Of a stretch of 64,000 nt of DNA, positions 1 through 64,000 are shown one piece after another. Location: contig JAGMVK010000014.1 of the NCBI GenBank assembly GCA_020747065.1, forward strand, positions 868,001 to 932,000, in the 5' to 3' direction. The translations under genes were made by a program, and so were the position numbers. The DNA comes from Cadophora sp. MPI-SDFR-AT-0126 (Eukaryota > Ascomycota > Leotiomycetes > Helotiales > Ploettnerulaceae). The notes below the pieces were generated by a model. That model saw nothing but the letters and a program-made list of their open reading frames with translations. It made no database searches and was not told the origin of the DNA. Each line of letters begins with the position of its first letter. Position 1 is the stretch's first letter.

Positions 1-1282
1 AGTACGTTTTAGTGAAGATACATGAAATCTGAATTATGCAAAGTGATTATTTTAATTAAACTAAGTTAAAATCCGATTTTCAATAAGTGATAATATAAAG
101 TCGTTGATATATAATAGTTTGAAGTCGCGAACTTTGGTGAGGATTTGTTGATTTTGGCCCGTGCGCAGGCAAAGCGCACAGAATTCTGACAGCCACTGTT
201 GTACCCGATTTCTGTCAAGTCTACGTTTGTTTGCCTGTTCTCAGTCCCGCAGGTCCCATGGACGTGGGCTCGTGGTAGTAGCAACCCCCCCCTTTCGGGG
301 GATCTGGCGCGAAAAGACGAAGAACGCCTACGCAGCTACTGATCCAAATTGCAGATCTGCTACATGAGGGCTTTATGCGGTTTTCTTTTAAGTGAACTTG
401 TCTTTGGACCGCTAAGAGCAGCAAGGGGAGACCCACCTTAGCTTCTATTCTGTATGGTGATGGGGAAGTTTGTGCAGTTGCTTGAGATTGCGTTGACATC
501 ATTGTTGTAAGTGAGGCCTGATAGACTAATAGTACATACAGCACTTCTTGGCCTAGTGTTGAGGGGTGGAGCAACTGTCTCTCTATAATCTACTTATTTA
601 CACTTGAATATTCCCATTTTCTGTTGGAAGGCGGTAGTCACGTGCTTGGTCCCTTGAAAATCCCCTTGTCTCTATACTGGCTCACTAGTACTCTCAGCTA
701 TGATATATCTAAGCTCTACCTACCTCCTATATTTTATAGATCAATCAATCAATACTTGCCTTCTTTTAGCCTTACAACATTTTCTCATTCCCCTGATTTA
801 CCCCTATTGTTCTCCTGAGTTTCCCACTAGTATTAGTGCCGAAAGACTAGAGTTTTGCTATAGTGATAGTGGCTCATTTGCTGTACTTCTTAGGGATTAA
901 TTACTTAAGGGGTTGTTGTGGGATGAATTCTGGCTGACAGTAACTGCCTCAACAGTTGCTAGAAGTTCATTCATTCGAAGTTATATTTCAGAGGCAAGTA
1001 TCTTCGTATGTTGCTGTATTACAACAGCATGTACTCAGGGGCTCGCTTACTAAGGTCAACTCAATCCTTTTAAGAAATGGCCAAAGACTACTTAACAGGC
1101 AGAGTACAGTACTGATATGTCAATTTTCCATCAAGGCAATAGCTAAAATTAACTTAACATGAAGCTAAACAAAATAGAATACCTAATCAATTGTGTATTC
1201 ATAGAACCTAAAATCAGTACTTCGCGAAAGAAACAGGAGAATGATAAAACAAAACATTTTCAAATCACGCCAATACAACGTA
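1..1282. other. Intergenic, no gene seen
   Basis: Only short ORFs of 60-117 codons on both strands, none with a recognisable family, signal peptide or splice structure. It serves as the 3' flank of the large minus-strand gene that ends at 1283. Confidence 0.6.
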
Positions 1283-4200
1283 CTACGTCCCAAAGGCTTG
1301 AGCTGGAGTCGCAGTCGATGAAATAGCCAACGCTTCATTCGTGAGAAACGTCTTCACCCCCGCGTCCCATCCCGTCTTCGCAACAAAGAAACTCAACAAC
1401 TTCTTCCCCGCCTCAATGGCATCTCTCGCCCCATTCCACCCTCCAAAGCTCCCTACATCAGCTGCCGTCACGCTCCCACCCTCGCCATCGAACAGGGGGT
1501 ACGTCAACGGATCGGGCCACGCCTGGTCTCGCAACGACCAGAAACTCTCAATAGGTCCGTACTTGCCCCAAGTACCGGGCTTAAAGGGTCCTGTTGGTCC
1601 AGCAGCGGCATCTACGAGATCAGTTGGATTGAGCAGCGTGCGGCGGACATGCGTCGCTGCGTAGGAGGAGAAGAGTATGTGCAGACAGACGCCTATTGCG
1701 CGGCGCGTGAGGTCCAGATGCGTGTACTTGGTGGCGGAAGCGCAGCCACGGAGCAGGAAACCCAGACTTTGGGACTCTGTTGGGCGTGAGGTTGCTGTGA
1801 AGTATGGCCCCAGTGTTGTTGATTTAATGGCGTCGTTGGGTGTAACTCCTTGCCCGATAGAAAGTTTGTACATGGGCTCGAGCCAGCTGAGCATGTCATC
1901 GACCGTGTCTCGCGCGGTTTGCCCTGGAGACCTAGAAAAGGCGTGGAGGAATTGTAGATCTCCCTTCAAGGCTCGACCTAGAAGGTTTTTGGGATCGTCT
2001 GGAAGAGTGAATTGGTCATGGTAGCGCATATCGTTGGAGAAGACAAAGTTCTTCTCTGCCTGGGCCGTAGTGTCGATGAAGAGAAGCGCAGTTGGATCGT
2101 CTGGCCAGATGGTACCACGCAGCACTTCATCAACTGGAGTTGGACTAGAAACGCTGGCACCAAGCAAGGCTGCTTCGGTGATTCGCTGGAGTAAAGGCGT
2201 ATTGCTCTGCCAGACCGACTGGATTTGAGATGACGTCGGTGGAGCAGGAACCTCTTCGGGCCAATGTTTGATATTCGTGAATGGTTTGGCACCGGGCGGC
2301 AAGTCAGTAAGCTCCTGCTCGTAATTGGCCACAAAGTCTTTGAACTTCTGAGTTATTTTCTTTCCGGAACCTGAATCAATGCAGGTAAAGATGAGTTCAT
2401 CGCCGGCTTCGCTCATTACACCCGAAATCCTAGCAAGTACCTTTGAGTGCGAGGCCATCTTAGCTGGCCTAGCATCGGAGTCAATAGTCAACCAGATGGG
2501 GCCGTACTTCTTCATCAAGTCGACGTAAGTTTGAGTTGTATAGGCTGCTAGCGGCTCTTCGGCCATTCCTAATCCGGCAAGGTATTCATCATATTGGGTG
2601 TTGGAGATGCCTTTCCAGTCAGTCGCTGGGGAATATAAGTCTCCCCATTTGTCGCCTGCCCACTTGACAGCGTCGAGTGCAGTTAGAGATTTCTTGAGCT
2701 TCCACATCAGCATGACAGATGTAGTGTAAGCCCAGCAACCGTCCCCTGTTTGCTTGACTACTTCTAACGGCGGTTCTGGGACGTCTGCGATTACAGGTCC
2801 CTCGGGTACGCCAGTTGGCGGAGTTGGAGTGGTTGTTGATTGACCATCTGCAAAACCTTTCACATCGATAGACTGACTTCCTCCACTCCCATCGGTGACG
2901 ACAGCCTTCACATCCTTTGCATTCCCCACGGCCGAGACCATCGCATCTGCCAGAGTAGGCTTCTGAGGTTTCTCCTTGTCTAAGTCTGCTTGCATCGCAT
3001 CGCCTCCAATCTGCTGCTGGATGTGTTGCTTCATCAACTTGCTAGCGTCTTCCTTGCTCAGAGTCCCTGCTGCCTGCCCTGTCGTAATGTTGTCAACGAT
3101 CTTCGCCGAGTTTTGAGTGTTATGCGCTTGCTGCCCAAGCACCGAAGACATCTGCGCCATAGCCTTGACATTCTCGTTGTTGGAAAGGTACGTCTTTATA
3201 GCGTTGGCTTGGTTCGCGTCGAGTCCAGTGATGTCCTTGAAAATCCCTGATCTGCCCAGAAGATCTGTTGCGGCCGCAAGACCAGCCCCTGGATCCGGGG
3301 CGGCAGGTGCGTTCTGAAGGTTTATCATAGGGGGAGCAAAGTCCTTGAAGTTTGCGCGGTAGTCTGTAATAGTGGGAACCACTGGCTGGACGGTCGCAAT
3401 AGCTGTAGGCTCATCGACACCGAACTTCGTCCAGTCTTGGGAAGTATCAGGCTGGACCTTCTCGCAGCTATCGCAGGCACCCATCACAGCTTCTGCATAG
3501 ACACCGCGGTTAGGCACACTTAAACGGTATGGAGCCTGTGGTTCGTCTGGTCGATAGTGATCCAGGAGTGATGGCGTCTTAGCGGGTGGCACTCCATCTG
3601 CGTTATTGCGTACAATGAGAGACTGGCTGATACGGAAGCCTGGAGCAACTGGAAATACGAGGGAGTTTCCTGCGACAGCAATGAGGTTATTCTTGAGTAC
3701 AGATGCAAGGCTATGAGGCTTATCCGGCATGCCATCTTGGAAGTACGTCTGAATAGTAAACCCATCGAGAAGCAGCCACCGACGATTTGTGTCCAGACTG
3801 TACCACAACATACGATTGTAGTATTCCAGGTTACAGTTGAGATGCTGAATCAACCTGTTTGCGAGGAAAATGTCTTCTTTTCGTGGATCTCTCTTCTCCT
3901 CGGCATTCTCCGGGGTATCAACGGTCACTCCGTTGGGGTCGAGGATGTTCCCAAGTATACCGCCGTCGTAGATGATACCATGGAAATGATCAGTAGAGTA
4001 GTTGATTTTCATTGCAACGAGCGTGAATGTCACAGGAGTGGAATCTAGAGACTGTACCAACGGGCTTCGAGAGCTGATTGTCAACTGCTGTATTACGTTC
4101 CTTGGGTGACTACTCTGAGAACGAAAATTGACAGCCATGTACCTCTCGCCACCGTTGTACTTGCTGATAGAGTTGGGACTTATGTTGAACTTATCCAGTT

Positions 4201-7200
4201 TCAAGCTGTCGATCATATACTTGTAGACTTTTGGGGCGATATCCGACTGAAATATCTGGTCCCACTCTGAGATTAGAGCATCTTGGAAATAGGTTGTCAT
4301 GAGCTTGAGAACCGGAATAGGTGAGGGGCCATCGAATCCCAGACACTGAGCGTATATTTCCCACATTTTGCTGTCCTGTGGACTCATATCGATCAGCTTG
4401 AGTGGATTTGCGACACCACCGGCAACACTGAACGTGAGAAAATTGTGTATTCGAATAGCTTGTGCCGGGGGAACATTCTGGAAATTCGCATCAAGTGACA
4501 TGAAGCCATCAAAGATCTCCTTACGCTGTTGGACTTGCTCAGCCACTGAATGTGTCTCTGGTCCGTCAAAGAGGCTCCACGGTGCTAATATGCCCATGGC
4601 GACAGTTTTGGCAACATCTCCAGCGTCTGTCTCTTGGTGGTAGACAGTCTTGCTGATAATCGGAAGCGATAGGATGAAATCGTATTTGGATTTTGGTCGA
4701 GGCAATTCTGTCTGGATCCCAAAGGAACCAACGATCTCGCGGATATTCTCGCTATCATATGTTCCCTTTGGATAGTCCACATGCAAGTATTGGGTATTGA
4801 TGCGCTCGACAGCGTCAAAGGCCGGGAGCAGCGGATGCTGTGTGGCCCGTGTGCGATAGTTGTAGTGCTTCAGATAGGTGTTCGAGTGAAGGGGTAATAG
4901 TCGTTGTGCTAGAACATCTGCCCACCGAGAAACATTCTGCATGGAAAATTTGGTCATCAGCAGTGGAACGAAAACACATTCCTCAACATCCGTAAGTTCC
5001 TGATAGACAGCGAAATGGCGCAAAACTTCGAAATACATCATTGTCACCGAATGGCAATGATTGTGGTTGGCAATGACATCCGTCTCAGCGTTGTACTTCT
5101 GACCCTCCTGCACCGAAGTCACAGCCGAAGCATTCAATCGTCGATATCCAGCCGCATTCTGATTAATAGACTGTTTCAGCTGCTCGTGAAAGAACTGCGA
5201 CATACTCCTGCCCGAGTGTTGCGAAGCATTGGAGTTTGCATTGGCATACCCCCCAGCAACTCCCATATTGGCACCAAACATACCCGTGCTGCCGCTAGCT
5301 CCGACGGCAGCACTAACACCAGCGGTGGTAGCGGAGCTGTTACCCTCCATCTGCTCTCCAATAGTTCCCGCGATCTGGTCAACGATGCCGCGGTCGTTCA
5401 CCAAGTTAGCTGCGACGGATTCTGTCTGCGTGATGTCCTGCATCTCAGACCCTAGAAGGCTGTGGCTTGAGTCTATTACTACAATCTGTTTCTTCTGTCC
5501 GGGGGCTAGAGGAACGGAGTACAAGAGATCACCAAGAGAGTATCCATCAGACTTGAACTCAGACTTGTAATGCAAAATATGGCCAGTTGCAACAGTGACG
5601 GCCTGGTAGAGTGTAATATTGGCCTGGATCTCAGAAACATCTTGCCATTCAATGGGATTATCCAGATCGATTGGCCGACGTTTGATTTTCCCGTTGCTTT
5701 GCAGGAAGTAAGTCTTGTTGAACTCCGAGTCGGTGATTGCTGTGAGAGTGTAATTCGAGACATCGGGGTCAGAGTCTCGCACAAGGGCGGTGTAGTTGAA
5801 CTCTCGTAACGTACGATTTGGAACCGTAAGATTGATGCATGTGCCGCCGACATCCTGAGTAAACTGGTCTGATTGAATGAGATCTTCTTGGGATGGAAGT
5901 CTACCAGCGGTGGTTGTGCCTTTGCAACTGCAATCATCTTTGCTCGAATCAGGGGTTCCTTGTAGCGGCTTCCCTTGAAGGAGGATGTAAATGAAGTCTG
6001 TGGAGATGGATGTAGTTTTAGAGGATGGATCAGTCGTGATTGGAGTAGTGTTTCCAGCTTCCAGGGAGGTGATTGCCTGTGCTGCTGCAAATTGTCCGGA
6101 TGGATAAGGCATTGAGAAATTGCCCGATTTATCGGACACAGCAGTGGATACGGTGATCCACGGACCTGTCGGTGTCTTCCGGGCTTGAATGATAATTGCA
6201 CCACTGAGTTTACTACACTTCTCCAAAGACACGACCATCCCTCTGAGTTTGAGGTCCGAATTCTGGGTCGTAGTGCTACCTGTTGCTCCACCGACTAAAC
6301 TTCCAGGCAATCTCAAATCTACCACGATATCCAAAGATTGCAGCGCTGGATCATCCGCTTTGAACTCGCCTGACCAGGCTTCCGAGTTGTCGAATGCAGT
6401 CAGCGCCACAGTAACCGGACCAACAATCTGGTTGCGGACCTGCGTGTCTGTGAACCGAAACTTCATCTGCTCATCGACAAATTCAACCTTATTCCAGGCG
6501 TATCGGCTCGTGTGGGGTTTTGCAGCTGTGCCTCCTTCGTCCGTCTCGTAATCTGCCGCTAGATGATAAAATTGAGCATCATCGAACGTGATCTGGCCGA
6601 TGCCTGGAGGCTTGTTGAAACGAACCACGCCCTTCAGACTCAACAACTCAACCTTGTCCATCTCGATAGGGAAGTCAAAAAGCCGGGCGAAATTCTTGGT
6701 GACGTAGTCGTATGTGGCATCCGCCGTCTCCATGGAAAGATCCAGTTGGTTTATCAAGATATCCCGAACTGTTTTCCGCAGAGCGGTCTCGGATCCTTGG
6801 AGGAGAAGTGGCTCCTTGCCGGTGAGATCCACGATTTTATTGATCACGTAGAGTAGAATCATCTCGTCCACTTGAGAGACATTGGGAAGTAAATGGTGCA
6901 GGAACGCAAGATAGGTTTTTTTGTTGACCATGTAGAGCGCCGCATCTACGAGGGTGTTGAGACGAGTCTTTTCAGGGTTGACACTCACAAGTGTGCCCGG
7001 CCGAAAGGCAGTCGTTGAGAAAGAGGGCACAGTTTGCAAGGATCTAGCGGTAGTGTCTTCATCATTCATAGCAGCATTCGGCTGGAGGAAGAGACTTTCT
7101 GGCTGCACAAGACGCAATTTACGTCTGAGTTGCGGACGTTCAGTAACCCTGTCGAGATTTTCTTGTTGGGTCCAGTCAGGTGTCAAGACAGTCAAAAAGA

Positions 7201-7711
7201 AGATCCCCTCGAAAGCATTTTCGTCACTGTCCCCGGCTTCGTCGTGACCGAAGTTCACACCAAGTGGAATTGTCAAGTCACCTAGCTTGAATTCCGTCTG
7301 GGCTTTTCTGTACGATAGGAAGAACTCTTGAAGTGTTGCGCCATAGTCTGCTCCAAAGAGGCCGGCTAGATCAAGACTGGCGTGATATTTTTTCTTGGCC
7401 AAAGTCTGCACGAAGTTGGCCACTCCATTGCCGCTAGCATCGAGCGTTGAAGGAGCTCCTTCATGGGGTTTGAGAAGGAGGCGTGGGAACTTGATGCCAA
7501 TTTCAACGTGGTCAATTGGGGGAGTTGAGCTATCCAGATACTGGAAGGTGGACTGGAGAGGAATCATGGTTCCGATCAAACGACAGGAAGACGAGAGTAC
7601 TCGATTTCCAGATGAGCAGGGCTTTCGGGGGGGATCAAGGCAGCATAGCAAGAGAATTTGTGATAATATTCCAGCCGTCTTATTAAGTACTATAGCAACC
7701 AGCCCCAGCAT
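1283..7711 (-). CDS. Giant intronless protein with papain-like (AvrRpt2/C39-like) cysteine peptidase module
   Basis: One open frame of 2142 codons without introns, ending in TAG at 1283. The N-terminal half has no domain I can name. Residues 723-745 (GYSLGDLLYSVPLAPGQ) lead into a Gly/Ala/Ser-rich stretch near 795-830 and a conserved-looking His/Cys cluster NHNHCH at 882-887. From memory, similar GYSLGDLLYS...NHNHCH proteins occur in bacteria; this is unverified. After an Ala/Gln-rich linker comes GDGCWAYTT with Cys1659, then SHSKVLARI with His1755 and CIDSGSG with Asp1779. Order and spacing (96 and 24 residues) match papain-fold peptidases of the AvrRpt2/C39 type. The last 300 residues are another unnamed region. 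The first Met (7711) gives a short hydrophobic leader; Met49 (codon at 7567-7565, context GGAACCATG) is an equally good start. The gene could be a horizontal acquisition, but that is inference. Confidence 0.8.
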   Translation of the reverse strand: MLGLVAIVLNKTAGILSQILLLCCLDPPRKPCSSGNRVLSSSCRLIGTMIPLQSTFQYLDSSTPPIDHVEIGIKFPRLLLKPHEGAPSTLDASGNGVANFVQTLAKKKYHASLDLAGLFGADYGATLQEFFLSYRKAQTEFKLGDLTIPLGVNFGHDEAGDSDENAFEGIFFLTVLTPDWTQQENLDRVTERPQLRRKLRLVQPESLFLQPNAAMNDEDTTARSLQTVPSFSTTAFRPGTLVSVNPEKTRLNTLVDAALYMVNKKTYLAFLHHLLPNVSQVDEMILLYVINKIVDLTGKEPLLLQGSETALRKTVRDILINQLDLSMETADATYDYVTKNFARLFDFPIEMDKVELLSLKGVVRFNKPPGIGQITFDDAQFYHLAADYETDEGGTAAKPHTSRYAWNKVEFVDEQMKFRFTDTQVRNQIVGPVTVALTAFDNSEAWSGEFKADDPALQSLDIVVDLRLPGSLVGGATGSTTTQNSDLKLRGMVVSLEKCSKLSGAIIIQARKTPTGPWITVSTAVSDKSGNFSMPYPSGQFAAAQAITSLEAGNTTPITTDPSSKTTSISTDFIYILLQGKPLQGTPDSSKDDCSCKGTTTAGRLPSQEDLIQSDQFTQDVGGTCINLTVPNRTLREFNYTALVRDSDPDVSNYTLTAITDSEFNKTYFLQSNGKIKRRPIDLDNPIEWQDVSEIQANITLYQAVTVATGHILHYKSEFKSDGYSLGDLLYSVPLAPGQKKQIVVIDSSHSLLGSEMQDITQTESVAANLVNDRGIVDQIAGTIGEQMEGNSSATTAGVSAAVGASGSTGMFGANMGVAGGYANANSNASQHSGRSMSQFFHEQLKQSINQNAAGYRRLNASAVTSVQEGQKYNAETDVIANHNHCHSVTMMYFEVLRHFAVYQELTDVEECVFVPLLMTKFSMQNVSRWADVLAQRLLPLHSNTYLKHYNYRTRATQHPLLPAFDAVERINTQYLHVDYPKGTYDSENIREIVGSFGIQTELPRPKSKYDFILSLPIISKTVYHQETDAGDVAKTVAMGILAPWSLFDGPETHSVAEQVQQRKEIFDGFMSLDANFQNVPPAQAIRIHNFLTFSVAGGVANPLKLIDMSPQDSKMWEIYAQCLGFDGPSPIPVLKLMTTYFQDALISEWDQIFQSDIAPKVYKYMIDSLKLDKFNISPNSISKYNGGERYMAVNFRSQSSHPRNVIQQLTISSRSPLVQSLDSTPVTFTLVAMKINYSTDHFHGIIYDGGILGNILDPNGVTVDTPENAEEKRDPRKEDIFLANRLIQHLNCNLEYYNRMLWYSLDTNRRWLLLDGFTIQTYFQDGMPDKPHSLASVLKNNLIAVAGNSLVFPVAPGFRISQSLIVRNNADGVPPAKTPSLLDHYRPDEPQAPYRLSVPNRGVYAEAVMGACDSCEKVQPDTSQDWTKFGVDEPTAIATVQPVVPTITDYRANFKDFAPPMINLQNAPAAPDPGAGLAAATDLLGRSGIFKDITGLDANQANAIKTYLSNNENVKAMAQMSSVLGQQAHNTQNSAKIVDNITTGQAAGTLSKEDASKLMKQHIQQQIGGDAMQADLDKEKPQKPTLADAMVSAVGNAKDVKAVVTDGSGGSQSIDVKGFADGQSTTTPTPPTGVPEGPVIADVPEPPLEVVKQTGDGCWAYTTSVMLMWKLKKSLTALDAVKWAGDKWGDLYSPATDWKGISNTQYDEYLAGLGMAEEPLAAYTTQTYVDLMKKYGPIWLTIDSDARPAKMASHSKVLARISGVMSEAGDELIFTCIDSGSGKKITQKFKDFVANYEQELTDLPPGAKPFTNIKHWPEEVPAPPTSSQIQSVWQSNTPLLQRITEAALLGASVSSPTPVDEVLRGTIWPDDPTALLFIDTTAQAEKNFVFSNDMRYHDQFTLPDDPKNLLGRALKGDLQFLHAFSRSPGQTARDTVDDMLSWLEPMYKLSIGQGVTPNDAIKSTTLGPYFTATSRPTESQSLGFLLRGCASATKYTHLDLTRRAIGVCLHILFSSYAATHVRRTLLNPTDLVDAAAGPTGPFKPGTWGKYGPIESFWSLRDQAWPDPLTYPLFDGEGGSVTAADVGSFGGWNGARDAIEAGKKLLSFFVAKTGWDAGVKTFLTNEALAISSTATPAQAFGT

Positions 7712-9266
7712 TCCGCTGAATGTAAATGATTCTCGTCAGCCACTTTTTTCAGCTCCGAAAGTCAGCCCTGTGCGGGGGCGGGGTGTGGAAAGCCAGGAGC
7801 TACAAGTAAACACATTCGTTCGCCTGAACGGGAAGTGCCGCAGCTTAGGCCGTACAAGATCGAGGTCGGCGAGGGCGTCCCGCCTGCCATCCTGAACTAG
7901 TATTTGAACAGGTGCGGTACGATGATTCGCCACAGACATGTTCCATTCTATGACATCCGAGGTGTGTGAAAGGGTTTGTTTGGTTTCAGGGCAATCCACG
8001 CGAGGCTTGGCACAAATTTTGCAGGTCGAAACCTGGTAATGGCACCCTTTAGCGCGAACAGACTCACGATGGATGAACACTTGGATGTGGAAATCATGGA
8101 GAGCGTAGTAGCTGAGGTACTTAGTGAAACCCTCCAATCTCCTCTCTCTCTGGTTGCGGGAAATTAGATTTAGAGTTTCTTTTAGAGCTTCATCAGTCAG
8201 CGAGTAAGATTGTTTGATTGGTATGAAATGGTAAGCTCCGACCTGGCTACCAACCTCACCTTAGCACTATGACCACATGCACTCTTGCTAGAATGGCGCT
8301 CAGCCAGTTCCGATTCTGCACTCTCAGTCTCTCACCGAGTAGGCTTCGATATTGCACTCTCCCAGACTCTAAGAGAGAGCCGCCCTGGATGTGGGTCCAC
8401 ATTTATTTCTTTACGCACATCACCTTAGACTTTGTCTGGTGAATTTGCTATTGGCCAACGCTGTGGAATATTCCGTTCCTGCTATAGTTTCCCCGGAAAG
8501 TCGTTCCAGCTCCTTTGGTACGCATTCTTCGTACTCCTCTTCTAACGGCCAAAAGGTTATCAGCACTGTTACCTTAACTATACCGCGGGTCGTTGATATT
8601 TATTCTAGCCTCAAATACCTTATCATATTAGTTGGACCAATTAGAAATATAAGTAATGTATCTTATGCAACGTCTGTTCCATTGCCTCTTTTAGTTAAGA
8701 CTTACTAAATTGACTATATTCAATATATTTTATATGGGCAGGCGCTACATTTTCCCCAAATCACTTGAATATCCTAATTGTTTACCTGCTTCTCTTTCTG
8801 AATTCCCTGTCAAAAAGCATGATTAGCTCTTCGTGTCCAGTCTCCAAGATATGACTCGTCCTTTGCGCCGATTAACAGAGGAGAGAACTCCCCACTGCAC
8901 AGTGTTCTGCCAATAGCCTATTTAGGACGCTACTATTCACGAGTCCAGGGGTGATTATGTGAGATATAGACCAAAAGTTTTTTCTTCAGCCGCTTCCAAT
9001 GTCCAGGACAGCCTGCGAGTTGAGCCTCCCCATTCCTAAAGAATCTATGCTGATGGCAACACCAAGATCGATTATAGGCTGAGATTCGACGATGGAAATG
9101 CACTCCATTGGGCCAACCGGGAAGTGACTACGGAGCTCTGAGTCTCAGCACTCCGCCAGCGATGATCTGAAAAGCATTTAAGAGACGCGATAGTCCCGTC
9201 CAAATATTCATCTTCAATCACCATCAAACAGCAACTAGAATCAATAGTCTCTCACAACCAACAAAC
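7712..9266. other. Intergenic; one weak 133-codon ORF (7736-8137, minus)
   Basis: A minus-strand ORF of 133 codons lies immediately upstream of the giant gene. It contains a CKIC...C run but no family I recognise and no splice signal joining it to the next gene, so I do not call it. The remaining 1.1 kb shows nothing. The last 70 bases before 9267 are A-rich, as expected for a fungal 5' leader. Confidence 0.5.
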
Positions 9267-9923
9267 ATGGTTCGTCTATTCTCCCTCATCGCTGTAGTCT
9301 TGATTGGCACAGCAATCGGCGCTCCAGCCATCGAGAAGTCTATTAGAGAGATCGTAATTGAAGTTTTCGGTCTAATCGACACCTGGACTCCCATCTATCT
9401 AAAAGACATTGACCCAACCGCCTTAATCGACGGTTTGCCTGTTAACTCCTCCGTGGTCTACGCCCGCGTTCCGCCCACCGACCCAGCTCTCGTGGAGCTT
9501 GCACGCTCGCGCGTCTCCTCCCATCCGACCTTTCGTCACTCCAATTCGCTCTCCAAGCGCGCCCTCACTTGTTTCCAGACCGGCCTCTGGCTCTCGTAAA
9601 GCCAGCTCTGGTCCGCGGAAGTCGATTTTTGCGACAATGCGCAGGGTGGTAACATGGGCAACGGCGGCTCGACATGGCAAGACAAGCAATTTTGGAAAGA
9701 CGATAGTGGGACCTATCAGCACTTTAAGCGGCCGGATGGAAATCCCACTACCGGGTTCTACTTCATCAGGGTCAATGCGGGGTATTTGTTCAATTGGAAT
9801 GTTTGCTACAACGCGTTCTTTGATGTAATCAGAGATTGCCGTGGGTCAAACCTGGATACAGCTGGTGGCTGGTTTTCAGGGTATTCAAATGGCCAGGTGG
9901 ATGTTACAATCGATCTTTCATAA
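9267..9923 (+). pseudogene. Small secreted protein gene interrupted by an in-frame TAA
   Basis: The frame opens at 9267 with a signal peptide (MVRLFSLIAVVLIGTAIGAPA), followed by a propeptide and a Kex2-type Lys-Arg site (LSKRALTC). A TAA at 9597-9599 stops it after 110 codons. The same frame stays open on the other side to a TAA at 9921-9923, encoding a Trp/Gly/Asn-rich segment with three more cysteines (DFC, NVC, RDC), so the mature part would have four cysteines. No GT-AG intron of usable size removes the stop: the only GT close upstream (GTAAAG, 9596) joined to GCAG at 9644 shifts frame. CAA to TAA is a CpA-to-TpA change, the RIP-type transition. It resembles a secreted effector-like or killer-like protein in architecture only; function unknown. 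A 110-residue truncated product is possible. Confidence 0.65.
9597..9599 (+). other. In-frame TAA (probable CAA to TAA)
   Basis: Single stop codon between two halves of one open frame. The next codon is AGC and the frame then runs 107 codons further with conserved-looking cysteines. A C-to-T transition at a CpA site would explain it. Confidence 0.6.
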
Positions 9924-12164
9924 GAAAGCGGTTTGAAGGGGGGCTTAGCGCAGACACATTGTTTCAATATATGACGATATGTGAGACTTTGAGTCAACTG
10001 TGGCCGTTCTAATCGAAGGATGCGAAGGGATGGAAGGAGCGTTTTGAACCAGAGTCCTGTGTGTTTGTGTTCATGAGAATCGTTGCGCACCGATTCTACA
10101 CTGTCTTTGCCGTACCATGTTCCACTTCTCCAAATACAATACTTCTACCTTGACACAAAAGAAATTGATGAACATTGTCCCAAGTATACACATCAAAACG
10201 CTAGCCCCGTATTGCTAGATGGACCTAGTGCCAAAATAACAGCTGACACATAATAAAACCGCCCGGTGGCGAGATTCTTGAATAGGTAAGTTAAATGAGA
10301 ACAGAATGCAAAGCTATCTTCTCCTCTCCTTAGAATGATGATGCGCACATTCCACGGCACAGAGAGGTTGAAATGAAGTTCTATGGAAGTAGAGTGGACT
10401 CATGCGAGATGCCTGCTTCGGCCAATGCCTGGACGTGGTGCAGCCTGACTTCAGTGAACATAGGTGACCCATAGGCAGCGGGTGGACGGCTGGTCATTTC
10501 TTTGGTCGACTTTATGAGATCAAAGATCAGAAAGCAGAACGAAATTAATAAGAGGCGTCGGAATCTAGATAATTTCCTACAATTTCAAAAACCTCAGCTT
10601 TACGATCTGGGTTCCACACAGCAGATATCGCAAGGTATCCACAAATCACTGTAAATAAAGCCGAATGTCTCTTGGCAGTTGGTAGACCTGTTGCTAATGC
10701 CTCATTTTCGATGCGCAGCCCTGATTGAATCAATTCCTCACAAGGATGGTTGAAACAGAACACGTTATCGCTAATTTGTTGTCATCCGTTCTTGAACTAG
10801 TGCTGAACCTGTAACCACTAGAACGTCCAGAACGTCTTTCTCGCCTCTACCGAAGCTTCGGTCCTTCTCGAATCTTAGCCGTCTTATTGGCCACGTTCCC
10901 TGTGAAATAGGCGACCCTCCTTTTCTGTAATTCGGACTGTCGTGGCCTCGAATAGAGATGGCTTACGCCAAGAAATTACTTGATGCTCGCTACACCCATC
11001 AGATTGTGTTATGACAAGGAGAAGGCTGCCGTTTCCTCGTGCCGGAAACCGCTGCTTAAGTCTATCTGGAACAATTCGATACCCAACAATACATAGACGG
11101 AGATTCGCGTCGTCAAAAGACAGCTAGCGGTTTCGGCTCTTCTTGCCTCCTTTCAGGGAGGCTGTAGGGCTGTCAACCTGTCTGGCCAGTCAAATTTATC
11201 GGAAAACGCGTTTTCTAAGATTGATTTGGCATACTTTCCAGAGGTAGTTCCCCTTTCAGAGTGATTCTTTAGATGTCTGATTAGCTCGAATACATGTGTT
11301 TCCAGACTTTACATCAAGCAAAAAGTCTGATATTCTTGATTATGGTGAGAAGATTCGTTCGACCGATTGTTGAAGGTTAGTTCACGTCCATTGCTCTGGA
11401 AGCTCTCCCTATCTTTGCACACACACAGTGCAGCGACGGTGGTTAGAGCCAGAACTCAGTAATATATAACATACGATCAATTGACAATTGATAATTGCAA
11501 ATCAGTTTGAAATTGTATCAGGTCGGTCGGAAGTGGTTTGGTTAATAAATACTTTCTCGAATTAAATTATTACTGTCTCAAATGTCGCCCATACGTACCC
11601 ATCTCCACTATTACTCCACCACGGCTGGCGAGATCGATCTTCAAATTTATTACGAGGGCCCGACCCTCTTTTCCGGACTGCTAGGAGACCGAGTCTATGT
11701 GGCTGGGCTAGGCGAGAAGGATTGTTTTCTTTATATTACTCTTGGCGATAAAGTTCAGCACTTAAACAACGCGTCGGAAGGATTCCGTGTAAGCGATGCG
11801 AGCAGAAGATTCTTGTCTGAGGATCCCCCGTACGCATCTGTTGAAGGACTATCCACAGAATTCTGAGATGCTGAAATTAAGTACTCTTCAGATTCTAGTG
11901 GCTGAAGGGGATGGAGCTCAAGACAGTTGGGAGCGCCATTCTAGGCGATAAATAGTGTAACGACCGCCCTCCATTTTATTCCTTACCTTTGGCATCAGCA
12001 TCATCTCTTTCATTTATTCATTCATTCGTTCGTTCAGCTTCTTTTCTGAGTGGTGCCATTCTTTTCGTCACCAAGACACATCGTTCATTTCCACATTCTA
12101 TTGCAGAAACAGTTCATTTCACATTCCAATTCCATCAACTTCACTGTCCCAAATTTCCATCACA
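9924..12164. other. Intergenic; weak 94-codon ORF at 11582-11866 (plus)
   Basis: No convincing gene in 2.2 kb. An ORF of 94 codons at 11582-11866 has balanced composition but no signal peptide, motif or recognisable relative. The 120 bases before 12165 are C/T-rich with short ATTC/GTTC repeats (about 12,010-12,035), typical of a fungal promoter and leader for the AA9 gene that follows. Confidence 0.5.
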
Positions 12165-13231
12165 ATGAAGGTTTCCATCATCGTTGCTGGCATTGCACAG
12201 GTAGCATCGGCACATTACTTCTTCAACACCAACATCATCAACGGCGTTACCACATCTGCCAATAAGTATATCCGGGCGTCGACTCGGGCCACCGCGTACA
12301 ATCCAATCAAGTTCTCCTCGAACCCAGCTGCGGATATTCGTGACGGATCTTACATTGATGGACCTGATAGCCGATGCAACCAGGGAGCATTTACCAATGC
12401 TGGAAAGACCGAAGTGATGACCGTCGCTGCGGGTTCCGAAGTTCGTTTCAAGCTTGGGGTTGGGGCCACAATGGCTCATCCGGGTATGTACCCCAGACAG
12501 TCCGGCGTCTAAATTGTTTTTTTAAGTTCATATCGAACATTCTTGAGCTAATAGAGTAGCGCAGGTCCTGGCCTGATGTATATGTCCAGAGCTCCAAACG
12601 ACGACGTCAAATCCTATGATGGATCTGGCGACTGGTTCAAGATCTTCCAGGAAGGTGTTTGCAACACGAACGCCGACTTCACTACGGACGCTTGGTGCAC
12701 CTGGGACCGAGATTGGATAGCAGCGACGATCCCTAAGGACACCCCCAGCGGCGAATACCTCGTCCGAGTTGAGCATATCGGTAAGTAGTCTCATCCAAAT
12801 TCGTTCTGTCATAAAATACCAGCCAGCCGACTCGCATCATAGGCATCCACAAATCCTTCCAGAATCAACCCGAGCACTACACCTCCTGCGCGCAGGTCAA
12901 GGTCACAGATGGCGGGAGTGGCAGCCCAGGCCCACTCGTGAAGTTTCCTGGCGCCTACAAGGACACCGATGAGTACGCGAACTTCAGCATCTACAACGGA
13001 TACAAAACTTTCCCATTCCCCGGTCCGGCTGTTTGGAATGGAACGAGCAGCTCCACTGCCAGTGTTCCTGCAGAGCCTGTCAAGTCTAGCACGAGCTCTA
13101 AGGTTATTGCTACTTCTACTGTCGCCGCGGTGCTTGTCAAACCTAGCACCACTTTCCAGGTTGTTACAAAAACTAGCTCGAAGTCTGCTGCCTCTGCTGC
13201 ACCGACCACCGACGATGGCTGTTCGGACTAA
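12165..13231 (+). CDS. AA9 (GH61) lytic polysaccharide monooxygenase
   Basis: Copper-dependent oxidase that cleaves cellulose or related glucans outside the cell. Exons 12165-12483, 12565-12780 and 12843-13231 give 307 residues. Both introns have good signals (GTATGT...GCAG; GTAAGT...ATAG) and keep the frame. A 16-residue signal peptide ends at ...VASA, so the mature protein starts with His17, the first histidine-brace ligand. His105 in MAHPGPG is the second, and Tyr191 in the EHYTSCAQVKV block fits the axial tyrosine. A Ser/Thr-rich linker follows KTFPFPGPAVW and then a stop. After the stop, in another frame, lies a CBM1-like sequence (see separate entry), so the protein as read has lost its binding module. 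Family assignment is firm; substrate cannot be told from sequence. Confidence 0.93.
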
Positions 13232-13316
13232 GCTGCTCTCTACAGGTGGCAAGACATTCGCTGGTGCTACGGCTTGTGACGACGACAAATGTGTTGCTGT
13301 CAACGAAGTTTGTTGA
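13211..13316 (+). pseudogene. CBM1-like tail, out of frame with the AA9 gene
   Basis: From about 13242 a different frame reads GGKTFAGATAC, then C and N spacings ending in VNEVC and a TGA at 13316. This fits the end of a fungal cellulose-binding CBM1 (CGG-x-GAT-C-x-C-x-N-x-C), without its usual C-terminal tyrosines. It is preceded by what looks like an intact intron 3' end (branch ACTAAG at 13227, pyrimidine tract, TACAG at 13241-13245). The only donor GT in matching phase is at 13221, which would make a 25-nt intron, too short for normal splicing. An intron shrunk by deletion, or a frameshift, are both possible. Confidence 0.5.
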
Positions 13317-13847
13317 AAGTATCTTGTTTGACTGGCAGGCGATATGGAACTTGGAGTAGAATCGAGGGATATTTGAGGCTGGAAGTAAGGAGAACCTCTT
13401 GTTGCTTGCCAAAGATATCGGCGTGGAGTGCCTCAATCTGGATTGGTGTCTTATTTTTGTATATAACTACTTACATTCTTCGCGACTCCATAGAAGTTTC
13501 GCTCTTTACCTTTCATTCCCTGTTCCAATGGAATTTTGAAGTGAATGTGGTGATAAGAACCTGCACGGCCACTTTCCGCCGCTGATGGTAATCAGTGGAG
13601 AAGAGGGGACAATTGATGGGAAGGCGACGCGTATTTCCACCAATTTGGAAGAGGAGCGAAAGCTCGCCAGGGATTAAACGCCAAAGGGCTGGAGTTTTAA
13701 GGTTATTTGTTAGCACTACGCTAAGCCATATACGGATAGGTTCCTCCATGACGTCGGCAGGCAGATCCAAGTCCCAGTTAAGACCCAAAGCTCGAAAGTC
13801 AACACCACTATCGAAATTGCGACCAGCGGCCATGATATGACACAAAC

Positions 13848-15191
13848 ATGGCACAAACTATCGCAAAAGCTGCCATCAGCATCTACATCCTGACCTTCAA
13901 CTGCGGTAAAGCACTAATCGATGTCGACGCCGTTGCATCCCAGCTCTTTTTAGGGCTCAGCACCCCCAAGCTACCCGACCTTCTTGTCCTCTCTCTCCAG
14001 GAAATCGCCCCTATACCTCACTGCCTTATTGGCGGATCCTTCCTCATTCCATACTTCAGCCGTTTTCATCAGGCCGTGGAGAAGGCTTCTCGGAAGGCAG
14101 CTGGTACGGCGGTCGATGAAGATGGGTTGATTTACCATCCTGTGGCTGCGAGGAACCTGGGCATGACTGGCATAATGGTATTTGCGAAGGACCCTGCAGC
14201 TATATCGGATGTAGAGACTGGCGGAGTTGGTGTTGGATTAGCAGAAATGGGCAACAAAGGCGCGATTGGAGTACGTTTCATATACCACGGCAATGGGACA
14301 TCAACAGAATTGGCTTTTGTTGCAGCGCATCTTGCGGCCATGGAGTCTGACCTCGAACGTCGAAATGAGGACTGGAAAAACATTGTACGGGGCCTGGTGT
14401 TCTCGTCAAAGTCTGTGGATCGTAAGAATTCCGAGACGGCTGCTTCGGCTGAGGAGAGACCGCTCCTGTCGATTTCACCGCGAGATGCGTCAATATTCAA
14501 ACCGACATCTCATCTCTTCTTTGCTGGAGATCTGAATTATAGGACGTCTATTATGTCGCCTTCGTCGACAGATCATAAGGATACGTTCCCTCAACCTCAC
14601 CACGACGAGTCATCACCACAGCACTTCTCCAAGCTGTTCGAGAATGATCAGCTCAATCAGGAACGATTGGCAGGTCGAACTTGTCACGGTTTGACTGAAG
14701 CTCCAGTCACATTCCCTCCAACATATAAATACAACCCCCAAGAGCCGTTTCTCACTCCAGACGAGGATCTCTCAAAGTGGCATTGGGCTAAGCATCGCTG
14801 GCCCAGTTGGTGTGACAGAATCCTATATCTGGATGTTCCATCCTGGCTCAGGAGATCTCACCCGGAAGCAAAGATTGTCACCCACAAATACTCAGCGCTT
14901 CCGTTATGGCCAACATCTGATCACCGTGCCGTCGCTCTCGACGTCTCCGTCCCTCTACTCCCCATTCTACAACCCAAAGAAGACGAGCAAGGAGATGATC
15001 CGAGAATACATCCACCATTCGAAGTGAACGTCGACTGGAGAACTAAGAGGGAGAGAGCGAGAGTCTTGGAGTTGGTGACTGGATTCGCGATGTATTTCAC
15101 GACTACTCTGGAGGGAGGTGGAGTCAGTGTGGCCATGGCGCTTGGTGCTGCTGGAGCGTTCTTTGCTATTAGAGCTATGCTTGAAATGTGA
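13848..15191 (+). CDS. INP54-like: Inp54-like phosphoinositide 5-phosphatase, tail-anchored
   Basis: Hydrolyses the 5-phosphate of PtdIns(4,5)P2; the yeast relative Inp54 sits on the ER through a C-terminal anchor. Intronless, 447 residues. The endonuclease/exonuclease/phosphatase fold motifs are in order: FNCG near residue 20, QEIAP at 51, MNKG-type motif GNKGAIGVRF at 135-144, FAGDLNYR at 225-232, WCDRILY at 321-327 and SDHRAVALD at 357-365. Residues about 425-445 form a hydrophobic segment (VAMALGAAGAFFAIRA), consistent with a tail anchor. The start at 13848 follows a good A-rich context (AAACATGG). The neighbouring PKA gene on the same strand is a separate transcription unit. Confident on family; membership of the Inp54 subgroup rests on size and the C-terminal anchor. 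Confidence 0.88.
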   Translation: MAQTIAKAAISIYILTFNCGKALIDVDAVASQLFLGLSTPKLPDLLVLSLQEIAPIPHCLIGGSFLIPYFSRFHQAVEKASRKAAGTAVDEDGLIYHPVAARNLGMTGIMVFAKDPAAISDVETGGVGVGLAEMGNKGAIGVRFIYHGNGTSTELAFVAAHLAAMESDLERRNEDWKNIVRGLVFSSKSVDRKNSETAASAEERPLLSISPRDASIFKPTSHLFFAGDLNYRTSIMSPSSTDHKDTFPQPHHDESSPQHFSKLFENDQLNQERLAGRTCHGLTEAPVTFPPTYKYNPQEPFLTPDEDLSKWHWAKHRWPSWCDRILYLDVPSWLRRSHPEAKIVTHKYSALPLWPTSDHRAVALDVSVPLLPILQPKEDEQGDDPRIHPPFEVNVDWRTKRERARVLELVTGFAMYFTTTLEGGGVSVAMALGAAGAFFAIRAMLEM

Positions 15192-16394
15192 GGAATGGTG
15201 TTGCCTGATAATGCCACTGTTAGATATAATTATACCCAACCTGCTGGCTGTTCTCAAATGCTCTGTTTTGCCCTCGGTTAGGAATAGGGGCAATAACAGC
15301 TGCCTGTCAGTCAAATATGTACGGCTTCTGAGCACAAATAACCAAGCCGGTGTGACCGGAGTCTGAAGGCGAATAGCTTCGTTAGTCAAAAAGGAAGTCG
15401 CCTTATCGGTCGATCATCGCAAGTTACTTTTTGCGAGTCAGCGCTGGTAAGTTTTTGCACTTTGCGAAGATTGGTAGGATACGGAAGGGATTTTCGCAGA
15501 CGGAACAGTATGTTTCTAGCTTCATTATCTTCTCAAGTCGGGATTCTGTGGTACCGCAACAAAGTTCTTGTCTGCTTCAAACATTTCTTGGGAACATTCT
15601 AGTTAGTCTTCGTCCTAAATTACTCATCCCGAATCCCGACTTGACATGGTGGCGTATGCCCTGGACAAGAAGCTTACTGCATGCCAAACAAGCATCGTGT
15701 ACGGCTGACTGAGCGGGCCCGCCACACTAGATGAAAATGCTTCTTCCAAAAATATCCCAGTCACAGCTACATAAATACTCCCTCGCTCATCTACAGAATG
15801 TTTAAGGACCATCACGTGTTTATACGGAGAAAAGGGTGTTTTCGAGCTGTTTCAAAAGACCAAACTTCAGCCAAGACCACCTAAACATACATTTGGAAAG
15901 AAACGCATTCCTTGGTTGAATCCTCTGAGAAATCAAGTTGCAAGTGGTTAAAGAACGATACAGGGTCTGCCAGATCCTTGTACATATATTACCTTATTCC
16001 TAATTCGACCTTTCGTTTCCCCCCCTCCCCCTCCGCTGGGCAAGCCAAGGTACGTCATTTAAAGCCGAGGGCAAGCACAGCACATCCCTCACCTTCAAGG
16101 CTAGACCTTTACCCCACTATACCCGCACCATGCCCGACCTCTACTGTACTTCATGAGGGAGCTTTCTCTCCACCATCCCTCCCCTCATTCTTCACTTCTC
16201 AAAACTTCACTACTGACACACAATCCCAGCAATACTCGTCCCATCTTCAGCGCAGCTCTCGCTCAATTGTTTTTCCAAAGAGTATTTATAGCCCTCAACT
16301 CCAATCATCTCATCGCATCGCATTAACAAACTGCTCTGTGCTTCTCTCCTTCGTCTCGTCTCTCTGTCGCACCAATGCATCCAGCACCCATCGA
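15192..16394. other. Intergenic and PKA leader
   Basis: No gene seen. From about 16,010 the plus strand becomes strongly C/T-rich, as in the long 5' leaders of fungal signalling kinases. An open frame without a stop extends upstream from the kinase start to 15912, but it is Pro/Ser low complexity and probably untranslated. Confidence 0.5.
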
Positions 16395-18063
16395 ATGAAC
16401 AGCACGTCCTCCCTCAGTAGCAGCAGCAGTCGCCGCCCCACCTTTCCTCTGCAACAGGAGCAAGAAAGGAACAGGCCTAGGAATCGGACAAGTCAGAGTC
16501 AAATTCTCAGCAAGAGCAAAAGTCAGAGCCAAAGTCAACCCCACCTACCTTTCCCTCTGAGCTCTCGCCGTCGAGCAGCTACCGTCGCAATGGCTTTCGC
16601 AAGGTCCGCAACACACAGCATACATGAGATAGCTTCTGGGATCCTGCACCATCATAAGTCGAGGAGTGACGAGCCATGTTCTGAGGAGAAGCACCAGGAG
16701 GAAAAGGACTTCGTGGCGCACTTTGCAGAACAGCATGATATTCTGGCGCCGGAGGAGGTACAGCAGGATCCGAGGAATAAAGATTTGGGGCGAAGCTCGA
16801 GGGGTTTGAATGTTCATGACTTCAATCTGATAAGGACATTGGGGACAGGTATGCATAGTTTCCTGGTACCTTGATTGAGGTGTCACTGGAGGAGGCATAC
16901 TGATTTGAAAAGGTACTTTCGCGAGGGTGTGGCTTGTGAGCCTAGCGAATCCAGCAGAAGAGGACCGCGACAAGGTATATGCGCTGAAAGTATTACGGAA
17001 AGTTGATGGTTAGCGGAATCTGCGAATAGTGTCCAAGACCAGCTAATAACCAGATAACAGTTATCAAGCTCAAACAAGTTGACCATGTCAACCACGAGCG
17101 ATCTGTTCTTGCAGATGTTGCTGGCCACCCATTTATTACCACACTAATTACCACATTTTCCGACCACGAGTCCTTATACATGCTTGTAAGCTAGTTTCTC
17201 AGTTTCTAGAAGTGGGATTAGGTCTAATCTGCGGGGTAACAGCTCGATTACTGCCCTGGCGGCGAAGTCTTCTCCTACCTGCGGAAAGCAAAGCGATTCG
17301 ACGAAAACACAGCACGGTTCTATGCCGCCGAAATAGTCCTTATTCTGGAATTCCTGCACGAGCGCGAAGGCGTCGCATATAGAGATCTGAAACCAGAAAA
17401 TTTGCTGCTGGATGCAGAAGGACATATCAAATTGGTGGATTTTGGATTTGCCAAGAGGTTGGGAAATAGTAAGCTATATTGGGACTGTGTAAGGGCAGGA
17501 CTGACATGAGAAAGGGGAAACATACACACTCTGCGGGACACCAGAGTATCTTGCGCCAGAAGTCATTCAATCGAAAGGTCATACAACAGCGGTAGATTGG
17601 TGGGCGTTGGGTATCCTAATATATGAGTTTCTGACAGGATACCCACCTTTCTGGGATGCAAACCCAATAGAAATCTACAAAAAGTACTCCCCCGTTCTCC
17701 TCCCTTTTCGCTCAAACTTTAACAACCCCACTCAGAATCGTCTCCAAAGAAGTTCGCTTCCCTTCTGAACCCGCCATCTCCCCCGAAGCGCAAGACATAA
17801 TCCGTGCCTTCTGCGTAGTTGACCGCTCCAAACGACTCGGCAACATCTCAGGGCGCGCACAGCGCGTCAAAGACCACCCGTTCTTCAAAGGCGTCAATTG
17901 GGAGGATGTTTACTACAGGAAAGAGAAGGGCCCGATTATACCACCGATTAGGTATCCTGGTGATTCGCAGTGCTTTGATATTTATGAGGATGAGAAGCCT
18001 GGGAGGGAGCACTACAGTGATGTGATGGAGAAGAAGTGGGATAGTCATTTCAAGGACTTTTGA
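16395..18063 (+). CDS. pkaC2-like: cAMP-dependent protein kinase catalytic subunit (PkaC2-like)
   Basis: AGC-family serine/threonine kinase released from its regulatory subunit by cAMP. Six exons (16395-16848, 16913-17008, 17061-17185, 17243-17468, 17515-17683, 17736-18063), all GT-AG and in frame, encode 465 residues. A Ser/Gln/Arg-rich N-terminus precedes the kinase core: glycine loop [17 protein letters not shown] lysine, catalytic [15 protein letters not shown], activation loop with [12 protein letters not shown] (Thr expected to be phosphorylated), and [12 protein letters not shown]. The protein ends in HFKDF, the FxxF hydrophobic motif of PKA. The divergent N-terminus and single Tyr in place of His in the HRD motif are typical of fungal AGC kinases. 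Start chosen at MNSTSS; a later in-frame Met at 16590 is possible. The subtype (C2 rather than C1) is inferred from the short Ser-rich N-terminus. Confidence 0.9.
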
Positions 18064-18946
18064 GGATCTTGAAGTGGGCGGCATGACATACGTTGAGAAA
18101 CGAGATAGAGGGGGATAGGACCCTGTTGGAGAGAAGAGAAGGAAAGATTAGAAGAGTAGAGGTGGAGAGGACTGTACAGAAGAGGAGGGATGCAGGAACT
18201 CGGCTACTCGATTCGCATTGCACGGCGTTTTGCTGGGATATGGGATTTGGGACCGCCGAGACTTGACGGCTCGACTTATGAATGGGTGGTCTCATATTGT
18301 ATATTGAATGATTCTGGTCTAGTAATCTAGTCCTTTTGTATAAAAATCGATGAGAGCGAGCATGCCACATGGGTTCTATTATTTTGATAGTAAGAACTAT
18401 GAATGGAAATTTCCAATGCTATTCATTACTTTTGGAGGAGATTGAGCGGTTGTCTAGGTGATTGCAATGTTTGGGTAGGCGGCTGGTTGGTAATTACTGC
18501 TATAGTCAACAATAGATTGGACGATTTGTATGATAGGTCTCTTAGGTATAGATTCTGGAGAGGAGGTCTTTGTTCTAGTCTTTATGACTGAAGTTTGCTT
18601 GAGTTTGAGATCCCTCATCGATATATCTTGCTCTGGGTATATGAAAGACAGATTGAGTATAGAGCCGATCAACGTTGATTTCATTCAATGACATTGCATT
18701 ATTAGACTCCTTGAGCAGATAGTAAGCGGGAAGACAGCTAAACGTACAGAGATATCGATCGGATCTAGTAGAGCAAAACATGGGCAAAAGAGACACCATC
18801 CAGCCAGTTACAGGAAAAGCCAACAAAGCTCCGCGCTCCTTCATCCCAAATATTCAACACCTATCGCATCCCACACCCTCTTCTGTACACCTTTCTCAAT
18901 TCCTCAGATCACCAAGCAAAGAAGCCTCCAATCCCACTTTACAGCC
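18064..18946. other. Intergenic between convergent genes
   Basis: 3' flanks of the kinase (plus) and the DUF4336 gene (minus). No gene-like ORF. Confidence 0.55.
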
Positions 18947-19852
18947 CTACTTCTTCCCCTGCAAATGCCACCGCATAACCTTCTCAAAAACGCCCTTCCC
19001 ATCCCCCACAAAACTATCCCCATGACACGGCACCAGATTCTCAAACCCCCACCCATTAATCCTCCTCATACTAGCATTGAACCCCTCGCGATCACTCTTG
19101 CTAAACACATACCACAGCATGCGCCTCTGCCACACCGCGTCCCCGCGCGTATGCTGCAGTGCCCCAAACAGCCGCGTCGCCCACCCCGTCGTCGGATCCT
19201 CCCCGCTCTTGCTGTACTGTTCTGTAGCGGGGAGGTTGAACAGTAGATCGGCTTCGATGAGTGTTTTGGAGGGTTTGTGGAAGAATACTATTTCTTTGTT
19301 GGGGTGTGAATCTACGAATTCGTATTCGAACTCTGCGTCGAACTCTTCGGAGATTTTGATCCCGTCTTTTTTGGACTGGGCGGTGAAAACTGTGGTGAAG
19401 GGGACGAGGGTTACGCTCTTGTCTTTGGTGTGCATTTTGGCGCGCTTCTCCGGGAGGCCCTCGGGACCGATTACGTGGGAAGAAGGGAAAGCGGAGTGCC
19501 ACGCGGAGATGTTCATGTGGTGTTCGATGTCCGGGGCGATGAGATAGGAGACTGGTGAGGGGGAGCTGGAGAGCGAGGAGATGGTGGATTTGAGGAGGGG
19601 GGTGAGGGGGGTGGGGGAGAAGACGGCGAGGGTTCCGGTGCGGAGTTTGACTTGAGGGTGGTGTTAGCTATTGTGGAAGTGGAAGTGGAATTGAGGAAAG
19701 GAGGAGAGGGGGAAGGAGGGAATACCAATTGTTGCTCTGCCGCCGAATTTTATACGGTTGAATCGCAGGAAGGGGACGGAGACTGTGGTCACACCTGGGA
19801 CGATCTCCCGGATCACAGTTGGATCTTCAGGGGAAGTGGTCTTGAATGACAT
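18947..19852 (-). CDS. DUF4336 family protein (metallo-beta-lactamase-like)
   Basis: Two exons, 19852-19726 and 19650-18947, joined by a 75-nt GT-AG intron in phase 1, give 276 residues starting MSFKTTSPEDPTVIREIVPG. The block SYLIAPDIEHHMNIS followed by FPSSHVIGPEGLPEKR is characteristic of the fungal DUF4336 family as I recall it, and the C-terminal LVPCHGDSF resembles the HGD ligand motif of metallo-beta-lactamase folds. The classic HxHxDH motif is not obvious, so enzymatic activity is uncertain. No signal peptide or membrane segment. The gene is convergent with the PKA gene. The biological role is unknown. Confidence 0.75.
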
Positions 19853-21474
19853 TTTGTGCTACTGATCCTTTTGCTGTAATCAACAATGCGTTAAAAAAAA
19901 TAGAGTAGTAGGTTGTGTATTTCCGGAACTGTGTTGTGTAGCGTGAAGTCGTGGAATGTGAAGTTCGTATGAAAGTTGAGGGTTCGACGGTATTTATCGG
20001 ATGATGTAGCTCTCCCAATCTACAATGATGACGCGAGCTTGCAGGGACGGATAGCTTTCAACGGTTCTGCAGTGCTGGAGATCCTTGGATAAGCTTTTTG
20101 CTGGGATGTGTGGTTTTCAGGGACCGAGGTCTAGATTTTGGGGCGCTTAGTGATGACAGAGGGGTCTAGAAGCTGTGGAGGGTGCATGTACAGGCGCGTG
20201 CGGAGAGGTGTTTGGAAATCGGGTCGTTCCTGATACTCGTATTTTTGTATCAGGGCTTCGAGATGGGGAGGTGGAGTGGATATTGGTGGGATTGTATTTG
20301 GAATGAGTATGAGGATGAGGAGTATGGAGCAGAGGAAGCAACAGAAGTTGGCCTTATATATCAAGAGATACAAATCATAGCCTGTCTCCTCGGCACAACA
20401 ACAAATGTAATCCTCTTCATGCAAGCTCACTCAGTAAGCAAGTTGGCGATTTGGCAGCTCTGGAAACTCAAATCACGGCCCTGTTCATGGGTGCCGTGGC
20501 TGGAATGGCTTGCTTAGAAAGCGTTGCCGAGATGCGGGAGTGTCCTGAGAGAGTGGGCTTGGCTGCCGGACGGAGACCGAGACCTGACTGTGAGATTTTA
20601 CCGAAGGGCGGTTTACAGTGGCAGGGGTGCTGAACCAGAGCTGCATGCAGACGAGCATATCGCCGAATTGTCACGGTTGCTGGTTTGGGCTTGGTGTGTG
20701 GTGGGCTGGTGCTGCATGCGGTGTGATGGGATGGGGTGAGGTGAAGTGGGGGGGGTTGGAATGTGGCTTGGTGTTTATTGATCGTTGAAATAGTAATCAT
20801 CAGTTTCTGGCTGGGCTTACAGTACAGTACAGTACAGTACAGTACTTGGATGATGGAGTTCCGGTTACGAACTGCGTCCAACAGGTGGTCTTTGTCTGTG
20901 CGCCAAAGACAGGCTGCTTTGTTTGAGTGAGGAACAAGTTCGGACTACTTTTAATGTGAGATAACTTACTTCCAGGGACTTACTTTCAGGGACTGATAAC
21001 ACAACGAAAGTAAATACAGATGAGTAGAAAAGTTACGAAAGACAGCAAATCACAATAGAAAAATTTACTTAACGAAGAAATCGAATTTGGGCTTGCCTTT
21101 CTATTGAATTTGAGATTTGCTATTTTGAAGCCTGTAGCGCACAGGCTTTTGAAGACCCATTTCGTTGCTCCACTGTCCTCCATAAATGATATGTATCGTG
21201 TGGCTTGAGGACACTGTGGAATGACAATTTACAAAAGCCAGCTTGCAAACTTTTCCTCCAGAACCCCCGTAATCTCACCGATTCATTATCTTGGCACAAA
21301 CAGGCATGTATTTCAAATGTATTTCATTTCGTGCGTATCGTATCATCGTATGTAACCTATCGTACCCATATGCTCTGCCATCCACTCAACCAGGTACCCG
21401 AATGCGCCAAACTTGAACCGTAAACTAGAGAATTTTGAAGTAGAGAATCATAAAGTACAGTTGAGAGCGAATCG
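19853..21474. other. Intergenic; (AGTAC)5 microsatellite at 20,821-20,845
   Basis: 1.6 kb without a convincing gene on either strand; ORFs are low-complexity Pro/Ser/His frames. It contains a perfect five-copy AGTAC tandem repeat at 20,821-20,845. Confidence 0.55.
20821..20845. repeat. (AGTAC)5 microsatellite
   Basis: Five exact copies of a 5-bp unit, preceded by a partial copy (ttac). Confidence 0.95.
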
Positions 21475-24036
21475 CTAACCAGGCATAGGGAATGTCTTGA
21501 GCTCCATGATGCCAGCTTTGGTGACAGCGTAGAGAAGAGACCGATCAATGCGGGTTGCCCAATTCTCAGACAAGATCTTCCTCAAGATACCATTCGTGTA
21601 GCGGACACCCATGATGCTATTCAGCCACTGGCGAGTAGCGTCGTTAGCAGCAAGCCAGAGGTTTCTCTCGAAGTAGCTGTCGATGGTCAGGTACACGCAA
21701 TAGTAGACGACGAGATGCAAGAACATGCCGAGGAGGGTCCATTTGATGCTGGGGAGTGGCCTTGGTGTGAATACGTCCCAGAATCCTGGGATTGCGGCTG
21801 GAGAGGTACCGAATCCGTCACCGTTGGGAGGGCCTGGTGGGCTTTGGGGAGTGCCATTTCCGTCACCGCTGGGAGGGCCAGGAGGACCGAATTGGTCGCC
21901 TTTTCCGTCAGCAGTAGGAGAAATTCGATTGTTTAGATTCGCAGCTGCGTTGTCGGTGTTCGAGGATGATGCAGGTTGACGAGGGGGCGATGCTGGAGGT
22001 GCAAAGGCGATACTCTCTCGGTCATCTGGGCTAGTGGGAAGAGGTGTCAACAATGTGGCGAAATCGTCAGTCTCAGTGTCACCTGTTCCAGCCTGAGTAT
22101 CGTTGGGATCAGAGCCTTGAGGTGTACCGGTCGAGAAAGCTGAAGGATCAGGTGCTGAGGCTGCGATGGCAGAGTTCACCATGGCGTGTGGTAGAGAACC
22201 AGATTCTGGGAGATCACCAGACTCAGCTCCTTCGACATCTTCAGAGCCAGGAACTGGGATGGGATGGTTGCTGATTGGAGCGATGCCTCGGACTTCTTGG
22301 ACGAAAGATGGCCAGAGAATGCCGGTGAAATAGTTGAAGAACGCAAGGACAAGGACCAAGAAATCGCGTTCGATGTGTGACCATGAATGAACATCTTTTC
22401 CATTGAAGACGACCCGATCAACTTCCTTGATGATCTTGGGAGTTGCAGGGGCGGTTGTTACAGGAGCATGAATGTGTGGAATTAATTGGGATTCTGGAAG
22501 AATTGAGACTGAAGCAGGGCCAGCGGGAACGACAGTAACTTCTTCGACTGGAACCTTGATTTCAACTTCGATAAGATCAACTTGACGAAGCTTTTGGTCA
22601 AGGATGCGCTGGTCCTCGGCGATCTCTTCTTGCTCAGCTTCGATTCCTTCTTTGGCATTGGTGATGGTGGAATCCTCGACGTCGGCAGCACCTTCAGAAG
22701 CAGTATCAGACTCAAGTTCCTCGAAAGAGCTGCTGTCGCCATCGGGAGACGACAATCCAGAAAGTTGTTGGAAGAGTGTTTGGCTGACAGTGTCATTGAT
22801 TTCGGGAGCGACGTAAGCTTCAGGATGAGCATTGAACTTTGGTCCATCGTCGACAGACTCGTTCATAACGGTGACGGTATCCTGAAGGATTTGCTGGTGC
22901 GCGTAGAGATCCTCTTCAAAATGAGCTACCTCGCCGAGTTTTTCGTTCAGTTGCTCGATCTCAACTTCTCGTTTTTCGACGACCTTTTCAGTTCGCTTGT
23001 CCTTCTTCATGATCTCAGAATTCTCCTGGGCGACAGCATCTTTTTGCTCCCTGTAATAGGCAACATCTTTTTTGAGCTCTTCATTCTCATCTTTCAAAAT
23101 CTTGTTTAGTTCGATTTGTTGCGCGAGCTGTGGCTTCAGTTCCTTGTCGATCGTGGCTGTGGCCGCTTCAAGCTGATCTTCGTAGCCATTTTTACCACTG
23201 ATATCTCTCTCTCTAGCCTGAACCTCCGACTTGGCCTCTTTCAGATCCTCCTTTAATTTGGCAGAGACCTGTTGCTCCTCTTGATACTTCCGCTCGAATT
23301 CGGCGGCTTGTTTCTCGGTGCGCTCGATGTATTCCGAATTGCCGACGAGTTTATCTTCCGCTTTTTTGAAATCTCGGCGCAGTTCTTCGATTTCTGCTTC
23401 GAGCGCAGCAACGGACTCGGCGTTCGTTGGGGGCATGATGACAGGTTCCTCAGGGACGACGACTTGGAATGAGCTGTCTTCGTAGGTGGGGGACGTCTCT
23501 GGCTTATCAGAGCTTTCAGACTCCAGATCCTCTTCCTCAGAATCAGACAAAGACTCATCGGCTTCTACTTCCGGCGACTTTAATTCTTCGATCTCCGCTT
23601 CCAGCTCATCGTTGAGTACATCCGCATTTACCAGCTGCGAGGTAAGTCAGCGCACGGATTTTGATGGCTGTTGAATCAATTAAACATTGATTATACAGTA
23701 CGTGTTGTCACACGATATTTGTGTGACTTCCGGATTGGATTCGGAATGACTTACATCATCCTTGACCTTGTCCAACTCTGCCTCCACCTCCTTCAACTTT
23801 GCCTCCAACGTCGTCAACCGTGCCCTCAAGTCACGTTCCAATGCGGCCGCATGATAATTAGCCTCATCCCGGGCAGCATAGGCGGTAGTGCGTTGGGCTC
23901 GTAATTGGTCCACAATAGAATTAGCAAGATCGGCCTTTCTTTTCGACTCTTGGGTCTCTTGGATAGCCTCTTCGTATTTCGCCTTCCAGTCCACCACCGG
24001 GGAAAAGTTGACGTTTTCGGGGAATCTGAATGCCAT
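21475..24036 (-). CDS. Coiled-coil protein with C-terminal membrane segment
   Basis: Exons 24036-23755 and 23634-21475, joined by a 120-nt phase-0 intron (GTAAGT...CGCAG), give 813 residues. The first 40% is heptad-rich Glu/Lys/Ala/Leu sequence typical of long coiled coils (for example ERDLRARLTTLEAKLKEVEA and ALEAEIEELRRDFKKAEDK). The middle is acidic and Ser-rich. A hydrophobic stretch occurs at DFLVLVLAFFNYFTGILW, followed by a Pro/Gly/Asp repeat (GPPSGDGNGTPQSPPGPPNG) and a second hydrophobic stretch (WTLLGMFLHLVVYYCVYLTI) near the C-terminus. I do not recognise a named family. The layout suggests a membrane-anchored tether or scaffold, but that is inference only. Confidence 0.8.
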
Positions 24037-24857
24037 GGTGTTGGCTGTCTGTGTGGAAATTGGTTGATGAAAGGAATGGAAAGCAGGAATGAGTAGAAGA
24101 AAGAAAGAAATACTTGGCTCAGTGGAAAGCTTACCGTTAGCGACTACTGTACTGTATCCAATTCCTATTGTATTGCGTTCTTATTGTGCTTTCGGAAGTC
24201 AAAAAGTCGCTTTGATACTCTGTACTTTGCTATTGTCGAGCAGGACAATACTAGCCCTAAGCGAAGTCCCCCGCAAGTGCCCATGATGTAGACCATTTGG
24301 ATATGGGAGATGGGAAAATAGCACCTTTGGGATTGTCAGAGGAAAATCATGTTGAAATAAAGGTAAACGTTTATATCATGACTGTAGAACTGAATCGGCA
24401 GCTTGCAGAGGGGGAGGAATGGATGGGAGGCTCCGATCTGGGGATCTTGGAGTTCGAGAGCGATTCTGTTGACCTGAATCACAATTATACTTCATGGCTT
24501 CTATAATAGGAGTTTACAGCTGATGGTGTACAGGCTTAGATGGGCAGATTTTGATTAGCAAACTTAAAAATACCGTCTTTGATGTTGTCAAAGGGCAATT
24601 ACGGGATTCTGAATGCTAAATCAAATCTCGTAACTTCAGAAAATAGAATAGACAGCAAGACCTCCTACCCTCCTCTTGGCAAGACAGTACCTTCAGCTAC
24701 GATCTTTCATTACCTCCAGTTGCCACGTGCCACGCGATGCAAGCAGTAAAGTAGCGGTGTCTTATACATTGGCATATCTCAATATTGAAACTCCACGCGC
24801 TATGCAGAGCGATCCCAGATCTCTAGAACTCCCCAGCTATGTTCCGCCCACCCATAA
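24037..24857. other. Intergenic
   Basis: Promoter side of the coiled-coil gene and 3' flank of the Mcp1-like gene. No gene-like ORF. Confidence 0.5.
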
Positions 24858-25817
24858 TTACAAGTTGACAAACGGCACCTTTGAATATAGGTCGTCATAT
24901 GCCCTTCCAATCCAACCTCCCTCAAGACCGCCTCTCCCAACAACTCCTAAGCCACCCGCCATCCATAGAGCTCCCAGTGCGACAGCAATCCCATTGATAG
25001 TCCACCATCTCCTCTTCGCCTTCTTGTCATTTCCAACCGGAACCCATCCATTCCACCTCGCGATACCCCACACGAAATGCCCAGCTCCGACGGCGACAAG
25101 AGCCGCATACTCAGTCCCGGCCACAAAAGGGTGCTTGGCGAAGCCATGGCTCACGAAGCCCAGCCCTACATTTGACGATCCTCCCTCATATATCCACGGC
25201 AGTAATCTGTTGACAAACGAGTGTCCTAGTACCAGAGGTGTCAAGATATATCCGGACAGACTGGACCATGACATCTTAGGCCATATTTTCAGTCCTCGCT
25301 GGAAGCGGTCTGCCACCGAGATGTTGGCAGCGCCATAACGCGCAAGGTTGGCATTGCGCCTATGGATACGCAGACATAAACCCGAGAGGATATGTGTCGC
25401 GATTGGAAGGGTGATGAGAAGCGGCTCGAGGGGTATCGACTGATAATAAGGTCGGGTCAGAAGGAGGTAGGAGTCTGATGCTTGAACGGACCGCGTAAGG
25501 AGAGGTATGATGGATGTATTGGTGATGTGAAAAGATGCGAAGATTGTAAATGCATAGGAAGAGTATTTTTGCAGACGCGTTACTAGACTTGTCAGCGTAA
25601 GACGCAAAGATGAGAAGCGGAGCATACAGTAATAGACCGAGCTATGCCCACTGCCACTAAGTCCCAGAACGGCGGATCTTTTGGGTGGGGAGGGAGTCGA
25701 GGGCGGGTAGTCTTCAAGTTGCTTCTCTAATTCCGGCGGCGTATCGATAGGTGACGGATCTAGTTGTTGCAAAGATATGAATGTGTCTTGCGACGCCGTC
25801 GAGGCTCTGCGATCCAT
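24858..25817 (-). CDS. MCP1-like: Mcp1-like mitochondrial outer-membrane protein (DUF1691)
   Basis: Yeast Mcp1 is a mitochondrial outer-membrane protein whose overexpression suppresses Mdm10/ERMES loss. Exons 25817-25628 and 25582-24858 give 304 residues. Start chosen at MDRRAS, which has a near-ideal GACCATGG context; an upstream in-frame Met at 25865 is less likely. The 45-nt intron (GTATGC...CTAG) is a multiple of three with no stop, so the unspliced frame is also open; splicing restores VYYLTRLQKYSSY, which fits family members better. Several membrane segments follow: YAFTIFASFHITNTS, LLITLPIATHILSGLCLR, and the C-terminal INGIAVALGALWMAGGL. HSFVNRLLP and SVADRFQRGLKIWP are typical blocks. 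It is divergent with the C2H2 gene, 181 bp apart. Confidence 0.85.
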   Translation of the reverse strand: MDRRASTASQDTFISLQQLDPSPIDTPPELEKQLEDYPPSTPSPPKRSAVLGLSGSGHSSVYYCMLRFSSLRLTLTSLVTRLQKYSSYAFTIFASFHITNTSIIPLLTRSVQASDSYLLLTRPYYQSIPLEPLLITLPIATHILSGLCLRIHRRNANLARYGAANISVADRFQRGLKIWPKMSWSSLSGYILTPLVLGHSFVNRLLPWIYEGGSSNVGLGFVSHGFAKHPFVAGTEYAALVAVGAGHFVWGIARWNGWVPVGNDKKAKRRWWTINGIAVALGALWMAGGLGVVGRGGLEGGWIGRAYDDLYSKVPFVNL

Positions 25818-25998
25818 GGTCAATGAGGTTGTGGCAGTATTCGAGAGCTCGAGGATTGTCAACACCAGGACGATGCTTGGTCGGTAGATTTAAGCTTAAA
25901 TTGTGGTGGGTGGACCTCGGAAACTGCAGATCCACAATTTTGCTCGACGACATCGTCAGAACACACCTCTCGATAACGAGAGATTCCAAGAGTACAAA

Positions 25999-26593
25999 AT
26001 GCCTCCGGTACGTAGATACTCTCGAAAGTCCTTGGGATCATAGCTAACAACACAGCGTGGCTTCACGAACCCTGCCCCCAAAACCGAAAGCGCCCGCGAA
26101 GCAGTGCGGTCCTTCTACTGTCAGTCTTTTCCCCTCCACTACCCCGCACAAGCTCACACCTCCAGGCGAACTATGCAGTAAAGGCTACGCGCGTATGAAC
26201 GAATATGAAGCCCATCTCTCTTCCTACGACCACTCGCACAAGCAGCGCCTAAAAGATATGCGGCAGCTCACTCGCGATCCACTTGCATCCTCCAAAGCCC
26301 GAAAAGCTGAGGCGAAAGCCAATTCACAGTCCGGACTCATATCGATAAAGCTGGGTGATAGTGGCAGTAGTGGTGGAGGAGGTGGAGGTTTCAAGAAAGC
26401 TGGATTCAAGAAGGCAGGATTCAAGAGTGCTTTTGCGCCGATTGATGGGGAGGTCGTGAAGGAAGAGGAGAAGGCCGAGATAAAGGAGGAGAGAGATGAC
26501 TTGCCAGGTAGACTGAGGATTGTGGACCAAGGCGAGAGCGATACGGAGGATGAGGGGTATGAGATGTATGATCCAAGGCATCCGACGGATTGA
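25999..26593 (+). CDS. C2H2 zinc-finger protein, GPATCH8/ZNF804 type
   Basis: Three exons: 25999-26007 (only Met-Pro-Pro), 26056-26119 and 26166-26593, 166 residues. Introns are GTACGT...ACACAG with a perfect GCTAAC branch site, and GTCAGT...TCCAG (46 nt). Splicing restores FYCELCSKGYARMNEYEAH followed by LSSYDHSHKQR, a single C2H2 finger of the type found in human GPATCH8 and ZNF804A. Unspliced, the first cysteine pair is lost, so the short intron is well supported. Downstream are a Lys/Ala-rich helix, a Gly run with FKKAG repeats, and an acidic C-terminus. A nuclear RNA-processing role is inferred from the animal relatives; it is not shown by this sequence. Confidence 0.85.
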
Positions 26594-28054
26594 AGGGATG
26601 TTATCATGACAAGACTTCTTCCACGACGTCAGGTCACGGCATATCTCGGCCATATCAGTCAACATAGCGTATAATTCGAGCTCTTTGGAGGGGAAGCGAG
26701 GATGAGGCCGCATATGTATGCGTGGGCGTACTTCTCATCCATGAGGTGATGTGCACGATTCGAGGCATTCATGGTCCGCTTCCATGCTCTGCGAGGAGGA
26801 AAGGTCCTGACACTACCTACCTCCATAGGGGTTATACCAAGGATAGAAGATGTTATGTCAGCTAGACCGAAAAATCTGTCTTCATCACTATCAATCGAAC
26901 CTAATGCCGATATCTCTTCACAAAATTAGGAGCCTATTGATGATATTGTTGTGGGACAATTGTTTTAATGCATTGCCTTGAACGCCAGTCTTTTGCGAGG
27001 CACGCCGCACCAGACCGTTGCTATCGACATTTTGATGTTGGTTCTCAGCAATGATTATCTTCTCAAACAACGGAATCTCAACGACCAGTTTCTCCAAGGC
27101 CTTACATCCCTAAACCAGAAACGCCAAAATATTGCGTATTGCAACACGTCGAGTTTGCTCGTGATATCTGGGGCTACCGAGAAGCTCCTGGGGTTTTGTC
27201 GCACTAAGGGACTGCTTCGTGAAGAAGCTTTTCTGGTGTGGGTATTGAGTCACCGAACATGTTAAGGCCCTGCCTATGACAATTTCTCCGTATGACATCT
27301 GATCAACAACCGAGTTCGTCGACTTGGCACAAATTGTCTGGTGAATGCTATTTACATCAGAAACAGTGCCACACATAACAACCTCTGAGTAATATCATGA
27401 AACTTTACGGGCATTCAGTCAGTCACACCCTACGAAGTCGATACAAACTACCAGTGTAGTCCCGTGAGCCTAATGGCTGTATTGAATCCTCTATTTTGAT
27501 TATTGCAGCGCTATGAGCAGAATCAGCTTGTAGTTTGTCATTTGCGTGTTTGTTCGCACCATCACCTTTCACAAATAGAGTGAGGTCATGCTGCTGTTAT
27601 CATGCCAATCAAAATCACCTGAACTTTTGCCAATTTACATGTAAAGATATAAGTTTAGCTAGTATTACCTTATTTCGTCTGTTGCGATCAATCTTGGATT
27701 CACATTTAAAGGGTCAAGATCTACGATTGAGTTATATAGGTAAGGAAATGTAATCTTGCCACTATCTACCTCTCAGTCTTCTCGTAAAACAAGCCGTATT
27801 CATCCAACTGGAATATTCACGCGGAGGATGAATCCATTCACCAATACCCAATATGTCAAAGGTCGTCAGCTTCACCAGCTTGGCTGTGAATGTCACAGCA
27901 CTTCTCATTTCTTACATTTTAGCGAGGCCGCATCTTTAACAGTCATAAAAGCTCGACTCTAGATTGCTCGATAAGATCCTCGACAGACATCAATACCGCC
28001 TTTCGACATTGAAGATTCTATTTCTGAAGCAACACATTCCACTTTGCACTCACA
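26594..28054. other. Intergenic, no gene seen
   Basis: Short ORFs only (up to 95 codons), none with recognisable content. Locally AT-rich but without the strong CpA depletion of the right-hand compartment. Confidence 0.5.
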
Positions 28055-29112
28055 ATGACGATTTCATCAATGCCTTCCTTGGGGCACTATTCTAACAGCA
28101 TTACCCAGCCTCATCCATATGCATTTCCATGAGAGACACTACCCTACGAGATTCGAGACAAGATCTTCGCGGAGATCGAGGACGACTATTATATGACAAG
28201 CTACTTCTGTTGGAAGGGCAACATGCCAGCTCTTGTTGTCGCTCTGAGACCCCTGAAAGTCTCGTACAGCCATGTACTTGAGTGGTTGGCGAAGTTTTCT
28301 GGTCGAGTGGTTATGCAGTCGTATGTTCATATATCCACAATAGCCCGCAGCTTTATCTGTCCCAGGAGCTGACTTTGCAAACAGGTGGTATGGGTACGAC
28401 CTTAGCGACTGGCTGGAGACTTGAACTTCAGGTCATCAGAACATTGCATATCGAGACAAGGTACATGAATTCATGGCCAATGTGTCATTCGTTCCTGAGA
28501 ACATTGCTGACCATGAACTCTCTTAGTGACCTGGCTGACTGGATTAACTCCATTTTCGATGCGACAACCGGAACACGGCACAGCGGTTTTCAGAAGCCTA
28601 AATTCATGACTACACCTCTTCGGAGCGCGACTAATCTCCGCGAGGTCTATCTTGAATTCGATCTGGATAATAGCGTCAACCAATGCTATATGTCTCCCTT
28701 CATTACCCAATGGCCCCTGTGGCTCGAGGGCTGTACTGCACTTTCTGTCGTAACAGTAGAGATTCCGATTGCCTCTTGGATGGTCACATCTGAGTCTCGA
28801 AAGCGTAACCTTGATGGCTTGGTCAAACGCATCGCTCAGAAAGTTGGCGTTCAAGGTCAATTCATAGAGCAAATCGGCGAGCGATTCCATGAATATCGAG
28901 AGGTGTGGAAGTGGGAAGCTCCTGCTGGTACAGTTATGAACTGGGCACAAGACATTGGACGCGAGTGGCACAACTCACGGGAGGAATGCATAGATTGGAC
29001 AGCTGGGCCAGTTAACATTATGGACGAAGTCCGCAACATTCGGCTTGAGGAGTGTAGTGATGAATTCGTATTGGTGGAAGAATCTGACGAAGACGAAGAT
29101 CTCGAAATCTAA
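28055..29112 (+). pseudogene. F-box-like (2EXR-type) fungal protein with in-frame TGA
   Basis: From ATG 28055 the frame reads into AFP, a TGA at 28130-28132, then ETLPYEIRDKIFAEIED, a pattern typical of the F-box-like start of many fungal proteins (LPxEIRxKIY). A possible intron from GTATGT at 28321 to an AG at 28418 or 28439 keeps phase and joins to RTLHIETRYMNSWP, continuing open to TAA at 29112 with an acidic tail (EESDEDEDLEI). The body (NLREVYLEFDLDNSVN, WPLWLEGCTALSVVTVEI) resembles this family. The stop in front of the motif may be a nonsense mutation, or translation may begin elsewhere. The acceptor is uncertain. Function unknown. Confidence 0.45.
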
Positions 29113-29767
29113 TTAACGACAATGGGAGTTATCACTGTCCAGTATTGAGATTACTTCTTTGGGGTAGATTGCGGACTGTATCTCCAGAGTTAGTGCTATA
29201 ATTCATTGATCCCCAATTACCTCTTGCCGTATGAGCACAATTTTTCATGGTGTGGCAGAATGCGTGAGCGAACTGATGAAGAAAGTCTGCGGGGCAAGCT
29301 TCTCATAGGTCTTGTTGACAGTCTAAGCGAGGTGCTCCTTCCAATGGTACAGTGGACAAGACGTCAGACGTCTCGAGACATAACGCCTCATTGCACTTTA
29401 AAATACAAAAGGCTTTAGCAAACCAGAGACATTCGCTTCCACTGCTCCAAAACAATTATTCAAGGTGCATCACGCCATCACATGTGACGCCCCTGTTCCC
29501 GCCTCGCTTCTTGGCCTGTATTTTTATTCGCTAAGGCGGCCGCCATTGTGCATGACGATATTGTGTGGGTTTTGGCATCATTTTCTTTCGTCTGCGATCC
29601 ACTCTTGGCTCTGCATGCATGCAGTCCAAGTCTTGGGAATGGCATGCTTCCTCGAGACAAGATCCATATAAGCTAGTGCTTGTCCAAAATCTTCTTCCTA
29701 CACCTACACACTTTGTCTGTCTGCTGTCTGGTTGCTTCAATTTCACGACTGACGCAAAGGCGACAAC
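29113..29767. other. Intergenic, permease promoter
   Basis: No gene-like ORF. The last 80 bases before 29768 are C/T-rich, as for a fungal leader. Confidence 0.45.
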
Positions 29768-31425
29768 ATGTCGGGTCTTCCTCAGAAGAATGACTACGAG
29801 GAGGGTGTACAGAGGCACCATGCACCTCCTCAGGAAATCGACCCAGAGAGTGGAGTCAAGCGAGGCCTCAAGACTCGGCATCTCAGTATGATGGCTCTGG
29901 CAGGAATTATAGGACCAGGTCTCCTCGTTGGATCAGGCGGTGCTCTCGCAAGTGGTGGTCCAGCTTCACTGTTGATCGGATTTGGTGTCATCGGAATTAT
30001 CGCTTTCAGCATCATGCAATCCCTTGGAGAAATCACGACTCTATATCCAAGCGGTGGAGCATTTACTACTCTCGCCGATCGGTTCGTTGACAAGGCTTTT
30101 GGGGTGGCTGTTGGCTGGAATTACTTCATTATCTGGGCGGCTGTCCTGGCAAATGAGTATAACACAGTTTCGGCAATTTTCGTCTTCTGGAGCGATAAGG
30201 TCCCTCTGTGGGGTTACTTTCTATTATTCTGGTTCTTCTTTTTGGCCTTCCAGCTTTTGGGTGTCGAGACCTTTGGGGAAGCAGAATTTTGGCTTGCGTA
30301 AGTTATTTTTTTGCTGGTATGAGTACGTGGCTGATATTCTACAGACTTCTGAAGCTCATTGGATTGGTCGCATACTTTTTCTTCTCCATTGTCTATGCTG
30401 CAGGTGGACTCAAAGGCCAAGATTCAGCTTTAGGATTTCGCTACTGGCACAATCCAGGTGCATTCGCTGATGGATTTCGTGGAGTTGCCAAAGTCTTTGT
30501 CTTCTGCTCAACATTCTATGCTGGCGTTGAGTCTGTTGCTGTCGCTGCGACCGAGACCAGGAATCCAAGACGTGCTGTCCCGCTTGCAATTCGTCAGGTT
30601 TTCTGGCGTATCGTGTTTATCTACATGGGCTCGGCGTTCTTCTTCGGATTGACTTGTCCATCAAATGCCGAGGGCCTGATTAAGGGTGGAAGTAAAGCTC
30701 TCAAATCCCCCATGACGATCGCTATTCAGAATGCTGGCTGGGAAGGAGGAGTGCATCTGATCAACGCTTTTATCTTCGCTACTTGTCTCTCGGCGGTCAA
30801 CAGCTCCATCTACATCGGATCTCGAACAATTCTTTTCATGGCCCAAGACGGCAAAGCACCAAAATTCCTGGGCTTCACAGACAAGCGAGGTGTACCAATC
30901 TACGCCATCGTTTTTACCAACCTATTCGGTGCTCTTTCCATGATGAATGTCAACACTGGAGCTGGAGCAGCTTACGGTTATATCGTCAATCTCAGCGGTG
31001 TCTCTACATTCCTCGTCTGGGGAGCCATCTCATTCATTCATATCCGATTTCGTCGAGCCTGGTCCCTTCAAGGGCGAAGCGTGAACTCCCTTCCATTCAA
31101 ATCATTCCTGTATCCATACAATGCTTACTTCGGACTCATTGCGAATATCTTTCTCGCATTCGTGCAGGGCTGGACGACTTTAGCTCCCTTCAACGCTGGG
31201 AATTTCGTCGATGCGTATATCCTCCTTCCACTGTTCCCGATCATATACTTTGGGTACAAGTTCGCTTACAAGACGATTTATTGGGATTTGAATGATATTG
31301 ATCTGGATTCCGGCAGGAGAGAGGATTTAGATTCGCAAGTTGAAGCAGAATATCTTTCCGGATCAGAGGAAGCGTCAGATGGCGCGAAGCAGCCTTTTTG
31401 GAAGAGACTAGCTAGGAATTTTTGA
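29768..31425 (+). CDS. Amino-acid permease (YAT family, APC superfamily)
   Basis: Plasma-membrane amino-acid/proton symporter. Exons 29768-30297 and 30345-31425, joined by a 47-nt GT-AG intron (GTAAGT...CTACAG) in phase 2, give 536 residues. A hydrophilic N-terminus ends in GLKTRHLSMMALAGIIGPGL, the signature start of TM1 in fungal YATs. About twelve membrane segments follow, with typical blocks such as GEITTLYPSGGAF, FYAGVESVAVAATETRNPR and NSSIYIGSRTILFMAQDGKAPK. The C-terminus is acidic and Ser-rich, then KQPFWKRLARNF. Substrate cannot be told from sequence. No nearby metabolic genes suggest one. Confidence 0.92.
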
Positions 31426-32189
31426 GCATTAGGTTTAATCTGAGCGGACTGAGGCTTGATTTTGGGCGTGGCCTTGAGGGTTAGGGAGAATGTGCCGAAT
31501 TGAGCGAGCGTGGTGGTGGATTGGAGAATCCTAAATAAAGAGTATTACAACCCTATTATTGTCTTCAGTTTCTGCAAACGAGAGTGTGAAGCTTACGCTT
31601 TGAAGATGGCTTCGCTGGCGTTTTCGAAAGTACGGCAAAATTTTCCGCTCGCGTGTAGACAAGGTCAACAATCATGATCTGAACCGAGGTAAAACGGACA
31701 TTGCCCTCAAATACGCATACCCGAATCTGGCAAAGTCCGATGTGATCTTTTGGATCAATTGCGAGACCGCAGGGGCTTTGAAGACACCCTTTTTTGCTTT
31801 GCTTTGCTCCCGTCTCGCCTGTCTCGTCGGCGAACGTAACCAACCGCCGACTCTTATTTCCAGTCCAGCATCGGCAATGGCTCGTATCCAACATCTTCAT
31901 CTCCATACTGGCGGTCGAAACATAGGTATTGTCTTCCAATTGAACGAGAAGGTTGTTGTAGCCTGGAGTATTGGCAACGAAGTTGGTGAACAGACTACTG
32001 CAAATGGATCTGTTATGGCTCGAAAGTTGCACGACGCTGGCAAAGAGGAAAATGGCGGAACCGTCATCACAATGGATAATTTCACGACATCGATGTCCCA
32101 GCTCACAAGTTACTGAAGAATTGTTGAACACAAACCGAAGAAGAAGCTCGACCTCTTGAGTGATTATTAAATTCTGGCATGAATACATA
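31426..32189. other. Intergenic; overlapping ORFs of uncertain status
   Basis: Two overlapping frames are open, 31565-32188 (minus, 207 codons) and 31742-32116 (plus, 124 codons). Neither has a motif, membrane segment or splice support, so neither is called as a gene. Confidence 0.45.
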
Positions 32190-35100
32190 TCAGACCAGAA
32201 AAATCATTTCCTTCGGCAAATGCCTGTTATCCTCCATTAGAGTGTTATCTCTGATATCCTGCATCCACAATCCAACCCGACGATAAGCCTGAGCTCCATT
32301 AAGCATGGTGACAGGTTCAACAATGAGGTTGGTCCTGTGGTCGATAGCAATACTCTTACAATGAACGGGGAGCACGTCCGATTCATCACGAACCATCATC
32401 TTGAGGTTTTCTCTAAGCTCGACGCCATCGACTCGAGGTTGGCTCTGACCGTTCTCATCGTCGAAGAATGGCAGATCTACGATACGTCCAAGTATGGCGA
32501 GCCGACCAGATCGCACTTGGCCGAAAGGATTCAGTCCAGCCAATGTCACTCGAGCGTCAAGTAGCTCGAGGTCGTCTGTGTAGGAAAGGCCGTTCTCAGA
32601 TCGCGTGTAGTTTGAAGGTCCGCCGGGAAATTGAACGCCAGCACAATCAAGTGAAGCCCAGGACCACGTTGGCGCTCGATATGCCGGTCGCGCTCCGACA
32701 GCAGCATGTGGATTACGGAACCATGATATTCCGACCCAGAGGTCTAGTCGCCACAGGCCTGCGAGGTAGCAGTCATCCTCTACTATTTCCGGCCATTCAA
32801 CACAAGCGGGAAATGGCGTATCCTTGTAAACATACAACTGGGATGTTTGAGGTTCCTGTGGAGGCTCAGGTGGACCAGGGGTCTTGGCTTCATTCCCTGC
32901 AGGTGATTTGCTTTCTTCGAGAATCTTTTTCATGTCGAAGTTGATAGTCATTCGCCCCAATGCATCTGGTTCAGGGAATTCAACGTCTGTAAGCCGTTCT
33001 GACATAATGGAGCTTAATCCTTCGAACACTTCATGATCACTAAGCCCAGCCAGTTGCGGGAAACTGTCTTTCGGATGAGTTTCAGGAATTGAGATGCCAT
33101 CTGATTTCCAGCCAATCTCTATACAACATCGCGCATAGTGTGAATCGTTAATCCAGGTGGTCGCGTAGCAACACCATTACGGTCATCAAAATTTTGCTCT
33201 TGAGGTCGATTATTGTCCGTGGACTTCACCGGACTGATCTGATCTTGGTCTGGAGTTATGTCATTATCTGCATTGCAGGAAGAATCTGGTGGCATAGGTG
33301 GCGCTTTGAAAGTCTCCTCATCATCAGCAGTGACTGTTGGATCGATGCCTTCATGTAGATACTTCTGGCTCATACGGAAAGATTCCTGATAGGCTGCATG
33401 TGTGGCTGGCTCTGTCATGATCTGATAAAATAGGTCGTCAGTCAGGTCATCACAGCTCATGGCTTCAACGACCTTGTATAATCCGCTCTTTTCTCCGATT
33501 CTCTTCATAACATCCCACCCTTCGTCCATAATTGTGTGATTACAACTGCGGCCATCCCCATGAGGACCTATCGGCGTCCCACTGGTGTGTGCCGAGAGGA
33601 ACCAGTCCATCCGCAGTGGCATATTTTCGTACCCAGGTAGTGGTGATCCTCTGAAAAACTCAACCTGATCTAAGATTGCTGCTATGGCACCGTTGGCGCT
33701 GTCATTCACCGGCATTCCATTTATGCCAGCATATAGACTTGGTCCGATGGGGCCTTGGACATTAGGGAATCCCGGTGGGGGAGGAAGAGGTTTCAAAAGC
33801 TTTCGAGATTCTTCCTCTGTCGCCAATATCCGTTTAGAACGGCTGCGAAGAAAGAGTGCAAGCTCTGCCGCAAGACCGGACATTGCAGGAAGTGTGTCAT
33901 TTTTATATGTCAGATCTCTAGCAGTGAATCTCTCAATAAGATCACACCATCTCCCAAAAACACTGACTGGCCACTTGACGTAGGAGTCAAACATCCGCCT
34001 TGGAACGACTGGATCGGCGGGTATGATGTACTGAGTTGGAGACAACTCGCGCGTCACTCCCTCTCTACATTGCCAGAAGAGCTCTTTTTCGCTGAAGTAT
34101 AGAACACGAACAGCAAGTTGTGTCTCCTGCAAAATCCACCCACGCTGTTGCAGGGGATCAGAACTCAATGTTTGCCGAATCGAATAACGGGTTCGGTGAA
34201 TGTATCGCACCCTAGCTGGACCATCCGAGTCGCTCCTCACCTCGATTCTCACCGGCTTGCTCTTGATACTGAATCTTTCTAGAAATAGCGATTCATGTGG
34301 AGTCTTCGCTCCACTAGCCGCTATCGTCAGGTAGGAGTCACGATAAATCCCAGCCATACGAGCAGCTTCTCGTTCCCAATCTGCTCGCCAGTCTTGCACA
34401 ATGCAAAAAGAATCGATCCAAATATAGCGAATCCCAAGACCTCGAGTTACAGAGATAGCATCTTGTAAGACTCGCGGTATCAAGTCCCAAGGAATGCTAT
34501 CTTTGTACTCTGGTAGGGTAGCAATGGTCGTCTTCAGTCGTGGTGCAGAAGGATCCTCAGGGCCCTAGCGATAACTCAGAGCGATCCAGCGTCCATGAGA
34601 CCCTTCCGTTTCGAATATTTTGGTGACTGGGTCTTCAAGAGTGCCGACGTCGATCACCCTGGTGGGAAAGGGAGGATCTGCTGGAGGAAAATAGCATGCC
34701 TCATGTTCAGTCAAGCAATGTTCAATCCAGCAGCATATCAGCTCGGCGGGATAAGTCCAGCCATTTTGCAATGACAAGCTGCCCTTCTTCTGGTTTCGAA
34801 TATCACGAAGGTCCTCTTGCCAGCTTAGCTTGGGAGCGTGGGCATCCCTCGACAAAGTCATCTTTGCATGATGAAATTCTGTCGCTTTTCCAGTCAACTC
34901 TTCGATTTTGCAAGGTATTAGCAGTCCGAGCTTGCCCTCCAAGTCTGTACCGACAAGGAGCATTCCTACATGCGTCCTACTCATGCATTCGTGGCACAAT
35001 GCGGTCGTCGTGATTGTCTCGGCCTTTTCGCCCTCCTCTTTCGGTGCGAAATATGGCACATCGGGATCATCGTCAATGCTGCAAAGCATACTGCTATAGA

Positions 35101-35263
35101 TTAATCCGCATAATGAACATCCGTCTCCAGAATCAGAGCTGCCCGTCGCGGATTCTCGAAGAGAAGGAATTGAGTGCATCAAAACGTGGTTTCGTTTCTC
35201 AACGAGAACATCATCCCAGTCTATTTGTTGACACTCATTGCACAGAGCTGAAGCCATTGTCAC
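32190..35263 (-). pseudogene. HET-domain protein gene with TAG at the conserved SYRW tryptophan
   Basis: HET domains act in heterokaryon incompatibility and cell death. The minus-strand frame from 35263 has a Cys-rich N-terminus (ALCNECQQIDWD, CSLCGLIYSSM), then GRWIALSYR and a TAG at 34565-34567 where family members have Trp-Gly. The frame continues with LKTTIATLPEYKDSIPW, LGIRYIWIDSFCIVQD, RMAGIYRDSYLTIAASGA and QQRGWILQETQLAVRVLYF, all canonical HET blocks. A second frame change near 33,120 is resolved by an 80-nt GT-AG intron (33180-33101, phase 1), after which YRAPTWSWASLDCAGVQF follows. Total 2994 coding bases if the stop is ignored. TGG to TAG is a RIP-type transition. So the sequence shows one lesion; the gene is probably inactive, or a natural null allele as is common for het genes. 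Confidence 0.8.
34565..34567 (-). other. In-frame TAG in HET gene (probable TGG to TAG)
   Basis: The stop sits exactly at the Trp of the SYRWG motif, with HET homology on both sides in the same frame. Confidence 0.75.
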
Positions 35264-35776
35264 AATTCACTTCCTCGTTATATGTTGTGTATGCCGTTTT
35301 GTTATAGCGTTCGGTTCGCAGGGCAAGACGTCATCAGCTGTATAACTATATTTGTTTTACAAAGGGCGAGGTAGAATGAGGATATTCACAGTTGTTCTGG
35401 TCATTGATTTGTGTTGAAATACCAAAGCAGTCTTCTCTAAACTGGATGGATCAAAAGAAGCAGAGTTTGCGACAAGGCTGGAGACACCGAGTAGATATGC
35501 CTGCTCGCAAGTTGATCTAAAAACGGATTCGATCCGTTGATTAGAGCTTAATTAGCAAAGCTTGGAGGCTTTTGGATGCGTTTTCGCGGCGCAGCTCGAT
35601 GCGCTGTCACTTGGTGGCGTAAACATGGGATGATTAGACAAGGCTGCGAGCCTGATCTTGAATCCCGTACATATCATCACGCATATATCCATATCAACTC
35701 GATCGTTTCACATAAAACTCGAGCGCTTGAAATCTGGCAGTCAGTACCAGTTTGCCGTAATCACTTTCAGTCCCCA
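35264..35776. other. Divergent promoter region
   Basis: Shared upstream region of the HET gene (minus) and the AAA+ gene (plus). The plus frame is open upstream of 35777 to 35576, but the extension is not conserved-looking. Confidence 0.5.
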
Positions 35777-38155
35777 ATGGATCCTCTCGGCTTCGGTCAT
35801 TTAGGACGGCCACAATGGCCCTCACGAGGAGGGCCGCCTAGTCCACCTGGCCATTTGGATCCAGGTATCGGACCACCGAGACCAACTATACCGATTCCTG
35901 GGGTTATTGAGGGAGAAGAGGATGCGAGCGCTGAAGTCGGGAGCAAGTGCAATGTCAAGCAAGTCTACGGAACGCCAAACCCGCTCTGCAAATGCTGCAC
36001 TGTATGGGAAGATGAGCTACCAGGACCTGATAACTCAGCCAAGATACGAAAAGCCGACAAGGAACGAGACACTTACGCAGTTGTCAGACGTCGCACTCGT
36101 CATTCGGCAAAGATGGAATGGAAGACGCATTCTGTCGATATCAACAGCCCAATCATTAGATCAAAGCTCGAAATCGTATTTGTCGACTACCTCAGTGTTG
36201 ATGTCAGCGCAACGAATTTATCATTTCAGCCTCCTTTTGTCCCTTTCGTTCACAAATGGGAGACTTTGAATAAGATTGAAGAGACTGAGACTGACGCTAA
36301 GGTCAAGCAACACCTGAAACTTTTAATCGAACTTCTGGAGCCCGAGGTGAAAGAGTCATTTGAGGTTCTGGCTCGAGTAAACAAGTCTGGGTACATCTCC
36401 TTTCCATGGTTGAGTGTAGCCTTTGTCCCCGGCGAAACCGTACTGTATATATCGGACGGAGTTGTGCAAGCGGGTGTTTTACGCGAAGTCAACCTTGTCA
36501 ATCCGCCGATGGGTGCTCCCTACTACGAATTCCGAGTCGATATTTTAGACTCGGACGGAGAGAGCATAGGGGTAGCGGAACGAACTTGGCACGTTCAACA
36601 ATTCAAGGGACGCCGTCACATCTCCAATTTGGAAGTCTGTCCCATGAATTTCTATCCGAAGCACGAAGAGCTTCAAAAGACCTTGATTCAACGTGGTAAA
36701 ATCTTCGAAGGTCTCCAAGGACAACATCTGCGCTTTTACCTAGGGAGAGGTAGTCACACCTCTATACCAAGCCGACTAGCCTACCCAGAGGACGTGTTCG
36801 CTCCTCCAGCACAAGTCAAGATAAAGTTTCGACCAGTGAGTATGACTGGCTTTTTGCACACTTTGGGCACTAACTGTCGTGATCTCATAGCTGAGAGAAC
36901 GAATCATCGTTGACACTGAAGGATACTACAACCTTCAAGGCGAATGTCCTCCTAAACTACGTTTGAGAAAAGACCTTGGACGAGAAAGTGAAGCTGGCAT
37001 CGGAGCTGATGAGACCGACGAGCCTACAGAAGAGGCAGAAGCGGTGGCAGATTCCAAAAACCTCACCCCACTATCAGACTACGAATGCATACTTGCATCT
37101 TCTCAAGTGAAGGGGTTCGCGTTGAAGACTAAGATGTGGTGCACGCTTTCATTGATCATCTGCAAAGATCCATCTGCTGACTGCGGGGACAAGGCTCCTT
37201 CTACGTGACGGAAATCAGAGACGTTGTCTGGGTCCCGGATGCCATGGAGAAGCTCGTTCTTGAAAAAGAGGAAAAAGCTCTTCTGCTCGCAATCACATCC
37301 AATCATCAGAACGACAAGCCTGTTCATTTTGATGACTTTATTCCCAACAAAGGTAAGTATCGGCTCAAGTTACCATCAAATGTTTGCTAAGCGAATCACA
37401 GGAAAAGGCATAATTATTCTTCTTTCTGGCCCTCCTGGTGTCGGAAAGACATTGACTGCAGAAGTTGGTAAGACTGAATTGTTCATCCCAGGTATGGTGG
37501 CATGCTAACTATCTTTTGAAGTGGCGGAGAAAACAAAGCGACCTCTTTATAGACTTGGGGCTGGTGATCTCGGCACCACAGTTTCTGCTGTTGAGCAACA
37601 CCTTCAAGAGGCCCTCGAGAGATGTGCATACTGGAATGCAGTTCTGTTGATAGATGAAGTGGACGTTTTCCTCGAAGAGAGGTCAACAAATGACTTGGAT
37701 CGTAATGAGCTTGTCTCAAGTATGTTAACATTCTTATCAAATCTCGTAAAGTGTTCGAAAACCCGCTGCTAATCCACGATTCAGCTTTCCTTCGACTGCT
37801 AGAATACTACGAGGGAATCATGATCCTGACCACCAATCGCATCTCCTCCATAGACCCGGCTTTCGAGTCACGCATTGACATAAGCCTGGCGTACAGAGAT
37901 CTTAACCAGGCCGCGCGAGCGCAGGTCTGGAGAGGCTTTATCCAGAGCATTGCGGAAGAGAGTGTGCAAATTGAAGAAAGGGATATCGAGGTGCTGGCTG
38001 AAGCGGAACTCAATGGACGCCAGATCAAAAGTACTATCAAAACAGCATGTATTTTGGCGCAAACAGAAGGGATGAAGTTGAGCATTGAGCATTTGCAGAT
38101 CGTGCTGAAGATACGGGAGAAGGCTTCAAACTTGATAAGTAACGGCCGACGTTGA
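35777..38155 (+). CDS. AAA+ ATPase of the fungal large AAA (DUF7025-type) family
   Basis: ATP-driven remodelling enzyme of unknown substrate. Exons 35777-36835, 36891-37140, 37194-37352, 37402-37467, 37522-37719 and 37785-38155 give exactly 700 codons plus stop. The N-terminal half matches the DUF7025-type region (VYGTPNPLCKCCTVWEDELPG unlike, ISFPWLSVAFVPGETVLY, PEDVFAPPAQ). The ATPase core has Walker A GPPGVGKT, Walker B VLLIDEVDVF, sensor-1 MILTTNRI and the arginine finger region SRIDISLAY. Introns 1, 3, 4 and 5 are canonical GT-AG with CTAA-type branch sites. The second intron (37141-37193) has no GT donor in the right phase; only a GC donor with a GCTGAC branch and CAAG acceptor restores the expected W-x-x-F-x-V-x-x-I spacing. 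Start at MDPLGFG; an upstream Met in frame (35576) is less likely. Confidence 0.82.
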
Positions 38156-39215
38156 GTACTTTCCTATGATCACCTGCGCGGGGGCCTCTGTCCGACTAAA
38201 ATGAAGATATGATTGAGGGGACCTCAAAAGATGGCCTCGAATATTATCAAGATGCAGACAAATTATTCCCTACTTTTCCATTTGATTTATTTGTCAATCA
38301 ATGAGAGCAGTAGAAATGGAAAATACTCCTTACTTAGTGGTAGGAGACTGCTCGTTTCTCTTCGACCACAGATCACTGAGATTGCTGGCAGGTTCAAATT
38401 TCATGGGGTAGATGATTCTTTCCATTCCATGGACCTCAGGACCCCAATTCCTGGGGTGTTTTTTTCTCGTTGCTTTCAAAGTCAGAGGAAAGCACCCCCG
38501 TGAATCTGCCTTTTGATGACCCCTAGGCTGTGTATGTAGGTCAAGTGGCCTAAGTTCGGTCACTGGATCCACTCGGGTACTGTGAGAGTTTCTCTTCGAA
38601 GCGATGTGTTTGATGCAAGAAGCATCATCATTGCTACTCTCGAATACGAAACCTAATCAACTTTGGTGACCATCTGCCGAGACGACTGTGGAGTCTACGG
38701 CATGGTGATATTTGACATCACAACATTGGACAAGGTCTGGTATGGGGTCATTGACTTCACTGCCCGTCCCATGATCTTCGTAGAGGTTGACAAAATGCAT
38801 TCAAGGGGCGCTATGGGTCAGGAAATCATGAACAAGAGACCTCTATTCAACGGAACAGATCGCCCAAAATCATCGCGCTCGGGTGTGCAGTAAATGGCCA
38901 AATTCGGCTGCGAAGGTGGAGTTGAGGCACAGGAGTCAAACTATACGGAAATGATCGTGATCTCTCACTGATAGCGGACTCTAAAGGGCCATACAGTCAA
39001 AAATGATGTAAGAGTACATTGATGTAGCAAAAGACAACTAGTCATAAATAGATCCTATAAACATGTTCGCGATGTCAACAAAGCAGGGAAGTCCTTGGAT
39101 AAACTCGGCTCGGGAAGGATCGCCAAGCATTCCACCCTTTCGCTTAGCGGAAACACACTCAAAAATGAACGAAATCGAAATCCACAAACGCACGTCTTGA
39201 AATTAAAACAAATGC
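38156..39215. other. Intergenic; weak 76-codon ORF at 38663-38893
   Basis: A plus-strand ORF (YGMVIFDITTLDKVWYG...) is the only candidate and has no recognisable family. It could be a gene fragment. Nothing else is seen. Confidence 0.45.
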
Positions 39216-39220
39216 AAAAA
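39216..39220 (-). terminator. Pol III terminator (TTTTT)
   Basis: Five T on the minus strand, seven bases after the discriminator base of the tRNA-Gly gene. This is the expected RNA polymerase III stop. Confidence 0.75.
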
Positions 39221-39247
39221 GGTATGTTGCGTTCGCCGGGAATCGAA

Positions 39248-39296
39248 CTTTAACTTGTTAGTTGAATCATCGACGATCAGGAGATTTTTCGCTTAC
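39248..39296 (-). other. Intron 2 of tRNA-Gly (GT-AG, 49 nt, position 53/54)
   Basis: Starts GTAAGC and ends TTAAAG. Branch motif AACTAAC places the branch A at 39258, again 10 nt before the intron end. Removal closes the T-stem CCGGG/CCCGG around the loop TTCGATT. Outside the splice motifs it shows no similarity to intron 1. Confidence 0.75.
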
Positions 39297-39311
39297 CCCG
39301 GGGCCCATCGA

Positions 39312-39322
39312 AACTGTCATTA
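39312..39322 (-). other. Canonical tRNA intron (11 nt, position 37/38)
   Basis: Eleven bases between A37 and T38 of the anticodon loop, the standard site cut by the tRNA splicing endonuclease in eukaryotes. Confidence 0.75.
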
Positions 39323-39350
39323 TGGCAACGATGGATTTTACCACTAAACC

Positions 39351-39401
39351 CTACGAGTTGTTAGAATTGCATGTAATTGGATGAAAGTTCTGAAAACTTA
39401 C
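39351..39401 (-). other. Intron 1 of tRNA-Gly (GT-AG, 51 nt, position 8/9)
   Basis: Starts GTAAGT and ends CTCGTAG. Branch motif TTCTAAC places the branch A at 39361, 10 nt before the last intron base. It has the same form as introns in nearby protein genes (for example the C2H2 gene, GCTAACAACACAG). It does not have the bulge-helix-bulge position of a normal tRNA intron. Confidence 0.75.
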
Positions 39402-39409
39402 ACAAACGC

Positions 39410-42400
39410 TCATTCTGACTCATGTATTAGGTGAAATGATGTCGGCGGCCGCTTATTTGGTTACATGCGAGACCCAAATTTTTCCAGATTGAACTTCGAC
39501 AGCGGCTGTTAAGTGGGGGCTTCTCGCTCCCTTCAACACCTCGACTTGAGAAACATCGAGATATTGAAGAGTATTAAGATCATTGAGAAATTTTTACTAG
39601 TTGCAATCTGATAGCTCAGTGTAGACCCTGAGAAGCTCGATGCAACTTGCAATCACAAGCTGGCCGCAATCGATAGACAAACAAATTTTGCTTGTAAAAA
39701 ACATTTGGGAATTCTTCTCTTAGGACAATTCCGGAAGAGGTGTGATGTACATGATTAATTAGAACTAGATCTAATTTGATCGGGGGAGTTCATTCATATG
39801 GTATGACTGACTTCATTTGTAGACTCAGTCGAGTGCAATATCAGTACAGCTTCCTGATCCAATTAAGTGATAATATCCACGCCCGAGCAGGTTTGCAAAG
39901 CCAATTGAATAAGCATCTCTGTTCCATGCCTTCACGCCAGCAGTCACATACATTTCAGTCAGCTCAAAGATTTCCTTCCGTACCAAAAGTCGGCTTAGAA
40001 CAATTAGACACATTTCTCCCTGCCGTAGGAGATTCACAACGGCCGCCGGACCAACCTTCTTGGTTTCAGTCAGCCTAAACGTATGTTCGTCCATCCCCCA
40101 TCGACAAACACAGTTCTCGCACGGGATAGACAACAACCAACTCTCCCAGGTTGTTACACGCCAACTCGATCAGGCTTAGTATGGCAGGTTGTGTCTCATG
40201 CCGGTTGGTCTATCCATGGGTTTTGCCGGAAGCTAAAGAGCTGAATTCAGATATCATTGGAGCCAGTTACACGAGCTTAACCGCCGCTACAAGAGAACAT
40301 GATTTATAAAATTCTAGAGCACCTCAGCAAAAAAACCAAGTTATGATGTGTTCAGTAAGACCGCGCCGGAACGTCCTGGAGAAGATTGATGTGGTTGATC
40401 GACTTGTGTTCACACAAGGTAGAAATCCAATGGACCTCTCTGTAAAAGAGAGGACTTACTCAAGTCTGTTGCGGGGAACTTCATTGGAACAATAGAGTTC
40501 ATCGGGTACCGACAGCTGAGAATCCCTCGAAGCCCACCAGGTTCCACAGGCATTATTCTCGTGCTATCTTCCCGTGTCCGGCAATGGACTCTACATGCCT
40601 TGTTTGACTGGCCCAAAAAGGGCGATCTCTTAGGCGGCTTCTTTAGAGCTAAATCTTCATCAGTTACCGCAGGCTCCCCATGTCTTATCTGTTAGCTCAA
40701 CGAATCATGCTGCCCAAGAGGATCTGGTCCGCAGTACTTGTTGGCAGCTACTCAACTTCAGTATGGCCTCTAACGGAGCTCCTTTCGACGAGACACTTGT
40801 ATAATTCGGATCATATAGAATATGAGCTGGTACATATACTGCGATGAACCTGTGCCTGAATCTAGATTCTAGCGAGGCGTATGTGAAGGACCTGTTTGGA
40901 CAGTGGACGGGAACTCTCGCTAGCCAATATTACACTCTAAATTTTGAGTTGTCTTGACTACTAGTGTGTTTCTCCACCATGGTACACCTGGAGTTTGAAT
41001 GGCTGACAGCATCGGGTTCTTGCAAGCCACGTTCTGCTTAAGTTACATCAGGGTCAATTTTGAGGATTCTGAGGTGTTTTCTGCACAGAAGGCTGGGCTC
41101 GGAAACAGAGGGGTGCCAGACAGCTATCGCAAACCAATACAATTCTCAAAACAAAGAGAGCACTTCCACGATTCACTGTAGCTCGGCCGGAAAGACTTGA
41201 ACACATCTGGATGATGGCGCTGCTGAAGGTCTCGTGTTCGTTGGTATTTCGTGGCATCTAGACAATGCAATTCATGGCTGAGCGGGCACGGTGTATTCTT
41301 AGTGCTAATCATGGCAGGGGTCGGAGCCAGATACGAGCTGTTAGATTTGCTAGCCGTCTCCTTGTGGATGGAGAGGGAGATACCACTATCTTCATGTCAC
41401 TTCCAATCATTATCGGACCACTTATCACTTTGTGGAAGAAGAAGATAAGTCCCTCCCCAGATCGTAGACTCATTTATCCATAAATTGATAAGCCTTTGAT
41501 CGAAGCCCTCTCAGGGGCCGATGGTAGCTCGATTTTCATTAGCAAATAGTGTGCCCCGAAGATTATCACAAGACAGCTGACATGACGCCTCGATGTGTAA
41601 ACTTCAGTAGTATCAGTCTAACTCAAGAGCACTGCAAGATGATGGATACATGAAAGTCTTCCTTGTTCTTGTCAGCACAAATTGAAGAATAGTCCGGGAA
41701 GTTATCGTCGAATTTCTCCCCGAACTCCCCCACAAACATCCCTCCACTAACCATCCCGCGTCTGCCAGGATCACCAACCCCAATCCCATACGAACCTTAA
41801 TCTCACGCTCTCACGCCCATCCACAAAGCAACAGAGCTGACCAACTGCAGCCCAGTCCGTACACATAGGACCAATCTGATCATTCGCATCCTGCCACAAC
41901 ATTAGCTGTGACAACAGCGCAGGGCTGCTGTGGCGCCAAGCAATGCCAAACTTCCTGATGTCAAGCTAGAAGGATTTCAGAAGACTAGAAGACTTCTAGA
42001 AGGCCGCTAGAACATCACTAGAAGCTGCTCCGCCACCTCCATCGTCATCTCATAGGCTGCTGGTCTGGGGAATCACCGCATCACGAGCAACACTACCGGA
42101 ACTAGCTTTACCAAGGACCTTGGCCGTCCTTGTCACGCTTCTGATCCGACCTTAGCACCTATCGGACAAGAAGAGTCGTTCTTGCTCTGCCGTGATGTTG
42201 ATATTGGCTTGCAAAAAGTCTACATCACTTCCTGGTATGGAGTCGAGTTTGTGGAGGAGAAACTGGGGCACCCAAGGCTTCCCCTCATGTCCAAGAACGC
42301 CTACGATGATTCTCGTCGAAGGTGGCTGCTTGGCGGAAGTGGTGGTGCTAGAAATGACGGGAGGAGAGGAATAGTACGATGTCCAGCGGTTTGCCGTTTC

Positions 42401-42612
42401 GATCTAAGGAGCATGTGAGTGTTGCCAGCTTCGATGGCTCTCACAGAACTGTGCATCAGGAGAAATGTATATATATCATGCAAAATCCCCAGAAAATTTG
42501 TATTCTCCAGGCAACTGAGAATCGCTTCTCTGTAAAATCCACTTTATACTTCTTCTCTTCCGCACTTTTACGCACAATTTTTTTTCACTTCACGCACCAC
42601 TTGAAAGCCATC
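39410..42612. other. Intergenic, 3.2 kb without a gene
   Basis: ORFs up to about 100 codons with no recognisable content. A cluster of CTAGAAG-like repeats lies at about 41,965-42,025. The last 100 bases are A/T- and C-rich and form the leader of the MFS gene. Confidence 0.5.
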
Positions 42613-44363
42613 ATGGGTACCGAAATGAGAGACACCGAAGATGATATTGGAGTCAAAGGTCCGCAGCAAATCGAATTTGCTGAAGAGGACGTGAAGAAGC
42701 CTCAAGCAAAAGTCGATTACTCTGGAGCTCAGGCAAAGACTGATCCCAAAGAAATTGCCCTTGTCAAGAAATTGGACAGATGGATCATGGTTAGTCCGCT
42801 ATCAAGGGTCAAGTCAATACCCAATTAACCTTTCCAGCCTATGCTCTGGTCGATGTACTGGCTCAATTATCTTGACCGAAATGCCATTGCTCTGGCACGT
42901 CTCAACAGACTCGAGGAAGAACTCAACCTGAAAGGCACAGGTACACACGAGCTAAATTCTTCATAATCCTATCACACTTGCTGACGAGAATCTCATCCAG
43001 AATACCAAACCTGTCTCAGCATCCTCTTCGTTGGCTACCTCCTCGGCCAGATCCCCTCCAACATGTTCCTCACTCGAACGCGACCAAGTCGGTACATGGG
43101 AATCGCAATGATGGCCTGGGCCATCGTCAGCGCACTCACAGCCGTCGTCCACAACTATACCGGCCTCCTGCTTGTAAGATTCTTTTTGGGGTTGACGGAA
43201 GCCCCATATTATCCCGGAGCAGTCTATATGTTGAGCATCTTCTACACACGAAAAGAAATCGCGACTCGTATTGCGATCTTATACACCGGTAACATTCTTG
43301 CAACCGCATTTGCTGGCTTGATTGCGGCTGGTGTCTTTCATGGAATGGATCACACCGCTGGTCTTTCTGGATGGCAATGGCTGTTCATTCTTCAGGGAAT
43401 CGTCACGTTCCTGGTTGCTGTTATCGGGTTCTTCTGTCTTCCTGATTACCCACTGACCACAAGATGGTAAGTCCACTTGCTTCAGCTTTGCTTTAGAGCA
43501 CCGGAAACAATAGCTAATCTGATGGACAGGTTGACACAAGAAGAGCGCCTTCTCGCCCATGCACGCATGGAAGAGGATACCGTAGGCAACAAAGGTGATG
43601 CCAGTATCTGGGCTGGTCTCAGACAAGCAGTCTCCGACCCGGTCGTCTGGCTTTTCGCAGCTATGGCTCACATGCATTTGGCGGCGAACGGCTTCAAGAA
43701 CTTTGTAAGTCACTTCTCAAACAACTCTTCCCCCGTACAAGGATGCTCACAGGTCCCTTGTAGTTCCCGACCGTCGTTGAGACTCTCGACTTCGGACGCA
43801 CCATTACTCTCGTCCTCACTTGCCCACCATATCTCATCGCAGGCGCAAGCACAATTCTCGTATCGTGGTTGTCCGGAAGATTCAATGAACGTACCTGGCA
43901 TATCACTGCTTCCAAATCCGTCGCCATCGTCGGCTTTGTCATCGCTGCTACCTCAAAGCCAATTGGTGTTCGATACGTGAGTCGCTCTCCCTCGGGTCCT
44001 AATTTCGTCGTCTCGAAACAAGTACTAACAACCAAACAGTTCGCAATGGTTGTATTCTGCATCGGAACCTACGCCGTCAACTCTCTGATCCTCGGCTGGG
44101 TCGGTTCCACATGCGGTCAAACCAAGGAGAAGAAAGCCGCGGCCATCGGCATCGTCTCTACCATCATGAATGCGAGCTTCATCTGGACTCCATATCTGTG
44201 GCCAAAGAGCGATGCGCCGCAGTACGGAATTGCGATGTATTCTTCTGCTGGATTCTCAGCTGCGACTGCAATCATTGCTTGGATCGTGAAGGTCATCATG
44301 AAGAGACGGAATGCGAAATTGAGGGCGTCGGACAATGAGACGGATACTTTCTTTGTGTACTGA
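42613..44363 (+). CDS. MFS transporter, allantoate/nicotinate permease (Dal5/Tna1) type
   Basis: Plasma-membrane transporter of the anion:cation symporter branch, moving small organic anions such as vitamins or allantoate. Six exons (42613-42789, 42838-42940, 43001-43466, 43530-43704, 43764-43976, 44040-44363), all GT-AG and in frame, give 485 residues. A hydrophilic N-terminus leads to KLDRWIMPMLWSMYWLNYLDR, the family TM1 signature with NYLDR. Further blocks are YLLGQIPSNMFLTRTRPSR, RFFLGLTEAPYYPGAVYMLS, GWQWLFILQGIVT and LPDYPLTTRWLTQEER between the two halves, then six more membrane segments. The start has a clean AAAGCCATCATGG context. Substrate unknown. Confidence 0.92.
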
Positions 44364-44879
44364 TTGTACGAAAAGATGGGATTTTCGCTGGAGGTCTGAG
44401 ATGGTAGTTAAATAGGACGAAACGAGGGTATAGATGGAGATTGTTTAGATATGTTACAGCGTTCTACTTTCTTTCCGTTGATGTAGTCTGCCAGGGCACA
44501 GAATCTGAGACACAAAGGTCAGCAGCACACTGTAACGCAACGAGGAATAGACTTCAATACTGTTTCCAATACTTTACCGTGCAGCACGCAACAGATGTGA
44601 TAAGCCTAACCAAGATTTGTGGCTGAAAAAACAGACCTTGTGAGTGGAGCCAAGTTCCGGACAAAGCATTGCTTGCAAATCAGGTACCTAATACGAGCTT
44701 CTCGGAATTGTCCGGGTTGGGATTCTGGCTGTTAGCCGTCGTGGAAGCATTCCAGCCCAATCACACCCAACTACATGGTCAATCGGAGGCAGGAAGCAAC
44801 GAACGCGAACGATGTGTAGGAGATCAGAGCTGGAGATAGGACATCAAATGTTTTGTTATCATTTGCATCATGCTGAATG
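44364..44879. other. Intergenic between convergent genes
   Basis: 3' flanks of the MFS gene and of the SAT4-type gene. No gene-like ORF. Confidence 0.5.
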
Positions 44880-46166
44880 CTATAAATTAGGCTTTTTCAT
44901 ATCAAGGCCCGTAAACGGCGTCGAGAACTCAATCTCTTCCGCAGGTCGTTGCTGATAATCAAAATACCCCTGAGGCACCGTAAGAAACTCGTCACCACTC
45001 CCCGCAGTCCCTACACTCCCAAAAGGGTCTCGATCCCTAGACTCACTGTCCAGCCTCTCTTCAATGTGCCAAAGACTAACTCTTCGGTCACTGTTCACTC
45101 TACTCGAGTTCGACTTCCTCCTGTTAGAGAGGTTGGTTAATTGAGACTGTCTTCGTTCTGCTATCGATTTGTTGTGTGACCCGCCGAGCTGCATATCGAT
45201 GAATACGGCTTGGAAAAATGGTGCGTTGGCGACAACACTGGCGCATGCTATTTCGATGCTGGCCCACATGGAGCGGATGGCCTGCGCGTCGTCCCGGAGG
45301 ATTAGGGGCAGGCGGACGAGTGTGGTGATGATGATTAAAGATCCGAGGGCAAAAAGTATACCCAGGCGTATGAACCTGCGATAGAAGAGTTGAATAAAGG
45401 GACTGGGTGAGTTATGAAGTGAAGACGTACTTTGAGAAATCAAGTCCTGCCTGTCTAAGAAAGGATATCGGGAAGACGATGAGGGCAATGTCCGTGATGA
45501 TATTTGCAACGGCCATACTTATCAGATTGAGCCTGGCTCGTCGGCATTGGTCTGAAACATATGTTAGTTTCATTTTCTTAAAGTTCGGGTCTATCAAATT
45601 ACCTCCTGCCGGTTCACCGTTCCACATCCTGATGGAAATAAGCAAGTAGTTAAACTCTTCTCAATTTGAAGGCAACTTACAACTTGATCGGCCGACATTC
45701 TAGGAGAGTAAGTAGAACGATGATTATGAATGTCATGTATAGGCTGGCTCGAATCCAAAGGCCAATTTTGCGGTACATCGGCAAATTTTTGCAGATCCGG
45801 AGATAGAGTTCCAGGAGACACATTTTCATACACCAGAGACTGGACAGTCAGTACCATAGTTTGATGTAGTGAACAGAGTAACACTTGCAAAAGAGCATAG
45901 AATATTCGGGCTGGCAATAGCAATTTCATGGAAGTTTCGTAGGTGCTGGGATGGCGAGCAGCAGTATCGGACCATGCAACACAGAGAGCCCTCCCTAGAA
46001 GGGGGAAGAAGGAGATCCCCATCCAGATATCATCGACATGCCATCTCCTGTGACAAGATACATGGATCTTGCACCGATAAACAATCCTGTATGTCGTTCT
46101 CGTGACGATGCAGACGAGGCAAATCACCGACGTAACGATGACCCCTATAATTCGCCCGCTGGTCAT
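44880..46166 (-). CDS. SAT4/rhodopsin-like integral membrane protein
   Basis: Fungal seven-transmembrane protein of the SAT4/PTH11-like (rhodopsin domain) group. Five exons (46166-45883, 45839-45681, 45628-45603, 45551-45431, 45375-44880) keep one frame and give 361 residues. Key blocks appear only after splicing: WHVDDIWM, ARIFYALLQVLWCMKMCLLE, FIIIVLLTLLECRPIKLMWN, DQCRRARLNLISMAVANIITD, FPISFLRQAGLDFSK and FIRLGILFALGSLIII. The E-C-R-P...W...C arrangement is typical of the family. The 26-nt third exon is small, but both of its splice sites are good (TTTCCATCAG; GTAATT). A Ser/Arg-rich cytoplasmic tail follows. Role unknown; some members are proposed receptors. Confidence 0.85.
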
Positions 46167-47950
46167 CGAGTGGGGCGTTGAGGAGTGCCAGCCCGCAGAC
46201 GCGCGCTATGCACTGCTGGTACTGCAAAGCATGTGTTCCTACGGAGTCTGCTGGAGATATACGTCGGCGCTCAGCAGCATCATTGGGAACGACAAGACAA
46301 GAGATGATGAAGAGCCCCAGCATTTCATACTCGGGGAAGAAATTTCCCCGCGTCTAATTCCGACCCCACACGCAAATCCAGATGTCATGTCATGTCCTGA
46401 CCGGGCGGTGCTCAGCTGTGCAGCACTAACAAATGAAAGGGCTGCCGTAATTAAAAATACACGCGTAAGGACAGAAACTGCGCCCAAATTCCGAGCCGTC
46501 TCCTGTGTCGATCTTAGCTTCGGCGCTTTCTGGTTGGGAGGAGGGGTGGGACCTCTCCTGACTGGCAGCACAAGTCCATCCAAGATGCCGGATTGAAAAA
46601 ATCTGGTTGGGATTGCCCAGCCCTTGTCCCGCGTCTCTTGGCGGGGAGGAGGTTCCTCTTCACCCGGTACTTCATGGGCAATTTCCTTCGTGTTTGGTAC
46701 ATATGAAGAAAGTCAACATCCATCAAAGAATGATGTCAGATAAAGTCAATATTTCTCGAGAAAGTTGTCCAGTATCGCACTCCCTGGCCGCCTGTACCGA
46801 TTATAAGAGGGAAAAGCCAAATGCTTGTGCGCATAGCCATCACCTACTCCTGCAGCTGGACTTCCAAAGAGTGAAAAGCCTGGAAGACCTTCTTCAGAAC
46901 ATCGAGAGGAGCTGGCCATCAACCTGGATCAGAAGCGGGGTGTCACAAGGGAAGTGAGTTATGCTAGTCAGGAAAATCTAGCCGACCTCCCCTATTTATT
47001 TTCGGTTAGTGCCCGAACTGAGGCCCACTTCCCCAAACACTAACCGTCACATCCGATAGCTTATTTGGGAATTATGTGCTGGAGCAACATTCCTCAAAGA
47101 GAAAGGTTGAATATATATGTGAGAGCACCTCAACTTCTTAAATTGGTTTGCGGCTTCCAAGTGTCGTCTTCAGCTTTCTTCTTCCCAAAAAGCATTCTGC
47201 GCAAAATTACAATTTGGGAAAAGGATATGCTGAACGCAGCCACGGTATGATGCGTCTGACATAACATTACTGTCGTTAAGTGTATGTACTGATTTGTGGG
47301 ATTGTAGTGGACAAAACTTTCAATCTGGACTGAAGAGTGCGATCACCACTTGAGTCATAAGGTAGGCAGATATGCTTACATAAATAAGCACTCCACTTTC
47401 TAACTTCTCGTTCAACTTTCTTGCCTTCTCAGGTTGCAGTGAACAGCCAAATTTCATTGCAGCGCGATTTTCACTGCCAGAGAGCGATAAAGTCAAAGAT
47501 TGTTGTCTTTGGAATACAAATAGTCCTGGGCTGGCTTAACAATCACTTCTGCTGACAATGCAAAGCACGACACTGATTATGTACATGCATTTTTGCAGCG
47601 ACATACATAGTACATATACACGTATACTAGAACAATGACTGTAGAATTCTAGATTATTTTGACCTCATTGAATTGCACCCTATCAACACGTGCTTCAGAC
47701 CAAAGCAATCAGGAAAAATAGACAAGCATTCACCCACTCCAGGAAGATATTGAAATGGCACAGCACCATCAGTGTTGTTGTCATATACGGTGGTACCTGT
47801 ACGTTGCTCAGCCATGAGTAGTGGAAGTGGTAGATTCGATTCCAATTTCAACGTCTTTCTATTCAAGCAGTATGTGGATGCAAATATAATCAAGCGCTTC
47901 GCGAACTCCCAAACTCCCTGCCCAAATTGAAATTCTTCACCCCACACTAC
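46167..47950. other. Intergenic, 1.8 kb without a gene
   Basis: Upstream of the SAT4-type gene and downstream of the membrane-protein gene that ends at 47951. ORFs up to 116 codons have no recognisable content. Confidence 0.5.
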
Positions 47951-48687
47951 TTAGTTTTGATCCCCATGCACGACATTGACCGTGACATTATTTCCATTGC
48001 CATCCCGCCTTCTATACGGCTCGTACGCAGGGAGTCCCGATTCGTCGTGTATCAAGCCTCCGAACTCATTGCGCTCCCCAGGTAGCAATGGCAGAGCATA
48101 CCGCACGTCGCGATGTCGCCTCCTAATGCGACAGCCGACAATAGCCAGCAGCAGCACAAGCGCTGCTACAACAATCGCAGCTCCAATCCCAACTTTTGTC
48201 CCTAAACTCCAATTGCTGAACGAGCTCATGCTGTGATTTCCACTACTGGTGCTCGTAGGAGCAAGACTTGGATTCGTCTGAGATGCGTTGCTTCCGTCTC
48301 CTCCTGTCGCCGTCGCATTCCGATTCCCGCCTGCTGTTGGTGCTGGAGTTGGAACCCCAACTTGGGCCATGACTGTTGCCAGGAGTGAGGTTGGAACTTC
48401 TTGAGTTGCTGGCTCACATAGCCCGCCAGTAATTCCACTCGAAGGGTTGACGCCTAGCATGCCTGGCTCGCAGCAGAAGAATCCCGAAGGCTTTTGGATG
48501 AACATTGTCCATGTGCTGTTGGAACAACGAGGGAAGTTGAGTACAGCGGTATGACAATCAGCACCTAGAAACCTATTAATAAAGTTTTGTCGTGAGTGTA
48601 CAAGATGGAATGCCCATACTTGTCGGGCAGCAATAGCTTGCATATATTGAGGAACTGAAAATACATGTCTGTCCAGAGGGGCAACAT
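47951..48687 (-). CDS. Single-pass membrane protein with Cys-rich ectodomain
   Basis: Exons 48687-48620 and 48572-47951 (47-nt GT-AG intron, phase 2) give 229 residues. The start is uncertain; MLPLWTDMYFQF is the first Met of a short hydrophobic leader, and the frame is open further upstream. A Cys-rich ectodomain (ADCHTAVLNFPRCSN, PSGFFCCEPGMLG, GGLCEPA) is followed by a Ser/Thr/Asn-rich stalk, a transmembrane segment (VGIGAAIVVAALVLLLAIVG) with a positive stop-transfer (RIRRRHRD), and a cytoplasmic tail containing GLPAYEPYRR. This architecture recurs in many fungal surface proteins. LPAY resembles a PY-type motif. Function unknown. Confidence 0.7.
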
Positions 48688-49647
48688 GATGGATTTTGCT
48701 CTGTAGAAGAGCAAGATTCCGACGCGGAAGCAGGACAGGAAGGTGATGCAGTTCCGATTAGTGCGAGAGGCCAGCCGCCTTGATATTCTGCTCTCGATGA
48801 TAAATGCTGGACCGCGGTTGAGCAAGAGACCTTGCGTCAATATTTGACGTTAGAAGGAGGGAAAATGATAATGTAATAATGTTAGCCATTGCAAGAAAAA
48901 CTGTCGATATTGATTGATGTTGGCTGAATGGGAAGTCGAGCTGTCAACATATATTGTGAATTACTCCATAGTAATACTCAGCTGAAACTTAGATTTCAGG
49001 CTGTGACATTCTTCGATAGATTGTGTGCTATCCGGTTCTCGCTAGTACTGGACGCATTTGGCAGGGCGTCTATGAAATGTGCTGAGAGCCTTGGTGAGGT
49101 TTCAAAATGTGGAGGGGCTGAGCTTGCCAAGAGTCACGAAGGAGCCGCGCAAGGCAGACATAATTATTTACTTCTTGAATACACGAATTGCTGCATCACA
49201 TGAGGCACTGTTGTACTAATGAGCGATGTCGGAGGGGCAGTGAAAATGGAGAAAAGTGCAATATCATGCCGTGCCCGGTCAAATGACTCGGGCAAATACC
49301 GAAAAATAGAAAATGCTCTCGGTACAGACTTAGAAGACGTTTATCACGAACCAAATTTGGCATGGCATACGTACTCGGCTTGAAAATGCAGCCGCATCGT
49401 TTCGTATGCTGGTTGTTGGGAAATATGGACGGAATAGGGACAGATTATCAATGTAATATTCCTTGCTTCCTATTTGTTGATGCGCCAACTCCCAGAAAAT
49501 AAATACTTATTACAATCAACTTCTTCTCGAACATGAACAGAAATTGGGGTTAAAATATAACGCAAACCTTCTGAAAGCAAGCACTACCCAGATTGAGCCC
49601 GACTTGTCTTCAATCACAAAAATTTTCCCATGTTCAGCACCAAAGTA
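48688..49647. other. Intergenic
   Basis: No gene-like ORF beyond short frames; AT content rises toward 49,500. Confidence 0.45.
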
Positions 49648-50940
49648 TCACGACTCCTCGGGACTGACGATAGCAAACCCGGTATCGTATGAGGTGAGTA
49701 GCGAGTTCAGCGTATCCCAAACTGTCAAGTCGCCTGAAGTTTCTATTCCTGAGAGATCTTGGCGCTGCCCATCCACAAGATCCACAAACTGCTGGAAAGT
49801 TGGCCAGACAGTCAATGATGCTGGCGTATTTGGTATCGGATGAGCTTTCTGGTATGCAATAGAGTGACGAGTTACATGCGATATTGGTCGGTATTTGTTC
49901 TGCAGGAAATTTGTAGGATGAATAACGGGTTGGAGCCCGGAGAACTTGACCGAGAAGTGGAAAGTGCTTACAGGTGCTGCTGCTCATATTCATGTGGTAT
50001 CCGTCGCTTCTGTCTGGAATCATCCCATCTATGGTGAAACATGCTTCTGATACCGCGGGACTATTAATTCGAATGGCTATGGTGTCCACCAACTACTCCA
50101 TACTCAGAGCTGAGTAGGACTCCGGCGACATCGGTTCAAAGCTTTGGTGATCCCATCGGTCAATTCGCGAGCCCCTGTGAGATAAAAGTTGCGCCAAGTG
50201 GCATTTTCGGCTCCGTAACCAAGTTTCTTTGCAGGTGGTACTGAGTTCCTGGGTTGCTGTAGAGTTTGACTGATCACTGAAAACGGCGTGATTCAAGAGA
50301 GTGACAGCAAATCGCAAATATCCAGCCTCCCGGTATTTCACTCCCAGTTCGATGACTTTCTCGATACCGCCCATACAATTGACATATCGTTGAGCAGCTT
50401 CCACAGGAGGGTGCTCCCACAAATGAGCGGGGTTCCCATCGAACCATCCCATGTATCGACTGTAGATAGCCTTCACGTTGTGGCTGACTGAGCCATAGTA
50501 TTCACGCGAACACCACAGGTTTTCCAGAGAGTCTGGAAGCTTGAAATCCTCGGCAATTTCGAGGCCCGTCTTTCCGGCGTTCAATTGACGAAGAGTCTCG
50601 TTATGCAAGCAGGCGTATAGATCGCGCTGCTGAGACAAGAAAGTGAGGGCTTTGGAGTTGCCAAACGTAGGCCAGTGATGACTCGCAAATACGACGTCGC
50701 TGTTTTGTCAATTGAGATGAGGTAAGGGAGTTGACAATCCAATCGACCCCAGGAGTCCCTGCTGTAGGATACTTCGTAGCAGCTCAGTAAATACGCATAA
50801 TATGCTAGCGGACCTGCGGGTCATTCAACCTGCAAAAGCAGCGTCAGTCTCCAGCTCTAGAGACTCATGCCGTGATGGCTGTTCAAGAAAACGTACGATT
50901 CGAGTGGAAGTACGGCAGATGCCGCCCGTGGCATTGCTTA
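49648..50940 (-). pseudogene. Decayed alkyl sulfatase (BDS1/SdsA1-type)
   Basis: Alkyl sulfatases hydrolyse sulfate esters using a metallo-beta-lactamase fold. On the minus strand I read DVVFASHHWPTFGN (near 50,690), then GKTGLEIAEDFKLPDSLE, YYGSVSHNVKAIYSRYMGWF and DGNPAHLWEHPPVEAAQRYV, all family blocks. The frame then shifts near 50,220; [20 protein letters not shown] continues in another frame and returns to the first near 50,130. A TAG (50093-50095) interrupts SALSME and LVDTIAIRIN at the start of the C-terminal lipid-binding-like domain. An apparently intact intron (GTAAGC...CTGCAG) leads to the final exon, ending at 49648. Upstream of the HHW block a TGA and further stops occur, and the main metal-binding N-terminal half is not readable. 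CAG to TAG fits a RIP-type change. Confidence 0.7.
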
Positions 50941-51358
50941 TCCGTAATCAATCTGCCATTGTAAGACCAGTCTGACCTGCAAAGTATGCTTATCGGAACT
51001 ATTGGGAGTACGGATTTGAGTTGCCTCTGAAGGAAAAAATGCGTTCCCACGCTCGCGAAGTCGCGGGGTGGCTGTTGGTTTCCTAGTCACCCAGGCGACC
51101 ATGGTTGAACATGCTCGAATGTAGCGAAACAAGATTGCAGTCGTCCACGGGCATCAATGCAAGCGCAAAGCAGACACCGGACCAACAAGGCCGCTTAGTA
51201 AGTAGTGAGAGTTTGTGTCATAAGGAGGTAATTGTAGTGGAGACAGCTGAGGCTCAGCCCTGATATCAACGCGCGGAACTGGTGCGGCCAGACAACACCC
51301 ATCTTGTTGACATTTGTTGACCACAATCTAGCTTGAGAGCCATTTACACGTATCACGA
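50941..51358. other. Region between two decayed genes
   Basis: May hold unreadable 5' remains of the alkyl sulfatase and the promoter of the ABC transporter. No motif seen. Confidence 0.35.
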
Positions 51359-53330
51359 ATGATGAATTTTGATTATCCAGTCTCCAATTACTCTGTAGAG
51401 TCCCTAGGACCTGGCCAGCAAGGTGGCTTTGATATTACACCTCTTTTTGAAGATGCCTTCCTGAGCATTTTACCATCGGCAATACTTCTTCCACTGCGTA
51501 TGTTTGCATTACGTCAGAAGCCTCGCAAAGTCAATAAGACTGCACTTCGGAGTCGCAAGTTGGTACGTTTTTCTGACTTTGATAGTATGGAATTGGCCCT
51601 GACACCGCGCCGATATTTCTCATTGCGTTGACTTCCATGAAGACTACACTTCTTGTACTCTATGCGTTTGAATACAGATCGAAAACCCAAGCACCCTCGC
51701 CGCAGCATGTCTCAATACAGCAGGGGCAGTATGATTGTGTTTTTTGTCGCACATGGAACACATCTACTCTCTCCGCCCGTCCGCACTGATAAACGTCTAC
51801 CTCCTGCTTTCCCTTATTTTCGACATTGCTCGATCTAGAACCATATGGCTTCATGGATCTAACCAGTCTCTTGCCGCAGTACTTACCTGTACCGTTGCAG
51901 TCCAGTTCGCTGTACTCATCAACGAAGCGGTCGAAAAGCGCACTATCCTTCTCGATAGGTATAAGCTCGTATCGCCGGAACAGACAAGTGGGATTTACAG
52001 CAAGAGTCTCTTTTGGTGGCTTAACAGTCTAATGAGAACTGGTCTGCAGAAAATGATATGAGATATGTAGCAAAACTGATCTGCAACAGGATTCCAGCGT
52101 GTTCTTACCGATCAAGATTTGTATCAGGTTGATCTTGATATGGCCTCGTCTGTGATGCAGCAGAAAGCGCAGAGGAAGTGGAAAAGTGCCTCACGGAACC
52201 ATCAACGGGCTTTACTTTGGTCAACTTTGAAAGCATCCAAAGCGGCCTTTGCATATGTATATATTCCGTCTCGTGCGTTAAACTCAGCTTCCTCATCAAG
52301 GGTGCCATAGTTCATTCACAAGGGAGTTGGCCAGGGACTTTATTCATTTGCTTCGGTAGTCTCTTTGCCGCCTTTAGTGCTAATTTAACCTAGTGTATTT
52401 TTCTAAGGCTTTTATTGATAGCTTTCCGTTATACACAACCATTCCTGTTGTCAAGAACGGTGGGGTTCGCGAATAGCCCGACCGAGCCGGAGTCGATTGG
52501 TTGGGGTCTGACAGCAGCCATCTTTCTGGTCTTCCTGGGGCTTGCCGTTGCAAATGTAAACTATTATCACATGGTTTGCCGCTTTGTGACATCCGTCCGC
52601 GGAATCCTGATTACACAGATATATGCGAGAACAGTAGACCTGAGTATCACGGCTCTCAACGACTCTGCCGCTGTCACTTTGATGTCTAGCGACACAGGTA
52701 CTTATTCTTGTTCATGATATGGTGAAGATAATCCTGACAGTGTACAGAGACAATATGTCGAGGATTCGCGAATGTTCATGAGCTTTGGGTTGTACCAGTC
52801 GAGCTGGGCCTTGCGTTATGGCTACTTTATAGGCAGCTTGGGCTGGCTCTTTTGGCACCTGCCGTTGCGTCCTTCATCTCAACAGCTAGCATCTTGGCAA
52901 TTGCGAAATACATTGGGAACGCTCAGAAAGTTTGGATACAAGGCATTCAGACCCGTGTGGGAGTAACCGCTTCCACGCTTGGGTCGATGAAAGTCGGCAT
53001 TTCTATCTCGATCGTCCATAGGTTATTACTAATATTCTCTGTAGGCTATAAAAATACTAGGGCTCACTAATAAAGTGTCTGATATCACCTAAACACTTCG
53101 AGTTACAGAATTGAAGCTATTAACGCTGTTTAGAAAGCTTCTTTATATTCGTATATTCTTTAGTAAGCTCGTTAAGTCTAAGTTACCTTATTTTTTAGTT
53201 GTAGTATACTTTAGTTCTATTATTTATACTATTCTTATTAAATCTAATATACTTTATAATAATAAGCACAGTTACTTATATACTAGATATAATATTCGTA
53301 GTCTTTATTATTATTTCTAAGTTTACTAGA
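51359..53330 (+). pseudogene. Truncated, decayed ABCC-type (MRP-like) ABC transporter
   Basis: Reads as the N-terminal membrane part of a fungal ABCC exporter: FDITPLFEDAFLSILPS and QKPRKVNKTAL, an intron, then TTLLVLYAF. A frame change falls at a T6 run near 51,738-51,743, followed by RPSALINVYLLLSLIFDIAR and SGIYSKSLFWWLNSL, an intron, DQDLYQVDLDMAS, a disrupted stretch, RYTQPFLLSRTVGF, CRFVTSVRGILITQIYA and TASTLGSMKVGISISI. After about 53,050 base composition turns sharply AT-rich, but the gene can still be followed: KILGLTNKVSD, LRVTELK and FRKLLYIRIFFSKLV in the expected order, to about 53,330. Both nucleotide-binding domains are missing or unreadable. The gene lies across the edge of the RIP compartment. 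Confidence 0.75.
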
Positions 53331-54038
53331 AAATAACTAGATATATCTATAGCTTTTACTATACTATTCTTAATCTTATTATTAAAAACCCTAATAAGTA
53401 TCTTAGTTAGTACTATACTAATAATTAAAGCTTTAATAGCTTATTTTAATTAAATATAATAATTCTAAAACTCCGATAGCTAAAAAGATTACTAATTACT
53501 ATTATATAATTCTATAAGACCTGATTTCGAGATCCTTAACGAATATATTATACTTCCGGACTTATTTTTATAATCTCTATTTAGGACTTTTCTATATTAT
53601 ATATTAGTAATTAAATATATTTACTTTAAATATTCTATAATAAACTAATTATATTAAATATCTCTTTTACTTTATTATAATATTAATTCTATTTTATTAT
53701 TAGACTTATTAGTAAATTATTAAATATACTCTTATAAAATTTTATTAAGTAAGGTATATATATTTAATTGAAATTACTAATAATAATCTTAGAAAGTAGG
53801 AAAAGCACTTTATTAAAAGATCTTCTTAATAAGACTTTATATTTATAAAGCTATATATATAATAGTAATCTAAGTATCAGATATATTAATTAAATATCTT
53901 AAATATAAAACAGAACTATTTAAAAAAATATCCTCGGTATATTAAGCTTCAAAGAAACTTAGTACAGTTAAGGTGATTGCTTTCAGGTCATATATGACTA
54001 GTTCATGTTATCGCTCCTGTAGAACACTAACATCCCCT
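53331..54038. other. AT-rich, RIP-mutated sequence
   Basis: Very AT-rich with CpA depleted and TpA abundant on both strands. No coding content can be followed past the ABC transporter remnant. Confidence 0.7.
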
Positions 54039-54062
54039 CCCCCCCCCCCCCCCCCCCCCCCC
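54039..54062. repeat. Poly-C run (24 C)
   Basis: Uninterrupted run of 24 C at the left edge of the GC-normal island that carries the HET-ankyrin gene. Its length in the assembly may be inaccurate. Confidence 0.9.
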
Positions 54063-54282
54063 AATAGTCATTCATGCCTGCGCTCTGGAACTTGAATCGT
54101 TGTGCAGACTTCAACCAAGAAGAAATGCAGTGGTAAGCCGGACATTTGCCGGTTGATGTCTTGGCGCCTTGTCTCTCCCCCGCCTTTGGTTCGACGTGGC
54201 CTTAGGTTCAGCCGTGTCGCAGACAATACGAAGTACAACGCTTCATGTCTCCACTCATCTGACGCACTTACCTTCCTTGAGC

Positions 54283-56472
54283 ATGGCAGCTCTCGAGACA
54301 TACCAGTACACATCGCTCCGACTCGGGGACTCGACTTTCCGACTCCTGAAGCTATTGAAATACCAAGGTCCTGAGCTCGAATGTGAGCTTTTCCCACAGT
54401 CGCTATCGAACAACGAACACGTTTCATACGAAGCCCTCTCCTACATATGGGGCAGCACCGAGCTCGTGGAATGCATAATTCTTGATCGAAAGCGGCACTG
54501 GATAACGAACAATCTGTATTCTGCATTACTATACTTGCAATTGCACGACAGAGACCATTATCTATGGATTAATGCAATATGTATCAACCAAGCTAACAAA
54601 GAAGAACAGGGCCGGCAGGTTCAGCAGATAGGGAAAATCTTCGGACTTGCTGAGGGAGTTCTCTTTTGGCTAGGAAAGGCAACGTTAGAGATCACGAGCC
54701 TTATGGACGCACTCAATCAGTATTCAAAGACAGGTGCAGATTGCCAACCTGGGCAGTTGACGCTTGACGATAGCCGTTGGGATGAATATCGTACCGGTTT
54801 ATGGCAACTGCTAGGCCGACAGTGGTTCACACGGGTCTGGATTCTACAGAAAATAGCAAACGCTCGAAAAGCTACTATCTATTGTGGCACTCGGTCTATT
54901 TCAGCGGAAATATTTGCCTCTGCACCGTCTGTAATAAGAGAAGAGCCTGAGCCGCACTGTCAAGCTATACTGGAGATCATGCCAGGACCTTCCCGTTCAG
55001 GATCTTGGTGGGGCCAGAAACGAGACTTATGCGCCCTCCTCCGCAGATTCCCGGCGAGCAAAGCAACAGACGAACGCGACAAGATATATGCCCTACTCGG
55101 CATGTCCTCTGATCCTTTAGATACCCAAAGCATTGATATAGACTACGAGAAGCCGACTCACCAAGTCATTCACCGGGCTGTAACATATCTGCTTCGTTCT
55201 ACACCTGCATCTGTTCATGAGATTCTCAATCTCATGTACCACTTCGAAACTCTAGAAACAACCTATTTTGTGCTACCACTTGGGCAAGAGGAAGCAACGG
55301 AAATTCTTTTCCCTCACCTTCAGTCAGGGACCATGTTAAACGAGCCGGTCAAGCCTAAAGAATCATCAGACTTCGTGTCCCAAGGCATAGTAGTTGTTAA
55401 TGATCCAGCGCTGTTCTTGTTTGAAAAGAGACCGAAAAGAAATCTCAATGAGGAGGAAACGTGTCACAGTCAGGTTGTTAGGCTTATACTAGGTGCCCGG
55501 ACGAACGAATCTCAAAAACACAAGAAATATGATAATGGGTTGAGGGTGATTTCGTGGGGAAGTCCTGAGCACCGAGTCAAGATTGTGGTTATTCATGACA
55601 GGAAAAAGGCTGTAGTACAGGCTGCACTACAAGGGTGCGCCCACATTGTGAAATATTTGCTGCACTTGAAAGTAGGAGATGAAGGAGAGAAGTTGGAAGA
55701 TGAAGTGCTCCGAGGGGCCATAGATGAGGACCACATGGTGGCTGTTCAAACAATACTGCATCAAATTACCCATGTGCACGTACAAGGTCGATACGACAAC
55801 GCACTCCAGGCGGTTTCATATAGAGGGCACGAGCAGGTTGTAAAGCTGCTGCTCGATAAGGGCGCCGACGTTAACGCGCAGAGTGGATTCTACGGCAACG
55901 CACTCCAGGCGGCTTCGGCAGGAGGCCACGAGCAGGTAGTGAAGCTACTACTCGATAAGGGCGCCAACGTCAACGCGCAAGGTGGATCCTACGGCAACGC
56001 ACTCCAGGCGGCTTCGTATGGAGGCTGCGAGCAAATAGTGAAGCTACTACTCGACAAGGGCGCCAACGTTAACGCGCAAGGTGGATCCTACGGTAACGCA
56101 CTTCAGGTAGCTTCGTATAAAGGGCACGAGCAGGTAGTGAAGCTACTACTCGATAAGGGCGCCGACGTTAACGCGCAAGGTGGATACTACGGCAACGCGC
56201 TCCAGGCGGCTTTAGCAGGAGATTATGAGCAGGTGATGAAGCTGCTGTTCGACAAAGGCGCCGACGTCAACGCGCAGGGTGGAGTCTACGGCAACGCACT
56301 TCAGGTGGCTTCAGCAGGAGGCTACAAGCAGGTAGTAAAGCTACTACTCGATAAGGGCGCTGATATCAACGCGCAGGGTAGGTTCTATAGCAACGCACTC
56401 CAGGCGACTTTGTTAGGAGGCCACGAGCAGGTAGTAAAGCTACTGCTCGATAAGGGCGCTGACGTTAACTAG
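54283..56472 (+). CDS. HET-domain protein with tandem ankyrin repeats
   Basis: Predicted incompatibility or NLR-like immune protein. From ATG 54283 (GAGCATGGC; an upstream in-frame ATG at 54169 is less likely) the intronless frame gives 729 residues. The HET domain shows EALSYIWGS, YLWINAICINQANKEEQGRQ, ARQWFTRVWILQKI-type sequence (LGRQWFTRVWILQK) and DERDKIYALLGM. After a divergent linker, about seven ankyrin units of 34 residues follow (NALQAASAGGHEQVVKLLL then DKGADVNAQ), nearly identical at DNA level. A TAG at 56470-56472 ends the frame, but the repeat pattern continues in frame for one more unit to a TAA at 56580-56582, so the last repeat is cut off. No NACHT or NB-ARC motif is present. 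Codon use and GC are normal, unlike the AT-rich flanks. Confidence 0.85.
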   Translation: MAALETYQYTSLRLGDSTFRLLKLLKYQGPELECELFPQSLSNNEHVSYEALSYIWGSTELVECIILDRKRHWITNNLYSALLYLQLHDRDHYLWINAICINQANKEEQGRQVQQIGKIFGLAEGVLFWLGKATLEITSLMDALNQYSKTGADCQPGQLTLDDSRWDEYRTGLWQLLGRQWFTRVWILQKIANARKATIYCGTRSISAEIFASAPSVIREEPEPHCQAILEIMPGPSRSGSWWGQKRDLCALLRRFPASKATDERDKIYALLGMSSDPLDTQSIDIDYEKPTHQVIHRAVTYLLRSTPASVHEILNLMYHFETLETTYFVLPLGQEEATEILFPHLQSGTMLNEPVKPKESSDFVSQGIVVVNDPALFLFEKRPKRNLNEEETCHSQVVRLILGARTNESQKHKKYDNGLRVISWGSPEHRVKIVVIHDRKKAVVQAALQGCAHIVKYLLHLKVGDEGEKLEDEVLRGAIDEDHMVAVQTILHQITHVHVQGRYDNALQAVSYRGHEQVVKLLLDKGADVNAQSGFYGNALQAASAGGHEQVVKLLLDKGANVNAQGGSYGNALQAASYGGCEQIVKLLLDKGANVNAQGGSYGNALQVASYKGHEQVVKLLLDKGADVNAQGGYYGNALQAALAGDYEQVMKLLFDKGADVNAQGGVYGNALQVASAGGYKQVVKLLLDKGADINAQGRFYSNALQATLLGGHEQVVKLLLDKGADVN

Positions 56473-56565
56473 CAGGGTAGAGAATATAGTAACGTACTTC
56501 AGGCGGCTTTGTTAAGAGGCTACGATCAGGTAGTAAAGCTACTGCTCGACAAGGGCGCCGACAAC
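55785..56565 (+). repeat. 102-bp ankyrin-coding tandem repeats, 7-8 copies
   Basis: Unit of 34 codons, each beginning near a Tyr-Gly/Asp/Ser-Asn-Ala-Leu-Gln core and ending near Asp-Val-Asn-Ala-Gln. Copies differ by few bases, suggesting recent expansion or homogenisation. The seventh unit carries AACTAGCAG where the others have AACGCGCAG. Confidence 0.85.
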
Positions 56566-56582
56566 CAACGTAAAGCGAGCTA

Positions 56583-57324
56583 AGGTTTAGGGCTGAGCAC
56601 TCTCAAACCTTGATTAGCTCTGCGCTCGGCTGATCCTATGATTAACAGTTTAGTCCCGGCGTGCAGGTTTGTCATATTTAGTCACATTTAGTTATATTTA
56701 GAATATAATTCTTACTAACGTATTCTGCTCTCCTATATATTACTATTCTCTCTCTTTCATAGAGGGTCGAGGATCAGCTTGACTATATACTGTATTAATT
56801 TGCCAAGAGAAGCTTTAAGCATGCTGAAGATTCAAGTAGTAATAGATATACCATGTAGCCGTTGATTTTCTTTACTAAGTTATTTGATTTAGCTATCTGC
56901 ACTAATCAATTCTTCTTAGTACCTATAGTCTCTTTCTATATAAGTTATTAGCTGCAGGTTTTTAATATTTCTTGATAATATATATACTCTTACTTTCTTA
57001 TAGAGCTTTCTAGAGATACTCCTTATACTCTATTATAAATATCAGAGAGAGAGGATAATATTATGTAAAGGGAGGCTTACTTATTATATTATCTCTTATA
57101 CACTAGATATAAAAACCGCTTAGTTACGCCAGAGGAGTATTCTTATCGATATTTAACGCAGATTCCTATTACTTATTAACCTCGGAATATCGCACTAAAG
57201 AGATATATCCTACCTTAGTAGTTAGCTTTATCTTATCATTAGAAATATCGCTTGTATCGCCTGAACAGCTAGCCACGTCTAGTCTAAAGTCTCTCGTAAG
57301 TTTCTTAAGTATAGCTCTAATAAC
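56583..57324. other. AT-rich, RIP-mutated sequence
   Basis: GC falls again after about 56,690. No readable gene. Lies between the HET-ankyrin gene and the left LTR. Confidence 0.65.
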
Positions 57325-57548
57325 TGTGACGGCTCAACGAAAGTTTATTAATAGCTATAATATAAAGTAGAAAAGATAAGAAGAAAAGAGGTTTTAAAAA
57401 AGGAGTCTTAAGCTTAAGTACAGAAGGTGCGGCTACTAGTCCTATTATAATGTTATATCTAGTTACCTCTTATGACTCCTAAGTCCCGTGATCTACGATA
57501 TATACGTGATCTGCGATACGCATGTAATTAAGTAGATTATCTGTTATA
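57325..57548 (-). repeat. Left LTR (3' LTR of the minus-strand element)
   Basis: Begins TGTGACGGCTCAACG and ends CTGTTATA. Matches the right repeat over most of its length; differences are mostly C/T and G/A. The internal block CTAAGTCCCGTGATCT is identical in both. Confidence 0.8.
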
Positions 57549-58999
57549 CTACCCCCCTCCTTAAGGAAAGCTTATCCCTAAGCTATAAAAGAATTACTTC
57601 TGAGTTTTTAGTAATATTACTATATTATCTTTTAGTCCCTTATAAGTGTTATTATTCTTTGATTCTTATACTATAATCTAGTGCTCTAAGAGCTTTAGTA
57701 AGCCTAAGAGTATAGGATTTTTTCAGTGGAAATCTCTAAGTTTATATAAGTAAGTATAAAAGTCTATAGTAAAGTAGAACTTAAGGTCTAAGTTAAGTCC
57801 TTTTTAATATACTTAATAGTATAATATATTATCTTACTTAAAGCAGATATCTAAGATATCCTAGATTTCTTATTCTTACTCTATATTAATAGCGATTATT
57901 TCTTCTTAGTTAGCTTAGGTTTAGCTTAGTAAGAGGTTATTATTATAGTATTATAACTTATCTATAGAGAATATTAGATGAATTTTAATAGATTTAAGTA
58001 AGTCTAATTAATAGAAGTGACTTTCTTTTTATAGGACTTAATATAAGCTAGTTTATTAGCTATCTAGCTTCCTTTTTAGTTAGTAAGTTTTTTAGTTTTT
58101 AGTAATTACTTAGACTTAATCTCTTACTTTTTAATTAACTTCCTAATAAGACTTATTTATATCTTATTATTTCTTTTTTTATTAGTTCTTTAAGAACTAC
58201 TTAGCTTTTTTTTATATTACTTTATATTATCTTATAAAGGCCTGAGCTTTAGTAATATTTAGCTTTTCTATAATTATAAGTTCTAGCTTAAGTTATGGCT
58301 TATTTTAGTCTTAGCTTATATATAGTTTATATCTATATTTAAGTTAGTAAGAAGATATGCTTAAGAACTTATAAGGTAGTATTAACTAAGTATAATCTAT
58401 TATTAGTAGAAGCTCGGACTAATTATCTTAGTAGTAATTTATAAAAGAGCGAAATCTCTAGTTTAAGTACGAATTTATAATTTTAATCTAACTATTAGTC
58501 TAAGTGTAATAAGCTATAAAGAGTTTAATCTTAATACTAAGGATCTGATAGAACTTATACTAAAAAGAAAAGATAAATTAAGGTCCTTTATTTAATATAA
58601 CTATCTTAGGTAGATTATTAAATCTCTAGTAATTTATAATAAATAGTTAAGCTAAATTATAGGAAGTATATATAAAGTAATATAAGATTAATATAGCTTT
58701 CTTAGAGAATTAATTTATTATAACTAGTATTAAGTTATACTTAAACTTATCCTTTAGCGCGTTCTTAAAATCTATTATTAAGTATTACTAAGATTAGTCT
58801 AAGATTAGTAGAGAGTATAAGTAATTAAGTATTTTATCCTATTAATAATTACTGTAATTATAAACTAAGTAGTTAGAGATAAATCTAGTGATATCTTTAA
58901 GTATCTTAAGCTAATAATACTTAGTTCTAAAGAGCCCGAAAGTCTTTGATTTCTTAGGGTAGGTAGTAGAGAGCTAATTATATATATACTAGATTAGTT

Positions 59000-59192
59000 G
59001 TCGTGCAGTGGTGCGAGCAGGCTGGGTTAAAGAGACGAGATCTCCTGATCAGGGCAAAAGTGTGGTATGAAAAGATATATTCAAAAGAGCGTTACCTCCT
59101 TAAGGGAGGGCCTGAGAGCATGTTATATATACATGGTATGCTTGCCAAGCATACACTAGACCAGATGCAACTTCTGACAGAGCGCGTTCGAC
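59000..59192. mobile_element. GC-normal 193-bp insert inside the RIP-mutated LTR element
   Basis: A patch of ordinary base composition, rich in CpA and other sites that RIP removes, within very AT-rich sequence. It is flanked by ATTAGTT at 58,993-58,999 and 59,193-59,199, possibly a 7-bp target-site duplication. It begins GTCGTGCAG and ends GTTCGAC, so the ends share a 4-bp inverted repeat (GTCG/CGAC). An ORF of 64 codons runs across it but is not conserved-looking. It could be a small non-autonomous element that inserted after RIP stopped. Confidence 0.5.
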
Positions 59193-62100
59193 ATTAGTTA
59201 TATATAAAGATAGTTAATATTAAGCACTTAGAGATAGCTCTTATATAAAAGTAGCTTATTATCCCGGAGCGTATACTAAGAGTTAAGTTCTTATAATTCT
59301 TAGTACTAGACTATTAGGGCTTTAAAAGTCCAATTAATATAAATTAGCTCTATAATAAAGTTCATCTCCTTATCTATATTAAACTTTATAAGGGCTAGGG
59401 TATAGATATTAAGTAATTAATTTAATTTACAGAAGATATAAGGGTCGATTTAATCTAAGTAAATTAATATATAAGTATAAAGTTCATTCTTTATCTTAAT
59501 CTAACTTCTAATATCTTATTTATAGCGCGATAATATATTAGTAGTAGTATTCTAGTTACTTAAGTAGTATATTACTATAAAATAGAAGTCTGCTAGGATT
59601 TTAGATTATCTTACTTATTTTCCTATAAGCTTCTTAGTAGTTATAAAGTATTTTAAGGCCTTATAATTAGAGAAGACTTAAAAGCGCTACTAGTAGCTTA
59701 ATTAGGATACTAGTTTTATATACTAGTAGGTTAGTAATTATACAATTACTAGTATTTCCTTATTATAAATATTATAGTTTAACTTAATAGAGCTTATTAT
59801 TTTAGATAGGAATAAGACTAGGTATTAGTTATCTCTATACTTCTATAAGAGTATACTTATAATTACTTTATCTAAGGCGTTAGTCTTAATCTGAGTTTCT
59901 AGTAATATATTATAGTATTTCAGATATTCCGGGGCTAGTATAGCTTTCTTTAGGTCCTAAAAAGCCGTGAGTTAAGTAAAGATTATCTTAAAGGGAATTA
60001 ATATCTTTATTAGCTCTACTAAGGGTTTAGCTATCTTACTATAATTTAAGATAAACTTATAGTAGAAGTTATAAAAACTAAGGAAAGACTAGATCCCTTA
60101 GATAATAGTAAAGGAAGTTTAATTTCATATATATTCTATAGCTATTAAATTAATCTTAATCTCCTTAGTAATAATAAAAAAACTAAGGAATTTAATCTTC
60201 TTAATATAGAACTTACTTTTTTAAATATCTACTAGAAGATAGTATTACTATAAGTAGTATAAGACTTTCTTAATATAGTTCTTATATTATAGAGAATTAT
60301 TAGAGTATACAATAATATTATCTAAGTATATAGTACTTATAACTTCTGTAGTAAGTCTGAAATATAATATACTCTTTAGAAGCTAGATCTCTCTGTATAT
60401 AATAAAAGGCGCTTTAGATATTAATCTTAGTAAAAACCTTAGCTTATTTAAGATATATAAAGACTTTATTAATTAAAGGTAATAGGTACTAATCTTTCTA
60501 TGTAATCTTATTTAGTCTTTAGTAATTAATATAAAAGCGTAGGCTACTATTTAGTTTCTTAATAAATAAGGTAGGATAAGTAAAAGGGATATGACTAAGG
60601 ATAATGAAACCCTTATTAAGGTTTTCTTTAAAGTATTTCTTTATTACTTAGAGTTTTATTTTACTCTATTAGTACAGTAGTTTATAACTATAATTAATTT
60701 TAGCTTTTAGCTTAATCTTATAGTCTAGCCCTAGTACTGAATTAGAAAAAGTATTAGCAGTAGTTTTTAAGAATGCAGTAGTATACTTCTAATACTAGGA
60801 AGAGAGTTTCTTTTATAAGATATTTTTATAAGATTTCTTTTTAGTAGGGGGTACCTGTAGCTTAGCCTTTTAAGTTACTTAGTTAATAGCTTTATTTATC
60901 TTACTTAGCGTGATTATAAAGAACTCTGATTCTTTCTAATAAAGAATATAATGAAAAACTATTGCGTTAATCTTAGTAATATCTATCTTCAGTAGGGTTT
61001 TTTATTTTAGAATTAAGTATTAATATATATAGGAATTCTTTGCATAAGGGTAGTTAGGTAAAGCTTATTAAGTATAAGATCATAAAGTTTTTTTTCTATT
61101 TGCTAAAGTAAGTTAGTAGTCGCTACTACTTAAGTATAAGCAAGGTACTCGCAAGAAATAACCTAGTTTTTCTAATAATATTAGTCGCGAAATTATTTAA
61201 TACTACAGTGTTTTTTTTGCGCTACTCAGCGAGTAGTGTAATATATAGTAGTTAATAGGGATATATATTAAGGCTCGCGAGGGGATAGCTCTATAATTTA
61301 CAGCTCTATTAATTATTTATTAGTAATACTAGTAGTAGCTATAGCGATATTTCGAGTTTGTCGAGTAGTGTCTTTCTTATCTATTGCTACTTATTATTAA
61401 AAGACATCTTATTAATTAGCGACTTAGATATTACAGGGATTTAGGGATTATATAGTATCGTGGGTAGTATATAAGAGTCTTAGGAGTATTATAGGGATAT
61501 CTTTGTTATAAGGCTATACTAGGCTTTAATTCTTAATATTAAGTTATATATTAAAGTAAACTATTTAAGTTTATTTTAAGATAATCTTATAGTTTTTAAG
61601 ATTTAATAGTATAAAAGAGATTTGTTTTTGAACTCGCTGATTAATTAATACATTTAAAAGGATAGTATACGATATAATATTATTAGCCTAATCGTTATAA
61701 TCTTTTACTTATGCGGAATTAGGGAGTAAGGTAAGAGTAATACTAAACTTCTTAATAAGATCTTTAGTAAGTTTAGTATTAATAAAGGCAAATTCACTTA
61801 CTTTAGAATTAAATAATACGAAAAGAGTAATTCTAATACTATTATAAAATAATATATAAGAAATAGTAAAACTTTTACTACTTATTAACTAATATATATT
61901 AATCTTCTAAAGATTAATTATTTATTTTAAGAAGGAGTTTTTTTTTAAGATCTTTAGTTTTTTAAATTAGTAGTATTCTTTAGTTTCTTTTAGTCTTTAT
62001 TAGCCTCGAAAAAGTCTTTACTTAGGAACTATTTTAATACTTTAATTTTTAAGATACTTAGATTAGCGGAATTATAGGGCTTAGAGTAATTTCTAGCTAT

Positions 62101-63566
62101 ATATCTTACTTTCTTATAGTTCTAGTAAGTAGTAGGTTTTCAAGTACTAGGGGCTATAGAAAGTAATTAAAGGGGTACGGAAATTATAAGGACTAGGGTA
62201 GTATTATTTGCTAAGGGAAAAGTAAGTATACTTCTTTATAAAAACAGAGTTAAAGGGTTTTAGATAAATAAAAGTATCGTATAAATTAGGAGAGTATTCT
62301 AGTAGTACTATTTTTAAGTATAGTAAATCTTTTTATTTAAGAAATCTATAGTAGAGATAAAATCTTAGAAACTTTTATTAGGGATGAACTTATATATAGT
62401 TTAGTCTTATAGAAATAGGTAAAGAGAATTATAAAAGCAAGTCGTAAGGTATTTATTAAAGGGAATATAAGTATTCTGAATTAATTTAAGAAAGTAGGGG
62501 TAGTATTCTGCAAATAATTTTATTAAGGGCATTTGCAATTTATTTAGGATTATCTTAGTATCTTATTATTTAAAAGTATTATCGTAAATACTACTTAAGT
62601 AATTAATCATTTTTTTAGTATTAGTAAATAGCTCTATTGCTTCTTATTTGAAGTATAGTAGCAGATAGCTTTAAGTATTTCCTTTAGTATAGTTATATAC
62701 CGCGGTAATATAGGACTTTTCATTAGAGTAATAATTAAAATTAATATTTAGCTTGCTTAATATTAATATAGATTAAGTATATTACTCTGGGCTCTTAGAA
62801 TCACTAAAGAACTTATTAATATATAATTCCTGGGAACGTTTTTCGTAACTTAAACAGTGGGCTTAGTTAGTAGGATAGGAAGGACCGGAGTTTCTATTAG
62901 AAGAGTTATTACTACTTAAATTTCTATTATCGCTAGGGAAATTTTAAGTACTTAATTACTTTAGAAAGGTAAGGACTTATTATATAGTCTTATCTTACTT
63001 ATTCTATTACTTACTTAGTTTCTTTAATAACTTTTGGAAGTCCTTTTAGGTTTACTCTAGCTATATAACTAAGGTTTACTTAGTGTTCTTATCTTTGAAA
63101 TTATTGTTTATTAAAGATATAGTATTAGAGCGCGAGCTAAGTAGTATAGGACTATTTTATTCACGCTCTTTAGTTTAGTGATAAAAGGGAATATAAAGGG
63201 AGGATTAAGTAGTAGTAAGGGGTTTATTAGTGTAAGGAGAGTGAGATTAATTAATTATTAAAAAAGAGGAAAACACTAATAAATAGATAAAGAAGGAGGT
63301 TTTAAAAGAACTGTAATAAATCTTATTAGATTTTTTAAAAAGATTGATTTTACTTATCTAAAGGAAGTTTTAGTATAGTAAAAGAGAAGTAGTGCCCTAT
63401 AATATATAACTCGATTATGTTTAAAAGGTACTTAAGGAAATAAGTGCACTATAGAAGAGAGAGAGAGAAAGGGAAGCTGAAGGTGTAACTCGACTACGCC
63501 TAATAAGTACTTAAAAAATCAATTAGAGATATTAGGACCTTCGTAGGTAAAGGTGGTCTTTTCTAA

Positions 63567-63771
63567 TATAATAGCTTAATTAAAGTTTATTAATAGCTAT
63601 AATATAAAGTAGAAAAGATAAAAAGAAAAGAGGTTTTAAAAAAGAGCCTTAAGCTTAAGTATAAGAGGCGCAGCCGCTAGTTCTATTATAACGTTACGTT
63701 TAGTCACCTCCTGTAACTCCTAAGTCCCGTGATCTGCGATATATATATAACTACGCGAACTGCTTATTATA
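63567..63771 (-). repeat. Right LTR (5' LTR of the minus-strand element)
   Basis: Begins TATAATAGCTTAATT, which is the left LTR start with every change a G-to-A or C-to-T. It shares AAAGTTTATTAATAGC and the later AAGCTTAAGTA and CTAAGTCCCGTGATCT blocks. Its end is shorter than the left copy by about 20 bases. Confidence 0.8.
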
Positions 63772-64000
63772 ATACTAGTTCAGTTAAATAAAGGATAGCT
63801 TAATATAAAAAGTAAGATTCCTACTTTATTTAATTCTGAATTAGCGAGAGTAGTTAAGAATCAGATAATAAATAGCTTAAAGCTAATTTATTACAACTTA
63901 ATAAAAATACTATATATAAAAATAAATACTAACTAATGATTCTATTATTTACTTACTTAATTGTTATAAATTTAAATCTGGAATTAGAGCTAATTTTAAA
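63772..64000. other. AT-rich, RIP-mutated flank
   Basis: Same composition as the interior of the element; no readable gene before the window ends. Confidence 0.6.

Follow-up and report, generated by a model that had tools for sequence, protein, structure and literature searches.

Introns with mRNA-type splice signals in at least 29 nuclear tRNA genes of a Cadophora genome, including all three tRNA-Asn genes found, and their likely removal by the spliceosome

A tRNA-Gly(GCC) gene in three exons

On the minus strand of the window, by which we mean the whole stretch of 64,000 nucleotides that was analysed, positions 39409-39228, read base by base, spell out a tRNA-Gly(GCC) gene divided into three exons (Table 1). 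Three insertions interrupt the mature sequence. One is an 11-nt stretch at the ordinary 37/38 site, and the other two, at positions 8/9 and 53/54, begin with GTAAGT and GTAAGC, respectively, contain CTAAC, and end with AG. Specifically, each of these two GT-AG introns ends 10 nt after a branch-like A. When all three insertions are removed, the remaining 71 nt are called as tRNA-Gly(gcc) by ARAGORN with introns allowed, and are identical at 71 of 71 positions to the sequence of an intact Gly(GCC) paralog. The acceptor stem is formed by six Watson-Crick pairs and one G-T pair.

These observations agree closely with an initial annotation of the same DNA, which had proposed a flawless 71-nt tRNA-Gly(GCC) carrying two spliceosomal-type introns in addition to its ordinary tRNA intron, and a stem of six Watson-Crick pairs plus one wobble. 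Its placement of all three insertions, the motifs it described at 8/9 and 53/54, and its junctions at 39402/39350 and 39297/39247 are exact. Likewise, box B was described as nearly kept and followed by five T residues; exon 3 indeed holds most of box B, and the T run is present downstream.

The initial annotation had also raised the question of whether standard tRNA finders miss this gene, and those used here do. ARAGORN with introns allowed makes no call on the unspliced version, and its bacterial mode reports no tRNA in the whole window. Similarly, Rfam at its gathering cut-off reports no match in the whole window, and the tRNA family yields no match to a 421-base stretch at the locus even at E 10.

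Table 1. Features of the split tRNA-Gly(GCC) locus and of a protein-gene intron used for comparison (window coordinates)
Feature	Position	Strand	Remarks
Upstream AAATAAG element	39452..39458	-	49 nt 5' of tRNA start
tRNA-Gly(GCC) exon 1, nt 1-8, GCGTTTGT	39402..39409	-	7/7 pairing with 3' acceptor strand
Spliceosomal-type intron 1, 51 nt, GTAAGT...CTAAC...TAG	39351..39401	-	between mature nt 8 and 9
Branch-point-like CTAAC, intron 1	39360..39364	-	sequence reading and branch-motif script
Exon 2, 5' part, mature nt 9-36 (to A37 in tRNA numbering)	39323..39350	-	
Ordinary tRNA intron, 11 nt, at 37/38	39312..39322	-	ARAGORN i(38,11)
Exon 2, 3' part	39297..39311	-	whole exon 2 is 39350-39297
Spliceosomal-type intron 2, 49 nt, GTAAGC...CTAAC...AAG	39248..39296	-	tRNA positions 53/54
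Branch-point-like CTAAC, intron 2	39257..39261	-	
Exon 3, TTCGATTCCCGGCGAACGCA	39228..39247	-	contains most of box B
T5 Pol III-type terminator	39216..39220	-	sequence reading
Amino-acid permease intron, 47 nt, GTAAGT...CTGAT...CAG	30298..30344	+	tblastn with homologue P0121

The permease intron is the sole protein-gene intron verified by homology in this work. The tblastn alignment stops and restarts at its borders with no residue lost and one codon split, and its build is like that of the tRNA-gene introns. Two scans for look-alike introns gave weak signals: five sites in the window, one of them the finding itself, compared with a null mean of 1.3 and a maximum of 5, and 18 sites compared with 6-10 in the null.

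Several protein-coding features of the window were recorded alongside this locus. A 2142-aa open reading frame (1283-7711, minus strand) matches Pfam Peptidase_C70 (papain-like, AvrRpt2) at residues 1650-1797. Two others encode HET (heterokaryon incompatibility) domains, one at 33119-34483 (minus) and one, with ankyrin repeats, at 54169-56472 (plus); such genes fit a filamentous ascomycete. A 447-aa protein is 91% identical to a protein of Cadophora gregata, 89% to one of Leptodontidium, 88% to one of Rhexocercosporidium and 84% to one of Rhynchosporium, genera of the order Helotiales; by this measure the fungus is close to Cadophora.

Split tRNA genes across the genome

A search of the 54-Mb genome (38 contigs) with the spliced Gly sequence as query located six Gly(GCC) genes. 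Three (L044, L050 and L051) are intact except for a 37/38 intron, and three (the window gene, L067 and L068) carry a GT-AG insertion at a common 53/54 site. Among these genes the second insertion, at 8/9, is found in the window gene only. The 37/38 intron measures 11 nt in the window gene and 12-39 nt in the other five. Because three intact Gly(GCC) copies exist, the window gene could be redundant. Upstream of a Glu gene (L159) lies what appears by eye to be a trace of another tRNA-Gly(GCC) gene, namely its 5' half in antisense orientation.

Searches by tRNA family, by similarity and by B-box pattern revealed at least 29 split tRNA genes holding 39 GT-AG introns, with up to three in a single gene. 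Thus, the initial reading of the window gene stands, but its scope as a single case was too narrow. Of 93 tRNA genes seen, 29 are split; the others are the 60 unsplit genes used for comparison and four unsplit-looking Asp genes known by position only, with the dropped loci excluded. These counts are lower bounds, since the family search scored only 62 of its 1988 candidates. The split isotypes are Gly(GCC), Gly(TCC), Ile(AAT), Thr(AGT), Ser(GCT) and Asn (three genes each), Tyr (two), and Thr(TGT), Arg(TCT), Arg(TCG), Arg(ACG), elongator Met, Pro(TGG), Pro(CGG), Glu(TTC) and Leu(CAG) (one each), and most of them also possess intact copies. Genes for Phe(GAA), His(GTG) and Val(AAC) were not located in the searches made, and the census is to that extent incomplete; probes based on fungal tRNAs gave no identifiable match of their own for the missing isotypes. 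A pattern search built on the 3' splice site returned 42 matches, mostly chance and below the 119 of its reversed control.

All 39 GT-AG introns lie away from the 37/38 site. They sit after 19 different positions of the mature sequence, from nt 5 to nt 58, a few of which coincide in tRNA numbering because tRNAs differ in length. Many of the split genes have an ordinary 37/38 intron as well. The most heavily interrupted genes are Ser(GCT) L131, Ser(GCT) L153 and Pro(CGG) L173, with three GT-AG introns apiece; in L131 and L173 there is a 37/38 intron besides.

The introns have a consistent architecture. The donor is GTAAGT in 18 of 39, with G at position 5 in 38 and T at position 6 in 32, and the acceptor is CAG in 25, TAG in 8 and AAG in 6. 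A branch-like YTRAY motif is present in every intron (the script picks CTAAC in 22), and in 36 introns its A stands at a distance of 9-12 nt from the 3' end. The remaining distances are 16, 17 and 35 nt, the last being the script's pick in L151, where a CTAAT at 11 nt is also visible by eye. Lengths range from 47 to 96 nt with a median of 51. Where a boundary could slide, the GT-AG placement was chosen, and in six genes (the three Asn genes, Leu(CAG), Pro(CGG) and Ser L171) the boundaries were set with no unsplit paralog among those found. If random insertions are each allowed about two placements, about 0.3 of 39 would be expected to be writable as GT..AG. The recurrence of GT-AG in all 39 insertions counted, spread over 29 genes, excludes chance. 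To serve as a control, the 59 introns assigned by ARAGORN to the anticodon loop in the same gene set (some of them misplaced by the program) were slid four bases either way; only three could be written as GT..AG, and none of these had a branch motif.

The same architecture recurs in a U6 gene copy of this genome (L176:84-134, within C11:486560-486780), where a 51-nt GTAAGT...CTAAC...CAG intron lies between GCATGGC and CCCTGC. Without this intron, L176 matches an intronless U6 copy (L177) across the junction. Three places on contig C38 match the U6 family over its full length and have no such insertion.

A number of candidate loci were set aside. Removing a GTAAGT...AG stretch after nt 5 of L166 (minus strand, C3:598260-598700) produces a Trp(CCA) call, so that this locus is possibly a further split gene; it was excluded for one acceptor A-C and an Rfam score of 24.6 bits, which is below the cut-off. 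Loci L154, L162, L164, L165, L167 and L172 were excluded by eye as unclear, degenerate or chance. When GT-AG stretches were removed from L135, L142 and L152, ARAGORN called a scatter of isotypes, and no call was convincing as a split tRNA. These last three loci (on the minus, plus and plus strands, respectively) are each exactly 149 nt long. They have a paired acceptor stem, the sequences of both D and T arms, and a T run, but about 77 nt are inserted at the anticodon, and in L142 and L152 this stretch forms a long central hairpin. Rfam scores L135 and L142, and not L152, as tRNA with a large insertion. Possibly they are tRNA-like Pol III RNAs of an unfamiliar kind.

Asparagine codons are read only by tRNA-Asn(GTT). 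All three Asn(GTT) genes found (L150, L151 and L175) are split at a common site, after nt 26, and the cores of their introns have diverged. Removal of the intron is predicted to create the junction GCGC/GTTCGACTGTTA, and a 21-base search for this unsplit junction, allowing up to three mismatches, gave no match in the genome. An unsplit Asn gene would be expected to appear as a longer similarity match, as the Asp genes did, and none appeared; that similarity list does not include every very short piece, and it lacks the first exon of L151 (26 nt). Unless the assembly lacks another copy, at least one of the three genes must yield tRNA, because no other tRNA reads asparagine codons. Given that every Asn gene found is split and that the searches revealed no unsplit copy, it is very probable that the split form functions.

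Conservation, transcription signals and maturation

With their introns removed, all 29 split genes receive an ARAGORN tRNA call. The anticodon is the expected one in 26 of them, and the program misreads L057, L151 and L169. In unspliced form 20 of the 29 receive no call. Among the nine that do, four are typed correctly (L057, and also L055, L062 and L064, although the 5' end of these three is wrong) and five are mis-typed. Thus, tRNA finders can miss many genes in genomes of this kind.

The exons of these genes retain the pairing required of a tRNA. Across the split genes, 197 of 203 acceptor-stem positions are paired, compared with at most 133 in 2000 re-dealings of the 3' strands, and the six unpaired positions are accounted for by two T-T mismatches in each of the three split Gly(TCC) genes. 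The same two acceptor mismatches, in GCTTCTG/CAGTTGC, occur in all four Gly(TCC) genes found (L136, L137, L138 and L139), whether split or not.

The acceptor stems of 19 of the 29 genes were compared with those of unsplit paralogs. This reveals 17 two-sided changes that keep pairing, some of them inherited in common. One-sided changes number three, and every pair affected by them is kept. For 15 genes that were aligned whole, the spliced sequence differs from that of the paralog by 0-9 mismatches, and in five of them (three Gly at 71/71 and two Ile at 74/74) there is no mismatch to the intact paralog at all. The introns behave differently. Across 15 paralog pairs, the identity between intron cores is 39-66% (39-53% when shuffled, with several pairs somewhat above the shuffled values), whereas the spliced RNAs are 78-100% identical even with differences in the 37/38 introns included. 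Between paralogs, exons have changed far less than introns.

Signals typical of Pol III genes flank the split genes much as they flank intact ones. In a scan of the 75 nt preceding each gene, AAATAAG with at most one mismatch is found for 25 of the 29 split genes and for 53 of the 60 unsplit ones. Shuffled flanks contain it in 208 of 890 cases, and flanks read on the opposite strand in 13 of 89. Upstream of tRNA genes in general it often lies inside TATCTAACCAAATAAGC, mostly between -21 and -71. The sequence looks like an upstream, TATA-like promoter element for Pol III. Downstream, a run of at least five T residues occurs within 40-60 nt of all 16 split genes that were found without using a T run (three of the B-box patterns select for one, and genes found only in that way were left out of this count), and within 40 nt of 36 of the 43 unsplit genes of the family search. 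Runs of this length in the 40 nt upstream are seen in 0 of 16 split and 5 of 43 unsplit genes. Together, the tRNA calls, the acceptor pairing, the contrast between exon and intron divergence, the upstream element and the terminator indicate that the split genes are under selection.

Two aspects of the Pol III signals do not favor the reading that the split genes yield Pol III transcripts matured by splicing. First, box A or box B is interrupted by an intron in some split genes. Where the intron lies at 52/53 or 53/54, box B remains intact or almost intact, since the AG of the intron adjoins or replaces G52-G53. In L129, L130 and L132, introns lie inside box B, after nt 54 or 58, and these are three of the four split genes whose upstream element is weak (2-3 mismatches). 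With box B cut and the upstream element weak, these three genes may be poorly expressed. Second, the introns show no depletion of T runs as a signature of Pol III transcription: T5 occurs in 1 of 39, compared with 2.0 expected, which is not a significant difference. The single T5, inside the intron of L174, might cause an early Pol III stop.

Spliceosomal introns normally occur in Pol II transcripts. This fact, and the disruption of box A or box B by some of the introns described here, could be reconciled with the data if spliceosomal splicing acted only on read-through Pol II transcripts that are of no use in translation. We consider this very unlikely, because the upstream element and T-run terminator are those of intact tRNA genes, because tRNA structure is conserved across the introns, and because asparagine would be left without a tRNA source.

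A second explanation would treat the split copies as decaying pseudogenes struck by insertions, with the cell relying exclusively on its intact copies. Such copies do exist for many split isotypes, as illustrated by the three for Gly(GCC), and degenerate tRNA pieces do occur in the genome (L162 and L164). Indeed, because most split isotypes have intact copies, most single split genes could be dispensable. Decay is nonetheless hard to reconcile with five genes that remain perfectly identical to their paralogs in sequence while the cores of their introns have largely diverged, with compensatory changes in acceptor stems, with splice signals retained in 39 of 39 introns, or with three Asn genes that are all split and have no unsplit counterpart among the genes found. 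We therefore hold it to be extremely improbable. The initial annotation had itself named a decaying locus with random insertions and no conserved splice motifs as a finding that would speak against it, and the comparison with paralogs yields the opposite picture on each point.

A third explanation would have the insertions be non-canonical introns, removed by a tRNA endonuclease whose specificity is relaxed, with GT-AG ends that are incidental. Archaea and Cyanidioschyzon merolae provide the model, and nuclear tRNA introns do occur outside 37/38 in C. merolae (PMC3978253). This is just as difficult to credit, since GT-AG is invariant and the branch motif stands at 9-12 nt in 36 of 39, a strict bulge-helix-bulge (4-bp central helix, 3-nt bulges) is formed by 0 of 39 (mispaired controls, mean 0.6 and maximum 4), the architecture matches that of the permease and U6 introns, and the ordinary-site introns of the same gene set do not have these signals.

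We prefer to read the window locus as a nuclear tRNA-Gly(GCC) gene that holds, in addition to its 37/38 intron, two GT-AG introns bearing U2-type signals. In this reading it belongs to a set of at least 29 tRNA genes interrupted by such introns, and its transcript is matured by the spliceosome and then by the tRNA splicing endonuclease and ligase. We regard this as very likely, splicing itself being predicted from the anatomy of the genes, their recurrence, and the conservation of signals and exons in the sequence. RNA polymerase III would start from the AAATAAG-type element together with the internal boxes, and the T run would end transcription. Next, the introns of about 50 nt would be excised by the spliceosome through intron definition, and their removal would restore the acceptor stem and the D and T arms. 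RNase P, RNase Z and the endonuclease presumably act only afterwards, because these enzymes read the folded tRNA, which the introns disrupt.

More broadly, at least 29 tRNA genes of this genome, including the three for Asn, are interrupted by introns with the signals of mRNA introns, and their maturation likely needs the spliceosome. It is probable that in this fungal lineage U2-type introns have invaded the tRNA set so deeply that the essential tRNA-Asn(GUU) is made solely from a spliceosome-dependent precursor, that some tRNAs require four splicing events by two unrelated machineries, and that asparagine decoding, and translation with it, is hostage to the spliceosome. To our knowledge, the spliceosome is not known to process tRNAs. 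If splicing is confirmed, the textbook division that assigns nuclear tRNA introns to the tRNA endonuclease and spliceosomal introns to Pol II transcripts would be broken, and tRNA supply would be coupled to the spliceosome.

Intron gain and relation to known systems

Intron sites are common to paralogs in Asn (three genes), Gly(GCC) (three), Gly(TCC) (two), Ile (two), Tyr (two), Ser (two), Thr(AGT) (two) and two Arg types. This sharing suggests that introns were gained before the genes duplicated, and the range of sites they occupy points to many independent gains. Introner-like elements of fungi have been proposed as a source of new spliceosomal introns (PMC4457414). These are near-identical copies in many genes, whereas each of the 20 of 39 tRNA introns that were searched against the genome matches only itself. 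Among all 39, four pairs share short stretches, the longest being 29 nt in the Tyr pair. Thus, no family of introners that is currently multiplying is seen among the introns searched. Because unsplit paralogs are present in the same genome, intron gain outside protein genes can be read here at base resolution.

Among the papers listed in searches of an open-access library, none reports that nuclear tRNA genes contain spliceosomal introns, and the phrase 'spliceosomal introns in tRNA' had no match there. This agrees with the initial annotation, which knew of none in a tRNA gene. In the sections consulted, the description of tRNAscan-SE 2.0 (PMC8450103) presents detection of non-canonical introns for its archaeal mode and has no word starting with 'spliceosom', and a review of tRNA introns (PMC4090602) has no such word either; the portion of PMC4494063 consulted holds nothing bearing on spliceosomal introns in tRNA. 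A 2026 review states that tRNA splicing relies on protein enzymes and not on the spliceosome (PMC13149111).

Nuclear tRNA introns are described as 'located exclusively' at 37/38, with red-algal and nucleomorph exceptions given in the same paper (PMC3978253, in part). These ordinary introns differ from those reported here in that they occur at 37/38 only, are removed by endonuclease and ligase, and do not combine GT-AG with a branch motif. The ectopic tRNA introns of Archaea, Cyanidioschyzon merolae and the Guillardia nucleomorph are similar in that they occupy sites other than 37/38 and can be several per gene. Unlike the introns of this genome, which lack the strict central helix throughout, they are based on the bulge-helix-bulge; many tRNA introns of the Guillardia nucleomorph form no defined motif, according to the relevant passage of PMC3978253.

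Spliceosomal introns also occur in structural RNAs made by other polymerases, and the initial annotation had correctly named them for fungal U6 and rRNA genes (PMC10484740 and PMC8527467, both in part). Ascomycete rRNA, notably that of lichens, carries introns of the U2 type (PMC8527467, citing Bhattacharya 2000). They likewise interrupt a structural RNA from another polymerase, but their host is a Pol I transcript, and the passages of PMC8527467 drawn on here mention no tRNA case.

The U6 RNA of S. pombe splices out an mRNA-type intron (PMC10484740, in part). Fungal U6 introns, including that of one U6 copy in this genome, share with the introns described here their residence in a short Pol III transcript. 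U6 is therefore a precedent for U2-type introns in a Pol III RNA, with no tRNA case found. It differs in that U6 is itself a part of the spliceosome, and its intron is thought to derive from reverse splicing near the catalytic bases (PMC10484740, same portion). By comparison, the hosts in this genome are tRNAs, and the introns are distributed over at least 29 genes and 19 positions of the mature sequence, with up to three in a single gene.
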